64,000 bases of DNA, taken from contig CAMVNA010000002.1 in the NCBI GenBank assembly GCA_947168725.1, positions 1 to 64,000 on the forward strand. Direction: 5' to 3'. Origin of the DNA: an uncultured bacterium (GTDB taxonomy: Bacteria; Patescibacteriota; Gracilibacteria; Absconditabacterales; Absconditicoccaceae). Made by a program: the position numbers and the translations under genes. The notes under the pieces are model-generated. The model saw only the letters and a program-made list of their open reading frames with translations, searched no databases and was not told the origin of the DNA. This document shows, in pieces, positions 1 through 64,000 of this stretch (position 1 is the stretch's first letter; the number at the start of each line of letters is the position of its first letter).

Positions 1-79
1 AGAAGAAAAGAAAGCAGCTAAAGCTGAGAAGAAAGAAACTAAAAAAGAAGAAAAAACTGAAAAGAAAAGTAAGAAATAA
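1..79 (+). CDS. C-terminal tail of a Lys/Glu-rich protein (partial)
   Basis: Only the last 25 codons are in the window. They are almost entirely Lys, Glu, Ala and Thr and end in TAA at 77-79, followed by a strong terminator. Such basic tails occur on ribosomal and nucleic-acid-binding proteins of this phylum, but nothing here identifies the family. The 5' end lies outside the window. Confidence 0.6.
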   Translation, partial: EEKKAAKAEKKETKKEEKTEKKSKK

Positions 80-154
80 TTTATTGAAATCAGATATATA
101 AATCACTATAATAAACATATTGTGTATTCAATGAACCTTTTTTTGCATTTTAAG

Positions 155-186
155 CCTCGCTGCTGTGACAGTACCGAGGTTTTTTT
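155..186 (+). terminator. Intrinsic terminator
   Basis: CCTCG (155-159) pairs with CGAGG (175-179), with an inner CTG/CAG, followed by seven T. It closes the transcript of the Lys-rich gene. Confidence 0.75.
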
Positions 187-266
187 GATTTAATATTGAC
201 TAAAATTTTGATTTAGATAAGAAATAGTCATTAATTTTTATAGAACATTAACCACAAAAATCGTAA

Positions 267-908
267 ATGAAATCTGATATAAAAGTATTCTCTAATCCGA
301 ATATATTTTCATCCGAAGTTTATGTTATTACTTTTAACGACACAGTAATCGTTATCGATCCATGATTTTATGATTCAGATTTTAAGAATTATTTATCTAA
401 ACTCTGAAAAGTTGATACAATCTTATTAACTCACGGACATTGAGATCATATCAGATGTGTAGACGAAATAATTAAAAACTACCCAAAAACCAAAACATAT
501 ATTCACCATTTTGACCATGAATTATTAACAAACGCAGAATTAAATTGTTCTTTTTTAGTTTGAAGAGAAGCTATCAAAATTAAGTCAGATGTAAAATGAA
601 TAGAGCAGTGAACATATGATTTCTGAAAATTATCAACCCAAGTAATTCATGTTCCATGACATACAGATTGAGGTGTAATGTATTATTTTGAAGAATTATG
701 AGCTCTATTCCTCTGAGATACTGTAATGGGTGAAAGTATATGAACTCTGAGTGCCCCAACATGAGATATAAATAAAATGCAGGCTTCTTTATGAAAATTT
801 AAACATCTATGACTTGATCCATCAACTTTATGCTATCCATGACACTGAGAAGTGATGAATTACTGAGAAATCTTGGACGTTAATCCTTTTTTGAAGGGAA
901 ATTTTTAA
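267..908 (+). CDS. Metallo-beta-lactamase-fold hydrolase
   Basis: A 213-residue protein of the metallo-beta-lactamase superfamily, which hydrolyses thioesters, nucleotides or related substrates with a di-metal centre. The hallmark THGHGDH lies at residues 55-61, with both glycines of the motif encoded by UGA. A downstream HVPGHTDGG supplies the next metal ligand, and a late CYPGHGE near the C terminus the last. The length fits single-domain members (glyoxalase II-like). There is no signal peptide. It stands alone on the plus strand behind a terminator, so the context does not reveal the substrate. The family is sure; the function is not. Confidence 0.88.
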
Positions 909-977
909 ATTTTTTCAAAAATATTACTTAATCCTTGAGATTTTAACAAAATGAAAAAATGCTTTCTTTCAGTAGAA

Positions 978-1517
978 CTACAATAATTCTAAAATATCAT
1001 TTTCTATATCTTCTGGACTAAATGTTGGATCATATCTTTTTATTACATTTCAATCTCTATCTACGAGAAATTTTGTAAAATTCCAAACAATATCTCCATC
1101 TTTTTTACAGCTTTTACTTATTGCTTTAATAGCTGCCATAGATGCTTTATTTTTTAATCATTGAACCTCTTCATTAGGTTGTTGCTCTTTTAAGTAAGTA
1201 TATAATGGTAGTTCATTCTCTCAATTTACTTCAATTTTTGAGAATTGATCAAATGTAGTGTTGTACTTCATAGTACAAAATTGATGAATTTCATCATCAC
1301 TTCATGGCGCCTGATGTCCAAACTGATCACAAGGGAAATCCAAAATTTCCAATCACTTTTCGTGATGTTTTTTGTACAGATTTTCTAGTCATTCATATTG
1401 AGGAGTAAATCCACAACCAGTCGCAGTATTTACAATTATCAATACTTTTCATTTAAAAATTCTCAAAGAAATCTGACTTCAATCTCTTTGTTTAACTTCA
1501 TAATCATAAATAGTCAT
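978..1517 (-). CDS. gpx: Glutathione peroxidase family thiol peroxidase
   Basis: A 179-residue thiol peroxidase that reduces hydroperoxides. The peroxidatic Cys is C35 in TATGCGFTPQY, the Gln is Q65 in FPCDQFG, and a WNFTKFLVD segment gives the Trp/Asn of the catalytic tetrad. It has Cys rather than Sec. The protein is cytoplasmic with no signal peptide. It is the last gene of a minus-strand run (MmcQ-like, flavodoxin, winged helix, Gpx) with gaps of 24-70 bp. In an organism with little metabolism the reductant is probably thioredoxin rather than glutathione (inference from bacterial homologues). Confidence 0.92.
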
Positions 1518-1541
1518 ATCGATGTTTTTCATATATAAAAT

Positions 1542-1724
1542 TTATTTAGCAGGTTCCCATTTACATCTAACAGTGGAAATAATAGCTCATTCTTTTTTGA
1601 GTTCCGCAAAAGATTTATCAACCACTTTTCTATCCAGTCCTGTCATTTCTGCTACTTTACCAGCATTAATGGGCTCTCAAGCTCTTTTCATTGCTTCTAA
1701 AATTATCTTTTTTTCTTTTTCCAT
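1542..1724 (-). CDS. Small winged-helix DNA-binding protein
   Basis: A 60-residue protein that looks like a single winged helix: a helix-rich start, a GKVAEMTGLDRKVVDKSFAEL turn region, then a short KKEGAIIS wing and a basic tail. The glycines at the turn and wing are UGA. It lies 24 bp upstream of gpx and 69 bp downstream of the flavodoxin gene, so it is likely co-transcribed. It may be a redox-linked regulator, which is only inferred from its neighbours. The whole reading frame has no room for a sensor domain. Confidence 0.7.
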
Positions 1725-1793
1725 TCTTATGAATTATATTATAAATCTAATTTTCTTATAAAAAAGCCCCTAAAAAAATCAAACAATTTTTTA

Positions 1794-2303
1794 TTACAGC
1801 CAATTTTCAACAGTATCTTTCGCTTGATAAACAGAGCTACCACGAATAGCTAATCAATCCAAAACTTCAGCTCATTTACAGAGATTCTTAAGCTGACTTG
1901 GAACACTAGCTAATCCAGATCATTCATGAGTAGTAAATGGTCTAACTATTTTTCATTCCCAATTTAATTTCTCTAACTGAGTAACCATTGGTTGTGGTAA
2001 TTGTCACCGATAGATTGGTCATCAAACATAAATCACTTCATAGTCGTCAATACTTTCTAGAGTATTAACTATTTCTGGTCTTTCATCATTATCATTTTCA
2101 ATTTTAGATTCTTTTATACAAGTAGCATAATCCTTTGCATAAGGGATTTTTCTTTCCACCTTGAATAAATCTGCTCATATTAATTCTTGAATATATTCAG
2201 CAATAACTTCTGTATTTCACTTCTCGATATATCATACTGCATAATTTTCATCAGCCCTGGAAAAGTAAATCACGATACTTTTTTTAGTCTTTAAATCAGT
2301 CAT
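1794..2303 (-). CDS. Flavodoxin-fold protein
   Basis: A 169-residue single-domain flavodoxin, an FMN-binding electron carrier or quinone reductase. The N-terminal strand SIVIYFSRADENYAVG is the phosphate-binding loop region. A VIYVGGPIYRGQLPQP segment is the 60s FMN loop, and TTHEGSGLAS the 90s loop. The glycines in these loops are UGA. It sits 31 bp from the MmcQ-like gene and upstream of the winged-helix and peroxidase genes, which supports a small redox operon. Confidence 0.88.
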
Positions 2304-2334
2304 TTTTTGTAATATAATAAAATAAAAATCAGAA

Positions 2335-2730
2335 TTATTTACTCAATCACAAAAGCTTTTTCCAATCTTTACAACTATACTTATAGCTGATATCAATTAA
2401 TGATTTTACTAAATCCTCCTTTGGAGAGAGCGGTCATAAAAGAATTGTTAACCAATGTTTCTTATTCATATGATATCATGGACGAAGTCATGGTTGAGTA
2501 CGAAGATATTCTATCATGTTTGGATCACATTTAACATCTATTATATCAATAGTTCATTCCTCTCATGCATTAACAAACTTCTTTCAAATATTGGCAATTC
2601 AGCATGCAAATCGTTTTTTAGTTTCAGGATTACGAAATGCACAATAATTAGGATATTTAGGCCGTAAATATTCAGGTTCTACATTGTATTTCTCTTTGAT
2701 ATAATCTATCACATCTTGTCTACAGAACAT
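2335..2730 (-). CDS. MmcQ/YjbR family protein
   Basis: A 131-residue member of the MmcQ/YjbR (DUF419) family, which has a CyaY-like or double-wing DNA-binding fold. The family signature PGYHMNKKHWLTI lies in the second half, and a PEYLRPKYPNYCAFRNPETKKRFA segment in the first half matches the usual start. The length is typical. The cellular role is not established for the family. It begins the minus-strand redox run. Confidence 0.85.
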
Positions 2731-2815
2731 GATTTTAATATATTTTAAATAAATAGTTTGCTTTACCAAAAATAAGAACTGAAGTCGGAAAATCAATACT
2801 TAAAAATTAGATTTT

Positions 2816-2870
2816 ACATTTTTTCGATGGAATAATTGTTACAAAACTACATTTTTTCGATGGAATAATT
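2816..2870. repeat. 33-bp tandem repeat, left block (2 copies)
   Basis: About 1.7 copies of a 33-bp unit whose core is TTTTTTCGATGGAATAATTG, with the conserved G of CGATGG at 2826 and 2859. The same unit recurs at 4239-4360, on the other side of the ATPase gene. The block overlaps the stop codon of that gene by two bases. Confidence 0.9.
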
Positions 2871-4161
2871 ACTTATTAATCAACTCGTCAAAGCAAAAAA
2901 TTAGATACAATGGGATATTTATCAATCAATCTTGTTTAATAAAATCCAACAAAGAAAAGCGGATACATATTTGTGGATTATATTTTTCGCGATAAATTTT
3001 TAGGCTTTTTGACTTTGTATTTTCTCCACTTTTTACTTCAATTGGAATAATTTTTTCTTCTATCTGTGTAATAAAATCTACTTCAGCATTTGCATTAGAT
3101 GTTCGATAGAAGATTTTATAATTATTCATATTTTGTAGGACAAATTGTTCTGCAAAAAGTCAGTTGTATTCATTAAAAATACTATATTTATTCATTAGTA
3201 CATTACTTGGAATGTCGGCAAGTTTTCTCAAGAGTCATACATCCAAAAAATAAAGTTTGAAAGCGGAATCTTCTTGATAAGCCAGAAGTGGTAATTTATC
3301 TCATCTTTTTACTCTATTTACTTTTCTTACCAGTCCGCTATCGACCAACCATTGTAATGCGATTTCATAATCTTTAGCTCTAGCTCATTGTCTGAGAATT
3401 CATCGAATAAATTTATCATTTTCTTTGGCAAACTGTAATGGGATAGCTTCCCAAATTTGAGTCAGCCTTTTTGTCATTTGTTCGTTTGTGTGCTTTGAAA
3501 AATCATATCTATATGACTGTAAGATGTTTCACTGTAATAAATCTATTTTTTCTACATCTTGTTCTGTAATCCAAGATTGAACGATTTCTGGCATTCAACC
3601 AACGAAAAGATATTGTTTCATATATTCATACAATCTTCCATCAAAAATCTGATTTGGACTTTTTTTGTATAATTTAATTAATTTTTCTTCTCCATTTGCT
3701 AATAAAAATTCTTCAAAATCCATAGGCTCCAAATGTAAAAATTCGATTTTACCAACGGGAAATGATGTTTCTTTGTGTAAAGCAATTCACAATAAGCTAC
3801 CTGATGCAATAATGTGATATTCTCCCGCTAGTTCGTTGAAATATTTTAAAGATGTTAAAGCTCTAGGATTTGATTGTATTTCATCAAAGATTAATAAAGT
3901 CTTTCATGGTGTAATCTCTTGTTTAAAATATATTTCTAGATTTGTGAGAATTTTTTTTGGATCTAAATCATTTTCAAAAAGCTGAGCGATTTCTGGTGCG
4001 ACATTCTCAAAATTCAGATAAATCGTATTTGAATAGCATTCATTTCAAAACTGTCTAATCAAAAAAGTCTTTCCAACTTGTCTTGCTCAAGTCAAAAGTA
4101 AAGGTTTTCTGCTTTTTGATTTTTGCCACTTTTTCAAATGTTCGATAGCTTTTCTATACAT
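2869..4161 (-). CDS. DUF4143-type AAA ATPase with C-terminal nuclease-like domain
   Basis: A 430-residue P-loop protein of the widespread AAA_14/DUF4143 family. Walker A is LLTGARQVGKTF (about residues 22-33), Walker B LLIFDEIQ, sensor-like IIASGSLLG, and the C-terminal DUF4143 part ends in a PD-(D/E)XK-like strand pair, DFITQIEEKIIPIEVKSG. Its cellular role is unknown; members are often mobile, in multicopy, and near defence genes. It stands alone between two blocks of 33-bp repeats, which suggests a transposable unit or a repeat-bounded insertion. There is no signal peptide. Confidence 0.9.
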
Positions 4162-4238
4162 TAAGAAATTTGTAAAAAGATAAAATCTAATTTTACAGGT
4201 TAATTATAGGCAATTTTTATATAAAAGCAAATCTTTTT

Positions 4239-4360
4239 ACACTTTTTCGATGGAATAATTGTTACAAAACTACACTTTTTCGATGGAATAATTGTTACAA
4301 AACTACATTTTTTCGATGGAATAATTGTTATAAAACTACACTTTTTCGATGGAATAATTT
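4239..4360. repeat. 33-bp tandem repeat, right block (about 4 copies)
   Basis: The unit repeats with exact 33-bp spacing: the conserved CG lies at 4248, 4281, 4314 and 4347. The variants CACTTTTTCG and CATTTTTTCG, and one C/T change in GTTACAAA, show slight divergence. Because 33 is divisible by 3 the minus strand stays open and gives an artificial repetitive peptide (IIPSKKCSFVT); this is not taken as a gene. There are no CRISPR-type spacers. Confidence 0.9.
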
Positions 4361-4372
4361 TTTCTGACTTGC

Positions 4373-4400
4373 TTGATTTTTGAGAAAATATTGATATAAG
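4373..4400 (+). promoter_or_regulatory. Promoter of leader RNA A
   Basis: TTGATT (4373-4378), 16 bp, TATAAG (4395-4400). The conserved RNA sequence AAGAGCCAAAT begins two bases further on. The homologous locus at 24 kb has TTGAAA, 16 bp, TATCTT at the same distance. Confidence 0.5.
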
Positions 4401-4402
4401 GT

Positions 4403-4553
4403 AAGAGCCAAATCTATTTAGTCGGAATTCACAAGAATTTTGCAATTAACAAGATAAGACGATTGGTATTATCGTTTCTTTATCTTCGTTGATTGCGAAA
4501 TCCGATTTAAAGAAAATAGGTTTGGCGACTCGGTAATATCAGTCGTCTTTTTT
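4403..4553 (+). ncRNA. Three-way-junction leader RNA, copy A (riboswitch-like)
   Basis: A structured RNA shared with copy B at 23962-24105. P1 pairs GCCAAATCTATTT (4407-4419) with AAATAGGTTTGGC (4514-4526). A small P2 is AATTC-acaa-GAATT. P3 starts with GCAATTAAC (4442-4450) against GTTGATTGC (4488-4496) and continues as AAGATAA/TTATCTT and ACGAT/ATCGT. A terminator, GGCGACT (4524-4530) with AGTCGTC (4541-4547) and six T, shares its first GGC with the P1 3' strand, so P1 and terminator compete. It lies ahead of the EcoRI-type methyltransferase gene. No known riboswitch class was recognised. Confidence 0.7.
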
Positions 4554-4560
4554 AGTATGA

Positions 4561-4605
4561 AAAAATAGTTCGGCTGATTAAGCTTTTAGTCGCTAAACTA
4601 TTTTT
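4561..4605 (+). promoter_or_regulatory. Second hairpin just ahead of the methyltransferase start
   Basis: AAAAATAGTT (4561-4570) pairs perfectly with AACTATTTTT (4596-4605), with a partly paired loop. It ends three bases before the ATG at 4609, so it could act as a second terminator or could mask the start. No clear Shine-Dalgarno sequence is left between it and the start codon. Confidence 0.55.
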
Positions 4606-4608
4606 ACT

Positions 4609-5751
4609 ATGCCAAAGACAATCACAAAATTGCTTGCCGCTTGAAAAGCAAAAAAAGATGAATTTTATACTCAACTTCCAGATATAGATAAAGAATTGAG
4701 ACATTATAAAGAGCATTTTAAATGAAAAACCGTTTTTTGTAACTGTGATGACCCCTATGAAAGCAATTTTTTTAAATATTTTGCATCAAATTTTAATTTT
4801 TTGTGATTAAAAAAGTTAATTGCTACTTGATATTCTACTTCTCCAATTGCCTTTACACAGTTGCCACTATTTGAGATAAATTGATTAGAAAATGAAAAGC
4901 CGAGAGCTTATAAAATAGAAATAAATGAAGTGTATGATGCAAATGAAGATTGAGCCGTAAATTTAGCAGATATAGAACATCTTTTGAAAACATGAAAATG
5001 AAAAAATAAATTAACATTACTTAAATGAGACTGAGACTTTAGAAGTGAAGAAAGTATAAATCTCTTAAAACAATCAGATATAATTGTAACAAACCCACCA
5101 TTTTCTTTATTTAGAGAATATGTGGCTCAGTTAATGAAATATGAAAAAAAATTCTTGATATTGTGAAATATGAATGCTATTACATATAGAGAAATTTTTC
5201 CATTACTGCAAAGAAATCAAATTTGGACATGATACTGATTTAATATGTCAATGGTATATAAAACTCCATATGAAAATACATTAGAGCAAAATAGAAAATT
5301 TGTTAAATCAAAATGATATGACCCTGATAAAAATTTTATAAAAGTACCATCTGTAAACCGATACACAAATCTAGACACACAAAAAAGGCATGAAGATTTA
5401 ATTCTATATAAACATTATAATCCAGAGGAATATCCAAAATATGACAATTATAATGCTATAAATGTGGATAAAGTATCAGAAATCCCATGTGATTATGATT
5501 GATTTATATGAGTTCCTATTACATTTTTTGATAAATATAATCCAGAGCAATTTGATATAATTTGACAATGACAATGAAACTTATATAGAGAATTATCTGA
5601 TTACTGATTATCACAACAATTTGTTGATGATTATTATAAGAGTGGACAAAAATGAAGTATAAAGGCAGATCATCCAGTGTTATGATATTATGATAAAAAC
5701 CATATTCCAGTAATTCCATATATGAGAATAATTATTCGTCGTAAAAAATAA
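4609..5751 (+). CDS. EcoRI-type adenine-specific DNA methyltransferase
   Basis: A 380-residue protein matching the adenine-specific methyltransferase EcoRI family. The N-terminal FYTQLPDIDKELRHYKEHF, FCNCDDPYESNFFKYF and LKKLIATGYS segments are typical. The catalytic motif IV is NPPF at residues 162-165, used for N6-adenine methylation with S-adenosylmethionine. A LLKGDGDFRSEE segment precedes it. Many glycines are UGA. It lies behind leader RNA A and a second hairpin, and 147 bp upstream of a DUF262-HNH nuclease, a layout like a restriction-modification pair. No EcoRI-like endonuclease is adjacent. Confidence 0.9.
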
Positions 5752-5752
5752 G

Positions 5753-5872
5753 CTGTTCCCCTTTACCGAAAGGGGATACGGCGAAGCCGAGGGGATTTTT
5801 ACAGGTTATGTATAAAAATCCTCCACCGCAAGCGGTCCCCCTCCTTTCAATAAAGGAGGACAAAAATAATCA
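5753..5872. repeat. Paired palindromic interspersed repeat
   Basis: Two related palindromic units in opposite orientation. The first (5753-5800) has CCCC/GGGG and GGC-GAA-GCC arms and ends GGGGATTTT. The second (about 5815-5872) begins AAAATCCTCC and has ACCGC/GCGGT and CCTCCTTT/AAAGGAGG arms. Copies of the same family lie inside uvrA (15433-15478) and mnmA (23418-23503). Here it fills the gap between the methyltransferase and DUF262 genes. Confidence 0.85.
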
Positions 5873-5898
5873 GACTTTTATTTCTTTCATTTTAAACC

Positions 5899-6981
5899 AT
5901 GAAAATTGAATTACAAAGAATTACTATTGGCGAAGTTGCCAAAGATTATGTAGATAATGCTGAAGAATGAGTAGTTTGATACGGTGGAAAACTGAATATT
6001 CGTCCAAAATATCAGAGAGAATTTGTTTATGATGATAAAAAAAGAGAAGCAGTTATTAACTCTGTCCGTAAAAATTTTCCATTAAATGTAATGTATTGGA
6101 TGAAAAATGAAGATGGAACTTTTGAAATTTTGGATGGACAGCAGAGAACTATTTCCATTTGTCAGTATGTGAATTGAGATTATTCAATCAATGCACAATA
6201 TTTTCATGGACTTACAAAAGACGAACAAGACCAAATTCTGAATTATCCATTAATGATTTATTTCTGTGAATGAACAGATAAGGAGAGATTAGATTGGTTT
6301 GAAGTAATAAATTTTGCATGAGAAAAGCTTACCCCACAAGAGCTTAGAAATGCGATTTATACATGAGAATGGCTTACAGATGCTAAAAGACATTTTAGTA
6401 AAACATGATGTGCAGCTTATCAAATCTGAAATGATTATGTGAAATGAAGTGCGATTCGTCAGGAGATTTTGGAAACTGCGATTGATTGGATTTCAGACTG
6501 ATTTATCAATCAATATATGGCAGAGCATCAGCATAATCAGAATGCTAATGAATTGCGATTATATTTCCAAAATGTGATAAACCGAATCAAAGCCACTTTC
6601 CCAAATTATAGAAAAGAAATGAAATGAGTGAATTGGTGACCGTTGTATAATCAATTCAAAGATAAACAAGTTAATACAGATGAATTAGAAAAAGAGATTA
6701 AAAAGCTGATGATGGATGAAGATGTAACCAAAAAACCATGAATTTACCCTTATGTGCTTACTCGTGATGAAAAATATTTGAGTATTCGTGCATTTACTGA
6801 TAAAATGAAAAGAGAGGCTTATGAAAGACAGAATTGAATCTGTGTAAAATGTGATGAACATTTCCAGATTGAAGAAATGGAAGCAGACCATATTACTCCA
6901 CGAAGTCAGTGATGAGCTACGACTGCCGAAAATTGCCAAATGCTGTGTAGAGATTGCAATAGAAGAAAGAGCGATAAATAA
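5899..6981 (+). CDS. DUF262 and HNH endonuclease protein (GmrSD-like)
   Basis: A 360-residue protein. The N-terminal DUF262 domain has RPKYQREFVYDDKK and the signature DGQQR at residues 79-83, a nucleotide-binding/ParB-like active site. The C-terminal HNH domain has CVKC at 315-318, DHITPRSQGG from 330, and a final NCQMLCRDCNRRKSDK. DUF262 plus HNH is the architecture of type IV modification-dependent restriction enzymes such as GmrSD and of phosphorothioate- or methyl-dependent nucleases. Next to a DNA methyltransferase it could restrict DNA according to methylation state. Which state is not visible. Confidence 0.88.
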
Positions 6982-6983
6982 TT

Positions 6984-7841
6984 TTACAGTCACAAATTCT
7001 TTAGCCATTGAAGAGCATAATCTTCAGCATCTCTTGCCATTTCTTTTTGTTCTGGCCTTTCTCCAGTTACGGCTTCACGTTCAGGGTTATTACTCTCAAT
7101 GAATCAGTGCATAGCTCATGAATACTGTTTAATCTCTGTTTGAATTCAGTTTTCTCTTAATATCTCTTCATATTCCAGTGATGTATCTCAAATTAAATCA
7201 TTATCAGCCAAGATAAATAGGGCAGGAGCGATAGATTTTTGTTGTTCTTCGGATAATTCTAAATACATATCGTCAGCATCTCAAATATAAGCATATCACA
7301 AAATCTGAGCGAAAACATCGATATTTTCTTTTTTCAGAGTTATACAGGCTTCCATTGCATAATCTCATCCAGCGGAATATCACATAACTATCATTTTATT
7401 TGGGTCTATATTGTATTTCTCAGCATTATTTCTGAAATATTTGATGGTATCCACGATTTCATCTAATGCATAGGAAATGGAATAATCCATATTGAGTAAT
7501 TTATAGTTGATATTTACTACCATCACATTCCAATCTTTAGCAATTCTTTCACTCTGTGTATCTAGTGTGTCTGCACTTCATGCAAAAAATGCTCATCAAT
7601 GGATATTAAATACCACTGGAAGTGTTCATTCGTAAGTATCAGGATAATATAAATTAACATTAACAGGTTCTTCTCCCATTCTTGGTACTTCATAACGTTC
7701 TCATATTAATTTATCATCTGGTTTAATAATCGTGTTTCTGTGTACTCTATTAAAAAAATATACTCAAAACAAAATTAGAATAATAAGTATTAATATTAAG
7801 CTATCTAACGATATTCTAACTATTCTCTTGGCTTTTTTCAT
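6984..7841 (-). CDS. Membrane-anchored alpha/beta hydrolase (esterase/lipase)
   Basis: A 285-residue alpha/beta hydrolase of the hormone-sensitive-lipase/acetyl-esterase type. Residues 9-30 form one hydrophobic anchor, so the catalytic part is probably outside the membrane. The oxyanion motif is HGGAFF at 81-86, the nucleophile GYSAGG with S156, and the Asp and His lie in ILADNDLIGD and GAMHGF near the end. It converges with the DUF262 gene with only two bases between the stop codons. It is the last gene of the minus-strand run beginning at 12339, but 102 bp separates it from the previous gene. Confidence 0.88.
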
Positions 7842-7943
7842 TACTATTTCTACAAATTAACTGTGAAATTAAACGATTTGAAATATATGAAAATGAGAAC
7901 TTTTTTCAATTTCAATAATTTTAGTTAAACTGATAAACAAGAG

Positions 7944-8240
7944 TTATTTAGAAGCTTCATTAAACATTTCCACCTTCATATGAAGCTGATATTTATCACG
8001 AAGTGCAGCTATTTCTTTCATCATTTCTGATTTATGATGAATATCCAAAGCCTCTTTATTCTTCCATCTATCTATTAATAGTACAGTTTCAGAATCTTCC
8101 ATAGGAAAGAAATATTCATATTTTTCGTTTCATTCTTCTGCACGAATTCTATCTACTAATCAGCTAGAAATCATTTCCTCTGCAAATTTTCTAGCATTTC
8201 CATTTATTCATGTATAATAGATATTAATTGTAATGCTCAT
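7944..8240 (-). CDS. Antibiotic biosynthesis monooxygenase (ABM) domain protein
   Basis: A 98-residue single ABM domain: a ferredoxin-like fold with IYYTGINGNARKFAEEM at the start, a central EEGNEKYEYFFPMEDSETV strand pair and the typical DRWKNKEALDIHHKS helix. Small ABM proteins are cofactor-free quinol oxidases or haem-related enzymes, usually dimeric. The substrate cannot be read from the sequence. It lies between a methyltransferase gene and an esterase gene in one minus-strand run. Confidence 0.85.
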
Positions 8241-8359
8241 AGAATTTCAAGTAGTTGAAATAAAAATAAACATCCAATTTCTATATTAATGAAACAAAAA
8301 CTTTTTCAAAGGTCAAATTTAAAAATGGAGCACAAAGATCCACTCTTAGTATTCTTCAT

Positions 8360-9001
8360 TTATTTCCTAACCACAGCATGAAGTTTTAACATCCATCTGT
8401 GTTCAAAACTTTCCAAAGTTAATCACGAATTATCACATAATTTTTGTAAATCAGATTTGGTATATATTCTTACATCTCAATATCAAAGTCGGTTTAGAAA
8501 AGGTAGTTCAATATAATTAACAAAATATGATAATAATTTTCATAAATGCATATCTCTCAAAATAAGTTTACCTCAAGGTCTCAAAACTTTGAATACACAA
8601 TCAAAAAATTTCTGAGGATTAGGATAGTGATGAAAACTTTGAGAGCATATTACAATATCAAATGAATTTTCCTTAAATGGTAAATCTTCAGCATCTCAAA
8701 CTATAAATTCAACATTCTTTAATTTCTTTTTTTGAGCTACTTCAATCATTTTTGGAGTTAGGTCTAATCCTACATAATGCTTATCAGGAAATTCTTGAGT
8801 AAGTAGAGATAAGATTGGACCAGTTCAGCATCATACATCTAATAAATCACTGAAATCTTCTTTTTTGATTTCTGCCAAAATATCAGGATAATCAGCTCTA
8901 CATATTTTGTAAACTCCTGCATTTTTTCATTCATATCTCTCAGCAGCTTTAGTAAATTCTTTTTTAGATAAATCTTTAAATTTTTTAGTAGAATATCTCA
9001 T
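8360..9001 (-). CDS. Class I SAM-dependent methyltransferase
   Basis: A 213-residue Rossmann methyltransferase. Motif I is LLDVGCGTGPIL (two of the glycines UGA), motif II VGLDLTPKMIE, motif IV FDIVICSQSFHHYPNP, and a VLRPGGKLILRD strand follows. The arrangement is that of UbiE/Methyltransf_11 small-molecule methyltransferases. The substrate is unknown. It starts 38 bp after the flavodoxin fusion gene, probably in the same transcript. Confidence 0.9.
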
Positions 9002-9039
9002 ATTTGAAGTATTAATTATATAATCAATGAATTATAAAA

Positions 9040-10116
9040 CTATAAACTTTCTAACCATTCTTGAACTTCTTCTTTAGATGCACCTTGAGCAAATCTCTTA
9101 CTTCAAATGATATTTAATCCATGTCCTCTTAATTCATTTTCACTTGTTCAGATACCAGAAGATCATGAAGTACAGAAAAGCACAATTTCTTTACCAGAGA
9201 AATCATATTTTTCAATCAGAGTTAATATGATTTTTGGATTAGTTCACCACCAAATAGGGTATCCGATATAAATTCTATCATATCCATCCAAAGAAAATTC
9301 TGTAGCTATTTCAGGTCTTGCATTTGGATCATTTTGCTCATTGTTTGCTCTGGTGTTTTCAATATTATAACTTAAATCTTCTGCTGTATAAGGGATTTCA
9401 GGAATAAGTTCACTTAATTCTGAACCTTCTATCTCAGAAATATATGTAGCGATTTGTTTGGTGTGCCCAGTAGGAGAGAAAACTATTACCAAAGATTTTT
9501 CTCACTCTTTATTATTCACATTAACTGCAAATAATTCTTCTAATGTATCAATACTAACAGCATTGTAATAGTGAGTTCCAGCTGCTCAATCTATACTATT
9601 GAGTTCTCATTTGAAAGAAACCTGATCTCCGTAAATCATTTTGTGTGGATCAACATAATTTTGCCATAATTCTTGATCTATAAAGATAACATCAGCATGA
9701 TCTTCATATTCTCATCTCAAAACTAATTGTCATGCTTCAAGCTGTTCATCAAATCAATTTTCTGGTCACATAATAGTATAAGTCTGAGCTTCTTCAGATT
9801 TATCCATATCTGCTTGATTAATCGGTTCTAATTCTAAATCAACATTTTCCTTGCTATAGACTTTACATGTAAAGCTATAATCAACTCCTTCATATCTTAC
9901 ACTTCATGTGTAGATATAAGCTCAATCTAATTTAGTTGCATTTGGCATACTAACATTTTCAAGATATTCTCATAATTCTTGTCTTAGTTTATCTCCACAG
10001 TAAACAGAATTTTGCTTAATTTTGTTTTCATTGCGAATAAATAATCATGCACATACAATTCATGCAATTAGGATAAGTGCCAAAATGCACCATAAAACTT
10101 TTTTTCGTGTCTTCAT
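9040..10116 (-). CDS. Membrane-anchored flavodoxin-domain protein
   Basis: A 358-residue protein: an N-terminal membrane anchor (residues 7-26), a middle region of about 160 residues with no recognised domain, and a C-terminal flavodoxin domain. The flavodoxin part has IVFSPTGHTKQIA (FMN phosphate loop), DRIYIGYPIWWGT (60s loop) and CTSGSSGIGTSE (90s loop). The middle part contains two CGDKL/FTCKVY cysteines. Known flavodoxins of this group sit beside or are fused to cyclophilin-like domains; here that domain is in the gene 26 bp upstream, so the two probably act together outside the membrane. Confidence 0.85.
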
Positions 10117-10142
10117 TTAGATGATAGGATAAAAAATAAAAG

Positions 10143-11438
10143 TTATTTCAGTAATGAAAATACCAAGGTTACATCTCAATCTCATAGAATCTCTTTCAAT
10201 TCACCTTTAGATGTCATTTGAATTTTTCATAGTTTAGTATATGACCATGAATTACTTTCATAAAATAATGAAATCTGATTTCATTGATACAAAACTAAAT
10301 CTCCAGGTTCAGTTGTAATTTGTTTATCTGCTCTAGGTAAATCAAATCCAAGATTTCCAACTTTTTCAAATCATCAATATTCACGAGCATTTACTATTAT
10401 ATCTCATTCCAGTAGTTTCTCAATCAGTGCTTTTGTTGCAGAATTTTCTTCCAAAGTTACATCAAAAGTTTTATCTCAGATTTTTAGATTTATAACATTG
10501 TCTGTATTCATATTTTCTTCTTCAACAACTAAAATATTTTCTTCGTCATTTTTAAAACAACGAACTGGGAATGTAGCTGCACGATATGATTCAGCATATT
10601 CTACTATCATATAGCTATGAAAATTTAAAAATCTTCCCGGACTAGACATCCAATAAAATCATTCAGATTCTTGGTCGTGAGGTGTAGCATTACCATCAAA
10701 GCGAATTCATCATGCCATTGGTAGTAATAAATCATTACTAAATTCTCTTCAAATTTGATTTCATCCACCTCAAATAGACATCCATCTCACATGTTCTTTT
10801 TTTTCTATATCATCTGGATATTTAATATCTATCCAAAGCTTAAATAGTTTATGTATTTCTCCAAAACTTGGTACATGAAATCATTCTGGACATGGTCATT
10901 TTCTTTCTGTCCTAGGATTACCTGTATCTCATCTAAATTGGTCTATAACATACTCTCACATACGATTCACAATTTCACTATCTCAGCTTCATCATCGTAA
11001 ATTATCATTAAATGAAGCTAAATAATTATAGTTATAATAATCTACATTACGATTTAATTCTTCCAAAACGACAAATTGTACATCGCTATCATACCAATTA
11101 TTTGGTCAATACTGCATTGATTCTTCTCTAGATACTAATTCAGTTCATGTTTTTATTTCTGAATTTAGTTGGAATCAGTGGTTATTTCATCGTTGAAAAT
11201 AATATCAAAAAGATTCTTCTCATGTTCAAGCGACTTCTGCTCATAAATTCCTGTCCATTATAGTTATTGATTCCTCTCAATTATCTAATGTTATCGTTCA
11301 CTCTTGTATATTATGGAAAATTCAAAACGAGTTAGTCTGAGTTTCATCCAAACTTATTTCAGAATTATCTAATCTATTACAACCAATTAATAATAAACTA
11401 CCAAATAACAAAGTAGCTAATAATCAAGTTTCTTTCAT
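10143..11438 (-). CDS. Lipoprotein with FISUMP-like and cyclophilin-like domains
   Basis: A 431-residue predicted lipoprotein with a lipobox LLIGC near residue 20. The middle (about 35-310) has the FISUMP (major paralogous) layout: NWYDSD, CPEGFHVPSFGEI, and a closing PVRCF. The C-terminal 100 residues form a cyclophilin-like domain (KIGDKTFDVTLEEN ... LPRADKQITTEPGDLVLYQG), which in other bacteria pairs with flavodoxins. The gene lies between the DUF362 gene (16 bp) and the flavodoxin gene (26 bp), so all three are likely one transcript. It is probably an extracytoplasmic partner of the flavodoxin. Confidence 0.82.
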
Positions 11439-11454
11439 TATTAAAACATTAATT

Positions 11455-12339
11455 CTAAATTTCTTCTATTTCATACTTCGTACTTCCAAGTCAAAGACTT
11501 TCAGCATATTCCGTAATATGCCTTCATTTTCTAGAATCAATTCTTTCCTGAATATCTTTGGTTCACTCTTCATGAGTAGCCCGTATAGCATCAATAAAAG
11601 CCTGATCATTCGCAACTGGATCCAAGCTTGCAAAAATTCCAATATCAGCGATAACAGGATCTCATTGATGAGCATCACAGTCACAGTCCAGACTAATTGC
11701 ATTTGCTACAGTGATATACAAAATTGGTTTATTTTGATCTTTGAAATAATCAGCCACAGCTGTCGCTGCTTCTGCCATTGATTCAATGAAATCTTGCTGT
11801 TCATATTTCATAGTCCAACATTTATCAGTATCTGCAGTCTGACCACAGCTATGAATGTAAGCTTTTCCATTGCGAGAAGCTACTCAAATTGATTGATTTT
11901 TCAAATTAGCTCCAAATCCTCACATTGCATGTCATTTTCCGTGAGCGAGATTCAGCATACAGTCATAATTTTTCAAGTGTTCTCAAACAATATCGTATTT
12001 CAAATGTTTCCCATTTTTTACAGGAATTTGAAATTCTCAGTCAGCATCCATAATATCTACATCAGCAAAAGATGTGAACCCATGTTCTTGTGATACTTTC
12101 ATATGTTCTTGAGCATCTGTTCTGGCTCATGGATAGGCTGTATTACATTCTATTATTGTTCCATTTAATTTTTTTACCAATGGAGCTATCAAATCAGCTT
12201 TTAGATATCATTTTGATCATCTCTCTCATGTGGAAACTTTTACTCAAACATTTCATGTCAATTCCACTCATAATTTTTCATAAATTCTGACTAAAGATTC
12301 TGGGCTAATTTCCTTAGTAAAATAAACTTTTGATACCAT
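11455..12339 (-). CDS. DUF362 domain protein
   Basis: A 294-residue DUF362 protein. Typical segments are KVSTGERGSKGYLKADLI near the start, NLAHGKGHAMGGFGA in the middle and the family end motif ISLDCDCDAHQGDPVIADIGIFAS followed by DPVANDQAFIDAI. No ferredoxin domain is attached, although many homologues carry one. The molecular role of DUF362 is not established. It is the first gene of the minus-strand run and has its own upstream region facing the gene at 12517. Confidence 0.85.
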
Positions 12340-12379
12340 AGAATATCGATTTATAAAATAAAAAATTACACATAACAAT

Positions 12380-12395
12380 TTAATCTTAGGATTAA
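12380..12395. promoter_or_regulatory. Perfect inverted repeat in divergent promoter region
   Basis: TTAATC-TTAG-GATTAA lies between the divergent DUF362 gene and the small membrane-protein gene. It may be an operator. Its CTTAGG is also complementary to the loop of the hairpin at 12473-12496. Confidence 0.4.
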
Positions 12396-12472
12396 GTAGA
12401 ATAATTTCAAATAAAAATAACTTGTTTTTTTAATATCTAATCTATATTCTAATTAAAAATAAAAAGGGCAAA

Positions 12473-12496
12473 TCAATGAAGCCTAAGATTCATTGA
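12473..12496 (+). promoter_or_regulatory. Hairpin in the 5' leader of the small membrane-protein gene
   Basis: TCAATGAA (12473-12480) and TTCATTGA (12489-12496) are a perfect 8-bp stem with loop GCCTAAGA. An alternative TTG start at 12493 would lie inside the 3' arm. The position suggests control of translation or of leader length. Confidence 0.5.
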
Positions 12497-12516
12497 AAAA
12501 ACAAAAAAATCTGATT

Positions 12517-12825
12517 ATGCATAATGCTTTAGATTCAATTTCTCTAGGTCCTCCTTGGGCCGAATACTTATTGTTCTTTGTGATATCTTTCACAAATGTA
12601 TTCTTGCAAAATTTGAAGTATATCTTCCTTATCAAATCGACAAAGCTAAAAGCTGCTTTGGTTGGAATGGTAACTTCGATATTCTATGCAACTGTTGTTG
12701 TACTTATCGCAAAGCACGGTTGGATATCCATCCTCATCATAGCAGGAACCCACTTTCTAGGAATTTATACTGCAAAACTAGTAAGTGAATATCTTGAAAA
12801 AAAAGGATACCTTAGACCAAATTAA
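12517..12825 (+). CDS. Small three-helix membrane protein (DUF5698-like)
   Basis: A 102-residue integral membrane protein with three predicted membrane helices. It resembles the N-terminal membrane part of DUF5698/DUF2179 proteins (FTNVFLQNLKYIFLIKSTK, then LVGMVTSIFYATVVVLIA), but the C-terminal soluble domain is absent. All glycines are GGN and none UGA, unlike most neighbours. I chose the first in-frame ATG; a TTG at 12493 would add eight residues. A strong terminator follows directly. The function is unknown. Confidence 0.7.
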   Translation: MHNALDSISLGPPWAEYLLFFVISFTNVFLQNLKYIFLIKSTKLKAALVGMVTSIFYATVVVLIAKHGWISILIIAGTHFLGIYTAKLVSEYLEKKGYLRPN

Positions 12826-12828
12826 TCA

Positions 12829-12854
12829 GGTGTGGGTGAGTCCCACACCTTTTT
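12829..12854 (+). terminator. Intrinsic terminator
   Basis: GGTGTGGG-TGAG-TCCCACACC followed by five T, starting four bases after the stop codon. It is one of the strongest stems in the window. Confidence 0.9.
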
Positions 12855-12941
12855 CAATTAAAAAATATCAAAGAATAAGTCAATCATAAGTAAACTTTGA
12901 CACTCTAAAAATTATAAAAAAGCTAACCTCAATCTGAATAT

Positions 12942-14276
12942 TTATCAAGCATACCTATACTTTTTTCTTTTTCATAACAAGAAACTGATAGTCACAAACA
13001 CTCCAAGTATTTCTGCACATGTAGTAGCCAACCAAATCCATTCACTACCAAATAAATAAGGAATAGAAAATATCATAATTATCTGAAATACGAACATCCT
13101 CAAAAATGAAATAGTCGCTGATACCACTCAGTTATTCAATCCAGTAAAGAATGCTGATCAGAATATATTTATCCACTGTACAATATATCATAAGGAATAT
13201 AATCTGATTGCCTTGGTGGTAAATGCTAATAACTCCGCATCATAGTTAACAAAGATTTTTGCAAGCAATCACGAGAAAATTTCAGCAGTCAAAGTAAGTA
13301 CAATCGCAGCAGCAAACAAAATCTGGCTACTTTTGAATAATACATTTTTCAATTCTTTATGATTTTTTGCTCAATAATTATATCATACAATCGGTGTAAC
13401 TCAGAATGAATATCAAAGATACATTCACGTAAATATAAATCACACATACATTATAATTCAGTATGCGATTACTCAGTCATTTCCAAAGAATTTAATCAAC
13501 TGATAATTGAATAATATATTAAGTAACGACATTGAAAATGTAGTCAGCATTTCGCTACTTCCATTTATACAACTTTTTAATATAGGTTTCAATTCAAGTC
13601 ATGTTTTCACAAACTGTAATTTAGATTTTTTATTCGTAATGAAATATATGACAGGAATAATTGCTCAAATTACTTGCGACAAGGCAGTAGCTAAAGCTGC
13701 TCAGAATATTCACATCTTAAATACATACATCAAAAGATAATCCAATACCATATTCATCACTCAAACAGCAATAGCAACTTTTAGTCATAAATCTGGCCTT
13801 TCATTCACGATAAAGAAACTCTGAAAAGCATGTTGCAACATAGCAAATACCAAAAATACGAGCAACACTCTTCAATATATAATACAACTCGCTAGAACAT
13901 CTCATGAAGCTTTTAACATATTCATAATTGGCCCTACCAAAAAGAATCACAAAATACTAAAAAATATTCAGCAGATAATCAGAAAATAAACCAGCATTGA
14001 AAAATACTTTCTCGCCAATGGTAGATTGTTTTCTCACATAGTCTTGGAAATCAAAGCACTTCCTCAGTTTCCAATCATAAATCCAAATGAAGCAATCAAC
14101 ATTATCACAGGGAAAGTTAAATTTACCGCCGTAAATGCATCTTTTCATACAAAATTGGAAACAAAAAATCCATCTACTACTCAGTAGATAGAATTAAAAA
14201 GCATCATAATTATCGTAGGTGTTGTGAAAGTTAGTAATTTTTTGTAATTGAAATGTTCAGATAATCAGATTTTCAT
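12942..14276 (-). CDS. MATE family multidrug/Na+ exporter
   Basis: A 444-residue protein with about twelve membrane helices in two repeats, of the multidrug and toxic compound extrusion family. Typical segments are FTTPTIIMMLFNSIYGVVDGFFVS (first helix with the Val-Asp pair), AVNLTFPV, and FGAALATALSQVIGA in the N-terminal half, and the matching GVTPIVGYNYWAK region in the second. Such proteins export cationic compounds or lipids by Na+ or H+ antiport. It is a monocistronic minus-strand gene facing the small membrane-protein gene. Confidence 0.9.
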
Positions 14277-14331
14277 ATTTCTTTTTATTAAATAATTAAG
14301 CCGCACCACTATATGCAATATAATTTTATTA

Positions 14332-14361
14332 TCAAGGTTAAATAAATCAAGGTTAAATAAA
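14332..14361. repeat. Tandem 15-bp direct repeat upstream of uvrA
   Basis: Two exact copies of TCAAGGTTAAATAAA lie in the region between the divergent MATE and uvrA genes. They may be a tandem operator, but no regulator is identified. Confidence 0.5.
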
Positions 14362-14454
14362 ATGATTTCTATTATAAAACTTGCAATTACACACAAAATA
14401 CCTAATCTTATAAATTGATTTCTGACCAATCTTTTTAAGTAATTTTCTCATATT

Positions 14455-17400
14455 ATGGCTACCAAAAAAAACACAAATACAGCACTTTCTCCAAATCAAT
14501 CTGATGTAATAATACTCGAATGAATCAAAACAAACAATCTGAAAAATATCGACTTAGTTTTACCAAAAAATCAGATCATCACTTTTACGTGAGTTTCCGG
14601 ATCTGGAAAATCATCCCTAGCTTTTGAAACTATTTACAAAGAAGGGCAGTTTCGTTACATTGAATCGCTTTCCAGTTATTTGCGCCAGTTTTTCAACCTA
14701 TGAGAAAGACCAGATATAGCATATTGTGCATGACTTTCTCCAGCTATTGCAATTGAACAGAATAAACGTGGGTGAAACAGCCGCTCTACAGTTTGAACTT
14801 TGACAGAAATAGATGACTATACGAGGCTTCTTTTTGCTAAAATTTGAGAAAGTTATTGCTACAACTGCGGAGCTCATATCAAACCAAAAAATGTAGACCA
14901 AATCATGTGAGAGATTAAAGAAAAATATTTCTGAAAAAGATTATATTTACTCAAAGAATCATGAAGTTTAAACACTAGAGCTGATTTACAAAAATTCGTA
15001 AAAAACAACAGATCAAAAATCGAAAAATGATCATGATTCACTAGATATTTACTACTTTCTGCTCCTATAGAAAAAGATTCTAAAATATCACTCTCAAAAA
15101 ATATTGAAGACCAAGAATTATCTCTAAAAGAAAAGAAAAATCAGAAAGAAAAAACAGCTTTTTCTGTACCTATTGAATATTTTTATCTTGAAGATCCAGT
15201 AGTAAAAGATGAATATTTTCCTCTTAAAATTTTCTGAATATATGACCGTATCAGCGTTGATGAAGAAAAGTTACCAAGACTAAAAGAAGATATTATAAAA
15301 ATCCTCTGAGAAGCTCAAAAATTCTGAGTTTATGTAATGGACAAATCATGAGAATCTGCATCAGTTTCAAAAGTAGAAAACACCTGACTTTCAAATATCG
15401 AAATTACATCAAAGAAATGAAAATCTAAATCTGTTCCCCCTTTTCAAAGGGGGATGTCCGAAGGACAGGGGGATTTTCAAAATGACGGGGAAATCCAGCG
15501 ATTTACTGATAAAATGTTTTGTCCAAATTGTAACATCACATATCCAGAATTCACCACTCAGCATTTCTCTCCAAACCGCTGAGAATGAGCCTGTGAATGC
15601 TGTCATGGACTGGGAGAAATTTTACAGGTAGACTTTGATAAAATCATCGAACCAAATTCTCCACTAAAAGACGCAATCCTTCCATGGAGAGATTCAAATA
15701 TCTGACAAGCGATATTGCGTAAACTCTGTGAAAAATATGACCAAGATTTGGAAAAAATCTGGAAAGACCAACCAGAATGGTTTTTGCATATTGTAGTATA
15801 CTGAGATAATGAAGAACTCCGTTTACCAATCTGAAGCAGAATCCCAGTAAAATGAAAATGGGCTAGCTTCAAATACGTATGAATGGAAGATATAATCAAA
15901 GACCAATTCGAAAAATGAATGCTTACAGTAGATTTTCAAGCAATGCTCGATATGAAGCCTTGTCCTCAATGTTTCTGATCTAAAATTAAAAGGGAATCTT
16001 TGCATGTTTTCCTTACTTTCCCTACAGAAGCAGTGAAAAAAGTCAAAAAGTTACCTCATTATTCTGAATCATTTTTACAGCAAGATTTACCGTTTGCTAA
16101 ACCTGAAGATGACGGATATGAGAAAATAAATATTTGGGATTTACAAAAAATTCCATTGGAAGAAATGCGTGAATTACTCCAGCTTTTTATCGATTCTACA
16201 GAGCAACCTCCAGTCCTAATTCACCGTATCACAAATCCATTACTCGATAGAGTTCAGACTATTGAAGATTTATGACTTGGATATCTCACTACGAACAGAC
16301 AAATCGATACTCTTTCATGATGAGAAATTCAGCGTTTACGCCTTGCCAAACAGCTTTGAAATAAACTTACATGAATCGTTTACGTACTCGATGAACCAAC
16401 GATTTGACTAGATAGAAAAGAAATTGATAGAACAATTCAAGCTATTCGCAAACTCAAAGATATGTGAAATACTATCATGGTAGTAGAACATAATGAAGAA
16501 TTTATAGAAGCTTCAGATTGGATAGTTGAAATTTGACCTGGAGCAGGGGATTTCGGTGGAAATTTAATATTTTCATGACCATATTCAGAATTTTTGAAAT
16601 CTGATTGTTTGACAGCTCAATATATGAACTGAAAGAAAAAAGTGGAAATGGAATTTAATCACACTCCATCAAATAAACGAGTAAAAATCCGTAAAGCAGA
16701 AAAATTCAACCTGCAAAAAGTAGATGTAAGTATAAATCTATGAAGTTTTACCGTAATTACATGATGATCTGGAGCATGAAAAACTACGTTGATGTACACA
16801 ACACTTTTCCGTTTTCTGAATGATAAAGAGAAATTTGTACAATCATATATCCGTCTCCAAATGCTCAAGAAATGATATTCATGGGAAGATATTTTAGCAG
16901 CACCTATCATGCGTGCAGAAGAATATGCTCATTATGAAAATATCGCTCTCCAAGAATTTTACAAAGACCTTGCCGTAGATAAAATTGAATGATACGAAGA
17001 AATCAAAAATACAATATATGTAGACCAATCTAGCATCTGAAAAACACCAAGAAGCTGTCCTTCTACATTTGTCGGAACTTTCGATAGAATCCGTGATGTA
17101 TTCGCAAATACTAGCGATGCTAAATATTTATGATTTCATTCCAGTTATTTCAGCTTCAACTCAGATAAATGAGCATGTCCTGCATGTAACTGATATGGAT
17201 ACAAAAAAATAGAATTACAGTTCTTACCCGATACTTATGTACCATGTGAATTATGTAGATGAAAAAGATATAAACCTGAAGTTCTTCAAATAAAATGGCG
17301 TGGGAAAAATATCGCAGATGTCCTCAACATGTATATTTCTGATGCTTTAGAATTTTTCCATGAAATGGATAATATCACACGTGAACTAAAACTTATGTGT

Positions 17401-17700
17401 GATATATGACTATGATATCTCAAAATGTGACAATCAGCTCACATGCTTTCGTGAGGGGAGTCTCAAAGACTAAAATTAGTCAGACATCTTCTCAAAGACT
17501 ACAGATGACATTGTGTATACTTCCTTGATGAACCAACTGTATGATTACATCCAGAAGATATTTCAAGATTACTATGAGTGCTCAAATCATTCCTGGAAAA
17601 ATGAGATACAATTCTGATGATTGAACACGATCCAACAATTTTACACTTTGCTGACCACATTATCCACCTAGAAAACGGTAAATTAGTTGAAAATAAATAA
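14455..17700 (+). CDS. uvrA: Excinuclease ABC subunit A
   Basis: A 1081-residue UvrA, the damage-sensing ATPase of nucleotide excision repair. The first Walker A is GVSGSGKSS at 46-54 and the second TGGSGAGKTT at about 769-778. Both ABC signatures are present (LSGGEIQR and LSGGES), and the zinc-module cysteines CYNC, CPNC/CECC and CPAC/CELC are seen. UGA encodes glycines in both P-loops. An interspersed palindromic repeat (15433-15478) is read in frame between about residues 326 and 341, adding a low-complexity insert before the zinc region. No uvrB or uvrC is adjacent. Confidence 0.96.
15433..15478. repeat. Palindromic interspersed repeat in frame inside uvrA
   Basis: CCCCC-TTTTCAAA-GGGGG and GTCC-GAA-GGAC arms followed by GGGGATTTT, the same layout as the first unit at 5753-5800. 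It is translated as [17 protein letters not shown] without breaking the uvrA frame. Confidence 0.85.
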
Positions 17701-17730
17701 AAAAAGACCGAGGAGAAAACACCCCGGTCT
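17698..17730 (-). terminator. Terminator for the minus-strand tsaD transcript
   Basis: AGACCG (17705-17710) pairs with CGGTCT (17725-17730). Read on the minus strand it ends in a T run. It overlaps the stop codon of uvrA on the other strand. Confidence 0.65.
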
Positions 17731-17762
17731 CAAACGCAGTCCACAAAAGATTAACACAAACA

Positions 17763-18089
17763 CTAACGATCTGTTAGTTTTAACGTATCAAAAATGTAAT
17801 AAGATTCAACATATCCAGGAGAAACATAGCTTACCCTCAAATTTTCACTAATTGCTAGAATCTTCTCAAGAAAGCCCTTACAAACCTTTACCAACAAATG
17901 ATCTTGAGAATGAGTCAATAAATCTTCAATATTAACACGAATCTCCTCAAGAAAGTTTTTTAGTTTCTCTTTCCTATTATTAATGTTAGCTTTAGAATAT
18001 AAAGAACTTTGAGCTGTTTCTTCTTCAATCTCAATCCATTTCTGCTGAGCAAATTGAATCTTCTTTTTAATTTCCTTTAATTTCGACAT
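17763..18089 (-). CDS. Hypothetical helical protein downstream of tsaD
   Basis: A 108-residue protein, mostly helical and charged (IKKKIQFAQQKWIEIEEE, NNRKEKLKNFLEEIRVNIEDLL), with a non-helical C terminus. I recognise no family. The frame stays open upstream into tsaD, but the ATG at 18087-18089 is the first start after the tsaD stop at 18188-18190 and gives a sensible N terminus. It contains no UGA. It is probably co-transcribed with tsaD. Confidence 0.6.
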   Translation of the reverse strand: MSKLKEIKKKIQFAQQKWIEIEEETAQSSLYSKANINNRKEKLKNFLEEIRVNIEDLLTHSQDHLLVKVCKGFLEKILAISENLRVSYVSPGYVESYYIFDTLKLTDR

Positions 18090-18187
18090 ATGATGATTAG
18101 TTTTTTGTTTAACATAAATCCAAAATATATAAAAAAGTTTTAAATTCAAGCCATTATTTAACAACAAGGCATTATAAATACACATTA

Positions 18188-19246
18188 TTACATATTCATT
18201 AGCAGCCCAGCTACCCCTATCATAGCTCAATTATCAGTTGAGTATAAGTTTTTAACTGGATGTACAAACTCCACATGTAATCATTTTTTTTCAGCATATT
18301 CAGAATTATTCCATTCATCTACCAAATTTTGAACAAACTCAGCTAATCTCTTATTTGCAGAGACTCATCATGCAATAGCAATAGTTTTTGCTCCATACAT
18401 TTTAGCAGCTCTCATCAAACGTTTTCATAAAGTTTCAATCGTAGCTTCCTGGAATTCATAAGCAATATCACAAATATTTTGCTCTGTCAGATTTTTTCAT
18501 TCTTTTTCTATATGTGATAACAATTGCAAAACCTGAGATTTCATTCATGAAAAACTAAATTCAAAAATCTGATCATCTTTGAGAGGTAAGAATATTCTTT
18601 TAAATTCAAAATTTTCATTATGTTTTCAATTTAAAGCCTGAGCAGAAATCCATGGTCATCAAGGATATGGTCCACCAAGCATTTTTGAAACTTTATCAAA
18701 AGCCTCTCATGCCGCATCATCCAAAGTATATCATATCTTTGTTACAAAAAAAGGTCAAATTTTTTCAGTATCCAGATTTTTTAATTCATCTTTCTTTTCT
18801 TTAGTTACCACATACAAATCATTATGACCTCACGATGCAGTCAAAATCACTAAAGGACATTGAATATCTTCCAACTTTCTCTCCAATAAGATCGAAAATA
18901 TATGACCATGAATATGATTCACTTCAATCAATGGTTTATAATAATATTCAGCTAATAAAAGAGCTGTTGTACGACCAACAACCAAAGATCCAGGCAATCC
19001 TGGTTTCGTAGTTACCGATATAAAATTCACATTCTGAATATTTTCCAATCAAATTTCTTGTATTAGAGCTACTATCTTTTCACTATGTAAACGTGATGCA
19101 ACTTCAGGCAAAACTCATCCATATGGAATATGTTGCTGAATTTGTGAATACATCACTATTTTTTCTACATTAAAAATTCAATCGTCATTATTTACAACTG
19201 CAAGAGATGTATCATCACAACTTGTTTCTATCGCTAAAGTTTTCAT
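18188..19246 (-). CDS. tsaD: tRNA N6-adenosine threonylcarbamoyltransferase
   Basis: A 352-residue TsaD (Kae1/Gcp family), which transfers threonylcarbamoyl to A37 of ANN-decoding tRNAs with TsaB and TsaE. Visible motifs are IETSCDDTSLAVV at the N terminus, the metal ligands in EVNHIHGHIFS, the ASGGHNDLYVV strand, LDDAAGEAFDKV, and the terminal STDNGAMIGVAG. In the end motif glycine replaces the usual Ala and is UGA. The length is normal. It is divergent from ppdK. Confidence 0.95.
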
Positions 19247-19342
19247 AAACAAAACTATTATAAAAAAATCAAAAAATCTGAACCAAAATATAATCGTTCA
19301 TTTTAAAAAAGCAAACAAATTTAAAACTAAAAATCTCTTGAA

Positions 19343-19393
19343 AAAAATACTCATTCTAGTATCAATAAAACGACACTCTGAATGAGTATTTTT
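19343..19393 (+). promoter_or_regulatory. Terminator-like hairpin ahead of ppdK
   Basis: AAAAATACTCATTC and GAATGAGTATTTTT form a 14-bp stem with T and A runs on either side. It lies between the divergent tsaD and ppdK genes, 22 bp before the ppdK ATG, so on the plus strand it can only act on a ppdK leader or a small RNA. Attenuation of ppdK is a possible role. Confidence 0.5.
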
Positions 19394-19415
19394 ATTTTAT
19401 TATCACTTTATATAC

Positions 19416-22067
19416 ATGTGACTTTTTGGAAACAAATCCAAAGCTAAAAAGTATGTATATCTTTTTAGTGAAGGAAATGCAAACATGAGAGAGATTCTAG
19501 GAGGTAAAGGTGCTAATCTCGCAGAAATGACAAACATCGGTTTGCCAGTTCCTCAGGGATTCACTATTACTACAGAAGCTTGTACTCAATACTATGAAGA
19601 TGGTAGAGAAATCAATGATGACATCAAAGCTGAAGTTACTGAATACATAGCTAAGCTTGAAAAAATCACCGGTAAAAAATTCGGAGACAAAGAGAATCCA
19701 CTTTTGGTTTCTGTTCGTTCAGGAGCTAGAGCATCTATGCCATGAATGATGGATACAATTTTGAATCTTGGATTAAATGAAGATGTTGTTGAAGTTTTAG
19801 CAACTAAATCAGGAAATGAGAGATGGGCATGGGATTGTTATAGAAGATTCATCCAAATGTACTCAGATGTAGTTATGGAAGTTGGAAAGAAATACTTCGA
19901 ACAACTTATCGATAAAATGAAGGAAGAAAAGTGAGTTAAACTTGATGTTGAGCTTACTGCTGATGACCTTAAAGAATTAGCAAGACAATTTAAAGCTGAA
20001 TACAAAGAGAAAATCTGATCAGATTTCCCTTCAGATCCTATCGAACAACTTCGGTGAGCTATCAAAGCTGTATTCAGATCTTGGGATAATCCTAGAGCAA
20101 ATGTTTATAGAAGAGATAATGATATTCCTTATTCTTGGGGAACTGCTGTAAATGTTCAATCTATGGCATTCGGAAATATGGGAGATGACTGTGGTACTGG
20201 AGTAGCTTTCACTAGAGATCCAGCCACATGAGAAAAAGGTCTTTTCGGAGAATTCTTAACAAACGCTCAGTGAGAAGATGTAGTTGCATGAGTACGTACT
20301 CCAATGCATATTACTGAAATGGAACAAAAATTCCCAGAAGCGTTCAAACAATTCGTTGAAGTTTGTCATACTCTAGAGAAACATTATAGAGATATGCAAG
20401 ATATGGAATTTACTGTAGAACACGGTAAATTATTCATGCTTCAGACTCGTAACGGAAAAAGAACAGCTCAAGCATCTATCAAAATCGCTTGTGATCTAGT
20501 AGATGAATGAATGAGAACAGAAAAAGAAGCTGTTGCAATGATAGATCCTCGTAATCTAGACACACTACTTCATCCAGGATTCGATCCAAAAGCTTTAAAA
20601 GAAGCTGAACCTATATGAAGAGCCTTAGGTGCATCTCCAGGTGCTGCTTGTGGTAAAGTTGTATTTACTGCTGAAGACGCTGAACAGTGGGCATCAAGAA
20701 AAGAAAAAGTTATTCTAGTTAGACTAGAAACTTCACCAGAAGATATCGTTGGAATGAAAGCTTCACAAGGTATCTTAACTGGACGTGGAGGTAGAACTTC
20801 TCACGCTGCAGTAGTTGCTCGTGGAATGGGTAAATGCTGTGTTTCTGGATGTACAGAAATGGTTATGGATGAAGAAAATAAAACATTCAAACTATGAGGA
20901 AAAGAATATCACGAAGGTGATATAATCTCTATAGACGGTACAACTGGAAATATCTATGATGGAGCTATCCCTACAGTTGAAGCCAGCGTTTCTGGAGACT
21001 TCTGAAGAATCATGGCTTGGGCTGATAAATATAGAAAATTAAAAGTAAGAACAAATGCCGATACCCCTACTGATGCTGCTAAAGCTAAAGAATTAGGAGC
21101 TGAATGAATCTGACTTTGTAGAACTGAACACATGTTCTTCGAACCAGATAGAATATCTGCAATCAGAGAAATGATTTGTTCTGATACTGTAGAAGAAAGA
21201 GAAGCTGCTCTTAATAAATTAGAACCAATGCAGCAATGAGACTTCGAAAAATTATACGAAGCTATGGATGGATACAATGTAAATATTCGTTTCTTAGACC
21301 CACCTCTACATGAATTCGTTCCTACAGAAGAAAAAGATATCGAAGAATTAGCTAAAGCTCAATGAAAAACAGTTAGTGAAATTAAAGCTATCATATCTTC
21401 ACTTCACGAATTCAACCCTATGATGGGACACAGATGATGTCGTCTTGCTGTTACATATCCCGAAATTGCAAAAATGCAGACTAGAGCAGTAATTAAGGCT
21501 GCAATCGCCGTTTCAAAAAGATCTGGACATGCTATTGAACCAGAAATCATGATTCCTTTAGTTGGAGAAGCTAAAGAATTAAAATATGTTAAAGATATAG
21601 TTTGTGCTGTTGCAGATGAAGTAATCGCAGAAGCTGGTGTTGAACTAAAATATCACGTTGGAACAATGATTGAGATTCCAAGAGCCGCTCTAACAGCTGA
21701 CGAAGTTGCAAAAGAAGCTGAATTCTTTTCATTTGGTACTAACGACTTAACTCAAATGACATTCGGATTCTCAAGAGATGATGCTGGTAAATTCTTAGGA
21801 GCATATTACGACAAAAAAATCTACGAAAATGATCCATTCCAAAAATTAGATCAAACTTGAGTTGGGAAATTAGTAAAAATGGCAGCAGAATTGTGAAGAG
21901 CTACTCGCCCTGACATCCACCTATGAATTTGTGGAGAACATGGAGGAGATCCTTCATCAATCGAGTTCTGTCATAAAGTTGGATTAGATTATGTCTCTTG
22001 TTCACCTTACAGAGTTCCTGTTGCTAGATTAGCTGCCGCACAAGCTGCAATCAACAACGAGAAATAA
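19416..22067 (+). CDS. ppdK: Pyruvate, phosphate dikinase
   Basis: An 883-residue PPDK, which interconverts pyruvate, ATP and Pi with PEP, AMP and PPi. The ATP-grasp part has [13 protein letters not shown] and [12 protein letters not shown]. The phosphohistidine is H463 in [13 protein letters not shown]. The PEP/pyruvate barrel has [21 protein letters not shown] and the catalytic [12 protein letters not shown] glycines are mixed with GGN. The start ATG at 19416 gives the usual [13 protein letters not shown] beginning. With enolase elsewhere in the window it belongs to lower glycolysis in a cell that probably lacks a TCA cycle. Confidence 0.96.
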
Positions 22068-22109
22068 TCATTTTCTCCCTTTCCTAAAGGAGATGGTAGT
22101 GTGAAGTTT

Positions 22110-22149
22110 AAAAAGACTGATTCATATCAATAAGTGAGTCAGTTTTTTT
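22110..22149 (+). terminator. Intrinsic terminator of ppdK
   Basis: AAAAGACTGATTC and GAGTCAGTTTTTTT form a stem with a T run about 45 bp after the ppdK stop codon. Confidence 0.75.
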
Positions 22150-22222
22150 ATTTTTTAACAAAAAGTCAACAAATATTTGACATTATAAAAATTATTGTTA
22201 TAATATAATCACTTTAATTAAT

Positions 22223-22687
22223 ATGTACAACATGTGAAAATTTTTCAACAGAATAGGAAATACAGTTGGTGTTGCACCACGTAGTACAATTTGAACAGGA
22301 TTGTATACTATTTCTGATGCAACAAAAACTGCTGTTTATAGTGTGCTAGATCCAATAGAATGAATTGGGAAAACTGCATCAAGTATTAAGGATGCTGTAC
22401 ATAATGCTTTCACAAAATGAAAGCGATACCACAAATTACGAAAGGCTCCAGCTTCATTATTAGCTACTCCATTTATGGCTGTTGAATGAGTTGCTGAAAC
22501 TCTTCGACATACATGATGTAATTTATTCAGAAATGCAAGAGATACAATAGCCCATCCTTTTATCAACGTATGACATTGAATTAAACGAATGTGATCTGCT
22601 CAATCTGTATGAGACTTCAAATTTTCAAAAATTGAAAATAAACCAGATGTATCTCCGAAAAATCGATTAGCAAGTCTATTCAAATAA
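22223..22687 (+). CDS. Hypothetical basic protein
   Basis: A 154-residue basic protein with Gly/Ala-rich stretches (VGVAPRSTIGTGLYTISDATKTA, SLLATPFMAVEGVAETLRHTG) that could lie at a membrane surface, and a charged C terminus. UGA glycines are frequent, so it is surely translated with code 25. I recognise no family. It is a single gene between two terminators. Confidence 0.65.
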
Positions 22688-22700
22688 TATAATTTCTTCC

Positions 22701-22736
22701 AAAAAACTGATCAATATCTACGGTCAGTTTTTTATT
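22701..22736 (+). terminator. Intrinsic terminator
   Basis: AAAAAACTGA and TCAGTTTTTT form a stem with a 13-base loop, 13 bp after the stop of the hypothetical gene. It also precedes the convergent mnmA stop. Confidence 0.75.
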
Positions 22737-23891
22737 TTAAGCAATCATTCCATTTCAGAGACATTCATCGGAGTTATAAGCAACAAAAACCTGTCAAGGA
22801 GCAACAGCCCACTGCTCTTTTTCAAAAGTCACTTTCATATCTCAGTTTCCCATTTTATCTAAACAACATTCAACTGCAGGAATTTGCCTATATCTAATCT
22901 TTCCAGACAGATTTCTCTTTCATTTTAATATCTCATCTTCCATATCAGGACAAATCCAATGCCAATTCTTCGCTATCAAAGTTTTAGTTTTTAATTCTTC
23001 TGCATCCTTGTCAGTCACATAAAGAATATTATTTTCAATATCAATGCGATACACATAAGCCTTAAAATTCAATCACAGTCACTGCTTTTGTCCAATTGTA
23101 TAGAAATATGCTCATTGATGCGTTCATACCTTCTTTCAATTCAAATCCAAAATATCTCATTCTTTCTTAGGAAACTTTTGCATCAAAAAAGTTCTAATAG
23201 GAACATTTCATATGAAACAAAGTCCCTGACTATCTTTCCTTTCAGCATTTGGTAATCAGATTTCTTTTGCTTTTTCTCTTACCTGCTGCTTAGTCATTTC
23301 TCCTAATGGGAATATACTCTTACTAAACTGATATTGATTCAATCCAGAAAGAAAATAACTCTGATCTTTCCACGAATCCACTCATTGCAAGAGATGATAT
23401 CTAATTTTTCAAGAAGACAAATCCTCCACCACTTCGTGGTCCCCCTCCTTTGTCAAGGAGGAAATTTGTCCCCCTCTTGATAAAGAGGGGCTAGGGGAGA
23501 TTTGTTCAGCTTTTATTCTAGCATAATGTCATGTAGCAATATAATCAAATCACTGCTCCATAGCTCTATTCAAAAACACATCAAACTTTATCAAATTATT
23601 ACATAAAACATCGGGATTTGGAGTAATTCACTTTGAATATCACTCAAAAATATAATCAATAATCCTTTCTTGATATTCTTTCTGTAAATCAAAAGATAAT
23701 AATTTAATTCACAAAAACTTAGCTACTTTGATAGCTTCTTCTGCATCTTTAAAAGTTGTACAATTTCATTTATCACTCACATAATTCTTCATAAATCATC
23801 ATACCACTTCATATCATTGCTGCAAAAGTAGGGCAGCACTAACTGCCGAATCTACTCATCCAGATAATCATATTAAAACTTTTTTCTTCAT
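22737..23891 (-). CDS. mnmA: tRNA-specific 2-thiouridylase MnmA
   Basis: A 384-residue MnmA, which thiolates U34 of Lys, Glu and Gln tRNAs using ATP and relayed sulfur. The PP-loop is SGGVDSAV (residues 10-17), the catalytic cysteines are in NPDVLCNN and GLCFIGN, and the tRNA-binding GQKQGLGL segment follows. A paired palindromic repeat (23418-23503) is translated in frame at about residues 129-158, lying between ATGHYARI and the conserved [10 protein letters not shown]. The insert is Ser/Gly/Glu-rich and probably a surface loop. It is divergent from the SLH protein gene. Confidence 0.95.
23418..23503. repeat. Paired palindromic repeat in frame inside mnmA
   Basis: Two palindromic units: AAATCCTCCACCACTTCGTG with CCTCCTTTGTCAAGGAGG, then CCCCTCTTGATAAAGAGGGG and a GGGGAGATTT end. 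They belong to the same family as those at 5753-5872 and 15433-15478. The open frame of mnmA passes through about 28 repeat-derived codons. Confidence 0.85.
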
Positions 23892-23931
23892 AATTCAAAA
23901 ATCTAGTAAACAACTACTTATAACAAAATGG

Positions 23932-23959
23932 TTGAAATCTACAATATTTTTTATATCTT
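23932..23959 (+). promoter_or_regulatory. Promoter of leader RNA B
   Basis: TTGAAA (23932-23937), 16 bp, TATCTT (23954-23959). The conserved AAGAGCCAAAT of the RNA begins two bases later, as at the 4.4-kb locus. Confidence 0.5.
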
Positions 23960-23961
23960 AA

Positions 23962-24105
23962 AAGAGCCAAATTATACACATATATCATCCTTTAAGGTAA
24001 TTTTGCCATTAACGGATTGAAAAGGCGATTTATTCTGTCTCTTTCATCATCCGTTGATGGTATAGAGTGTATAGTTTGGCGACTAGCAGGATAAGTCGCC
24101 TTTTT
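23962..24105 (+). ncRNA. Three-way-junction leader RNA, copy B (riboswitch-like)
   Basis: Homologue of copy A. P1 pairs GCCAAATTATACAC (23966-23979) with GTGTATAGTTTGGC (24067-24080). P2 is CCTT-T-AAGG. P3 is GCCATTAACGGAT against ATCCGTTGATGGT, continued by TGAAAAG/CTTTCA. The terminator is GGCGACT (24078-24084), AGTCGCC (24094-24100) and five T. ATTTTGCnATTAAC and GTTGAT are shared word for word with copy A. The upper part of P1 and part of P3 differ but keep pairing, which is covariation. It ends 19 bp before the SLH-protein start. Confidence 0.7.
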
Positions 24106-24124
24106 AGTTTATAAGACTTCTAAA

Positions 24125-25357
24125 ATGAAAAAATTACTCATTTTATTACCATTACTTCTTTTGTTTATTACAACTCTAACCTTTGCTAGAACCGATAGAT
24201 TTGATTATAATATATATAATAAATGTGTTCAAAATTTACAAATACAAATAAACAATGCCGAAGCACAAGCATCAGATTGACTATGATTTTCTAGAAATTG
24301 AAGTGAATATTTAAATTCTCTCCCTGATGGTGACGAAATTTATGAAATTTGTGAATCAGAAGCAGAAAACTGGGAAGATAGAAATAGTTGGAGTTTTTAT
24401 CACCAACTAGCAATAAGTGCAGCACAAAGAGATGACTATGAATCAGTAATTGAATACCTTGAAAAAGCTATATATTATGAACCCGTAGGTTCAGAAGTTT
24501 ACAACATAACATATAATGAAATACAAGAAGCTAAAGATATTATAAAGGAGGAACAGAAACAAATTCAACAAAAACAAGATGAACAGGACCAAAAGGCAAT
24601 AGATAAAGTAAATGAATATATAAAAAAATGAAATGAATATCGGAAATCAGACCAATTAGATAAAGCATTAGCAGAATTTCAAGGAGCAAAGAATTTAATG
24701 GATAGTTACACAAAAATATCCTGGCATACAGACTGAATGCCTGTAGAAGAATCAATAGAGTTAGTCAAAAAACAAATAAAAGAAAAAGAAACTCAAGAAA
24801 AAGGAAACACAACAAACACAACAACACAGACAAAACCCATTACAAAAGATGAAGAATTAAAAATTGCGATACAATGGATGTATGATAATTGACTAACAAT
24901 ATATAACCAAGTCCAAGATTTCTTACCAAATAATGAAATAACAAGAGAACAAGCATCAAAATTTTTTGTAGAATTTGCTGCAAAGGTTTTGTGAAAAGAA
25001 AGATGAAATATATATAATTATAATATTTTCTCCGATATATCAAATGCAGACCCGACATTAAAAAACCATATAATATATGCAAATAATATGTGACTATTCA
25101 AATGAACAAATTGAAAATTTAATCCATTCAACAAACTAACCAAAGCCCAAGCAATTGCCGTTACCGTAAGAATGGCTAATTGATATATGGATGAAAATTA
25201 TAATTCACGATATTTAAACTATTATTATGCAGCTGATTCTTACTGAATATTAAAATGGTGATGATATGAATTTGACACACTAGATAAACAAAATATTTCA
25301 AGGTGAGATATGGCACTAATATTATACAATTTATATCTCTATCTAAACAATAAATAA
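24125..25357 (+). CDS. Secreted protein with coiled-coil/TPR region and SLH domains
   Basis: A 410-residue exported protein. Residues 1-22 are a signal peptide (LLILLPLLLLFITTLTFA). A TPR-like and coiled-coil part follows (DDYESVIEYLEKAIYYEP; QKQIQQKQDEQDQKA). The C-terminal 150 residues carry S-layer homology repeats: ITREQASKFFVEFAAKVLG, FSDISNADPTLKNHIIYANNMGLFKG and LTKAQAIAVTVRMANG. SLH domains normally bind cell-wall polymer, so this is likely a wall-attached surface protein. It is expressed behind leader RNA B. Its stop codon abuts the convergent helicase gene. Confidence 0.85.
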
Positions 25358-27721
25358 CTAACTTAACTCCAAAAACCTTAACTCCACCTTTCTAAGTCAG
25401 AATTTTGGATTTTGAAACTTCACAATCGCCATATTATTCCAAACCTCCATCACATAGCCCACTCCAAATAATTTATGCCTAACCGTATCTCATTCAGAAA
25501 TATTACTAGTCACTTCATTTCCTAGTCATCACGACAAATCATAACTCTTTACCAAATTCTGAGGCAATTCTGCCAAAAATCTGCTTGGTGGATTATTTTT
25601 CACTTGTCACCAAGTCATTCTAGAATGAGCATACGACATAAACAAAACATCTTTTGCTCTCGTAACTGCCACATACATCAGCCTTCTTTCTTCTTCCAAT
25701 AATTTTGGATCCAGAGTTGCATTTGAAAGTGGAAAAATTCCATCTTCCAATCACACTATAAATACACAAGGAAATTCCAATCATTTACTAGAATGAACTG
25801 TCATCAATTTCACTGCATCGATATCTCATTTTTCATTCTCCGTAATATCACTCAAAAGCGAAACTTCCTCCATAAACTGTCTAAGAGTTGGCTCTCATTT
25901 CTCAATATATTTACTCGCCATATTTATCAATTGTCCAATGTTCTCATATTTTTCTTCCGCCTGCTGTTCTCATCATTCTTCCTTAATTAAGTAATCTTTG
26001 TAATTGATTTTTTTAACCATAGCTTCAATAAAATCTGAAGGATTTTCAACAGCCAAATCCTCTTTGAGTTCCTCCATAGCAATAATGAACGATTTGATTC
26101 CAGTCATTGCTTGTGGAGTAAGTTTCAATTCATCAGGTAAAATTTCAGCTTTTCGTAGTTTTTTGATTGTATCATAAATCGCTTCTTCATGAACTAATGC
26201 ATAATCCTCAATTTTCTCCCATGTCGTAGCTCAGATTTTTCTATTTGGAATATTTATAATTCTCTTTAATGCCAAATTATCTCTATCATTCAAGAAAAAT
26301 CTCAAATAGGCAAGAACATCTTTAATTTCTTTTCTCTCAAAGAACTTAAAAGCTCACCAAATCTTGTAAGGAATTCATTCCTGAATAAATAGACTTTCAA
26401 ATACACTTGATTGAGAATTCGTTCTATAAAGAATGGCTACTTGTCATCGTTCCTTGAATTTTCAAGTATTCTTCATTTTTTTAATAAGTTCAATCGTATT
26501 CGCAGCTTCATCTACATCACTACTATGTGAAAAAATCGTAATCATATCTTTTTCAGTTCATGACCTATTCGGTTTAATATTTTTCTCGTACTGACGAGCA
26601 TTATTCTTGATAATAGCATTCCCAGCCTCTACAATATGAGGTTTAGAACGATAATTTATCTGTAGCTTAAACATCTGAATATCTGGCCAATACATTTTCA
26701 CATTCAAAAAATTCTCCATCAAAGCTCATCTCCATCCATAAATACTCTGAAAATCATCTCCAATCAAAGTCATTTTTGCTCATCATCAGCTCATCATTTT
26801 CATTAGTTCAAACTGTATCCAGTTAGTATCCTGAGCTTCATCCACCAAAATATAATCAAACGAATTCTGCCATTTCTGCAAAATCTTAGGCTCTTTTCTG
26901 AATAATAAATAGGGTAGTAATAACAAATCATCAAAATCTAATGAATTTGAAGTCTCCAAAGTTTTTTGATATTCTTCGTAAACCTTTCACATAGTTTCAT
27001 CATAATTTGAATTAACTCATTTCAAAAAATCTGAAGGCATCATTCAGTCATTCTTGAGTTTCGAGATAACTCATTTTACTTCGTTTGGCTTAAAAACATC
27101 CTGTAAATTCAGCCTTTTTAATATCTCTTTTACTACACTTGTAGTATCGTTCGTATCCAATATCGTAAAATCTTTGGTATATTTCATTCAAAGTTTATCG
27201 ATATCTTCTTTCAGAATTTTTAGAAAAATTGAGTGAAATGTTCAAATCCATTTCATCTGATATGGGAATAAGCGATACTGATTACCTACATTTTCCTGTT
27301 TATCTGCCTCAATCGCCACCAAAAAATCCATTATATCATCACGCTCTCACTCTTGTCTTTCTCCCTGTTTCTTTTGTCATTCTGAGGCATTAGCCGAAGA
27401 ATCTTTTGTGTCTCACCTAAGATCCTTCACATTCGTTCAGGATGACACACTTATATCTTCATTCACTTCACTTCAAATCTCCTCCGATATCTTAATCAAC
27501 CTTTCTTTCATCTCATTAGCTGCCTTATTCGTGAAAGTCACTGCCAAAACTCTTTGAACAGGAGTTTTCAATCCCCACCATAAATAAGCAATTTTATATG
27601 TCAAAACTCTAGTTTTCCCAGAACCAGCTCCAGCAATAATCAACGATGGAGTATCTGTATGTAAAGCTGCTAAAGTCTGCTCATCATTCAACTGTGAAGA
27701 TATGTATTCTTTTATATTCAT
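25358..27721 (-). CDS. uvrD: UvrD/PcrA superfamily 1A helicase
   Basis: A 787-residue SF1A DNA helicase translocating 3' to 5'. Motif I is GAGSGKT at 31-37, Ia [45 protein letters not shown] region YRTNSQS, V TVHSSKGLEFP and VI VAVTRAK. An interspersed repeat (27375-27450) is translated in frame after motif Ia, around residues 90-115, and gives a Ser/Asp/Glu-rich insert. The C terminus has a short VKSYD...[12 protein letters not shown] Tudor-like end as in PcrA. It is the gene downstream of the PHP protein, 37 bp apart. Confidence 0.94.
27375..27450. repeat. Second-type palindromic repeat in frame inside the helicase gene
   Basis: An imperfect long palindrome beginning TGTCATTCTGAGGC and ending GTTCAGGATGACA. 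Repeats of this kind (CATTCTGAG...CAGGATGAC) are scattered in many unrelated bacterial genomes. The helicase frame runs through it without interruption. Confidence 0.85.
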
Positions 27722-27758
27722 TCCTTTATTTTGTATAATTAACTAAGAAAAATCTGAC

Positions 27759-28721
27759 TTAACATTCAATTGAAGTTGCTCAATATTTATCATAATATGC
27801 CTGAATATGATCTGGTGTTTTATATTTTGGAAATAATTTCTGATTGAGTAACATGCTTGCATTCAATTCTTCCGCGATAGCTCCATTATTCGCCATCCAT
27901 TCATCCACTTCTTCAGCTTTATATCAATTCTTGATACATATTTCTCTAATTTCTTCTCAATCCATAATATGATATTTCCCAGCCGGTTTTCTACGATTCG
28001 CATCATACATTTTAGTTCAATCTTTAATCGATAAGGCAATTTCCCATGCTTCTTTATCTTTCTCTCTCAAGTAACGATAATCATTATTCACAATCAGCTT
28101 TGTGTTTGTCTGCTGAGCTAATTTATAGACAAATTGATTTACTTTCTTCGTAATAGGAAGGAGAGTCTCATCTTGAGCTGTTATCTCTAGATAACATTTC
28201 TCTCCAAAAATTTCATGCAACATATCATAAATTTCTCTAATCTTAGCTTCACTTTCTCATGCAGATAGCATTTTGGATATCCAGCTCAATTCCCCTCCAC
28301 TAAAAATTCTAATTCATACTGACTTTTCTTTCAATGCATTCAAATCCAATTTCTGAGTTCAGTTTGTAAATCCAGTTTGGTTAGCATAAGCAATCAGTTC
28401 CATCATATTATGATATCATTCATCAGTTTCAGCTAATAAACATAGATTTCACACACTCTTTCCAACTCATGAAGATTTCAAATCCATTACAAATCAGATT
28501 TCTAAACCAAATATTGCCTTCACTCATTTATCATTTTCATCTTCAGGATTTTTTGAATCTTTTGCAGCTAAGAAAAACGATGGCACTCAAAACATACCAT
28601 TATAATCCGTAATTGCAATTGCAGGATATCACAATTCTTTCGCACGTTTTACTATATCTTTTGGTTGCCCCAAAGCCTCCAAAAAGCTATAAGTACTATG
28701 TCAATGTAGTGGTATGTACAT
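27759..28721 (-). CDS. Orphan PHP domain of DNA polymerase III alpha (DnaE)
   Basis: A 320-residue protein matching only the N-terminal PHP domain of DnaE: LHGHSTYSFLEALGQPKDIV, LGYPAIAITDYNGMFG, LCLLAETDEGYHNMMELIAYA and IFSGGELSWISKML. It ends in TAA just after the PHP domain (KYKTPDHIQAYYDKYG), where a full DnaE would continue into the palm. The next gene is a helicase, not the rest of DnaE. Two usual metal histidines are changed: TDHG is TDYN, and NDVHYL is NDYRYL. It is a split or relic DnaE, or an independent PHP protein. Confidence 0.82.
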
Positions 28722-28876
28722 CGAAGAAACGATTCAAAAATAAACATTATATCATAACAACTTAATTGTAAAAATTTCAGTTTTTTTTTCAATCAAAATC
28801 TTAAAAAACTCTGCCCTTGAAATTCAGATTTTTTTCTCTACAAGTTATATATATTTCATATATTACAAAAATCTGA

Positions 28877-29890
28877 ATGTACAAGAAATTCACTTTAGAA
28901 GAACTTTCTACGATTCAAAATAATCTCATTCCACACCTACATACAATTATTCAAAGAGAAAAATATCAATGAGTAAATGATTTTTTTAAAATCGCTTTCC
29001 ATGAATGAAACGAAGTAATGTTTTTTGATAGATGAAATCCATTACTAACCATACAATTAATTGATAACCAAATTCATATTACAGATGAAGTAGATAATAT
29101 CCAAATTCAAGTACCAGCTAACGAAAAAGGGGGATTAAACCGCCTAATGATTCGTTATATTTCCAAAAAGCAAAGACAAATCTGACAAAGGACTATCGAA
29201 CAAATCCTTATGGACGCATTCGTTGAATGAAAATTTTATGATATACTCTGAAAACCATATATAGTTTACGATATCGAAACAGCTCTTATTTCATGAGAAA
29301 TCAGTGAAACAAATTTCCCTGAATATTATCTATGATATAGCATGGAAGAATCCACAGCATGAAAAATGACATACTCATGCATAATGATGGAAAATTTGAA
29401 AGATTTTGTCCAAAAAATGCTAGATTTTGATGGATACATAATATGATTTAATCAGATTTATTTTGATAATCCAGTAAGCATATATAATGCATGATTATGA
29501 AAAAAAGAAGTAGAAATCCTGAATGAAAAAAGTTTGGATTTATACGTATTTTTCCAACAATTAACTTGAAAAAGAATGTGATTAAACAAAATTTCTGATG
29601 CCTTAGTTTGAGTAAAAAAAACTTTGGATTCATGAGCTGATGTAGAAAGTCTTTGGAAAGAGCGAAAATATTCAAATGACAAGAAAATTCTGAAAAAAAT
29701 CCAAGAATACTGTAAAAACGATGTTAGAATGACTGCTTTAGTTTTACTTTATCTGCTACATTTCCAAAAAGTTGATATGGATAACGAAGATTATACATTC
29801 GACGTTAATAAATTTATTGAACTATCAAAACCTTCAGACAAGAAAAGCACAGAAAATTATAGCATAAACAATAATTCATTATTCTCCTAA
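28877..29890 (+). CDS. DnaQ-like 3'-5' exonuclease family protein
   Basis: A 337-residue protein whose second part is an RNase H-like DEDD exonuclease of the RNase_H_2/YprB type. Motif I is VYDIETA (D132), motif II IIGFNQIYFDNP and motif III YCKNDVRMT. The N-terminal 110 residues are not recognised. Members of the family degrade single strands or process RNA, but the substrate is unknown here. It is divergent from the PHP gene and starts directly after a CAAAAATCTG motif. Confidence 0.75.
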
Positions 29891-29977
29891 AAAGGTAACA
29901 TTTTTGTTTTATTAATACTTGAAACCAAAGGTAAAAATATTATTTTATACTCAGAATTTAGTTTTTATTATAAAAAA

Positions 29978-30706
29978 GTGCACATTAAAAAAATTAATGC
30001 ATTCACATTAATCGAAATAATCGTTGTCGTAATGATGATATGAATTTTGATGATGGCAACAACTATGTATCTTTGATGAAGTGACGAAAAAAGAAAAACG
30101 ATAGAAGCTCAATGATGTGCAAATACAATATGATGAGAAATAAATAATTTCTTATTCTTTACCCTCACTAGCAAAAATTTAAAAACTAATTCTTTTGAGG
30201 GTTCTCCAAATTACTATATAGTTGAATTCACATGATGAACAGGATGAGGAGTTGATTATTGTTCAATTTGAAATATGTGTGACAAAATAAACCTATCTTA
30301 TTCAACATGAGAAGATTCACCAGAAAATATAACAACTTACAAAACACTCAGTATTTCTAATTGTAGTCAAAACAACAAACTAAAATTTTATCGAAGCTGA
30401 ACACAAACAAATTATATAATAATGAATAAAGGATTTTCTCCAAAAGATATCCATGATAAAAATGTTTTCTATCTATCATGAACTGATTGAAAAAAACTAT
30501 TATGAGATGCTATAGTATGACTCTGTCTAAATGATGAATGCTCTAATCCAAAGGAAATATGAAAATTTGTAGCAGATGCTCGCTCTCAAACAATATCGTT
30601 CAAAAACTGTAAATTTTATGATAATGACAATCCAACAAAATGTAAAACTCGAGATGGATGTAATGTTTATAATTCTGGAGATCCAACAATATGTGAGAAA
30701 TACTAA
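29978..30706 (+). CDS. Type IV pilin-like prepilin
   Basis: A 242-residue prepilin. The class III signal is KKINAFTLIEIIVVVMMIGI: a short basic leader, cleavage before Phe and a Glu five residues later, then the hydrophobic N-terminal helix. The globular part is long and carries several cysteine pairs (DYCSIGNMCDK, CLNDECSN, KCKTRDGC). It starts at GTG 29978; no ATG lies upstream in frame. Type IV pili serve attachment and DNA uptake in this phylum's relatives. No pilus assembly gene is nearby. Confidence 0.78.
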
Positions 30707-30756
30707 AACTATACAAAAATCTATCAATCCAACCATACCTAAGATTTTACGAAATC

Positions 30757-31572
30757 ATGAATTATCCAGTCCCAAAAAATGCAGGACTGTTCTTTCAATA
30801 TTCTGACACGGAACGCACAATTAGAAAAAAATTATTAAAAGAACTAGAAGAACAAGAAAACTCATTTTCACGAGACAAAAAATCCAAATATATGGATGAA
30901 TACCTAAAAGAAGTTGAAAGACTAAAATCGACATTCCAGTCTATTCCTTTTGTTCAACAAATCTTTCTTTGTAATTCAATCAGTTTCAATGCTTTAGATG
31001 AAAGTTCGGATATAGACCTATTTATTATTAGTGAACCATGAAGAATTCGAACTGTAAAATTTCGAAGTATGATATTATTTACACTCAAATGAGCTAAACG
31101 TTTCTGAAAAAAAACTAGAAAAAAAATCTGTTTATCATTTTTCATCACATCTGACCAACAAAACTTATATCCTATTTCACTATCGTCTATGGATATATAC
31201 TTAGCATACCGAATAGCTCACCTAGTTTTAATCTATCAACCAGACGAAAAAGTTAATAATACATTTTTTGAAAACAACAAATGGATAAAATGAATTCTTC
31301 CTAATTACCAAGAAAAACAAACCATATCTCTTTGAATTAATCCATATTTTTGAAACACTAAATTCAAAGATGTGATGGAAAATCTATGAAATTGATTCTT
31401 GTGAAATATATTTGAACGAACGGTAAAACACCTTCAAAGAGCTATAATTCATCTAAAAAGAATACGAAATCCTATATGAAATAAAGACGTTATAGTTTCT
31501 GACTCTATGCTAAAATTTCACCAGGATATCAGAGAAAAAGTTTCACTCAAATATAATATAAAAGTAAAATAA
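30757..31572 (+). CDS. Nucleotidyltransferase-fold protein
   Basis: A 271-residue protein with a nucleotidyltransferase motif near residues 72-92: NSISFNALDESSDIDLFIIS, with Ser before a helix and an Asp-x-Asp pair. The rest is helical and basic (IRTVKFRSM, KHLQRAIIHLKRIR). Minimal nucleotidyltransferases act on tRNA, small molecules or toxin partners, but no HEPN partner is adjacent. It sits 50 bp downstream of the pilin gene and 31 bp upstream of tmk. The function is uncertain. Confidence 0.65.
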
Positions 31573-31603
31573 AAATCAGATTTTACTTACTACCTTACCA
31601 TAA

Positions 31604-32278
31604 ATGCAAAAAGGAATCTTCATCGTAATCGATGGAACTGATTGAAGCGGAAAAGGAACTCAAACGAAACTTTTAATGAAAAGATTAAAAGAGGAATGAT
31701 ACGATGTAGAAATCGCAGATTTTCCACAATACTGAAAAAAATCCGCATGAATGGTAGAAGAATATTTAAATTGAAATCTTTGAACTGCAGATGAAGTATG
31801 ACCATATAGAGCCTCAGTTTTTTATGCTGTAGATAGATATGAAGCTTCTCCTAGAATTAAGAAGCGATTAGAAGAATGAAAAATTGTAATTTCAAACAGA
31901 TACGTTTCATCAAATATGTGACACCAAGCATGAAAAATCCACGACTTAAAAGAAAGAGATAAATTCCTAGAATGGCTAGACGAATTTGAATATTGATTAT
32001 TCTGAATTCCAAGACCTGATATGAATATCTTACTTTACATGCCCACAGAAATTTGACAACAATTGGTAGATCAGAAATGAAAAAGAGAATACACAGACAA
32101 GAAAAGAGACATTCACGAAGCTGATTTAAACCATCTCAAAAATGCAGCAGAAGCTTACAAATACGTCGCTAATAAATATGACCGAACAATCATTGATAGT
32201 GCACCAAATTGAAAACTCAAATCTATTGAAGAAATTTCTGATGAATTATTGAATATCGTATTAAATAGAATTAAATAG
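31604..32278 (+). CDS. tmk: Thymidylate kinase
   Basis: A 224-residue dTMP kinase, making dTDP. The P-loop is GTDGSGKGT at 11-19. The DR motif is VDRYEASPRI, substrate contacts are in SNRYVSSNMGHQAGKI, and the LID region is KGKREYTDKKRDIHE. Glycines of the P-loop are partly UGA. It follows the nucleotidyltransferase gene by 31 bp. In a cell with few biosynthetic genes it fits nucleotide salvage. Confidence 0.95.
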
Positions 32279-32389
32279 TCATATAAAACATATCAAGTAA
32301 TTCAATGCAAACCATTAATAACATCAACCTTCATTTTTTATATTAAAATTTTAAAGTCCAAAAGCCCGATTTATCACCGAAAACCAAAA

Positions 32390-32437
32390 GTTATCATATC
32401 CAAAATTCACAAAAAATGAAAAATTTTGTGTGATAAC
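32390..32437 (+). promoter_or_regulatory. Long inverted repeat upstream of ftsA
   Basis: GTTATCA (32390-32396) pairs with TGATAAC (32431-32437), and inside it CAAAATT pairs with AATTTTG. It lies in the 278-bp gap between tmk and ftsA, 120 bp before ftsA, and has no T run. It may be an operator or a leader structure for the division genes. Confidence 0.5.
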
Positions 32438-32556
32438 CAAAATATATCATAAAATAAAAATATTGGTTTGTTTTTCGAATAAATATTCATACAAGATAAA
32501 AAGTCACAAATAAAACAAAATGTTCATACCTTTTATTTTCTTACTTATGTCTCCAC

Positions 32557-33735
32557 ATGAATGATATTAGAGCAATCTTTGATATTGGAAACGATACTAT
32601 CAAAGCCGTAGTATTCTGAAAAGATAACGACAAAGACGTTATATTAGCAAAACAAACAGAACCAGTTATGTGAATGAGAAAATGAAAAATTTTACAAGCT
32701 GAAGATTTCACAAACGTATTAAACAAAATTGTAGAGTATTTCATCAAAAAACTAGGAGGGGATTTTATCGACAAAGTTTATGTAGGAATCTCACATCCTG
32801 AAATGATAACTCAAAGAATCATCGAATGAAAAAGAATCATGAACGAAGCAGTTGAAATGGAAGATTTAAATCATCTCTCGAGAATAGTAGGGGAGATAGC
32901 TAACGTAAACAACTATGAAACTATCAAAATTGTTCCTGTATCTCGAATTTTAGATGAAACTAAAAGAGAAAAAGATCCAATCGGATTAAAATGCAAAAAA
33001 CTCGACTTAATGGCAGACGTGTTTATGATACCAAAAAATTTCTACAACGGATTAATCGACGCTTTCGATAAAATCGGATTAGTTGTTGCTGATATTATTC
33101 CAAATATCCTTGCTGCTAGTGAAGTTGCTGTCGATTATGACCACAAAGACCTTGGTACTGTATTAATAGATATCGGTAAAAATCAGACTTCTTATGTAAT
33201 TTATGAAGATTGATATCCTTTAGGATACGGTACACTACCTATCGGTTGAGAAGAAATTACAAAAGATATTTCAATCTGAATGCAAGTAGACATCAAAGAA
33301 GCTGAAGATATTAAAAAAAGTAATTGAAGCTGTATCATTGATAGCGAAGCTCCACAAGATTTACCATTAGATACACATTTCTTAACTGAAATTATCAGTG
33401 CTAGATACGAACAAATATTCTGAAAAATTAACGACCACTTATTCAAACTAGAAAAAGATTGAAGATTACCATGAGGAATATTACTAATTTGATGATGAGC
33501 TAAAACTAAATATATCGATATTCTTGCAAAAGAAGTATTCAAATTAGCTTCATTCTACGCAAAAGACCAAGTTTTAAACTTAGGTGACCTATCAAATAAC
33601 ATCCAATTCATCAACATAATTTGATGCTACTACCGATCATTAAAATATATGGAAGAAGGACGCCACGGATGATGAGGACTTAATATCTGAAAAACTATGT
33701 GAAAAATCTGAAAATTCTTCAAAGATTTGTTTTAA
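32557..33735 (+). CDS. ftsA: Cell division protein FtsA
   Basis: A 392-residue actin-fold protein that links FtsZ to the membrane. The phosphate-1 motif is FDIGNDTIKAVVFG, the phosphate-2 motif GTVLIDIGKNQTSYVIYEDG, and the adenosine motif GGILLIGGGAKTKY. The C terminus is a short amphipathic helix, GKIGKFFKDLF, as expected for membrane binding. It is followed 69 bp later by ftsZ, the usual order. Confidence 0.93.
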
Positions 33736-33804
33736 TCTACATACATTAAAACAAAAATCTTAAACATATAATCAAACTTTTATTCTATTATTAGAAAATC
33801 AATC

Positions 33805-35037
33805 ATGACAATACAAGAAATTACACTTCCTCCAATCACTCCAGGTGCAAAAATTAAAGTTGTATGAGTTGGTTGAGGTGGAAATAAAGCATTAAACAGA
33901 ATTATTCAACAATGATTAGAAGGTGTTGAATTTATAGCAGTTAATACTGATGCTCAAGATTTAGCAGCGAACCTATCATCATCTAAAGTTAACATTTGAA
34001 TGAATATTACTAAGTGACTTTGAGCATGAGCAAATCCAGAAATCTGAAGAAAATCTGCAGAAGAATCTGAGAACGAAATCAAACAAGCATTATGAGATGC
34101 CGACATGGTATTTGTTACTGCATGAATGTGATGAGGAACTGGAACATGAGCTGCTCCAGTTATCGCATGAATCGCTAAAAGCATGTGAATCCTAACAATT
34201 GGAATTGTTACAAAACCATTTAGTTTCGAATGAAAAAAAAGATCAGAAAATGCTGTTGATGGACTAGCTAAAATGAAAGAAAATGTTGATACTTTAATCG
34301 TTATTCCAAATGACAAAATTTTCAACATTTCCGATAGAAAAACTTCATTCAAAGCTGCATTTGAAATGATAGATAAAGTATTATATCTAGGAATTCAATG
34401 AATTTCTGATTTAATTACTAAACCATGAGATATCAATATTGACTTCGCCGATATTAAAGAAATTATGTTAAATTCTGGAAATGCATTACTTGGAATCGGA
34501 TACTGAGCTGGAGAAAAGAGGGCAGTAGATGCAGCAAGAAAAGCTATCGAGAACCCATTACTTGAAACAAATCTTGATGGTGCAAAAAAGATTATCTTTG
34601 CTGTGAGTGGAGGTTCTGACTTATCTCCTTATGAAGTTCAAGAAGCTGCTGATGTTATTCAAGAAATTCTTGATCCTGAAGCAAACATGATTTGGTGAAT
34701 GTCATTTGATGATTCTTTCGAAGATGAAGTAAAAGTTACAATTATCGCTACATGATTCAATGAACAAGTAAATAGTGGTAGAAAAGTAGTTAAAACTGAC
34801 ACTTTCTGAAGGCCTATCAGACCTCAACAACCAGAAGATTTTATCACAAGAGCAGTAAATCAAACAACATGATGATTTACAACATCTCAAACTTGAGGAT
34901 TCTCTACATCAAACATAGACAATACTCCAGAAGTAACTAATAACAATTTTCGCGCTCCTGATAATTCAGAAGAAGATCGAGAAATGCCTGCTTTCATGAA
35001 AAAACAATTAAACAACTGAGATGAAAATAATAATTAG
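33805..35037 (+). CDS. ftsZ: Cell division protein FtsZ
   Basis: A 410-residue tubulin-like GTPase. The signature GGGTGTG at residues 109-115 (34129-34149) is encoded TGA TGA GGA ACT GGA ACA TGA, direct proof that UGA is glycine here. The GTP-binding start KVVGVGGGGNKALNR and the T7 loop NIDFADIKEIM are present. The C-terminal peptide EMPAFMKKQL resembles the FtsA-binding tail. A terminator follows. Confidence 0.97.
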
Positions 35038-35083
35038 TTAGATGAATTCAAATAGATAAAAGTCACACTCACATACAAAAAAG

Positions 35084-35112
35084 CTGATTCCTAAATTGGA
35101 GTCAGTTTTTTT
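35084..35112 (+). terminator. Intrinsic terminator of ftsZ
   Basis: CTGATTCC (35084-35091) pairs with GGAGTCAG (35098-35105), preceded by an A run and followed by seven T. Confidence 0.8.
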
Positions 35113-35127
35113 AATATCTTTTAATAA

Positions 35128-35901
35128 TTATCATAGAAAGAATCCATACTTCTTAATTAACTTTCTTATTTCCTCTGACAAAGAGGGATACGGAGTTTTA
35201 GTAAGAAAATACAACCTATTTAATGAAGTATTATGTTTTCATAATTTTATAATTGCCTCAATATTTTGTAAATTTAAAGTTTTACCATTTTTCTTAATCG
35301 CTTTCTTAATACAAGCCTCTATATATCAACCATTAGACGTATCAAAATTATAAAGAGATTCGAGAATCGATAATTCTAAATTTGCAACCAAAATATTTTT
35401 ACAATTAAGCATTGACACCTCATTAGTCAATTTTATCAACTTAGAAAGAAGATTTTTTCACTTAGACTCAAATTTTTTAAATAAAATTTTTTTCTCAAAA
35501 ATCACAGTTTCAATATTTTGCTTCTCCTTATTAACTACCATAATCATTTCAGGGATTGTTACACCTTTTCAATACAAAAGAATTTCCAAAGCAGTTAATC
35601 ATCAAATATACCACTGTTTGCTAATAGTATTACAATGATCTTTCAATAATTTTCGATACCATTGCTCTTCTATTTCCTCTGCAATAAGCACTTTTTCTGG
35701 ATTCGTAATATAAAATAAATCTTTCCTCAATAAATACAAAAATCAACGATTTCTAAGTTGAAAAGTTATTTTATAAACTTTATTAATTGATGTATTTTCT
35801 CAAAATGATGCATAAATGAAATTCTTAAGATCATTAGAAGATATAATTTTTTTCTTTTGCTTTCTTAAAATCTGTACTAAATTATCAATAGGATTGTTCA
35901 T
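35128..35901 (-). CDS. Winged-helix protein resembling AbiEi antitoxin
   Basis: A 257-residue protein. Its N terminus looks like the winged helix of AbiEi-type antitoxins: SSNDLKNFIYASF, INKVYKITFQLRNRGFLYLL, then KDLFYITNPEKV. The middle part (KQWYIGGLTALEILLYGKG) resembles the AbiEi DNA-binding/antitoxin core. The C-terminal third is basic. AbiEi normally pairs with the nucleotidyltransferase toxin AbiEii, but none follows here; the nearest nucleotidyltransferase gene is 3.5 kb away. The family call is tentative. Confidence 0.5.
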
Positions 35902-36073
35902 TATTAGTTTAAATAACTAAAAATAGCGATAATTTTTTATATCAAATCTTCCTAAAAATTCAAGAGTTTTTTCCTAATTTTTTTAATAAACTTTTCCATT
36001 GAAAAAAGACACGATAATCATAAAAGCAGGGTAGTTAATTTACGAATTTTATTTCACATATAATCATTTAAGT

Positions 36074-36352
36074 ATGTTTCAATGAGCCCTAATAGATTCT
36101 GAATTATGCGCAAAAAAAGACGTAATACGGAATTCTGTTAAGGCAAGTTTTACAGAAATTAATCAAAGTAATTACGAGGTATTATTAGAAGTTAGCTCAA
36201 ATAAATTTTTGGTAAATATGATTACAGATACGACATGAGCCATTCAATGATTCGAAATCATAGCAGTAAAATGATTTATGGAATTATCTAAAAGAGTAAT
36301 AGAAGTTGTTAAAAATGTCATTTCTCATCTGCGAGAAATGTGCGAAAAATAA
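36074..36352 (+). CDS. Hypothetical small protein
   Basis: A 92-residue protein with four UGA glycines and an alpha/beta pattern (NYEVLLEVSSNKFLVNMITD; AIQGFEIIAVKGFMELSKRVIEVV). No family is recognised. It stands 46 bp upstream of the lysozyme-like gene on the same strand and may be co-transcribed with it. Confidence 0.6.
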
Positions 36353-36398
36353 AACATACAGAATATTAAACTGCCTTTAGCCATATATACTTTTAAAC

Positions 36399-37268
36399 AT
36401 GAATTTAGAATCTGAAAATAAAGATATAAATTCATGATCTGAAAAAAGTTTTTTGGATTATATTCGTGAAATTTGGAAAAATCTAAAAATTTTCATTTCA
36501 GAAAATTTTTCAACCAACAAAAAAAATGAACAAGAATTAAACAATTTAAAGCAGAATGTAAAAGTTAATGAAGGTGATATAAATATTAAGGACGAAAAGA
36601 AAGAAACAAAAGAAAATACTGATAACAATAAAACAGAGTCTGAACACATAAACAATTCTACTGAAAAAGACAAGAAAGGACTAAAAAATAAACTAAAAGA
36701 AATATGTGTCCGTGGTAAAAAATACTGAGATGTTAATAAAAACGATTGTGGTTTTGTATCCATCTGATTATTACAATTTCATGGAGACAAAACAGGAGAA
36801 ATTTTAAATAACATCAAATCAATTGATCCTAACAGATATAGTTCCATCATGACAGATTCTTTATTCAAAAATACTGACAAAGCCGCAAAATCTAAACGAA
36901 ATGACACACAAGCCAATCAATACAAGAAACTAATGGAGGACCCCAAAGCTCAAAAAGAAATGGATAAAGCAGTTGATGAAACAATTGAGTGATATCTAAA
37001 AAAGGTGAAATCATGGTGAGTAACAAATGACAAAGCTATATTAGCTTTTTGAAGAATTTGTAACTATGGATCATGATATGCTCAAAACATTTGTAAAAAA
37101 ATGGAAAAAAATGGTGCAGATATTAACGATTATAAACAGGTAATTGAACGGTTTGAAAAAACAGAGAAATCACAAGGAAAAACAACCACAAGCCAAAAAT
37201 TTAAAAAGAAATCTTCTTGACTTTGAGGCAAGTCAGTAGAAGAAGTGATTGAAGAATACGATGGTTAG
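36399..37268 (+). CDS. Lysozyme-like protein with charged N-terminal linker
   Basis: A 289-residue protein. Residues 1-100 are a charged, disordered-looking Lys/Glu/Asn segment. The C-terminal part has a pattern seen in phage-type murein hydrolases: KNDCGFVSIGLLQFHGDKTGEIL, then DKAILAFGRICNYGSGYA. The Gly-rich turn after Ser-Ile and the Gln-Phe-His are typical of a lysozyme-like fold. The catalytic Glu is not obvious. No signal peptide is seen, so secretion would need a holin-like or other route. The assignment is inference. Confidence 0.45.
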
Positions 37269-37431
37269 TATTTAATTATATAACCCAAACAAAAAAGCTT
37301 GAATATGTTAATTGATTAAAAGATTTCAGTAAAGGCAATAGCTACAATGTTTCCTTTGATTTATACAATAAAAATATTCCCAAATAAAGTTAAAACAATA
37401 AAAATAGGATAATTCTTTCAATTATATTTAC

Positions 37432-37465
37432 AAAAAAGTGGACACTTTTACATGCTCACTTTTTT
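37432..37465. terminator. Bidirectional terminator
   Basis: AAAAAAGTG (37432-37440) pairs with CACTTTTTT (37457-37465). It separates the convergent lysozyme-like and aquaporin genes and carries T runs on both strands. Confidence 0.7.
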
Positions 37466-37483
37466 ATTTTAATGTGATAATTG

Positions 37484-38125
37484 TTATTTACTCTTTTTAA
37501 AGAAATAATTAAACAAACACGCTGCTAAAGCTGCTCAAATAAGTGGGGCAACGATAAATACCCAAACACAACCAAATGCTCAATCTTGGAATAAAGCTGG
37601 TCCAAAACTTCTAGCAGGATTTACTGAAGTTCCAGTTAATCCTAAACCTAATAGGTGAACTAGAGTTAAAGATAATCAAATAACTAATCCAGCTACTGAA
37701 GCATTTTCAGATTTGTTAGTGGCTCATAGTACAGCAAAAACAAATACGAAAGTCAGAATTACTTCAGTTAGCAATCATAGCCAAACATTTCCATTGACTC
37801 AGTCTAATCCATTTGCTCATAAGCTACCAAATCCTCATAGTAAAACCCCTAAAACCAAAGCTCATAAAATTCATCAAATAAATTGTGCAACCATGTAAAG
37901 TCGACATTCCTTTGCTTTCATTTTTCATGTCAAGAAAACTCATAAGCTAACAGCTGGGTTTACATGACATCATGAAACTGGACCAATAGCATAAGCTAAT
38001 GCTACAATTACTAGTCAAAATGCTAATGCTGTAGCTACAGGATCTACATTAGTCCAAACAGCTACTCCACATCAAAAAATGACAAGAACCATAGTTCATA
38101 GGCACTCAGCGATGAATTTTTTCAT
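37484..38125 (-). CDS. Aquaporin/glycerol facilitator (MIP family)
   Basis: A 213-residue channel with six membrane helices and two half-helices. The NPA boxes are GCHVNPAVSL and TSVNPARSFGPAL, with the Arg after the second box as the selectivity-filter residue. Glycines packed between helices are largely UGA. The length is at the short end for the family, as for AqpZ-like water channels. It is monocistronic and divergent from the rhomboid gene. Confidence 0.95.
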
Positions 38126-38268
38126 GATAGTTTTATTAAAAAGTAAAAATACTATTATTGAATATTGAGTTATTTGGAAAAATCAAGATATTTTAAATGT
38201 TTTCTAAATGTCTTGAAAAATAGGTATGTATTTGTAATTTACGAATGTTTTATTATTAAAATTGTTTT

Positions 38269-38862
38269 ATGAAAAAATTTTTGACAGTAACCAATATTTT
38301 GATTGTAATTAATGTTGTAATCTTTCTTTTGGAAGAAATGGCTGGATGAAGTACTAATACAGAGGTCGCATTTGGTTTCTGAGCAATGTTTACTCCAATC
38401 TTTGCTGCACAACCTTGGAGAGCATTTACTGCTATGTTTCTACATTTTTGAGGTACTCATTTGTTTATGAATATGGTTTCTTTGTACAATATATGACCAG
38501 CGATTGAGCATATTATGTGAAAATGGAAATATTTAATAATCTATCTAGTTAGTTGAATATGTGGAAATTTATTGGTATTTGGAGTAGAGTCAATTACTCA
38601 AGATTTCTCATTATGAGCAGGAGCATCATGAGCAATATTTTGAATTCTAGGAGCGTGGTTAGCTTTTGTATTGTTTTTTTCTGATAAATTAAAATGAAAA
38701 ATAGATGTTAGACAAGTTGGAGCATCCGTATTTTGTGCTTTGCTTCCATGATTTATGCCATGAATATCATTAACAGCTCATATTGGGGGATTGATATGAG
38801 GATTTGTGATGTGCTATATATTTTTAATTGTGAAGAAATTATCTAATAAGCAAACTATTTAA
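38269..38862 (+). CDS. Rhomboid family intramembrane serine protease
   Basis: A 197-residue six-helix membrane protease. The catalytic Ser is in GAGASGAIFGILGAW and the His in LTAHIGGLIGG. The L1 loop Trp-Arg is QPWRAFTAMFLHFG, and the THLFMNM segment contributes the conserved His-Asn. Several active-site glycines are UGA. It overlaps the 3' end of the convergent DUF4153 gene by 8 bp. The substrate is unknown. Confidence 0.93.
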
Positions 38863-40594
38863 TCAAAATATATCATTCAGCATTATAAATCTGACTTCAT
38901 TCTCTGTTTTCTTCTATTCCAAAACTATTGATAATCACTTTATAATTAGGCTCCGTCAAAATTAGAGCTGGATTTCTTAAAATTTCCTCTTCTTCATCTG
39001 TTAATTCAGATTTTGCATAAATATCAGATTTTTCCTTAAGTTCTTCTAAATAATCAGTTAAATTGACTTTATATTCTTGGTCGTCTATTTCTATATTCAG
39101 AGTGAAATCATTCATTTTACCATAAGATTTTTCAAAGTATAATGCTTTTGAATATCATGTAACATCGATAGATTGTTGGAATTTTCCGTATTGTCTGTAA
39201 CTTCGGTATTTGTATGTAGGGTAGTAATAATCGTAATCTGTATTTACACCTAAAAATTCTCTGATATCATAACGAGAAGATCGGTAGGAATCTTTGTATT
39301 CGAAATTGATTATTTTATTTATGATTTTGTCTTTATTGTAATTTTCCATTAGTCAATCAAGGGTTCACATAATCAATTTAGTAGATTCTGCATTTATATC
39401 TTTTAATGCTCACTCGGTAAGTGGAAGAGAAATATTTTCTTTGGATAGGAGAGTTTCGAGTCTGTTTAATTGTGAGTTAAATGAGATATTTCCTACATTT
39501 AAAGGTCGAATATAGACAGCGATGAAAACTAAAATTCACAATGTGGATACGAATGTAAGTAATCTTTTTTTTGTAAAAATAAGAGATAAAGCTGAAAAAA
39601 TTATGATGAATGCAATGATATAGCATACGAAACATCTGTTGATGGTGATTCAGTATTGTTCGATTCTTTTTGTAATAGCTCATATCATCATAAATGACAT
39701 GAGAATGAAACTTATATATAATATTTTATTTATGATTTCGTGAATTCCAGTTTTGTCAGGATAGATTAGGTAAGAACTGATTATTCATAATGTAAAATAT
39801 CAGATTCAAAGTCGAACAATGATTCATTTTGGTCGTACTCATGTGATGAGAATTTTGATTCCGTAAGCTCCGAAGATTGCAAGATATATTAAGGCAAGTG
39901 GTAGGAAAATGAAGGATCAGAAAATTCTTCTCAAGCGAGATGGTTTGATTTCAAAGTCAGATTTTTTGTTTATTTCCTGGGTGAGTGTAAGATAGTAATT
40001 AAATACGAATGATCATGCTAATAAAACCATGGAAATCATTCAAATATCTAAATATAATTCTGAATCGATATTGACATCAAAAAGTGCTTCAATTGAGCCT
40101 AAAGCACCTGCAATTCATCATCGAACTATGCTTCATGCGATTCATCAAAAAACGATGGATATTAATAAACTAGTTCATGAAAATCGGATTTTTTGTTCAT
40201 GTTTTTTGTGTAATAAAGCAATAATTAAAGGAATTCAAAGTAGAGCTAGAGGAATAATTCAAAAATAAAGTAATCATTCAGAATATGTGAGATTATCAAT
40301 ATCGATATTATACAATAATATGTAATATAATCATCATAGAATTATGGATCATACCTGCAATATTCGACTAATCAGATTCCTATTTTTCAATTTACTATGA
40401 ATTAAAAATAATGGTCAATAACAGCTAATTATAAATGCCAAAATTAAGCTAAGCACCACATCAGGGGAGTCTAAGTCAATAATTCTTTCAATTTGTAATA
40501 TTCATATGATAGTCAAAACTACTAGTAAAACATGAGAAAAAGGGAAAGTTTGAATAGCTTTTATCCAGTTTCAGAATAATTTTTTTAATTTCAT
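38855..40594 (-). CDS. DUF4153-like polytopic membrane protein
   Basis: A 579-residue protein with about twelve hydrophobic segments in the first 420 residues and a charged soluble C-terminal part (DYYYPTYKYRSYRQYGK; LEELKEKSDIYAKSELTDEEEE). The layout matches DUF4153 proteins, whose role is unknown. It is a single gene on the minus strand. Its 3' end overlaps the rhomboid gene. Confidence 0.7.
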
Positions 40595-40743
40595 AATTAT
40601 TTTTTTAATTAAAATACACATTTCTTATAAACTTTTTATCCAACTATACAATTGTTTTTTCTGCACTAATAAGATTGAAAACTTAAAATAAAAATCTAAT
40701 ATCCCTACGTATATTATTTTACATTTATATTGTCCCATTTTTT

Positions 40744-41979
40744 ATGATGATATCATCAAAAGACATATACAAATTAAAAGATCGTTATTGAACACCAATT
40801 TATTTATTCGACGTCTGATTAATTAAAAAAAATATAAAAGAATATAAAGAAAATTTCGTATCAACATCTTTCGATACCGATGTTATTTATGCATCAAAAG
40901 CATTAAACATAAAAGAGATGTTAAGAATCGTTAAAAAAGAATGAATAAGCCTTGATTGTGTTTCTGTTTGAGAAATATATACTGCATTAAAAGTAAAATT
41001 TCCAACAGAAAAAATCTACTTTCACTGAAACAATAAAACATATGATGATATTATATTTGCATTAAAACATAAAGTATGAACGATCGTTGTCGATAATTTT
41101 TGAGAATTAGAACTTTTAAATCAGTTAGCGACTAAGAGAAAACAGAAAGTAAATATATTAATTAGACTCAATGTTGGAGTATCCGCTCATACGCATAAAT
41201 ATATAGTAACCGCACACATTGACTCTAAATTCTGAGTACTTTTTGGTGGTGAAGAATTTGAAAAAATGATGAATATTATCAATAATTCAAAATATATCCA
41301 ATTTTTATGATTTCATTCTCATATATGATCTCAGATTTTTGACCTTTTAGCTTTTAAAGAAGCTCTTAAAAAATTAATAAGTTATTGTAAATCATTTAAG
41401 GAACCTCTAATATTAAATTTATGATGATGATTCGCCGTCCATTATACCGACGAAGATGCTCCAATTCCACCAATTGAAATCTCTAAAAAATTAATAAACT
41501 TTACAGAAGAACTTATACAAAAAAGCTGAATCAAAATAGCAAAACTTTGTATTGAGCCATGAAGAAGTATTGTTTGAGAAGCAGGTTCTACACTTTACAC
41601 TATATGATACATCAAAAAAACCCCAAGCAAAGAATACTATTTTATAGACGGATGAATGACAGATAATATTCGTCCAGCTCTCTACCAAGCAAAATATGAT
41701 GCGGATGTCATCTGAAAAGAAAATCTTCCCAAATCAAAAAAAGTAACAATTGCTGGTAAATGCTGTGAATCATGAGATATCATTATCGAAGATTGCCCAA
41801 TTCAAAAAGCTGATTCATGAGACTTGTTAATTATACATACAACATGAGCCTATGGATACAGTATGGCAAGCAACTATAACAAAGCACCAATTCCTGCTGT
41901 AGTTTTTATAGAAAATGGTAAATCAAAACTCGTTGTAAAAAGACAAACTTATAAAGAAATAATAGAGAGGGAAGTATAA
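40744..41979 (+). CDS. lysA: Diaminopimelate decarboxylase-like PLP enzyme
   Basis: A 411-residue fold-type III PLP decarboxylase. The PLP lysine is K52 in VIYASKALN, the phosphate-binding glycines are LILNLGGGFAVHY, the substrate loop IEPGRSIVGEAG, and the C-terminal catalytic Cys AGKCCESGD. This fits diaminopimelate decarboxylase, which makes lysine from meso-DAP. Ornithine or arginine decarboxylase activity cannot be excluded. No other lysine or DAP gene is nearby, which is odd for a reduced genome. A second ATG follows the first directly. Confidence 0.88.
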
Positions 41980-42075
41980 ATAAGATGAAATACATAAAAA
42001 GAAATATGTATTAAAAAATTTGCTTTTTATTCGATTATAAACTATAATAAAGCATTTATTTTATAAATATAAAAT

Positions 42076-42423
42076 ATGGGAACAAAAATTTATTGAAAAA
42101 TCAAATTGATAATTTGGTTGAACATTATCCTTTGACTTTTCACACTTACTGCTGGTATTTGAATAGTTTTTCTTATCATCGCATGGAAATATTCAACACG
42201 AAAATTAGAAATTCATGATGAATGCATATTAATCAGACGCTGAATTATTACTAAAACAAGAGAAGAAATTCCGTATACAAAAATTAACTGAGTCGATTCA
42301 GAAAACACATTTTGATTAGCTCATCTTGTTATAAGGACAGGAAATGACAAACCAACAGTTTTCACATATATTGAGAAACATGAAGAAGTGATTTCTGAAA
42401 TTAAAAAACATATATCAAAATAA
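42076..42423 (+). CDS. Membrane protein with bacterial PH domain
   Basis: A 115-residue protein: one or two N-terminal membrane helices (IIWLNIILGLFTLTAGIGIVFLIIAW) followed by a bacterial PH domain (YdbT/YdbS type) with STRKLEIHDECILIRRGIITKTREEIPYTKINGV. The domain occurs in membrane proteins of unknown function and some stress systems. It lies 96 bp downstream of lysA. Confidence 0.8.
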
Positions 42424-42539
42424 AAGGATCCATATAACTATATTTAGGGATGGGAGAGTCTGAGAAACTGCCCTATACCTGTCAAAAAATTTTTTTATTT
42501 TTCTATTGCAATCATTATTTTATTTTTTATAATATATTC
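42424..42539. other. AT-rich spacer with a short G-rich segment
   Basis: Mostly A/T. A segment at about 42446-42482 contains CTGAGAAACTGCCCTAT and ACCTG, which recalls half of a TPP riboswitch, but the second half of the aptamer is missing. No gene is seen. Confidence 0.4.
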
Positions 42540-42950
42540 AGTCTATTGAGTTAAGTTGTAAAAAGTAGTTAAAATGTAGCGAATAATAAAAGCTACAAAA
42601 AAATATAAAAAACTACTTTGCACAATGTACCTTGTGCAAAGTAAACCTAGAATTTGTAATGCGTCGAATGACGCTTAGAGATTAAGAAATTCTAACATAT
42701 TTAAATCTCACGAACACAATTATTATAAAAAATAACATCCTAGATGCAACACATTTTGTAAAAAATCTTTTTGAGTGTTATAAGCTGATATCTGGTGTTT
42801 CTCTGTTTTGAAAGATCAGATAACTACCCTATATATTTTATAAAATTAAAGAAATATCAGTTCTTAATTGGTGTTTATAGTAAGATGAAAATAAGCGACG
42901 TTTTTTGTTTAAGGTGGATAGTTGTTCCACTTAACATCAAAAACGTGTCT
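42540..42950. ncRNA. Hairpin-rich non-coding region, candidate structured RNA
   Basis: No reading frame of useful length in any frame. Consecutive stems are AGTAGTT/AACTACT (42564, 42611) enclosing TGTAGC/GCTACA; CTTTGCACAA/TTGTGCAAAG (42616-42641); GCGTC-GAAT-GACGC (42661-42674); GAGATT/AATCTC (42678, 42704); and a 21-bp arm pair at 42898-42918 and 42926-42946. The density of perfect stems is well above the surrounding AT-rich spacer. The strand is not decided and no known class (RNase P, tmRNA, 6S, SRP) was recognised. Confidence 0.45.
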
Positions 42951-43138
42951 TAAAATTTTGTGTTTTTTCATTAAATAACAGATTTTTCTCTATTTTTTAT
43001 TCTCCTGTGATTTCATTTCATTCAGATTTTTTTTCATCTCTTTTCTATAAAATTTTCTATAAAATGATCTAATATAAAATTTTTATTCAATTAATTTTTC
43101 TACATATCTTTACATTAGAAAAATTTTTCCATAAAAAT
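42951..43138. other. T-rich spacer
   Basis: Strongly T-rich on the plus strand with runs such as ATTTTTTATT. It contains a near-duplicate TTTTCTATAAAA. No gene or clear structure was found. Confidence 0.4.
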
Positions 43139-43206
43139 GGGGGAGTTTACTTTAAAGAAAAAATGATATATAATATGTTTTTTACTATCGAAGTACTCCC
43201 CTTTTA
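43139..43206. terminator. GGGGAGT/ACTCCCC hairpin with long loop
   Basis: GGGGAGT with TTACTT (from 43140) pairs with AAGTACTCCCC (43191-43201), followed by a T run; the loop is about 40 bases. It may end transcripts from the RNA region, or be a small structured RNA itself. Confidence 0.5.
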
Positions 43207-43220
43207 TTTTTATAAATTTT

Positions 43221-43253
43221 AAAAAAAGGGACTTCATTATCCATGAAAGTCCC
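43221..43253 (-). terminator. Minus-strand terminator
   Basis: GGGACTTCAT pairs with ATGAAAGTCCC around a TATCC loop. On the minus strand it is followed by seven T. It lies downstream of the hypothetical gene at 43383-44018. Confidence 0.75.
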
Positions 43254-43382
43254 AAATAAATTCGTTAATAATAGTAATTAACTAATAAGCGTATCAATAA
43301 TATTCCTCTCCCTTTTAGACATTTATCTACCTATCCTCTAGACTTTAAAAAAACAATCCAAGAAAAATAGAGCACTTATATG

Positions 43383-44018
43383 CTACTTATTAAGACTTTC
43401 TACATATTCAAAAAACTCCGGATCCAGCTTCATAGCATTTTCAATTATAACCCTACTTGAATCACCAATCGATCAATCTAAATATTTTTCAATAAGATTT
43501 TTCGTAATCTTAACTCTCTTTCACCTCTTACTAACTGTAGTTATACTATCTCAAGAAGGGAAATTTTCAGATTTATAAAGCTGCTGTAAATGCATAGCTC
43601 ATCATGAATACCTTGTTTTACGCTGTTCAAAGAAAAAATTTTCTCAACTATCATTTAAATATCTAAAAGAAACTCCATCCCAAACAGACAATCATCATAT
43701 TTTATCTCATAAAAACAAAGCCCCTCTTTTATGAATATAAAATGAATTCTTAGGAGTTCATTTTCCATTATATTCATAATACTTTCTTCAATTAATTTCT
43801 ATATATCTTTCTCCATTAGCATTCTCCTTTACATCTTTTAGAAAAATTTTTTGATCTAATCACATCTTAACCTCCGCAATATCTTCTATATCAAAATTCT
43901 TCCAATCAGGAATTGAAGATTTACTTACATTCAAATTTTTAACCAAATCTTCCTTTGATTTTTTAAGATTAGAACTACCCTGTTCTAAGAAAAGTTCTGA
44001 ATTATTTCTTGACTCCAT
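43383..44018 (-). CDS. Hypothetical protein
   Basis: A 211-residue soluble protein with no recognised domain. A central beta-rich part (GERYIEINGRKYYEYNG, FYIHKRGALFLGDK, WLSVWDGVSF) recalls small sensor or cell-wall-related folds, and the C terminus is helical. The glycines are mainly UGA. It is followed by a minus-strand terminator and lies 77 bp after the VanX-like peptidase gene, possibly in the same transcript. Confidence 0.6.
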
Positions 44019-44095
44019 TATTCAAAAATAATATATAAATATATTTACATATTATAAAAATAATTCAAAAAATCAATGGGAAGTTGACAGATTAT

Positions 44096-45388
44096 TTAGA
44101 CATGGCTTAAGGTACTCTTTCATTTATCAATCTGATAGTGCCGCCATTCACTTGATATTGTATAGAATCAAGCTTGTTCCATTGCCTTTCTTAATATATA
44201 AGCATTCTTTCTTTTAACATTATTAGAACCGAGTTTATTAATACTACTCCATGTTGCTTTTCATGAAAAGTCATCAAATCATGTCGGCATTTCAACTTCA
44301 TTTCAATTAGAATCAACCATAGTCAAATCTACCGCCTTTCAAGTTCCATGATGAGACGTTCATGGATATGCCACATTAGAACCTTTTGTTGACGATGGTC
44401 ATCTATAATTATCATATAATTTTTGTTGAGCATCTTTAGGTCTATAAGCATCCAAAATTTTCAACTCATATCATTGTGATTTCAAAGTTTCTTGAGCTTT
44501 CATTAATTTCTGTACCGCATCATATCTTAGCTTAAGATTTGATTCTCAGTCAGGATAAATTTTAGTTTTAAAACTATTATCTTTTGTCGCATATTTCAAA
44601 TCATATTTAATATCACTAATATAATTTTTCAAAGGAACAATTTCTGTATCTTTCGGCTCTTTCTCTGAAGATTCTTTTATGTCACTATTATCTCACGTCT
44701 CTTTATTCACCTCTTCATTAGAATCACTTCAAGAAGCTTCACTTCAAGAATTAGTATTAGAGTCATCTCATTCTGATTCATTTTTTTCTCAAGTTCATGC
44801 TTGAACATTTCAAGTTAATATATCATATATTTTATTCATAGTCTCTTTACCAGGCAAACCATCAACTTTTAGTTTGTATTCTGTTTGAAATTTTTCTACA
44901 GCTTCCTTTGTCTTAGGTCACAAAATACCATCAATAACTATATCTCAATACTTATCCTTATTTCCTCATCAAACTTGAGGACTTCTAATAGCAATTTGTA
45001 CGGCCATAATCCAAGCAGCAGCATTACTAGCTTTTAAATCATTTCGCTCTTTATCCTTAATCTTTTCTAAATAACTTTTAACAATATCCATTTTAAGAAT
45101 AACTTTTTCGTTATCTATTTCATAAAACAATTCTCCTGATTCAGTTGAAGTCTCTGTTGGAGTTTCAGTTGAAGTCTCTGTTGGAGTTTCAGTTGAAGTC
45201 TCTGCTGGAGTCTCAGTTGAAGTCTCTGTTGGAGTTTCAGTTGAAGTTTCAGATGGAGTCTCAGTTGAGGTCTGCTCAGGACTATTCTGATTTACGTTTT
45301 CTTTTATGTTACTCAATCAATTTTTTACTTGAGAAGTTACCCAATCAATTTGTTTAATATCTTTTGATGCCAATTCATAATTTTCCAT
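44096..45388 (-). CDS. VanX-like D-Ala-D-Ala dipeptidase with PG-binding domain and TETSTETP repeats
   Basis: A 430-residue protein in four parts. A short N terminus is followed by a low-complexity stretch of alternating STETPTET units (about residues 40-80). A peptidoglycan-binding domain type 1 follows (GDIVIDGILGPKTKEAVEKFQ ... KVDGLPGKETM), then a Ser/Glu-rich linker, then an M15D peptidase with zinc site SHHGTGKAVDLTMVD and EWRHYQ, and LDAYRPKDAQQ before it. VanX enzymes split D-Ala-D-Ala. No signal peptide is evident. It could remodel its own wall or attack host peptidoglycan. Confidence 0.85.
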
Positions 45389-45723
45389 AGTTACTAAAAA
45401 ATTAATAATAAAACACAACATATCTATTATAAATAATAATATTCAAAATGTCAAATAATTTAGCACATTTTTTAAATTAAAGAAACAGCAAAAAATTTTC
45501 AATTCTAAGATATATTTCATATATTTAAGTGCCTATTTGTCTCGATTACTCAAAATTTTTTAACCCTGAAAATTAAAATATTTCTTAACGTTACCCATAT
45601 TCTTTCTGTGGATATAATAGTATGAAACCATTTCAGAAACTAAATTCACATTCAACAATATTTTACTGACCTACAAGTTTTTATCACTACTAATGTATCC
45701 AATCACACAATTTTAATAAGAAA
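45389..45723. other. AT-rich spacer between VanX-like and GNAT genes
   Basis: 335 bases with no gene of either strand that can be supported; a 23-codon frame at about 45622 is too short to call. It should hold the promoter of the VanX-like gene. No terminator or repeat stands out. Confidence 0.5.
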
Positions 45724-46026
45724 CTATAATTCCATTCTCATAGCATATCACTTATTATCACCTATTGAATATTTTTCAACAATCTCAAATCACATTCTTT
45801 CACACCAATCTTTCAACTCTTCAGTTTCCATTCACTCTTCCGAATCAAAAGACATAACAGGAAGCTCTATTACACTAACATCCTCTTCTCTAGACTTTTC
45901 TAAAAGCATATTCATTAATTTAGTTGCTGTTCACTGTCTCCTTTCTTCAACAAAAATAGACAAAACAAACAATGTGTCTCATTCTATTACATATTCCAAT
46001 AATCAATCTTTATAAGTTAACTTCAT
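45724..46026 (-). CDS. GNAT family N-acetyltransferase
   Basis: A 100-residue protein with the acetyl-CoA motif VEERRQGTATKLMNMLLEKSRE, where RRQGTA matches the Q/RxxGxG/A pyrophosphate loop. The strand before it is EGDTLFVLSIF, and the C-terminal WCERMGFEIVEKYSIG is the usual end of the fold. It lacks the first strand-helix of longer GNATs. The substrate is unknown. Confidence 0.8.
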
Positions 46027-46106
46027 ACTATTTTTTATATAGAATAAAATACTAACACCTTCACAAAATGATTAATATTATAATAAAATTTAATTTCAAT
46101 AAATTC

Positions 46107-46706
46107 TTAATCTAATAATTGAATCACTTCCGAAATCTGATCATCGCTATAATCAGTTTTTTGATTTACACTTCTCATAAGCATCAACATTACATATCAC
46201 CTTATCTCATTATCCATTGGCACGTCGATCTTTTTCATTATTCACTCATATTGTAATGCTTTTAAATGGCTCTCATAATAAGTATTTCATCACCCATATT
46301 TATTTCACCATAAAGCTCTAGAAAGTACAGTTCAAAACTCAGCCCTCGTAACAAAATCCTTTGGTTTAAAAGATGTTATTCACTGTCACATCAATCACAA
46401 TTGACAACTTTCAGTAACAAATTTAACTAAATCTGGATTAATATTTGAATCAGAAAATAGACAATTCTTTGTCGTATCAGGAGATTTTCATAAAATATTT
46501 ATAGCATAATTGCTAATCATCTTTGCCATTTCTTCTCTTGTAATTTTTCATCACATATTTGCCTTTTCAATCGAACTTTGAGTAGTAATTTCGCTTTGAT
46601 AAGCCCAATTATATGCTTGCCTTAATTCAGAAGAATAATCCATTCAAATACATATCGTAAACGTAAACAACAATCAAAGCATTGATGAAATTAACAATTT
46701 TTTCAT
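46107..46706 (-). CDS. Secreted SLH-like protein
   Basis: A 199-residue exported protein. The first 17 residues are a signal peptide (LLISSMLGLLFTFTICIG). Two SLH-like segments follow: GKITREEMAKMISNYAINILG with CLFSDSNINPDLVKFV, and FKPKDFVTRAEFGTVLSRALWG. Many glycines are UGA. It is divergent from the OLD nuclease gene. With the protein at 24125 it is the second SLH protein in the window. Confidence 0.75.
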
Positions 46707-46875
46707 ATGAAATTATAAACAATAAAAAACTAATTCAATTGTATACTTTTTGTTTTTGCAATTTCAATAATAAAGAAATATTTATAATTTTAATTTAGTA
46801 AATGAAAATTTGCATTTTCAAAAAAAAGAGATATACTATTATATAACAAAATTTAAATTAAAGAAAGCAACATAA

Positions 46876-48867
46876 ATGAAAATCAGAGAATTAAAAATAT
46901 CCAATCTTATGAGTTTCCCTTATATAGAAGATTTCGATAATTTTGATTGAATGAATTTTGAAAAAATAGAAAACAATTTAGATATGAATATTTTAATCTG
47001 AGCAAACGGTTCTGGAAAAAGTAATTTTATAGAAATAATTAATCAGTTTTGTAGAAATTTAATTTTAGACTACACCTTTGATGAAGAAATTTTAAATAAC
47101 AAAAAAGAATCAGATTACAAACAAGCTATTCAGCTTGTGTGAAAACTTGCGTACAAATTAACCAAACATACAAAATTTCAAGACAAACCATCAGAAATTG
47201 AAATCACAATCGAACTTTTTGATGCTGATTTTGATAATATTTGATTTGTATGTAAAAATGTCAAAAAAATTAATACAATCATCGAAAAATATAGTGAATT
47301 AAGCTACAGATTCCCCCATTTTAACTTTAATAACATAAAAAACGAAATAAAAGAAATTCGTTTAAAAGCAGAATTTGATGAAAAGAAACAAGAATTTATA
47401 ATAGAAAAAACATCACTAACTCCTATGGAATTTTTTTGTTTAACCTGTATACAAGAGAGAGAATTATTATACATATGTTCATATATACATAACAAACGAG
47501 AAAGTAAGAATTGAAACTCCCCACGAGAACCATTAAAAAGTACTTTTACAATCTTATCATCACAAAGAGATTCAATCGAATGGAAATATCTAAACGAATT
47601 TCAGGATTTTGACAATTATATTTTCAAAAGGAATGAAGAAAATAATATAAATTTAGATTGATATTATAAATGCCTCTGGAAAATCCGAAACATCATGAAA
47701 AAGCCCCATCAGTATACCAAAAATCCTGTCTGAGAAAAAGAAATCATCATTGATGAATCCCGAGAAACTACATTATACCAATCAGATTTTTGGAAAAATT
47801 TAGTATCACTTGTTGAAAACTTTCTTCATAAAAAATTAAACATCAACTATATTCAATGATCAATCAACTTACAATTACAAAACCCAGACTGAGAGCCGTG
47901 CTATTTCGATGATTTATCAGCATGACAACAGTCTTTATTATTAATCATTTTTTGCCTATTGTGAAATGACTTGGAAAATGGATTTATGGTTATAGATGAA
48001 CCCGAACTTCATATTCACCCTCAATTACAAAAAGAATTATCATTACTTTTCAATCACATTAATAAAAGATATTGAACTCAATTTTTTCTATCAACTTATT
48101 CAGCACTTTTTATCAATGAAGATAATATCACCAATGTTTACAGATTTTCAAAAGAGAATTGATGAACAAAAGTATTTACTCCATATATAAAAATAGCTCC
48201 AGATGACGCAAAATTGGTTCATTTATTAAGATTTGAAAATTTATCAAAAATCTTTTTTGTAAATAAAATTATCATGGTAGAATGAGATTCTGATTTATAT
48301 TTCTTTTCGCATTATTTAAAATGGTTGCAAGAGCAACCAGAATGGGAGTCCATTACTTGAACATACGAAATAGTAAACATTAATTGAAAGTGATCATACA
48401 AAGCACGACATAAATTTTTAAACAAATTCTGAATCGATAATTACTTTATTTGAGACCGAGATAACACTGTTGACTACGGATTTTTCACCACAAAAGAACT
48501 ATGAAAATATTACCAATTAGCAAATAGACACATAAAAAATGATAAACGAATCAGTTGAGACTATTACAATAGACTTGTATTTACAATCAAAAAATTCTAT
48601 CCTCAAAAATATCGCAGAATCATCGAGTGAATCGAAGATCTTTATAAAACATGAGTATTTATTTTAAAATTGTGAGCCATAGAATCATATCCTCGTTTAG
48701 AAAGAAAATGACTTCAATATATGGTTAATTTTTGTAACTCTGAATTTGAAAATCGATTAGTAAGTCCCGAAACAAGAGAACAAAGAAAAGAACTATATGA
48801 TATTTTCAGTAACATATTCTCAAAAGAAAAAGAAACGGAATCATGAGAAATAGAAAATCCTTTCTAG
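46876..48867 (+). CDS. OLD family ATP-dependent endonuclease (AAA ATPase plus TOPRIM)
   Basis: A 663-residue class 1 OLD-like protein. Walker A is GANGSGKSN at 42-50, the ABC signature DLSAGQQSLLL, and Walker B FMVIDEPELHIHPQ. The TOPRIM part has MVEGDSDLYFF (E469) and YFIGDRDN with the acidic metal ligands. OLD proteins act in anti-phage defence or repair of broken ends; some work with a partner such as GajB, but no helicase partner follows here. The next genes on the minus strand are a membrane HTH protein, a YvlD-like protein and a Fe-S nuclease. Confidence 0.88.
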
Positions 48868-48873
48868 AAAAGC

Positions 48874-49437
48874 TTAATTCATACCCTTCATATAAAAAAT
48901 ACAGGCAATTACAATAAATATTACAGCAAATATCAACACCACATAAGTTTTAGTTTCCTGTTCTTTAACTCTAGCTTTTAATTTTGCTAATTTTTCTTCT
49001 AACATCTTTTTTTCTTCAATAGCTTGCTGTTTTTCCTTATTATAATCAGGCAAGGCAATCATTGTCTGAATTTTAGCCTCCAACTCTCCTATTCTTTGCT
49101 GCAACATAAATATAATCTTATTTTTTTCATCAATTTGCTTATCTTTTTCTTGAAAAATCAAATAAAACTTATCAAGTTTTTCATCAATTGTCGACATATC
49201 TGTGACAGGTCTTACAGATAATTTTGAACTATTATCTCATATTAATTCCGTCGAAATTTCCTGACGTAAAGACGTAAATTCGTTTTGTAAAACTTTCAAC
49301 TCTTCTTCGTTCAATATCACTTTATTAGCGATTTTTTTATAAGATAATTTACCAGACTTAACATATCTATCAATAGTTCTTGTAGATACTCATAATAATG
49401 ATGCTGCCTGATTCCTAGTTACAGTATAACGTTTCAT
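48874..49437 (-). CDS. HTH-coiled-coil protein with C-terminal membrane helix
   Basis: A 187-residue protein. An N-terminal helix-turn-helix (TRNQAASLLGVSTRTIDRYVKSGKL) is of the excisionase/MerR-like type. A long coiled coil follows (about 85-160, IDEKNKIIFMLQQRIGELEAKIQ), and a single membrane helix (VVLIFAVIFIVIACIFYM) near the end. So it is a DNA-binding protein tethered to the membrane by a stalk. Its stop codon is six bases from the convergent OLD gene's stop. The role is unknown; chromosome tethering or signalling is conceivable. Confidence 0.75.
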
Positions 49438-49472
49438 TTAGTAAAAATTCATGTGATAAAATACAATTTTAT

Positions 49473-49874
49473 TTATAATATTTTTGTTAATATACTAATA
49501 CTTATACCCATTATGACCGATAAAATCAAAGTCTGCCATATCTCTCACAATTTAACCATTACTTCTCAGTCTAAATAATTATTAACAACAAATGCGAACA
49601 TATAAAAAACCAATACATTAATTACAATCGAAGCTAATCACAGAGTCATAAAATTGACAGGACAAGACAATGTCTTTAATATCCACTTGATAGGAGAATT
49701 AAAAATCCAGAATATAAAACCAAGGACCAAAAATGTTCCAACCAATTTTATAATCGACTTTTCAATTTCAGGATTTGAAAAAGAAATTTTGATTCATAAT
49801 CAATAATAATTAAAGACATATAACAGCACTCAACAAATAACAATATTAACAATCAGCCTTCTGAAAATTTTCAT
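49473..49874 (-). CDS. YvlD/phage-holin-IV-like membrane protein
   Basis: A 133-residue protein with four predicted membrane helices. SNPEIEKSIIKLVGTFLVLGFIFWIFNSPIKWILKTLSCPVNFMTLG resembles the PF04020 (YvlD, phage holin family 4) pattern of N-P-I-K and P-x-N-x-x-T-L-G. Under the standard code it would end at LD; code 25 carries it on through another helix to TAA at 49473. An ATG at 49889 would add five residues. It lies between the HTH-coiled-coil gene and the Fe-S nuclease gene. Confidence 0.68.
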
Positions 49875-49949
49875 GAATTGATGAAGCATATAAAAGTAGA
49901 CAACTTATAATTTTTTGTCCACTTATTTCAAGTGCAACTTAATAATATC

Positions 49950-51173
49950 CTATTTTTTATTTTGTTTTCTTACCATAAAACTAACATCCTCTTCCACTGC
50001 TCATAAAAAATCACTTAATCTCACCTTTCATGATTTTAAAAATAATTTATTAACATTTTGCCACGGAATATCAGCATATTCCTCAAATAATCACAATGAT
50101 TTTATTTTTTCCAAAAATTTATCCTTGTCTATCACATTCATTTTAAGTGTTTTAGTAATTTTTACATTTCAATCTGTTCCACTTAATATAAAATCTGATT
50201 TTTCATCATTTGGATCTTTTTTAATAACATACCTTTGGAAAATACATTTCAATGACTCTTTTTCCTTTTCTAATTCAGAAATTTTATCACAAATTTCAAC
50301 AAACTCATCAACCAGTGCAGTAATACTTTTATCAGACAACTCTCATTCAACCTCATCATCCGAATTTACAACAGAAAACAACGGACACACCGATTGATAA
50401 TCACACCAAGCACAAAGAGAAGACTGATTTGCTTCAAATATTTTTTTACTTCACATTGCATATTGCAACTTGTTTTGCTCTATTTCTTTGATAATATTGA
50501 CATACTTAGCTTTAATTTCATCTAATTTATTCTGAGTAATTTCTCGTTCATCTTCAATATCGAAGTGTAGAAAATATAGTTTAGCTTTTAGATTTTTGAA
50601 ATATTTTGCATATTTTTGTTGTATTCACAATCAATATAAAGTTAATTGCTCAACATATTGATCCTTTTCTTCAGTTGGCAAATTTTTATTTGTTTTGTAA
50701 TCATTGATAACAAATGTATCTCAAATTTTATCTAATCTATCTATAAATCACAAAAAATTAATTCAATCAGCAAGCTGGAATGAAATTTGTTTTTCAGTAC
50801 TAATAACTTGGATATCATCAAATGGTGCATGCTTGTCATAATACCTAGAAAGATACATTTCTCATCTACGTTTAAAATCATCGATAGTTAAATCCGTATG
50901 ATGATTCAGAATCTCTCATCAATTTTCTGAAGTTTCTTTTTCTTTTTTCTCTCGCAAAGCATAGTAATCTGAGATAAATTCTTCCTTTGTTGGTACTTTA
51001 AAAACATTTATACTATTATATAAATTTTGCAATGATTCATGAACCAAAGTTCATAACAAAGTATCCGTGGTTTCCACGAATTCAGAAGTCGGGATCTTAT
51101 CCACATAGCGATAACGATATTTAAGAGGACACTGCATATAAACCTGAATTTGCGAAACTGAATATCTAACCAT
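49950..51173 (-). CDS. PD-(D/E)XK nuclease with Fe-S cluster cysteines (RecB/AddB/Cas4-like)
   Basis: A 407-residue nuclease. The first Cys is C15 in SVSQIQVYMQCPLKYRYRY, a typical start of PDDEXK_1 proteins. The active site is GFIDRLDKI ... DTFVINDYKTNK followed by QLTLYGLGIQQ. Three further cysteines, LCAWCDYQSVCPLF, complete the four-Cys iron-sulfur site as in AddB and Cas4. No helicase domain is attached and no CRISPR array or cas gene is present. It is likely a DNA-end-processing nuclease working with a separate helicase. Confidence 0.85.
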
Positions 51174-51206
51174 TTTAAGAAATTTTAAATATAAATAACT
51201 TTAATT

Positions 51207-51233
51207 AAAACTGGATGCGTTACATCCAGTTTT
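51207..51233 (-). terminator. Hairpin terminator enclosing a stop codon
   Basis: AAAACTGGATG (51207-51217) pairs perfectly with CATCCAGTTTT (51223-51233). The TAA of the small membrane protein gene on the minus strand (51220-51222) lies in its loop. A and T runs flank it on both sides. Confidence 0.7.
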
Positions 51234-51402
51234 TAATAGATCCAACGACACTGGATATTGTCCAATCCAGTATAGCCACAAAAACAAAGAACATTGCAAC
51301 CAACACAGCACAAGGTACAAACATCCACCGAAGTACAGTGATCAAAATACCTTTTACACGATTAGTAGATTTTTCTCTACCCATTTTGTCTTCCCGTTCC
51401 AT
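51220..51402 (-). CDS. Small single-pass membrane protein
   Basis: A 60-residue protein: a charged N terminus (MEREDKMGREKSTNRVKG), a membrane helix (MFVPCAVLVAMFFVFVAIL) and a short outside tail. None of its glycines is UGA. A second possible start is the ATG six codons in. It ends inside a terminator hairpin, so its 3' UTR is almost absent. The function is unknown. Confidence 0.6.
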   Translation of the reverse strand: MEREDKMGREKSTNRVKGILITVLRWMFVPCAVLVAMFFVFVAILDWTISSVVGSIKNWM

Positions 51403-51468
51403 GACTTTAAAAATTTTTCTGTTTTTTATATTTCGTATATACTTTTTAAAAAAACAAATTCAAGCAAT

Positions 51469-51897
51469 TTAATCTTCTAATATATCTTCAAATTCTTCTA
51501 CTAAAATTTCATCTGAATCTGATTTTTTGTCTTTTCTCCGTTGATGAATCGCATTTCTAACTCACAAAAGTCCAATTACTACTGCCCTTCTCCTTCTTGG
51601 TAAAACTTCCAGTCATTGATCTACAAATGTTTCATATCATCGAGTCATTACTTCATCGATAGATTTTCCTTCTATCATTTCAGCTAATAAACTACACGAA
51701 GCAGTACTCACCTGCCCAGGACTTCATGAAAAACTAAATTTTTCAATTATATTATCTTTAATTTTCAAATAAACAGTAATATCATCTCAACAAATAAAAT
51801 TTCATTCATGACGAGAAACTGAAAAATCTTTCATTTCATAAAAATTTACTGGATTTTTATTATATTCTGTAATAATTGAATCTGAGATTTCTGACAT
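51469..51897 (-). CDS. IscU/SufU-like Fe-S scaffold protein
   Basis: A 142-residue protein matching NifU-like N-terminal scaffolds. YNKNPVNF starts it, the first cysteine is C36 in NFICGDDITVYLK, and the second is C68 in PGQVSTASCSLLAEMI. At the place of the third cysteine (usually R-x-K-C-A) stands RRRRAVVIGLLGVRNAI, with no Cys. So one of three cluster ligands is missing. It may have another ligand or another role. An Asp/Glu-rich tail follows. The Fe-S nuclease next door is a possible client. Confidence 0.8.
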
Positions 51898-52087
51898 AAA
51901 TAAGAATGATTCGAGTAAATCTACAGTACATATTATAACTATTGTTGATTGATATTCAAACTAAATTTTAAATTTAAGTACATTGTGTCAATGTTTGTCC
52001 ATTTGTGTCCAAAATGGTCATTTTACTTTGATTTTTATTAGTGATTTCATATTATTATGTCGTTATTTTATTAAATACGTAGTTGAT

Positions 52088-52675
52088 ATGAAAATTAAAT
52101 CAGCAGAATTTATAAAAAGTGTAGCAGATATCAAACAGTGTCCTAATTTAAATTTGCCTGAATTTGCATTTTTTTGACGTTCAAATGTATGAAAATCTTC
52201 ATTAATTAACATGCTAACCCAAAGAAAGGATTTAGCTAAATGTTCAAAAATTCCATGAAAAACAAAATTATTCAACTTCTTTATAATAAACAATGAACGA
52301 ATCATCGTTGACCTACCATGATATGGATACGCAAAATCATGAGAAAAAGAAAGAAAAAATTGGTTAGATTTTACTCAAGAATTTTTGAATACAAGAGACA
52401 CATTAAAAAACACTTTTTTACTGATAGATGCTAGCATCCCTCCTCAGAAGATTGACATCGAAATGATAAAGTGTTTTATAGAAGATTGAATTAATTTTTC
52501 TATCGTTTTTACTAAATCTGATAAATGTAATCAAAAAGAACGTAGCAAAAATCAGAAACTTTTTGATAAAGAAATGAATAAAATTTGATTAACAAAATAC
52601 ATAAAATTTGTTGTCGACAATATTCACTGAAAATGAAGAGAAGAACTACTATCTTTTATCGAAAATTCATTATAA
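52088..52675 (+). CDS. engB: Ribosome biogenesis GTPase EngB/YsxC
   Basis: A 195-residue GTPase needed for 50S assembly. G1 is GRSNVGKSS at 30-38, G2 PGKTKLFNFF, G3 DLPGYGYAK, and G4 TKSDK. All match EngB (YihA/YsxC). The ATG at 52088 gives the usual SAEFIKSVADIKQCPNLNLPEFAFFG beginning. Confidence 0.94.
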
Positions 52676-52834
52676 GTTTTAAAACTTTTAAAAATTTGTA
52701 AATATTATAATAATATCATTAATTAAAAAGTGTGAACCAATGGTTAGAGGATTTTTTTAATTTTTTCTTGTATGATAATTTGAATAAATTATTCTATGAG
52801 TGTAAATAAAATTTACAAATAAAAAGATTAACTT
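52676..52834. other. AT-rich spacer after engB
   Basis: AT-rich region without a gene. It should hold the promoter of the structured RNA that follows; TATGATAAT at about 52770 is a possible -10 element. No terminator for engB was identified. Confidence 0.35.
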
Positions 52835-53107
52835 TGTGTGGGGTGCAGAGAATTCAGCGTTTCGCTTGAATTTGAATAAATGATTATCTGTATTCGGAAA
52901 GCATTTATTCTGCATTAGGGAATCTTACCAAAGATGAAATGATGCAATCTTACCAGATCGCCTTTTGTTTCAGTATTGTAGAAAAGATTGAGTTTTATAC
53001 AGAAGTTTGTGAAAATAAACTTGTATATACAACTCAATTTGAATAAGAGTTGGATTGGCGGTCTGGAGTATATCTAGACCCATCCTGTATTTCTTGATGG
53101 GTTTTTC
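52835..53107 (+). ncRNA. Structured RNA with own terminator (candidate); overlaps a 67-codon frame
   Basis: More GC-rich than its surroundings and full of stems: AATTCAGCG/CGCTTGAATT (52851-52872), AATAAATG/CATTTATT (52875, 52902), CCAGATCGCC (52953-52962) with GGCGGTCTGG (53057-53066) as a long-range 10-bp stem, and between them a long arm pair, ATTGAGTT...AACTCAAT. It ends in a terminator ACCCATC/GATGGGT plus T run (53078-53106). A frame from GTG 52843 to TAA 53046 is open in code 25, but has no ATG and unusual codons. A small protein cannot be ruled out. Confidence 0.45.
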
Positions 53108-53147
53108 TTTATTCACAAAAAACCACATTTCAAACACATCCATAAAA

Positions 53148-53375
53148 CTATTTTTTCAACTTTTCAAGAAGATCAGTCATAAATCATTTACATTCCCGAC
53201 CACCTTCTATTTGTTTCAAAAGCTCATCTGCTTCTCTTTCATCTTTCTTCTTTATTTCATCTCATTTTGTAGAAACATAATTATTTGGATGATATTCTGG
53301 TGTCTGTTTTTTACCCTTATCTCATCCAAAAGACTCTCATGATTCTAATCTACTTGATGGGTTATCTATACTCAT
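53148..53375 (-). CDS. Small charged hypothetical protein
   Basis: A 75-residue hydrophilic protein (MSIDNPSSRLESGESFGGDKGKKQ... ending DLLEKLKK). UGA glycines are in the Ser/Gly-rich start. A helical part with EREADELLKQIEGGRECKG lies at the end. No family recognised. It lies downstream of the enolase terminator, on the same strand. Confidence 0.55.
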
Positions 53376-53466
53376 TCTTATAAATTTATGATATAAAAAC
53401 TAATATTTATAATTATATACAGATAAATAAAATTGTCAAATATTTACAAACTTTTTTATAGAATGT

Positions 53467-53503
53467 AAAAAATCGGCTTCCAATTAAAAGAAAACCGATT
53501 TAA
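53467..53503 (-). terminator. Intrinsic terminator of eno
   Basis: AATCGG and CCGATT form the stem, with a long loop. On the minus strand it ends in six T, 18 bp after the enolase stop codon. Confidence 0.7.
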
Positions 53504-53520
53504 TATCTACTTATATTTAA

Positions 53521-54822
<1,302 letters not shown>

Positions 54823-54861
54823 TTATCTTCTGAAAGCAAGTTAATTAAAACTCAAAAAAGA

Positions 54862-54889
54862 TTGATTTTAAAAAACACTTATATATACT
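54862..54889 (+). promoter_or_regulatory. Promoter-like sequence
   Basis: TTGATT (54862-54867), 16 bp, TATACT (54884-54889). It lies between the divergent eno and radical SAM genes and would start a short transcript ending at the terminator at 54936-54968. Confidence 0.5.
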
Positions 54890-54894
54890 GACGT

Positions 54895-54968
54895 AGCAAG
54901 ATAAAACCTGCACTTGTTGTTTATGTATTCTAAATAAATCCCTTCGTTGTGTCAACGCGGGGATTTTT
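54895..54968 (+). ncRNA. Short leader or small RNA ending in a terminator
   Basis: A stretch of about 74 bases from the predicted start to the terminator AAATCCC (54936-54942) / GGGATTT with inner CGTTG/CAACG and a T run. CAAG and CTTG form a weak first stem. It lies 66 bp before the radical SAM gene. It shares no sequence with leader RNAs A and B. Confidence 0.5.
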
Positions 54969-55033
54969 CAACATTGAAAACATTTACTCAATACATATAA
55001 TAAAACTATGAGTTATATACATAATATAAAAAC

Positions 55034-56041
55034 ATGTTAATCTACTACGAATCCAAAATAAAAAACCTACCTCTCGCCCAACAAATTTTTGAACAATTTA
55101 AAAATTCTGAAAAAATAGAAATTCAGCATTACAAAAATCTTTTCGATGCTAAAATATGAAACTATAAAACCGAACCTCTAATCATTCTAGCAAAACAAGA
55201 ACATATCGCCATTCTTCCAACTCCTGAAAATTACTGATTCCCATGAAAATCATTTTTTTTCAAACCAAGTCTAAATTGTTTTTTCAACTGTAAATATTGC
55301 TATCTTCAGTGAACTTTTAGAAATCGTTTCCCCGTCTTTTTCCTAAATTATGAAGATATGCAAAAAGAAATAATAAACCAGATTCAGAAAGTCAGGCAGT
55401 CCTGATTTGATGGACAAATTACATTTTACGCCAGCAATTACGCAGATTTACTCGCTACTGAAAACATTTCACATTTTCACGAAAACTTTTTACCATTTTG
55501 TGAATCGCTACCAGACAAAGTTTTAATCGAAACTAGAACGAAATCTGCAAACATTACTGCCCTACTCGATTATACTAAAAATTTAAGCTGAAACTCTCCT
55601 ACCAAAAAAATGGAAATTGCTTTTTCACTTTCTCCTCGCATTATCGCAGAAAAATATGAATTATGAACAGCCACCTTTGATGCTAAAATAAGTGCAATAA
55701 ATGTATTGTTGGAAAAATGATTTCGTGTCGGGCTAAGATTTTTACCCCTTCTACCTGTAGAAAATTTTCATCAAATTTATTCAGATTTTTTGGATGAAAT
55801 TATCAGTAAAGTTGACATCAATAAAGTTGAATCAATAGCAATCGCTCCACTAATTTTTAATCAATGAGATTATAATGTTATAATAAAAAAATATCAAAAT
55901 GATTCTGATTTTTCATTTATTAAAAATTTAAAAAAAAATAAGCATGATTTATGGACATGTTCAAACGATGAAGTCTCCACATTCAAACTACTATTTGACG
56001 AACATTTTAAATGAATAAATTTAACTCGAGACTATATATAA
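55034..56041 (+). CDS. Radical SAM protein, spore photoproduct lyase-like
   Basis: A 335-residue radical SAM enzyme. The cluster motif is C82-x3-C86-x2-C89 in LNCFFNCKYCYLQG, followed by RNRFPVFFLNYEDM, as in spore photoproduct lyases and their non-sporulating relatives. The barrel continues with GQITFYASNYADLLATE and SLSPRIIAEKYELGTATFDAKI. SPL repairs a thymine photodimer; relatives may do DNA repair or unknown work. The C-terminal part is divergent. It lies behind a promoter and terminator-bearing leader. Confidence 0.85.
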
Positions 56042-56147
56042 ATTATTTAATGCTTTGTCAACCAATTTTTATTGTTTTCACTTGGAAAAAAGCCAAAAAT
56101 TACTACACATTATCTTATGTAAATTCTTTTAATTATAAAAATTTTTC

Positions 56148-59100
56148 ATGAACAAAAAAATTATTGCTACCGGAATTTCTGCTTTTTTAATATGCTGAAG
56201 CCTATTTATTTCAGAAGCTAATGCCATCCAATATACTATACAATGAAACTCAACCTCGGTCGAAGGAGATTTCAATTCTTGAATTGAAATAAATCGATGA
56301 GATAATTCCTCTGACTATTGCGAAAACTCATGTAATCACAGTTATACTAACAGCTGAGAATATACCATAACTATAGACAGCACCAACGCAGAAAAGATTT
56401 TAGAATTAGATTTATCTAATGCAAATATTACAAATATTATAAATATGAGCTGAGCAACTAACATAACATATTTAAATCTCAAAAATAACAAAATAAACCA
56501 TATAGAAAATAATGCTTTTGAGGGTAGTATTTTTAAAAACTGAAAACGAATTGCTTATCAACGAAATTGAACATCATATACCGAAACAGATAAATCATGC
56601 CAACGATGAGAGCAATGAGTTGATGAGATATGTTACGATAAATCAAGCCGAACAATTAACTTATCAAATAATGAATTAAAAGAGATTCCAGAAATGTTTA
56701 ATAATGATGATAGATATTGAGAGAATCCTCAAGTTTATCGGACTGAGGTGATTTTATCCGACAATCTTTCAAATAGTTATACACACCCATCATATCGAGT
56801 TTCACATTGACTATCTGATCCCCCTAGAATAGTAAATTTAAAAAACAACCCAATAACTCTACTAACTCCACCCGTAGAAATAACAAAAGAGAAGGCCTGC
56901 TTTTATAACGGCCCATATCACCGGTCAGAACCTTTCGATTGCGAATTTTTCACTCGGAATTATAATTCAGAAAACCCCAACATACTATCTAAGTATACAC
57001 TTAAAGATCCTCTAGGTGGGATTTTTACCGGAGAGACTTCTGGAGTATTAACAGGATGAGTAAGGGAATTTGGCATATCGCCATTTCATTCGACAGAAGA
57101 CGATAAAAATAATGTTGCGCATCGAATTAACTGAGAATATACACTATCCATTGATATACTGTCATGAGATGATATTATAGCCTCAAGATCAGACACCTTT
57201 AACATAGAATTTGCCACACTGCGCATTATTTCTCCTTACGAGAATCAAACAATAAATTATAATATTCATGACCGAGATGCATGATTAGATTTTGAATTAC
57301 AGCTTCGTAGGGAAAAAATGACTGAGAGTCGACTTCCATCCCCAAGTTTTAACTGCGAAATAACAATAAATAACTCAAATTATAATTGCGAACTATCAAA
57401 GCTCCCTACCGGTCCATACTATTATGAAGATTACGAAATTTGAATATTCTTAAAAGACAATTTAGATAATCCGAGACAACTATTAACACCTGAAGGAACT
57501 TGACAAATAAAGGTTTCACTGAAAAATCGACGAGGAGAAACTGTTACGGGTGACACCTTCAATTTTAAATACACCACATTATACAGTGTTACATTAGATA
57601 ACCAAGAAGCGACTACCCCAGGTACTGAAAAATATTATTACAAATTCAATACAACAGGATCGACTCCTGATGGTACTGCCGTATATTACTGGCAAAATGA
57701 AGCCTGCACAGATTCACTTCTTCAGATTGAAATTCCAACAAAAAGTGGATATATATTCGACTGATATTATACAGATATAAATGGTAGTGGCACACAATAC
57801 ATTGACTCTAGTGGACACTACATAAATAACTTACGGAAAACAGTAACATGAGATACTACATTATATGCTAAATGGAATTCTGAAACAACTTATACTATTA
57901 ATCACCTCAAACAAAATATTGACTTAACTGACTATGATTTAGCTGAATCTGAAACTTTCACCTGAATAGTTGATGATGAAATTACTCCTTCTACAAAAAC
58001 GTATACTGGATTTACCAGCCCCAATACTCAATCAGGCACTATTCTTTCTTGAGGATTATTAACTATTAACTACTATTATACTAGAAATAGATATACTGTT
58101 ACCTATGATTCAAACGGTTGAACTCCTATCGCTGATACTGGAATATTATTTGAAGCTACTATCCCTACTCCTACTCCTTCAAAAAATTGATTCACTTTCA
58201 ACGGATGGTCTGGATTACCAACCTCTGGCTTAATGCCTGCAAATGATATCATTTTAACTGCTGACTGGAACGCTAATTCTTGAGGCGGTTGATGAGGTAA
58301 TACTGAAACTACTTACACTGTAACCATCACACCATATCCTACCTCTTATTGATCTGTTAGTCATACTTCTGTTACCGCCAATTCTGGAACCACTATCTCC
58401 ACCAGCTGAAATACGCTAACTATCGGATCTTCTGATGTAGTCGCCTCCCCCAACACGCCTACTACTATGCTTACTTCCTACTCTTTTAGTTGATGGATTA
58501 ATAACTGTTGAAATTCTTTAATATGAAATTGTGAAATTGTTGCTGAATTCAAAAAAAATTCTCAAGCTACCTGAGGAACTTATACTTGAACAATTTTTAC
58601 TTGAGCTGAACGAACTTGAACAACTCATTCTTGAACTACAAGACAATACACCGTAACTATAACTTCATCCAACACTGGATACTGAACCGTTAGTCTAGAG
58701 TCTGTTACTGCTGATTTTTTATCCAAAATTTCTACTAGCGAAAACATTCTAACTATCGGATCTACTGATGTTATTGCTAACCCTTCCGAGTCCACTACTC
58801 TATATACATACTCTTTCAGTGGACGAATTAATAATTGTTGAGATACTTTGACCAAAACATGTTCTATAATCGCTGATTTTGCTAAAAATACAAATCAAGG
58901 AAATGGAAACAATTCAGGAACAAATTGAAGCTCAAGTTCAAGCTCAAGCAACAATTGATATTCTGGCAAATCTCATTATACAGACGAAGATAAAAAAAAT
59001 ACAAATAATAATTCAATTTCACAAGAATCCTCTACGAAAACAGAAACAAAACAAACTGAAACATCTCAAACAATACAATCTCAGAACTCAATCAAATATA

Positions 59101-59459
59101 TTTCCAGAAGTTGTAAACCATATAATATAGAATATATCCCAGAACTAAATGCTTATACATCTCCAGACTTAAAAAAGAAAGAATATTTCGTCAATATCGA
59201 ATACTTCAAAAGATATGTTGACTCCAAAAACGCTCAAAATGCTGAATGTTACGTAACAAACAGATCCCGGATTACAAAATCCTATATAGATACCTCTAAT
59301 TCAAACAATCGTTTTGTTGCTCCAAATTGAAAAATATATTTTATAAATCAACAAAACTGATTCTATAGATCAAGCAACATAAACTCTTCTAAAAATTTTA
59401 CAACAATAGATGAATTGAAAAATTATATTAAAAAACGCAATCCTCTTATTCCAATGTAA
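56148..59459 (+). CDS. Large InlB-like surface protein with Listeria-Bacteroides repeats
   Basis: A 1103-residue exported protein. The signal peptide is IIATGISAFLICGSLFISEANA. Leucine-rich-like segments (ELDLSNANITNIINMSG; RTINLSNNELKEIPEMF) lie in the first 250 residues. Two Flg_new/InlB B-type repeats follow at about residues 510-700 (GYIFDGYYTDINGSG ... DTTLYAKWNSE; YTVTYDSNGGTPIADTG ... NGWSGLP...LTADWNA). Two repeats of about 90 residues (YTVTITPYPTSYGSVSHTSVTA) precede a Ser/Asn linker, and the C-terminal domain (SCKPYNIEYI ... NPLIPM) is shared with the next gene. It is likely an adhesin. Confidence 0.85.
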
Positions 59460-59486
59460 AAAATTATTTTAGTATTTTCTCGTTCA

Positions 59487-60401
59487 ATGAAAAAAAACAG
59501 TATTATTATAAAAAGCATATCATCGTGCATACTATTGTGTTGTTTTTTCTCTGTTAGTTTCTCAGCAACAACGCAAAAATGACTAAATATTTTACAGCAA
59601 TTAGAAAATGATTGACGAACGAAAGATGAAATAAGGGTCGCTATGAATGATTTATGATATAATTCCGATGAATATTTATGAACATGAGAATCAAAAATTA
59701 AAGTAATTATTGCTGATCCAATTATAGAAAACACAAACAAAAATCATTGATGAGACGTTATTGACCAACTAAAAAAAGATTGACGAACCGATGAAGAAAT
59801 TAAACAAGCTATGGAAGATCTTGGCTTAAACTCTAGTAAATATTTCACAACAAATAACACCATTAATTATACAACACCTCAATCAAAATATATAGCAAGG
59901 AGCTGTAAACCATATAATATAGAATATATTTCTTCACTAAATGCGTACTCTTCTCCTGATTTAAACAAAAAAGAATATTTCGTCAATATAGATTATCTCA
60001 AGAGATATGTTGATTCTAAGAATGCCCAAAACGCTGAATGCTACACAAGTAGATTTTGGATTACTACATCATACGAAGATGCAAATAACTCAACAGACCG
60101 CTATACCGCTCCAAACTGAAAGATATATTTTATAATACAACAAGACTGAAAATATACATCATACGAATTAAATTCTTCAAAATATTTTTCTACAATAGAT
60201 GAATTAAAAAATTATATCAAAAAACGTAATCCTCTTATTCCAATGTGAACAAATACAGAAACTCAAAATACAACAAATCCTGTCACTCAACTACAAAACA
60301 ACAATTTAGAAACAGTATATTCTGAAGAAAACAACGAAACTAGCTGAACGTGAAACGATGAAAACATAATTTCAGATTTACGAAAAGAATTATTTGAATA
60401 A
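59487..60401 (+). CDS. Secreted protein sharing the C-terminal domain of the InlB-like protein
   Basis: A 304-residue exported protein with a signal peptide (SISSCILLCCFFSVSFSA). Two related helical units follow: QLENDGRTKDEIRVAMNDLGYN and QLKKDGRTDEEIKQAMEDLGLN. The domain from about residue 135 to 250 is nearly the same as the end of the preceding protein: SCKPYNIEYI, LNAYSSPDLNKKEYFVNI, KRYVDSKNAQNAEC, and RNPLIPMG. It has a further 50-residue charged tail. The genes are 27 bp apart and probably co-transcribed. The domain may be a surface or export module. Confidence 0.8.
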
Positions 60402-60412
60402 TAAATAATTAA

Positions 60413-61771
60413 CTAATAAGTTCCATCTCCAACTTTATCTTTTTTCTTTGTCTCTACAAATTTCATAATCTCTTTTTCAAAGTGTAGCTCTACTTCTCAA
60501 ACAGCTCCGTTTCTATTTTTTCTAATACAAACATCCGTAGCTCACTTTCTATCCGTATCAGGATCATAATATTCTTCTCTATGAAGCATTAAAACCGCAT
60601 CTGCATCCTGCTCAATTGAACCTGATTCTCTTAAATCTGAAAGCTGAGGTTTTTTATCCACTCTTTGCTCAACAGCACGAGAAAGCTGTGACAACGCCAA
60701 AATTGGAACTTGTAACTCTTTAGCTAACTCTTTCAGTCAACGCGATATTTCCGAAATCTCCTGAACTCTATTTCACTGAAATACTGTAGCATGCATCAAC
60801 TGTAAATAATCTATAATCACCAAATCCAATTGTTTTTTTTCAATTTTTAATTTTCTAAGTTTTGATTTCAACATAGGAACAGTCATTCAAGCTTTGTCAT
60901 CCAAAAAAATATTGGCACTCGAAAGTTTTTCCATAGCTTCACCCATTTGTGCAAAATCAGCGTTATCAAGGTTTCACTTAGAAATTTTATACATAGGTAC
61001 TCATGAAACCTCTGACATAATCCTATCCACAATTGACTCTACACTCATTTCAAGCGAAATCATCGCCACTGATTTTTTCTGCTCTAGAGCAATATTGGTC
61101 AACACATTCAAAGCAAAAGCTGTTTTTCACATTGAAGGTCTTGCCGCAAGTATTATCAATTCACCAGGCTTAAAACCTGTAAGTTTTTCATCTATCTGAC
61201 TATAACCTGAATTCACTTTATTCGCATTAAAATTTTCAGGATGATCTACTATATCCATATAATCTTCTACTCTGTCTTTTAATATTTCTTCAATACTCAA
61301 AATATTATCTCAAACATTATTCTGAGTAAGATCATAAATTCTTTTTTCGATACTATCAAAAATCTCTACAGTATCTTTTTGCTCATATGCATCTCATGTA
61401 ATCTGCTGACAAACTTTGAGAACCTGTCTTAATAAAGATTTTTCCTTAACTATTTTACTATATTCTACACATGAAGAAGAAGAAATCAAAAAAGCTGACA
61501 ACTCATAAAGATAATCTATTCATCAAACACTTTCCAAATTTCAATTCTTAGACAATTGATCAGATACTGTGACAGGATCTATAGTTTTCTTATCATTTCG
61601 AAGCTGAACAATAGCCTCATAAATCATACTATGTTCCTTCTGATAAAAATCTCCTGGAACTATACCATCTCATTCAAAAACCCAAATAGTTTCATTGTCA
61701 ATCAACGCTCATGAAATCACTCATTTTTCTGCCTCAATATTATGAGGAGGTAATGTATACTCCGTAACCAT
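60413..61771 (-). CDS. dnaB: Replicative DNA helicase
   Basis: A 452-residue DnaB. The N-terminal domain has [22 protein letters not shown] and [20 protein letters not shown]. The RecA-like core has Walker A ARPSMGKTAFALN, ISLEMS, Walker [11 protein letters not shown], the Arg finger region [11 protein letters not shown] and [13 protein letters not shown]. All the expected motifs are present. It is convergent with the InlB-like pair. Confidence 0.96.
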
Positions 61772-61811
61772 CTTTTTGATCACATGAAATAAATGCAATT
61801 TAATATATAAT

Positions 61812-61860
61812 AAAAACACAACCCGATTCAAGAGAAAATCTAGTTCAGAATTGTGTTTTT
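61812..61860 (-). terminator. Terminator of the large minus-strand gene
   Basis: AAAAACACAA and TTGTGTTTTT form a stem around a long loop. On the minus strand a T run follows. It separates the large gene from dnaB. Confidence 0.6.
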
Positions 61861-61887
61861 AACATTTTTATTAACATTTTTTTCACA

Positions 61888-64000
61888 TTAGTTTTCAAAG
61901 TACGGTTTTACCTTAAACAATACTTTTATCGGACTATTTTTTTCTAAATCAGATAATTGGTACAATGTAATTAAAGATGAATTCTGTTCTCTATCATAGA
62001 CATAAGTTCATTCAAGTCATAATTCACTATAAAAATGACATGTTGGAGACAAGAAAAGTACATTATTTCAATCTTTATAAACAGCCTTTCATCAATTAAA
62101 CATACCCATCTTTCACGTTTTAGGCAAAGCTACAACATTATAATTTTCCGCTTCTTTTATCGAACAATCTTCAATCGGAACAGATATTGAAAATACCGAT
62201 TCTTCAGATTTCTTATCTCGCAACTGTAATATTAAACCATTTTGAACAACAACTCCAACCTCATATTTATCCTCATATCCTGTCTGTATTTTTATTTCTG
62301 CCGTATCTGGATCCAATGAGGCTATAACTTCTCAATTTTTACCATACATTGCTATTCCATTTCATATCGAATAAGGACTTCAAACAACTAACTTTTGCTT
62401 CAATGACAACAATATATCAGATGATCCATCCCCATCTGTTTTAAGTGTTTTCCATTTAGATCCTCTATTTCTTTGGAAAGAAACATTTCATTGATCAATA
62501 TCTTGAGAAAGTTCTGCTTCAATACTAACACTTTCTCAATCTGAATTCTTCGAAATATTCGTTATTGATATCTCCGGAACAGAATAATTAACCATAATCT
62601 GTTTCTGTGTCTTATTTCCAAACTGATCTATTCACACAGAAGAAAAAGTATCATATCCATCCTGCGTATGAATATCTATATTCGTACTAACTATATCACT
62701 AACATTTGAGGTATATTTTTCATCTAATATCTTTCCATTTTTTGAAAGATTTATATATGACAAAGATACATTATCTTTCCAGTTTACAATTAAATTATAC
62801 TTTGTACCCACATATCATTCAAGATTATCTCATTGACTAACAATTTCTTTAACACTAGGTCTATATAAAATTGGATTTCATTCTGGAGCTAAATCATCTC
62901 AAACAATCTGTCTTCACGCAACAACTTGATTTGACCATGGAGAAGATATTTTATATGTATTATTATCCAAATCAAGCGTTGCTATACGAGCATAATACCA
63001 TTTTCTATCAATATTCGATATCATTATACTTACTTCATCTTTATAATTACTATAATAAACAATCTGAACAAGATTATCTCAACGTAAATCTTCAAATTTA
63101 TCTTCATCATCTATCAATAAATCTCCGATTTTACCAGTCTTTTTCAGCAATTCTAACTTTACCCCACTAGAATATAACTCATTCACATCCGTTCCCTCTG
63201 GGAGAGCCAAAACATATTTAACTGGTGTTACTGTTTTATAATCCACTTTTTCATAGCTGTTGTCAATTCTTTCAACTAATTTAATTAAATATCCATCAAT
63301 CCTTTGATCTGCATTTCGAGACAATTGTAATGAATCATAATTCTGTCACACAACTTTCCATTTCTTCACTTCAGTATTTAAATCCGCTATTTTCAATTTA
63401 AGGTTATTACCAAAATTTAGCCACATCTCTTCATAAGGAATTTCCTCTACCACCGTTTTAGAAACATAATAATTTCACTTTTCTTCTCATCATGCTCTTG
63501 AACATATTCCTTCAGAACACTTTAAGTAAACTCAACCATCATTAAATAACACAATATGACCACCCCTAAAATGGTCTGTATGATAATACTTTTTTCAAAT
63601 ATCTGAAGCAAAAGAGTCTGAATATACAACTTTTGTAAGTTTTCAACTATCTGCTCACTTGTTAATTTTAGCATAAATTCACTCCGAAAGTACAGAAGGA
63701 TCAATAGCATCAGCCACTTCTATATTACTTCACAACCTTGTAGATTCAGTTGCTGATACCAATGTTTTATTTGTATTAATTCTCGAACTTTTAGCTAATA
63801 ATTCAGTAGATGATGCAGGTCTCATCACCGAATATAACGTAGTAACCTGATCCTTCATTGAAGATATGTTATTACGCAAAACCAAATACTGACGCTCTGA
63901 CAATCATAAATCATTTGCCGTATTTGAGTTTATTGCATTCCAATATCAATCAATAACATCCTTTTTATTGGATATAATCGATTCATATGGATTTGCCTTA
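61888..64000 (-). CDS. Large probable surface protein (5' end missing)
   Basis: At least 703 residues of one open frame that continues past the window edge. It is rich in beta-strand patterns: GNPILYRPSVKEIVSQGDNLEGYVGTKYNLIVNWKDN, SVSIEAELSQDIDQGNVSFQRNRGS, and an Asn/Ser/Asp-rich composition. An early YHTDHFRGGHIVLFNDGGVYLKCSEGICS segment resembles the ends of pilin-like modules of this phylum. No domain is firmly recognised and no sorting motif is seen at the C terminus. It is probably an extracellular or surface protein. Confidence 0.7.

What the first reader, a model, noticed from the sequence alone, without database searches (positions are those of the whole stretch)
4403..4553. Three-way-junction leader RNA family with covarying stems and a competing terminator
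Seen: the loci at 4403-4553 and 23962-24105 share AAGAGCCAAAT, ATTTTGCnATTAAC, GTTGAT and TTTGGCGACT...AGTCGYCTTTTT in the same order, although the rest of the sequences differ. The closing stem P1 (13-14 bp) and stem P3 keep pairing by compensatory changes (GCCAAATCTATTT/AAATAGGTTTGGC against GCCAAATTATACAC/GTGTATAGTTTGGC). GGC at the end of P1 is also the start of the terminator stem, so only one of the two can form. Each copy has a -35/-10 pair with 16-bp spacing, ending two bases before the RNA. Known: this overlap is how transcriptional riboswitches and attenuators work. Inference: this is an undescribed class, with an EcoRI-type methyltransferase and an SLH surface protein downstream.
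Basis: partly seen in the sequence, partly recalled or inferred. Interest (0 to 1): 0.85.

Follow-up and report, generated by a model that had tools for sequence, protein, structure and literature searches.

The report
Pseudoknotted leader RNAs controlling surface genes
Tiny bacteria with a reassigned stop codon place a large family of folded RNA leaders, not in the RNA-family library searched here, in front of pilus, surface-protein and DNA-methylation genes; the leader's tail pairs back into a hairpin loop and probably acts as a switchable transcription stop.

Summary
Both window leaders (4403-4552, 23962-24105) fold into long hairpins whose apical segment is also complementary, over 19-20 contiguous bases, to the 3' tail that ends in the U-tract: a long-range pseudoknot (PK). 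It is present in all four copies found by sequence ends alone. In a PK-blind pattern search it is present in 42 of 42 hits with an uninterrupted P1 of 11 bp or more, against 7 of 75 of the rest, three of those being known copies. Over 83 aligned rows PK has 456 two-sided changes against 141 in shuffles. In 12-bp windows G.U pairs number 75 and A.C 0: RNA pairing. No Rfam match. The family occurs in 53 of 341 class genomes, behind a promoter at the hairpin foot, usually just upstream of methyltransferase, pilin-like, SLH/secreted or zinc-ribbon genes. Best reading: a transcription attenuator whose terminator stem is the PK; effector unknown.

The parts
4373..4400 (+). promoter of copy 1: -35 TTGATT (4373-4378), 16-nt spacer, -10 TATAAG (4395-4400)
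   Evidence: across 78 copies the best -10 ends 2-3 nt before the RNA in 71, against 7% in shuffles
4403..4552 (+). leader RNA copy 1
   Evidence: (model hit 4403-4552)
4407..4419 (+). P1 5' strand, copy 1
4443..4457 (+). P3 5' strand, copy 1
4456..4474 (+). pseudoknot strand A (apical segment), copy 1
4480..4495 (+). P3 3' strand, copy 1
4514..4526 (+). P1 3' strand, copy 1
4524..4530 (+). GGCGACT: 5' strand of the local terminator hairpin T, GGC shared with P1
4531..4549 (+). pseudoknot strand B (tail), copy 1; contains T 3' strand AGTCGTC 4541-4547
4548..4553 (+). U-tract, copy 1
4561..4605 (+). second hairpin before the start codon (-15.4 kcal/mol); its 3' strand 4588-4605 is also complementary to the P1 3' strand plus GACT (duplex -20.4 kcal/mol): P1*
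4609..5751 (+). EcoRI-type adenine DNA methyltransferase (table 25)
5899..6981 (+). partner type II restriction enzyme (GmrSD_N + HNH)
23932..23959 (+). promoter of copy 2: TTGAAA-16-TATCTT
23962..24105 (+). leader RNA copy 2
23966..23979 (+). P1 5' strand, copy 2
24006..24017 (+). P3 5' strand, copy 2
24019..24038 (+). pseudoknot strand A, copy 2
24049..24060 (+). P3 3' strand, copy 2
24067..24080 (+). P1 3' strand, copy 2
24078..24084 (+). GGCGACT, local terminator 5' strand, copy 2 (3' strand 24094-24100)
24086..24105 (+). pseudoknot strand B, running into the U-tract (24101-24105), copy 2
24125..25357 (+). SLH-domain protein with signal-peptide-like N terminus (table 25)

Best explanation
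It is a cis-acting transcription-attenuator leader RNA. SHOWN by sequence: a promoter-like pair is phased so that transcription would start at the foot of a long hairpin. The loop end of the hairpin carries a strand A, and the tail carries a strand B that ends 0-2 nt from a U-run. A:B is conserved by covariation as an RNA helix that crosses P1, i.e. a pseudoknot. A same-strand ORF usually starts within 150 nt. INFERRED: as RNA polymerase reaches the U-tract, B invades the apical hairpin through its loop and A:B becomes the stem of a 'split' intrinsic terminator whose 5' arm lies about 50-60 nt upstream, stopping transcription (OFF). P1 holds GGC so that the simple local hairpin does not pre-empt the decision. 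When A is held in its own hairpin or bound by an unknown effector, B stays unpaired and polymerase reads on (ON). Back-up hairpins (T, or a separate terminator T2) differ between lineages. The genes so controlled are surface, pilus and DNA-methylation genes of presumably host-dependent bacteria.
For: PK 19-20 bp in all 4 copies found without PK knowledge. In all 117 hits of a PK-blind pattern, PK of 11 bp or more in 42 of 42 with an uninterrupted P1 of 11 bp or more, and in 7 of 75 others, three of them known copies with an interrupted P1. Covariation 104 vs 32 two-sided cells (26 copies, PK and P1 together) and 456 vs 141 (83 model-fitted rows, PK); slid controls collapse. 75 G.U vs 0 A.C in 936 cells. 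PK ends 0-2 nt from a U-run of 3 or more in 78 of 78 (68 directly). Of 44 copies without a local terminator hairpin of 5 bp or more, 35 still have 5 or more U, so PK is there the only conserved helix seen at the U-tract. Promoter position 71 of 78 vs 7% in shuffles. Same-strand ORF within 150 nt in 69 of 78. Net energy of A:B after opening the apical hairpin: median -14 kcal/mol before the pseudoknot penalty.
Against: No transcript or termination data. A local hairpin T that would compete with PK exists in 34 of 78 copies and is paired in 92.9% of cells among 26 copies, as expected if PK were instead an antiterminator. In several f4 copies B is also complementary to the 5' strand of a downstream terminator, which allows a different logic. 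In the window copies a linker of only 4-5 nt joins P1 to B, so the pseudoknot may need a bend at the bulge. Twelve of 78 copies have a U-run shorter than 5. Some units stand in tandem arrays, as free sRNA genes might.
Confidence: 0.5

Rival explanations
1. Same leader and pseudoknot, opposite polarity: P1 + PK is the antiterminator. PK takes the 3' strand of the local terminator T, P1 takes its GGC, and the gene is read; loss of the pseudoknot lets T form and stops transcription, as in pseudoknot riboswitches with transcription terminators.
For: In f1 copies T (GGCGACT/AGTCGYC) shares GGC with P1 and its 3' strand with PK. T of 5 bp or more occurs in 34 of 78. T energy -9.6 and -11.1 kcal/mol in the window copies.
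Against: T shows no covariation and is absent as a perfect 5-bp hairpin in 44 of 78 copies, while PK stays and 35 of those 44 keep 5 or more U.
Confidence: 0.25
2. The units are free-standing small RNAs with their own promoter and terminator, for example 6S-like RNAs that bind RNA polymerase, and the nearby gene is not controlled in cis.
For: Own promoter, own U-tract, extended hairpin with a bulge; tandem arrays in G064, five whole units and the tail of a sixth in L436.
Against: Same-strand ORF within 150 nt in 69 of 78. Leader in front of 22 of 27 EcoRI-type methylase places with in-frame TGA (17, five weaker) and none seen at the 9 without. RF00013 finds nothing in this genome. In 21 of 78 copies the ORF starts 24 nt or less after the leader, leaving little room for another promoter.
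Confidence: 0.15
3. Post-transcriptional element: a stable 5' hairpin/pseudoknot that sets mRNA stability, RNase III cleavage or translation start, the U-tract being incidental.
For: Very stable hairpin (median -43 kcal/mol) at the 5' end; start codon often close by.
Against: U-run of 3 or more at the PK 3' end in 78 of 78 copies, including f4 copies in which the base before A is not an A-tract.
Confidence: 0.08
4. DNA-level element (attC-like folding site, or two inverted protein-binding sites A and B).
For: Ends GCCAAAY...RTTTGGC recall integron attC boxes (resemblance from memory); A and B are near reverse complements.
Against: G.U 75 against A.C 0 in the A:B windows; promoter phasing and U-tract.
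Confidence: 0.02

Closest known systems
Pseudoknot riboswitches with transcription terminators (fluoride, ZTP, preQ1-I; recalled from general knowledge)
   Same: 5' leader in which a pseudoknot and a U-tract-associated stem share nucleotides; controls the gene in cis
   Different: No conserved ligand-binding core seen: the foot of P1, GGCGAC, and the A:B complementarity are kept; A:B sequence changes between lineages; no Rfam match
Intrinsic (Rho-independent) terminators / attenuators
   Same: stem ending at a U-tract, upstream of the gene
   Different: the stem conserved by covariation is non-local: its 5' arm lies in the loop of another hairpin about 50-60 nt upstream
6S RNA (RF00013)
   Same: own promoter, extended hairpin with a large bulge
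   Different: placed in cis before genes, pseudoknot with the tail; no RF00013 match in this genome
Type III toxin-antitoxin RNAs (ToxI-like; recalled)
   Same: pseudoknotted RNA with a terminator in front of a gene; tandem units in G064
   Different: units are about 150 nt each with their own promoter; the 67 downstream proteins scanned show no toxin family in Pfam, nor do nine downstream proteins in PADLOC

Membership tests
Any Rfam 15 family | score at or above the curated gathering threshold | tested here: not met
   window: 0 matches; at relaxed threshold only sub-threshold hits to unrelated RNAs; 17 loci with relatives: only two tRNAs
Metabolite riboswitch | conserved ligand-binding core across sequence-divergent copies | tested here: not met
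   26-copy alignment: invariant columns only at the P1 ends, inside strand A, around GGCGAC and in B/U-tract; bulge and stems vary in sequence and size
Metabolite riboswitch | binding of a small molecule | not testable with these tools
   needs in-line probing or similar
Intrinsic terminator / attenuator | stem directly followed by a U-tract | tested here: met
   PK ends 0-2 nt from a U-run of 3 or more in 78 of 78; 66 of 78 have 5 or more U
Intrinsic terminator / attenuator | local hairpin before the U-tract, conserved as a pair | tested here: not met
   T: 92.9% of cells paired but no two-sided change among 26 copies; 5 bp or more in 34 of 78
Intrinsic terminator / attenuator | transcription really ends there | not testable with these tools
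   needs RNA-seq or in vitro transcription
Leader-peptide attenuator | conserved translated short ORF in the leader | tested here: not met
   ATG ORF of 6 or more codons starting in the first 90 nt in 44 of 78, none in either window copy, no common peptide among the 12 printed
6S RNA (RF00013) | match to the RF00013 model | tested here: not met
   0 matches in the own genome; control rings in 5 of 14 genomes
Type III toxin-antitoxin | downstream endoribonuclease toxin | tested here: not met
   no such family among the downstream proteins scanned
Integron attC site | DNA hairpin, no preference for G.T over A.C | tested here: not met
   75 G.U against 0 A.C in the A:B windows; attC boxes themselves not searched

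The most novel reading that the evidence does not exclude
A class of 'split' intrinsic terminators: the 5' arm of the terminator stem is displayed in the loop of a separate hairpin and the 3' arm precedes the U-tract, so termination itself is a pseudoknot-forming event that an effector can gate. In stop-codon-recoded, presumably host-dependent bacteria this one RNA architecture forms a regulon of pili, surface proteins, zinc-ribbon proteins and DNA methyltransferases.
Probability: 0.4. Interest if true: 0.9.

Novelty: new variant of a known kind. Interest (0 to 1): 0.8.

Why it matters
How Patescibacteria switch between free and attached states is stated to be unknown in a 2024 perspective (PMC11665869; passages seen). 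Here is an RNA family, up to nine model hits per genome, placed before pilin-like, surface-protein, zinc-ribbon and methylase genes, which gives a ready list of genes that may be co-regulated. If the pseudoknot is the terminator stem, it adds a mechanism to intrinsic termination that can be tested in vitro with any bacterial RNA polymerase. Because the sequence of A:B drifts while the pairing stays, it is also a clean case for covariation methods and a candidate Rfam family.

Tried and rejected
Three-way junction as a family feature: rejected, many copies have a one-sided bulge. Local hairpin T as the conserved switch partner: not supported by covariation, though mostly paired in f1. Small-ligand core: no conserved internal sequence beyond the ends and A:B. 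Leader peptide: rejected. 6S RNA: no RF00013 match. Type III toxin-antitoxin: no toxin seen downstream. DNA-level inverted sites: rejected by G.U against A.C. PK subtype as an address for gene class: a permutation test over 73 copies gave no signal (431 of 1000 permutations as high; the tail anchor fails for some copies). A post hoc Fisher test for G-rich A strands before methylase genes outside f1 gave 5 of 8 against 2 of 40, p = 0.0006, not corrected for relatedness or for choosing the motif after seeing it; I do not rely on it.

PK-blind control: in a first pass I sorted 32 hits by eye into 14 likely copies and 18 controls (the controls included three in f1/f4 genomes: G004, G048, G062). 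Because that sorting was not blind, I fetched the remaining hits and scored all 117 by uninterrupted P1 length. The cut-offs of 11 bp were set after seeing the numbers. Among the 75 hits with shorter P1, seven have PK of 11 bp or more: L268, L269 and L326 (known copies with interrupted P1), L505 and L510 (not beyond shuffles), and L529 and L453, which lack a U-tract and look like coding sequence.

Paper searches listed nothing that describes this family; only openly licensed PMC papers are held.

Dropped rows: of 57 later hits five were left out of the 78-copy counts: L399 and L402 (no such structure) and L400, L401, L403 (weak). L016 was a false pattern hit. In one search, 54 of the 57 hits show a run of 11 bp or more; the run printed for L366 is a chance one. 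P1 counts of copies with an early mismatch are lower bounds.

Full report
What was checked. Each folds far more stably than shuffles: -46.8 and -46.7 kcal/mol, z -8.4 and -8.3, 0 of 200 shuffles as good. P1 pairs over 13 and 14 bp with different sequences. Each has a promoter-like pair with a 16-nt spacer that ends two bases before the RNA.

Finding further copies without any structural assumption. A pattern made only of the two ends was run over 49 genomes of the family. It gave five places: the two window copies, a third copy in the same genome (G000:C7), one in another species of the genus (G039:C65), and one false hit in G013. None of 2000 dinucleotide shuffles per copy reaches this (longest 14). 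Non-cognate pairings reach 7-12, except between w1 and its near relative G039. Because A lies inside P1 and B outside it, A:B is a pseudoknot.

Family. A covariance model that contained only the A:B pairs (R1) found 26 copies with E of 1.2e-4 or less in 10 of 49 genomes, the four source copies included. All 26 have P1 and the long hairpin (-28 to -49 kcal/mol) and an A:B run of 14-25 bp. On the MAFFT alignment of these 26, the A:B and P1 pairs together have 104 two-sided changes against 32.3 in shuffles, 92.8% of cells paired, and 26-48% when slid. The local terminator hairpin T (GGCGACT/AGTCGYC) is paired in 92.9% of cells but has no two-sided change and a covariation score equal to shuffles. 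With model R2, 43 of 353 class genomes have hits at E of 0.01 or less, in families f1, f3, f4 and f5 plus one f26 hit that I judged false. With R3, 53 of 341 have hits at 0.001 or less, in f1, f3, f4 and f5 only. In a sample of 379 genomes of the phylum at 1e-4, only the own genome and one other hit (G537, another class); that copy shows P1, A:B and P1* on reading. Downstream ORFs of the hit genomes, read with table 25, contain in-frame TGA, but few in G051, G053 and G078; methylase matches in f1, f4 and f5 genomes carry 1-22 in-frame TGA, at 27 of 36 places. So the family seems to follow the TGA = glycine lineages; this is not settled for every genome.

PK-blind control. The pattern TGCCAAAN{80,110}TTTGGCGA carries no A:B information. 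All 117 places it listed in 341 class genomes were scored. Uninterrupted P1 is 11 bp or more in 42, and all 42 have A:B of 11 bp or more. Of the 75 with a shorter P1, seven reach 11 bp: three are known copies with an interrupted P1, two are not beyond shuffles, and two (G311, G225) lack a U-tract and look like coding sequence. Thirteen of the copies tested had not been found by the earlier PK-based class search.

RNA, not DNA. I chose 12-bp A:B windows by Watson-Crick matches alone. Over 78 copies (936 cells) they hold 852 Watson-Crick pairs, 75 G.U, 0 A.C and 9 other. A DNA inverted repeat or a pair of protein sites would give G.T and A.C alike. On 83 model-fitted rows the A:B pairs show 456 two-sided changes against 141; that alignment leans to the structure by construction and includes three antisense rows.

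Anatomy over 78 copies (26 + 57 later hits, five dropped). The A:B run is 11-25 bp, median 16, and its 3' end lies 0-2 nt from a run of 3 or more U in 78 of 78, directly in 68; 66 have 5 or more U. The best promoter-like pair ends 2-3 nt before the RNA in 71 of 78, against 7% in shuffles. A same-strand ORF was assigned to 73 and starts within 150 nt in 69, median 57 nt (ORFs were picked by length, not by a gene finder). T of 5 bp or more occurs in 34, a separate downstream terminator-like hairpin T2 in 26, both in 4, neither in 22. A strand after the U-tract (P1*) is complementary to the P1 3' strand beyond all 100 shuffles in 19 of 81 rows, w1 among them at -20.7 kcal/mol; w2 shows none. In five f4 copies (L355 twice, L357 twice, L387) B is also complementary to the downstream stretch beyond all 100 shuffles, where a T2 was found.

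Genes behind it. Pfam scans of 67 downstream proteins (two of them behind dropped hits, L400 and L403): nine EcoRI-type methyltransferases, four other DNA methyltransferases (L312, L366, L391, L393), six type IV pilin-like N_methyl proteins (L403 among them), SLH domains above the cut-off in w2, L293, L299, L310 and L352, nine with zinc-ribbon matches (two above the curated cut-off), two serine recombinases; many without a family. Among 36 PF13651 places in 341 genomes, 27 have in-frame TGA. Of these, 17 have a leader just upstream and five more a weaker match at the same kind of place (E 0.0003, 0.0004, 0.007, 0.03 and 0.13): 22 of 27. At the nine without TGA none was seen. One search covered 30 of the 36 places and did not list three of the leaders that one search found. 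Nearly identical leaders sit before different genes: w1 (methylase) and L291 (zinc ribbon) 97.3% over 150 nt; L296 and L297 98.5% over 133 nt.

Mechanism. A:B and a following U-run are found in the whole set while T is not. In 35 of 44 copies without a local T of 5 bp or more, five or more U are still there. The simplest reading is that A:B is the terminator stem. Opening the apical hairpin costs a median 11 kcal/mol and A:B gains a median 27, a net of -14 before the pseudoknot penalty. Polarity, effector and the actual end of transcription are inference. The antiterminator reading and the free-sRNA reading remain open, the latter because G064 carries tandem arrays of units each with its own promoter-like pair: five whole units and the tail of a sixth in L436, three and the tail of a fourth in L434.

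Novelty. No Rfam 15 family matches the window or 17 loci with relatives (two tRNAs only). Nine paper searches listed nothing describing it; I saw passages of PMC11665869 and one passage of PMC11452946, and only listings of the rest. The comparison classes (riboswitches, ToxI, attC) are described from general knowledge apart from the tests named. That these bacteria are host-dependent is taken from the listing and passages on Patescibacteria and Gracilibacteria, not tested here.

Noticed in passing
window 4238-4359: A 33-bp unit repeated 3.7 times (96% matches) lies upstream of the copy 1 promoter.
   Followed up: no
L436 (G064:C10), L434 (G064:C5): Tandem arrays of leader units, each with a TTGACA-like/TATACT-like promoter and a different hairpin body: five whole units and the tail of a sixth in L436, three and the tail of a fourth in L434, followed by a small ORF; the one in L436 matches no Pfam family.
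   Followed up: partly
w1 and L291; L296 and L297: Leader bodies 97-98.5% identical stand before unrelated genes, as if the leader moves as a cassette.
   Followed up: partly
window 4425-4430: A GAATTC site lies in the leader of the EcoRI-type methylase gene; the window has 34 such sites against about 22 expected from base composition.
   Followed up: no
L305 4185-4324: A second, divergent unit follows the first by about 10 nt at a contig end.
   Followed up: partly
L454 (G537): A single copy with P1, PK and P1* in a genome of another class of the phylum.
   Followed up: partly
L358, L365, L371, L382, L386 downstream of the U-tract: A recurring GGTAAT-type/ATTAC-type hairpin between leader and start codon, seen by eye.
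   Followed up: no
window 5899-6981: The gene after the methylase is a GmrSD_N/HNH protein scored as a type II restriction enzyme.
   Followed up: no

What the first reader, a model, noticed from the sequence alone, without database searches (positions are those of the whole stretch)
56148..60401. Surface-protein pair sharing a new C-terminal domain
Seen: the last 115 or so residues of the 1103-residue InlB-like protein recur almost unchanged in the following 304-residue secreted protein (SCKPYNIEYI..., DSKNAQNAEC, RNPLIPM). Many differences are conservative and the nucleotide sequences have diverged, so the copy is selected rather than recent. Inference: a surface anchoring, export or partner-binding module not present in the domains I know.
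Basis: partly seen in the sequence, partly recalled or inferred. Interest (0 to 1): 0.62.

Follow-up and report, generated by a model that had tools for sequence, protein, structure and literature searches.

The report
New C-terminal repeat on surface proteins
Two neighbouring exported proteins of a tiny parasitic or predatory bacterium share a previously undescribed 44-residue repeat, which related bacteria carry one to three times at the very end of huge surface proteins and which probably holds those proteins on the cell.

Summary
Residues 983-1103 of the 1103-aa protein and 134-253 of the 304-aa protein are 77% identical. The interpretation needs one correction: the "115-residue domain" is two tandem copies of a 44-residue repeat (YIAPNGKxYxI..GxYxSxxFxxxKYFxTLxxLxxYIDxNNP). 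No Pfam, NCBIfam or PHROG family or PDB sequence matches it, and it is not confined to these two genes. I found 105 copies in 42 proteins of one bacterial family (SR1/Absconditabacteria), 1-3 copies per protein. In 39 of 42 the last copy ends within 7 residues of the C terminus, often of exported proteins of 900-2,400 aa. Divergent copies occur in two more families of the same class. AlphaFold models are confident (pLDDT 94-96) and show beta-beta-beta-alpha units with no clear PDB match. The window's two copies correspond to units 1 and 2 of an ancestral triplet. Unit 1 carries a strictly co-occurring cysteine pair. The 1103-aa gene is absent from the same slot in three sister genomes, so an unrelated LRR/B-repeat passenger probably gained a copy of its neighbour's module. 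Most likely role: a non-covalent surface-retention module, analogous to triple SLH, CWB2 or GW repeats. Ligand and role are untested.

The parts
56148..59459 (+). 1103-aa exported protein (LRR and List_Bact/InlB_B-type repeats, low-complexity linker, two C-terminal 44-aa repeats)
56148..56225 (+). predicted cleavable signal peptide (MNKK...SEANA|IQ), residues 1-26
   Evidence: sequence; hydropathy; no signal-peptide program was run
56403..56525 (+). leucine-rich-repeat-like stretch, residues 86-126
   Evidence: LRR_8 E 0.001, 19.3 bits, below its gathering score of 27
57735..57887 (+). List_Bact_rpt (InlB B-repeat type), residues 530-580
   Evidence: TIGR02543 24.6 bits over cut-off 20.95
58092..58211 (+). 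Flg_new/List_Bact repeat, residues 649-688
   Evidence: PF09479 E 2e-12, 47.5 bits over cut-off 27
59097..59231 (+). 44-aa repeat, unit 1 of the 1103-aa protein
   Evidence: E 1e-15
59313..59444 (+). 44-aa repeat, unit 2 of the 1103-aa protein (ends 4 residues before the C terminus)
   Evidence: E 1.4e-14
59487..60401 (+). 304-aa exported protein, syntenic in three sister genomes
59487..59567 (+). predicted cleavable signal peptide (MKKNS...SVSFSA|TTQ), residues 1-27
   Evidence: sequence; hydropathy
59571..59681 (+). 37-aa N-terminal element 1 (GRTDEEIKxAIEDLGYNASxYF type)
59739..59849 (+). 37-aa N-terminal element 2
59889..60023 (+). 44-aa repeat, unit 1 of the 304-aa protein, with the first Cys of the Cys pair
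   Evidence: (E 6e-17)
60102..60233 (+). 44-aa repeat, unit 2 of the 304-aa protein
   Evidence: E 1.7e-17; single-unit model pLDDT 95.5
60246..60398 (+). 51-aa Asn/Thr/Gln-rich C-terminal tail; similar length in the G004 and G003 orthologs, absent in G005

Best explanation
The shared segment is two copies of a new 44-residue repeat with a beta-beta-beta-alpha fold. It works as an exchangeable C-terminal retention module of exported proteins in SR1/Absconditabacteria. The Sec pathway exports the protein, the N-terminal signal is removed, and the folded C-terminal array (ancestrally three non-equivalent units, two in this genus) binds a component of the bacterium's own envelope non-covalently, leaving the variable passenger exposed. 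Passengers are LRR plus B-repeats here, and beta-helix or Ig-like domains in relatives. Shown: the repeat, its distribution, C-terminal position, export-type N termini, unit order, co-occurring cysteines and predicted fold. Supported by synteny and a moderately supported tree: a duplication in which an unrelated passenger gained the neighbour's module. Inferred: binding to the cell's own envelope, the nature of the ligand, and the disulfide.
For: There are 105 copies in 42 proteins, and 39 of 42 end within 7 residues of the last unit. Of the 34 proteins with a complete N terminus, 31 have a hydrophobic N-terminal segment, against 84 of 179 long control ORFs. Passengers differ (LRR/List_Bact, Beta_helix/NosD, Big_13) while the C-terminal array stays. 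Neither window protein has another membrane segment or an LPXTG motif after the signal peptide. Triplet units keep their identity: window-genus unit 1 scores 88 against unit 1 of triplets versus 50-57 against the others, and unit 2 scores 93 against unit 2 versus 57-78. CWB2 repeats, which anchor C. difficile wall proteins, behave in a comparable way: three tandem, non-identical and not interchangeable (PMC4973711). A Cys pair in unit 1 is present together in 27 proteins and absent together in 15, and units 2-3 have no Cys, consistent with folding outside the cytoplasm. The architecture parallels InlB, whose GW repeats bind lipoteichoic acid (stated in PMC4973711). Synteny and tree indicate capture of the module by a lineage-specific passenger.
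Against: No ligand, localisation or binding data exist. Relatives in families f22 and f14 have 1-2 units followed by an Ala/Thr/Lys-rich tail, and one lipoprotein (L088) has the units just after its lipobox, so the module is not an obligate C-terminal anchor everywhere. About half of the family's genomes lack it (23-24 of 49 have it), although they also need surface retention. A sortase is present in 47 of 49 genomes, so covalent anchoring is available. Some relatives have long N-terminal hydrophobic segments that may stay as membrane anchors, which would place the C-terminal array at the outer tip.
Confidence: 0.5

Rival explanations
1. The array is an adhesin tip. An uncleaved N-terminal segment keeps the protein in the membrane and the C-terminal repeats bind the host or prey surface.
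For: Absconditabacteria with known biology are predators or epibionts with giant surface proteins thought to attach to the host (PMC8080830). Several g13 proteins have N-terminal hydrophobic segments starting 17-25 residues in, after a long charged stretch, as in signal anchors.
Against: Both window proteins have short, classical, apparently cleavable signal peptides and no other membrane segment. Host-binding tips are usually the fast-evolving part, whereas here the array is the conserved part and the passengers vary; purifying selection on the array is strong (dN/dS 0.13).
Confidence: 0.2
2. The array is a homo- or heterotypic assembly module that joins neighbouring surface proteins, such as the tandem-encoded pairs, into fibres or a complex.
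For: Array-bearing genes occur as adjacent same-strand pairs at nine examined loci, including the window. The weak structural resemblance to peptide-binding SH2 halves (Z about 3) would fit a protein-binding fold.
Against: Sister genomes carry only one such gene at the same site, and single array genes occur in other genera. Adjacency is also what tandem duplication leaves behind.
Confidence: 0.15
3. The array is an export or sorting signal read by a dedicated secretion or processing machine, like the C-terminal domains of type IX secretion substrates.
For: Extreme C-terminal position in 39 of 42 proteins.
Against: Only one to a few array proteins per genome, not dozens; no conserved partner machine beside them; the 304-aa type carries a 50-residue tail beyond it; proteins already have Sec-type N termini; variable copy number (1-3).
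Confidence: 0.1

Closest known systems
CWB2 and SLH triple repeats (Firmicutes wall anchoring)
   Same: Tandem, typically three, non-equivalent copies of a short repeat at one end of an exported protein with variable passengers
   Different: No sequence match; beta-beta-beta-alpha units of 44 aa; ligand unknown; 1-3 copies; different bacterial group
Listeria internalin B with C-terminal GW modules
   Same: Overall plan of the 1103-aa protein: signal peptide, LRR stretch, List_Bact B-type repeats, C-terminal tandem modules
   Different: LRR match is below the Pfam cut-off; C-terminal modules show no sequence match to GW/SH3 modules
DUF1508 / YegP repeats (PF07411)
   Same: Short tandem beta-beta-beta-alpha units with an NG turn; weak structural hit 2k8e (Z 3.8, 2.4 A, 41 residues, 17% identity)
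   Different: No profile-level similarity (hhalign probability 1.5%); YegP-type proteins are small and lack the C-terminal tandem layout on giant exported proteins
SH2 domain, second half
   Same: Similar strand-strand-helix order and a vaguely similar KxYxI..GxY....F.SL..L..Y pattern
   Different: Only half of an SH2 fold, Foldseek E of 0.6 or more and Z about 3; no phosphotyrosine context
Bacteroidetes type IX secretion C-terminal domains
   Same: C-terminal module shared by otherwise unrelated secreted proteins
   Different: Few proteins per genome, no profile match, no sign of the secretion system near the genes

Membership tests
DUF1508/YegP (PF07411) | sequence profile match | tested here: not met
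   PF07411 not among hits of 39 array members at E<=0.1 or of seven divergent members at E<=10; hhalign probability 0.5-1.5%, against 98.8% between the f1 and f22 versions of the repeat as control
DUF1508/YegP (PF07411) | tandem beta(3)-alpha(-beta) fold | tested here: inconclusive
   VIA-align 2 Z 3.8, 2.4 A, 41 residues to 2k8e
SH2 domain | sequence profile match (PF00017) | tested here: not met
   no Pfam SH2 hit at E<=0.1 for 39 members; PDB profile search only E 1.2 or more
SH2 domain | fold | tested here: inconclusive
   Foldseek E 0.6-3, VIA Z about 3, only the C-terminal half aligned
SLH, CWB2, GW, LysM, SPOR and other Pfam wall-binding modules | Pfam profile match | tested here: not met
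   none among hits of window proteins at E<=1 or of 39 array members at E<=0.1
Non-covalent C-terminal wall-binding modules (functional class) | tandem non-equivalent units at one end of exported proteins with variable passengers | tested here: met
Non-covalent C-terminal wall-binding modules (functional class) | binding to own cell wall or polymer | not testable with these tools
   needs protein and envelope material
LPXTG/sortase-anchored proteins | C-terminal LPXTG, hydrophobic stretch and charged tail | tested here: not met
   no LPXTG and no later hydrophobic segment in either window protein; a sortase gene does exist in the genome
Internalin B family | LRR plus B repeats plus GW modules | tested here: not met
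   Flg_new/List_Bact above cut-off, LRR below cut-off, no GW
Type IX secretion C-terminal domain | Por_Secre_tail-type profile and dozens of substrates | tested here: not met
   no profile hit; one to a few proteins per genome

The most novel reading that the evidence does not exclude
A new class of envelope-anchoring repeat, confined to candidate-phyla bacteria of one class, that recognises a polymer of these bacteria and displays their giant host-contact proteins. It would be the first dedicated non-covalent surface-display module described in this group, as far as the papers searched here show.
Probability: 0.35. Interest if true: 0.65.

Novelty: new variant of a known kind. Interest (0 to 1): 0.45.

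Why it matters
Absconditabacteria live on other bacteria and carry giant surface proteins whose means of attachment to the cell is unknown. A small, confidently folding, easily recognised repeat (AlphaFold pLDDT 95 as a single 49-aa unit) gives a handle for finding those surface proteins in uncultured genomes. It also gives an expressible reagent for finding the envelope component they hold on to. The window further catches a probable module-capture event between neighbouring genes.

Tried and rejected
(1) A known domain: Pfam, NCBIfam, PHROG and PDB sequence searches were negative. (2) DUF1508/YegP homology, suggested by a VIA hit and by eye: rejected at profile level, with a positive control at 98.8%. 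(3) SH2 relationship: only half the fold, Foldseek E of 0.6 or more; not claimed. The absence of a strong PDB match does not show that the fold is new. (4) Viral or plasmid origin: two scans of viral contigs and a plasmid tblastn were negative; the viral fold search had nothing at E<=0.001. (5) Wider spread: of 380 phylum genomes only G000 and one marginal hit (G539, E 4e-4, about 0.4 such expected by chance); G001's E 9.7e-4 hit is judged chance. (6) The conserved TTTKAS tail as a general C-terminal tag in f22/f14: the pattern search found it mostly at the repeat genes themselves. (8) Literature: no paper in the library contains the repeat's signature peptides.

Full report
Setting. The window comes from a 1.07-Mb genome (17 contigs, 91% complete) that reads with code 25, TGA = Gly. 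Close relatives in a named collection are titled candidate division SR1 or Gracilibacteria bacteria, so I place it in the SR1/Absconditabacteria group.

Observation. Residues 983-1103 of the 1103-aa protein match residues 134-253 of the 304-aa protein at 77% identity (E 3e-57). The copies differ at 23% of bases, with dN 0.15, dS 1.19 and dN/dS 0.13, so the sequence is under strong purifying selection. A whole-genome search finds no third protein with it in this genome.

What the block is. An iterated profile shows it is two tandem copies of a 44-residue repeat with consensus YIAPNGKEYTIYKTDGGYTSPNFKKKKYFSTLEELKRYIDSNNP. AlphaFold gives mean pLDDT 93.7 for the two-unit block and 95.5 for a single unit alone: three short strands, then a helix. 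A unit is therefore likely an autonomous domain.

Distribution. In fetched loci of the same bacterial family there are 105 copies in 42 proteins, with 1, 2 or 3 copies each. In 39 of 42 proteins the last copy ends within 7 residues of the C terminus; the three exceptions are the 304-aa type of the window's own genus, with tails of 49-55 residues. Many carriers are very large (900-2,393 aa). Of 34 with a complete N terminus, 31 have a hydrophobic N-terminal segment, against 84 of 179 other long ORFs of the same loci (a simple hydropathy test, not a signal-peptide predictor). The non-repeat parts differ: List_Bact repeats and LRR here, right-handed beta-helix or Ig-like domains elsewhere. A wider profile finds it in 38 of 353 genomes of the class: 24 of the family's 49 (one of them, G001, judged chance), 11 of family f22 and 3 of f14. 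The f22 form is clearly homologous (hhalign probability 98.8%, E 9e-17). There the units sit before an Ala/Thr/Lys-rich tail in FMN_bind-type exported proteins, and in one lipoprotein they follow the lipobox directly (L088). One single-unit protein in the window's own family (L107) again ends in the repeat. A draw of 380 phylum genomes gave nothing beyond the own genome and one chance-level hit.

Internal logic of the array. The window's two units correspond by similarity to units 1 and 2 of the three-unit proteins (mean scores 88 and 93 on the matching positions, 50-78 otherwise), so this genus appears to have lost unit 3. Unit 1 has a cysteine in the PNxK turn and another just after the helix in 27 proteins, and neither in the remaining 15; units 2 and 3 have no cysteine (one of the 27 was missed by the script because its unit boundary is shifted by one residue). 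The rows are related and not independent events, but the strict co-occurrence points to a disulfide and so to folding outside the cytoplasm.

History. In three sister genomes (G004, G003, G005) the slot between the SPL-type radical-SAM gene and dnaB holds a single gene of the 304-aa type. The window holds two, the 1103-aa gene being extra. The passenger of the 1103-aa protein has no relative in 49 family genomes except weak LRR-region matches in G006. A tree joins the two window arrays to the exclusion of the G004 ortholog, with moderate support (83/92). The simplest reading is that the array was duplicated locally and joined to an unrelated passenger after the split from G004. Gene conversion between older copies is not excluded. 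Adjacent same-strand pairs of array genes also occur in two other genera.

What it is not. No Pfam, NCBIfam, PHROG or PDB sequence family matches. Foldseek and VIA-align 2 give only weak matches: the second half of SH2 domains, the tyrosinase caddie protein and YegP, all Z below 4. DUF1508/YegP was tested at profile level and failed. Weak or missing matches do not prove a new fold.

Mechanism. I favour non-covalent retention on the cell's own envelope (0.5). The array is the conserved part on otherwise unrelated exported proteins. It sits at the C terminus. Neither window protein has another retention element after its signal peptide. The positional identity of the units mirrors CWB2 triplets, which are non-identical and cannot replace each other and which bind a wall polymer (PMC4973711). 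That paper also records GW repeats of internalin B binding lipoteichoic acid, and the 1103-aa protein has the same general plan as internalin B. A GT4 glycosyltransferase lies next to array genes at eight loci in two genera, which is suggestive at most, because it is convergent and may be mere synteny. Against: half the family lacks the array, sortases are present in 47 of 49 genomes, and f22/f14 relatives use the unit elsewhere in the protein. Rivals are a host- or prey-binding tip (0.2), an assembly module (0.15) and a sorting signal (0.1).

Verdict. It is a new repeat family of moderate spread with a plausible but untested role. It works like a known kind of surface-display module without being a member of any known family.

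Noticed in passing
window 59571-59681 and 59739-59849: Two 37-aa elements (GRTDEEIKxAIEDLGYNASxYF) directly after the signal peptide of the 304-aa protein, with clear matches only in four genomes of this genus; no Pfam match.
   Followed up: yes
L081-L087, L089, L108-L112 (families f22 and f14): Exported, mostly FMN_bind-type proteins carrying the divergent repeat mostly end in a conserved (D/N)TTT(K/A)AS C terminus after a long Ala/Thr/Lys-rich tail; one further hit at G114:C7:26760 (L125) lies elsewhere.
   Followed up: partly
L045, L052-L055, L058, L059, L061: A GT4 family glycosyltransferase (cluster c4) lies next to array-bearing or array-related giant genes at eight loci in two genera.
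   Followed up: partly
L088:5597-6766: A probable lipoprotein (LLLGSCG lipobox) with two divergent repeat units at its N terminus instead of its C terminus.
   Followed up: partly
window 24125-25357 and 46107-46706: Exported proteins that look S-layer-homology-like by eye, a possible second envelope-anchoring system in the same genome; no profile search was run on them.
   Followed up: no
window 4200-4445: Short ORF with in-frame tandem repeats (KKCSFVTIIPS), possibly a non-coding tandem repeat.
   Followed up: no
G000:C6:30480-30905: A single sortase gene; its substrates in this genome were not identified, and neither window protein has an LPXTG motif.
   Followed up: no
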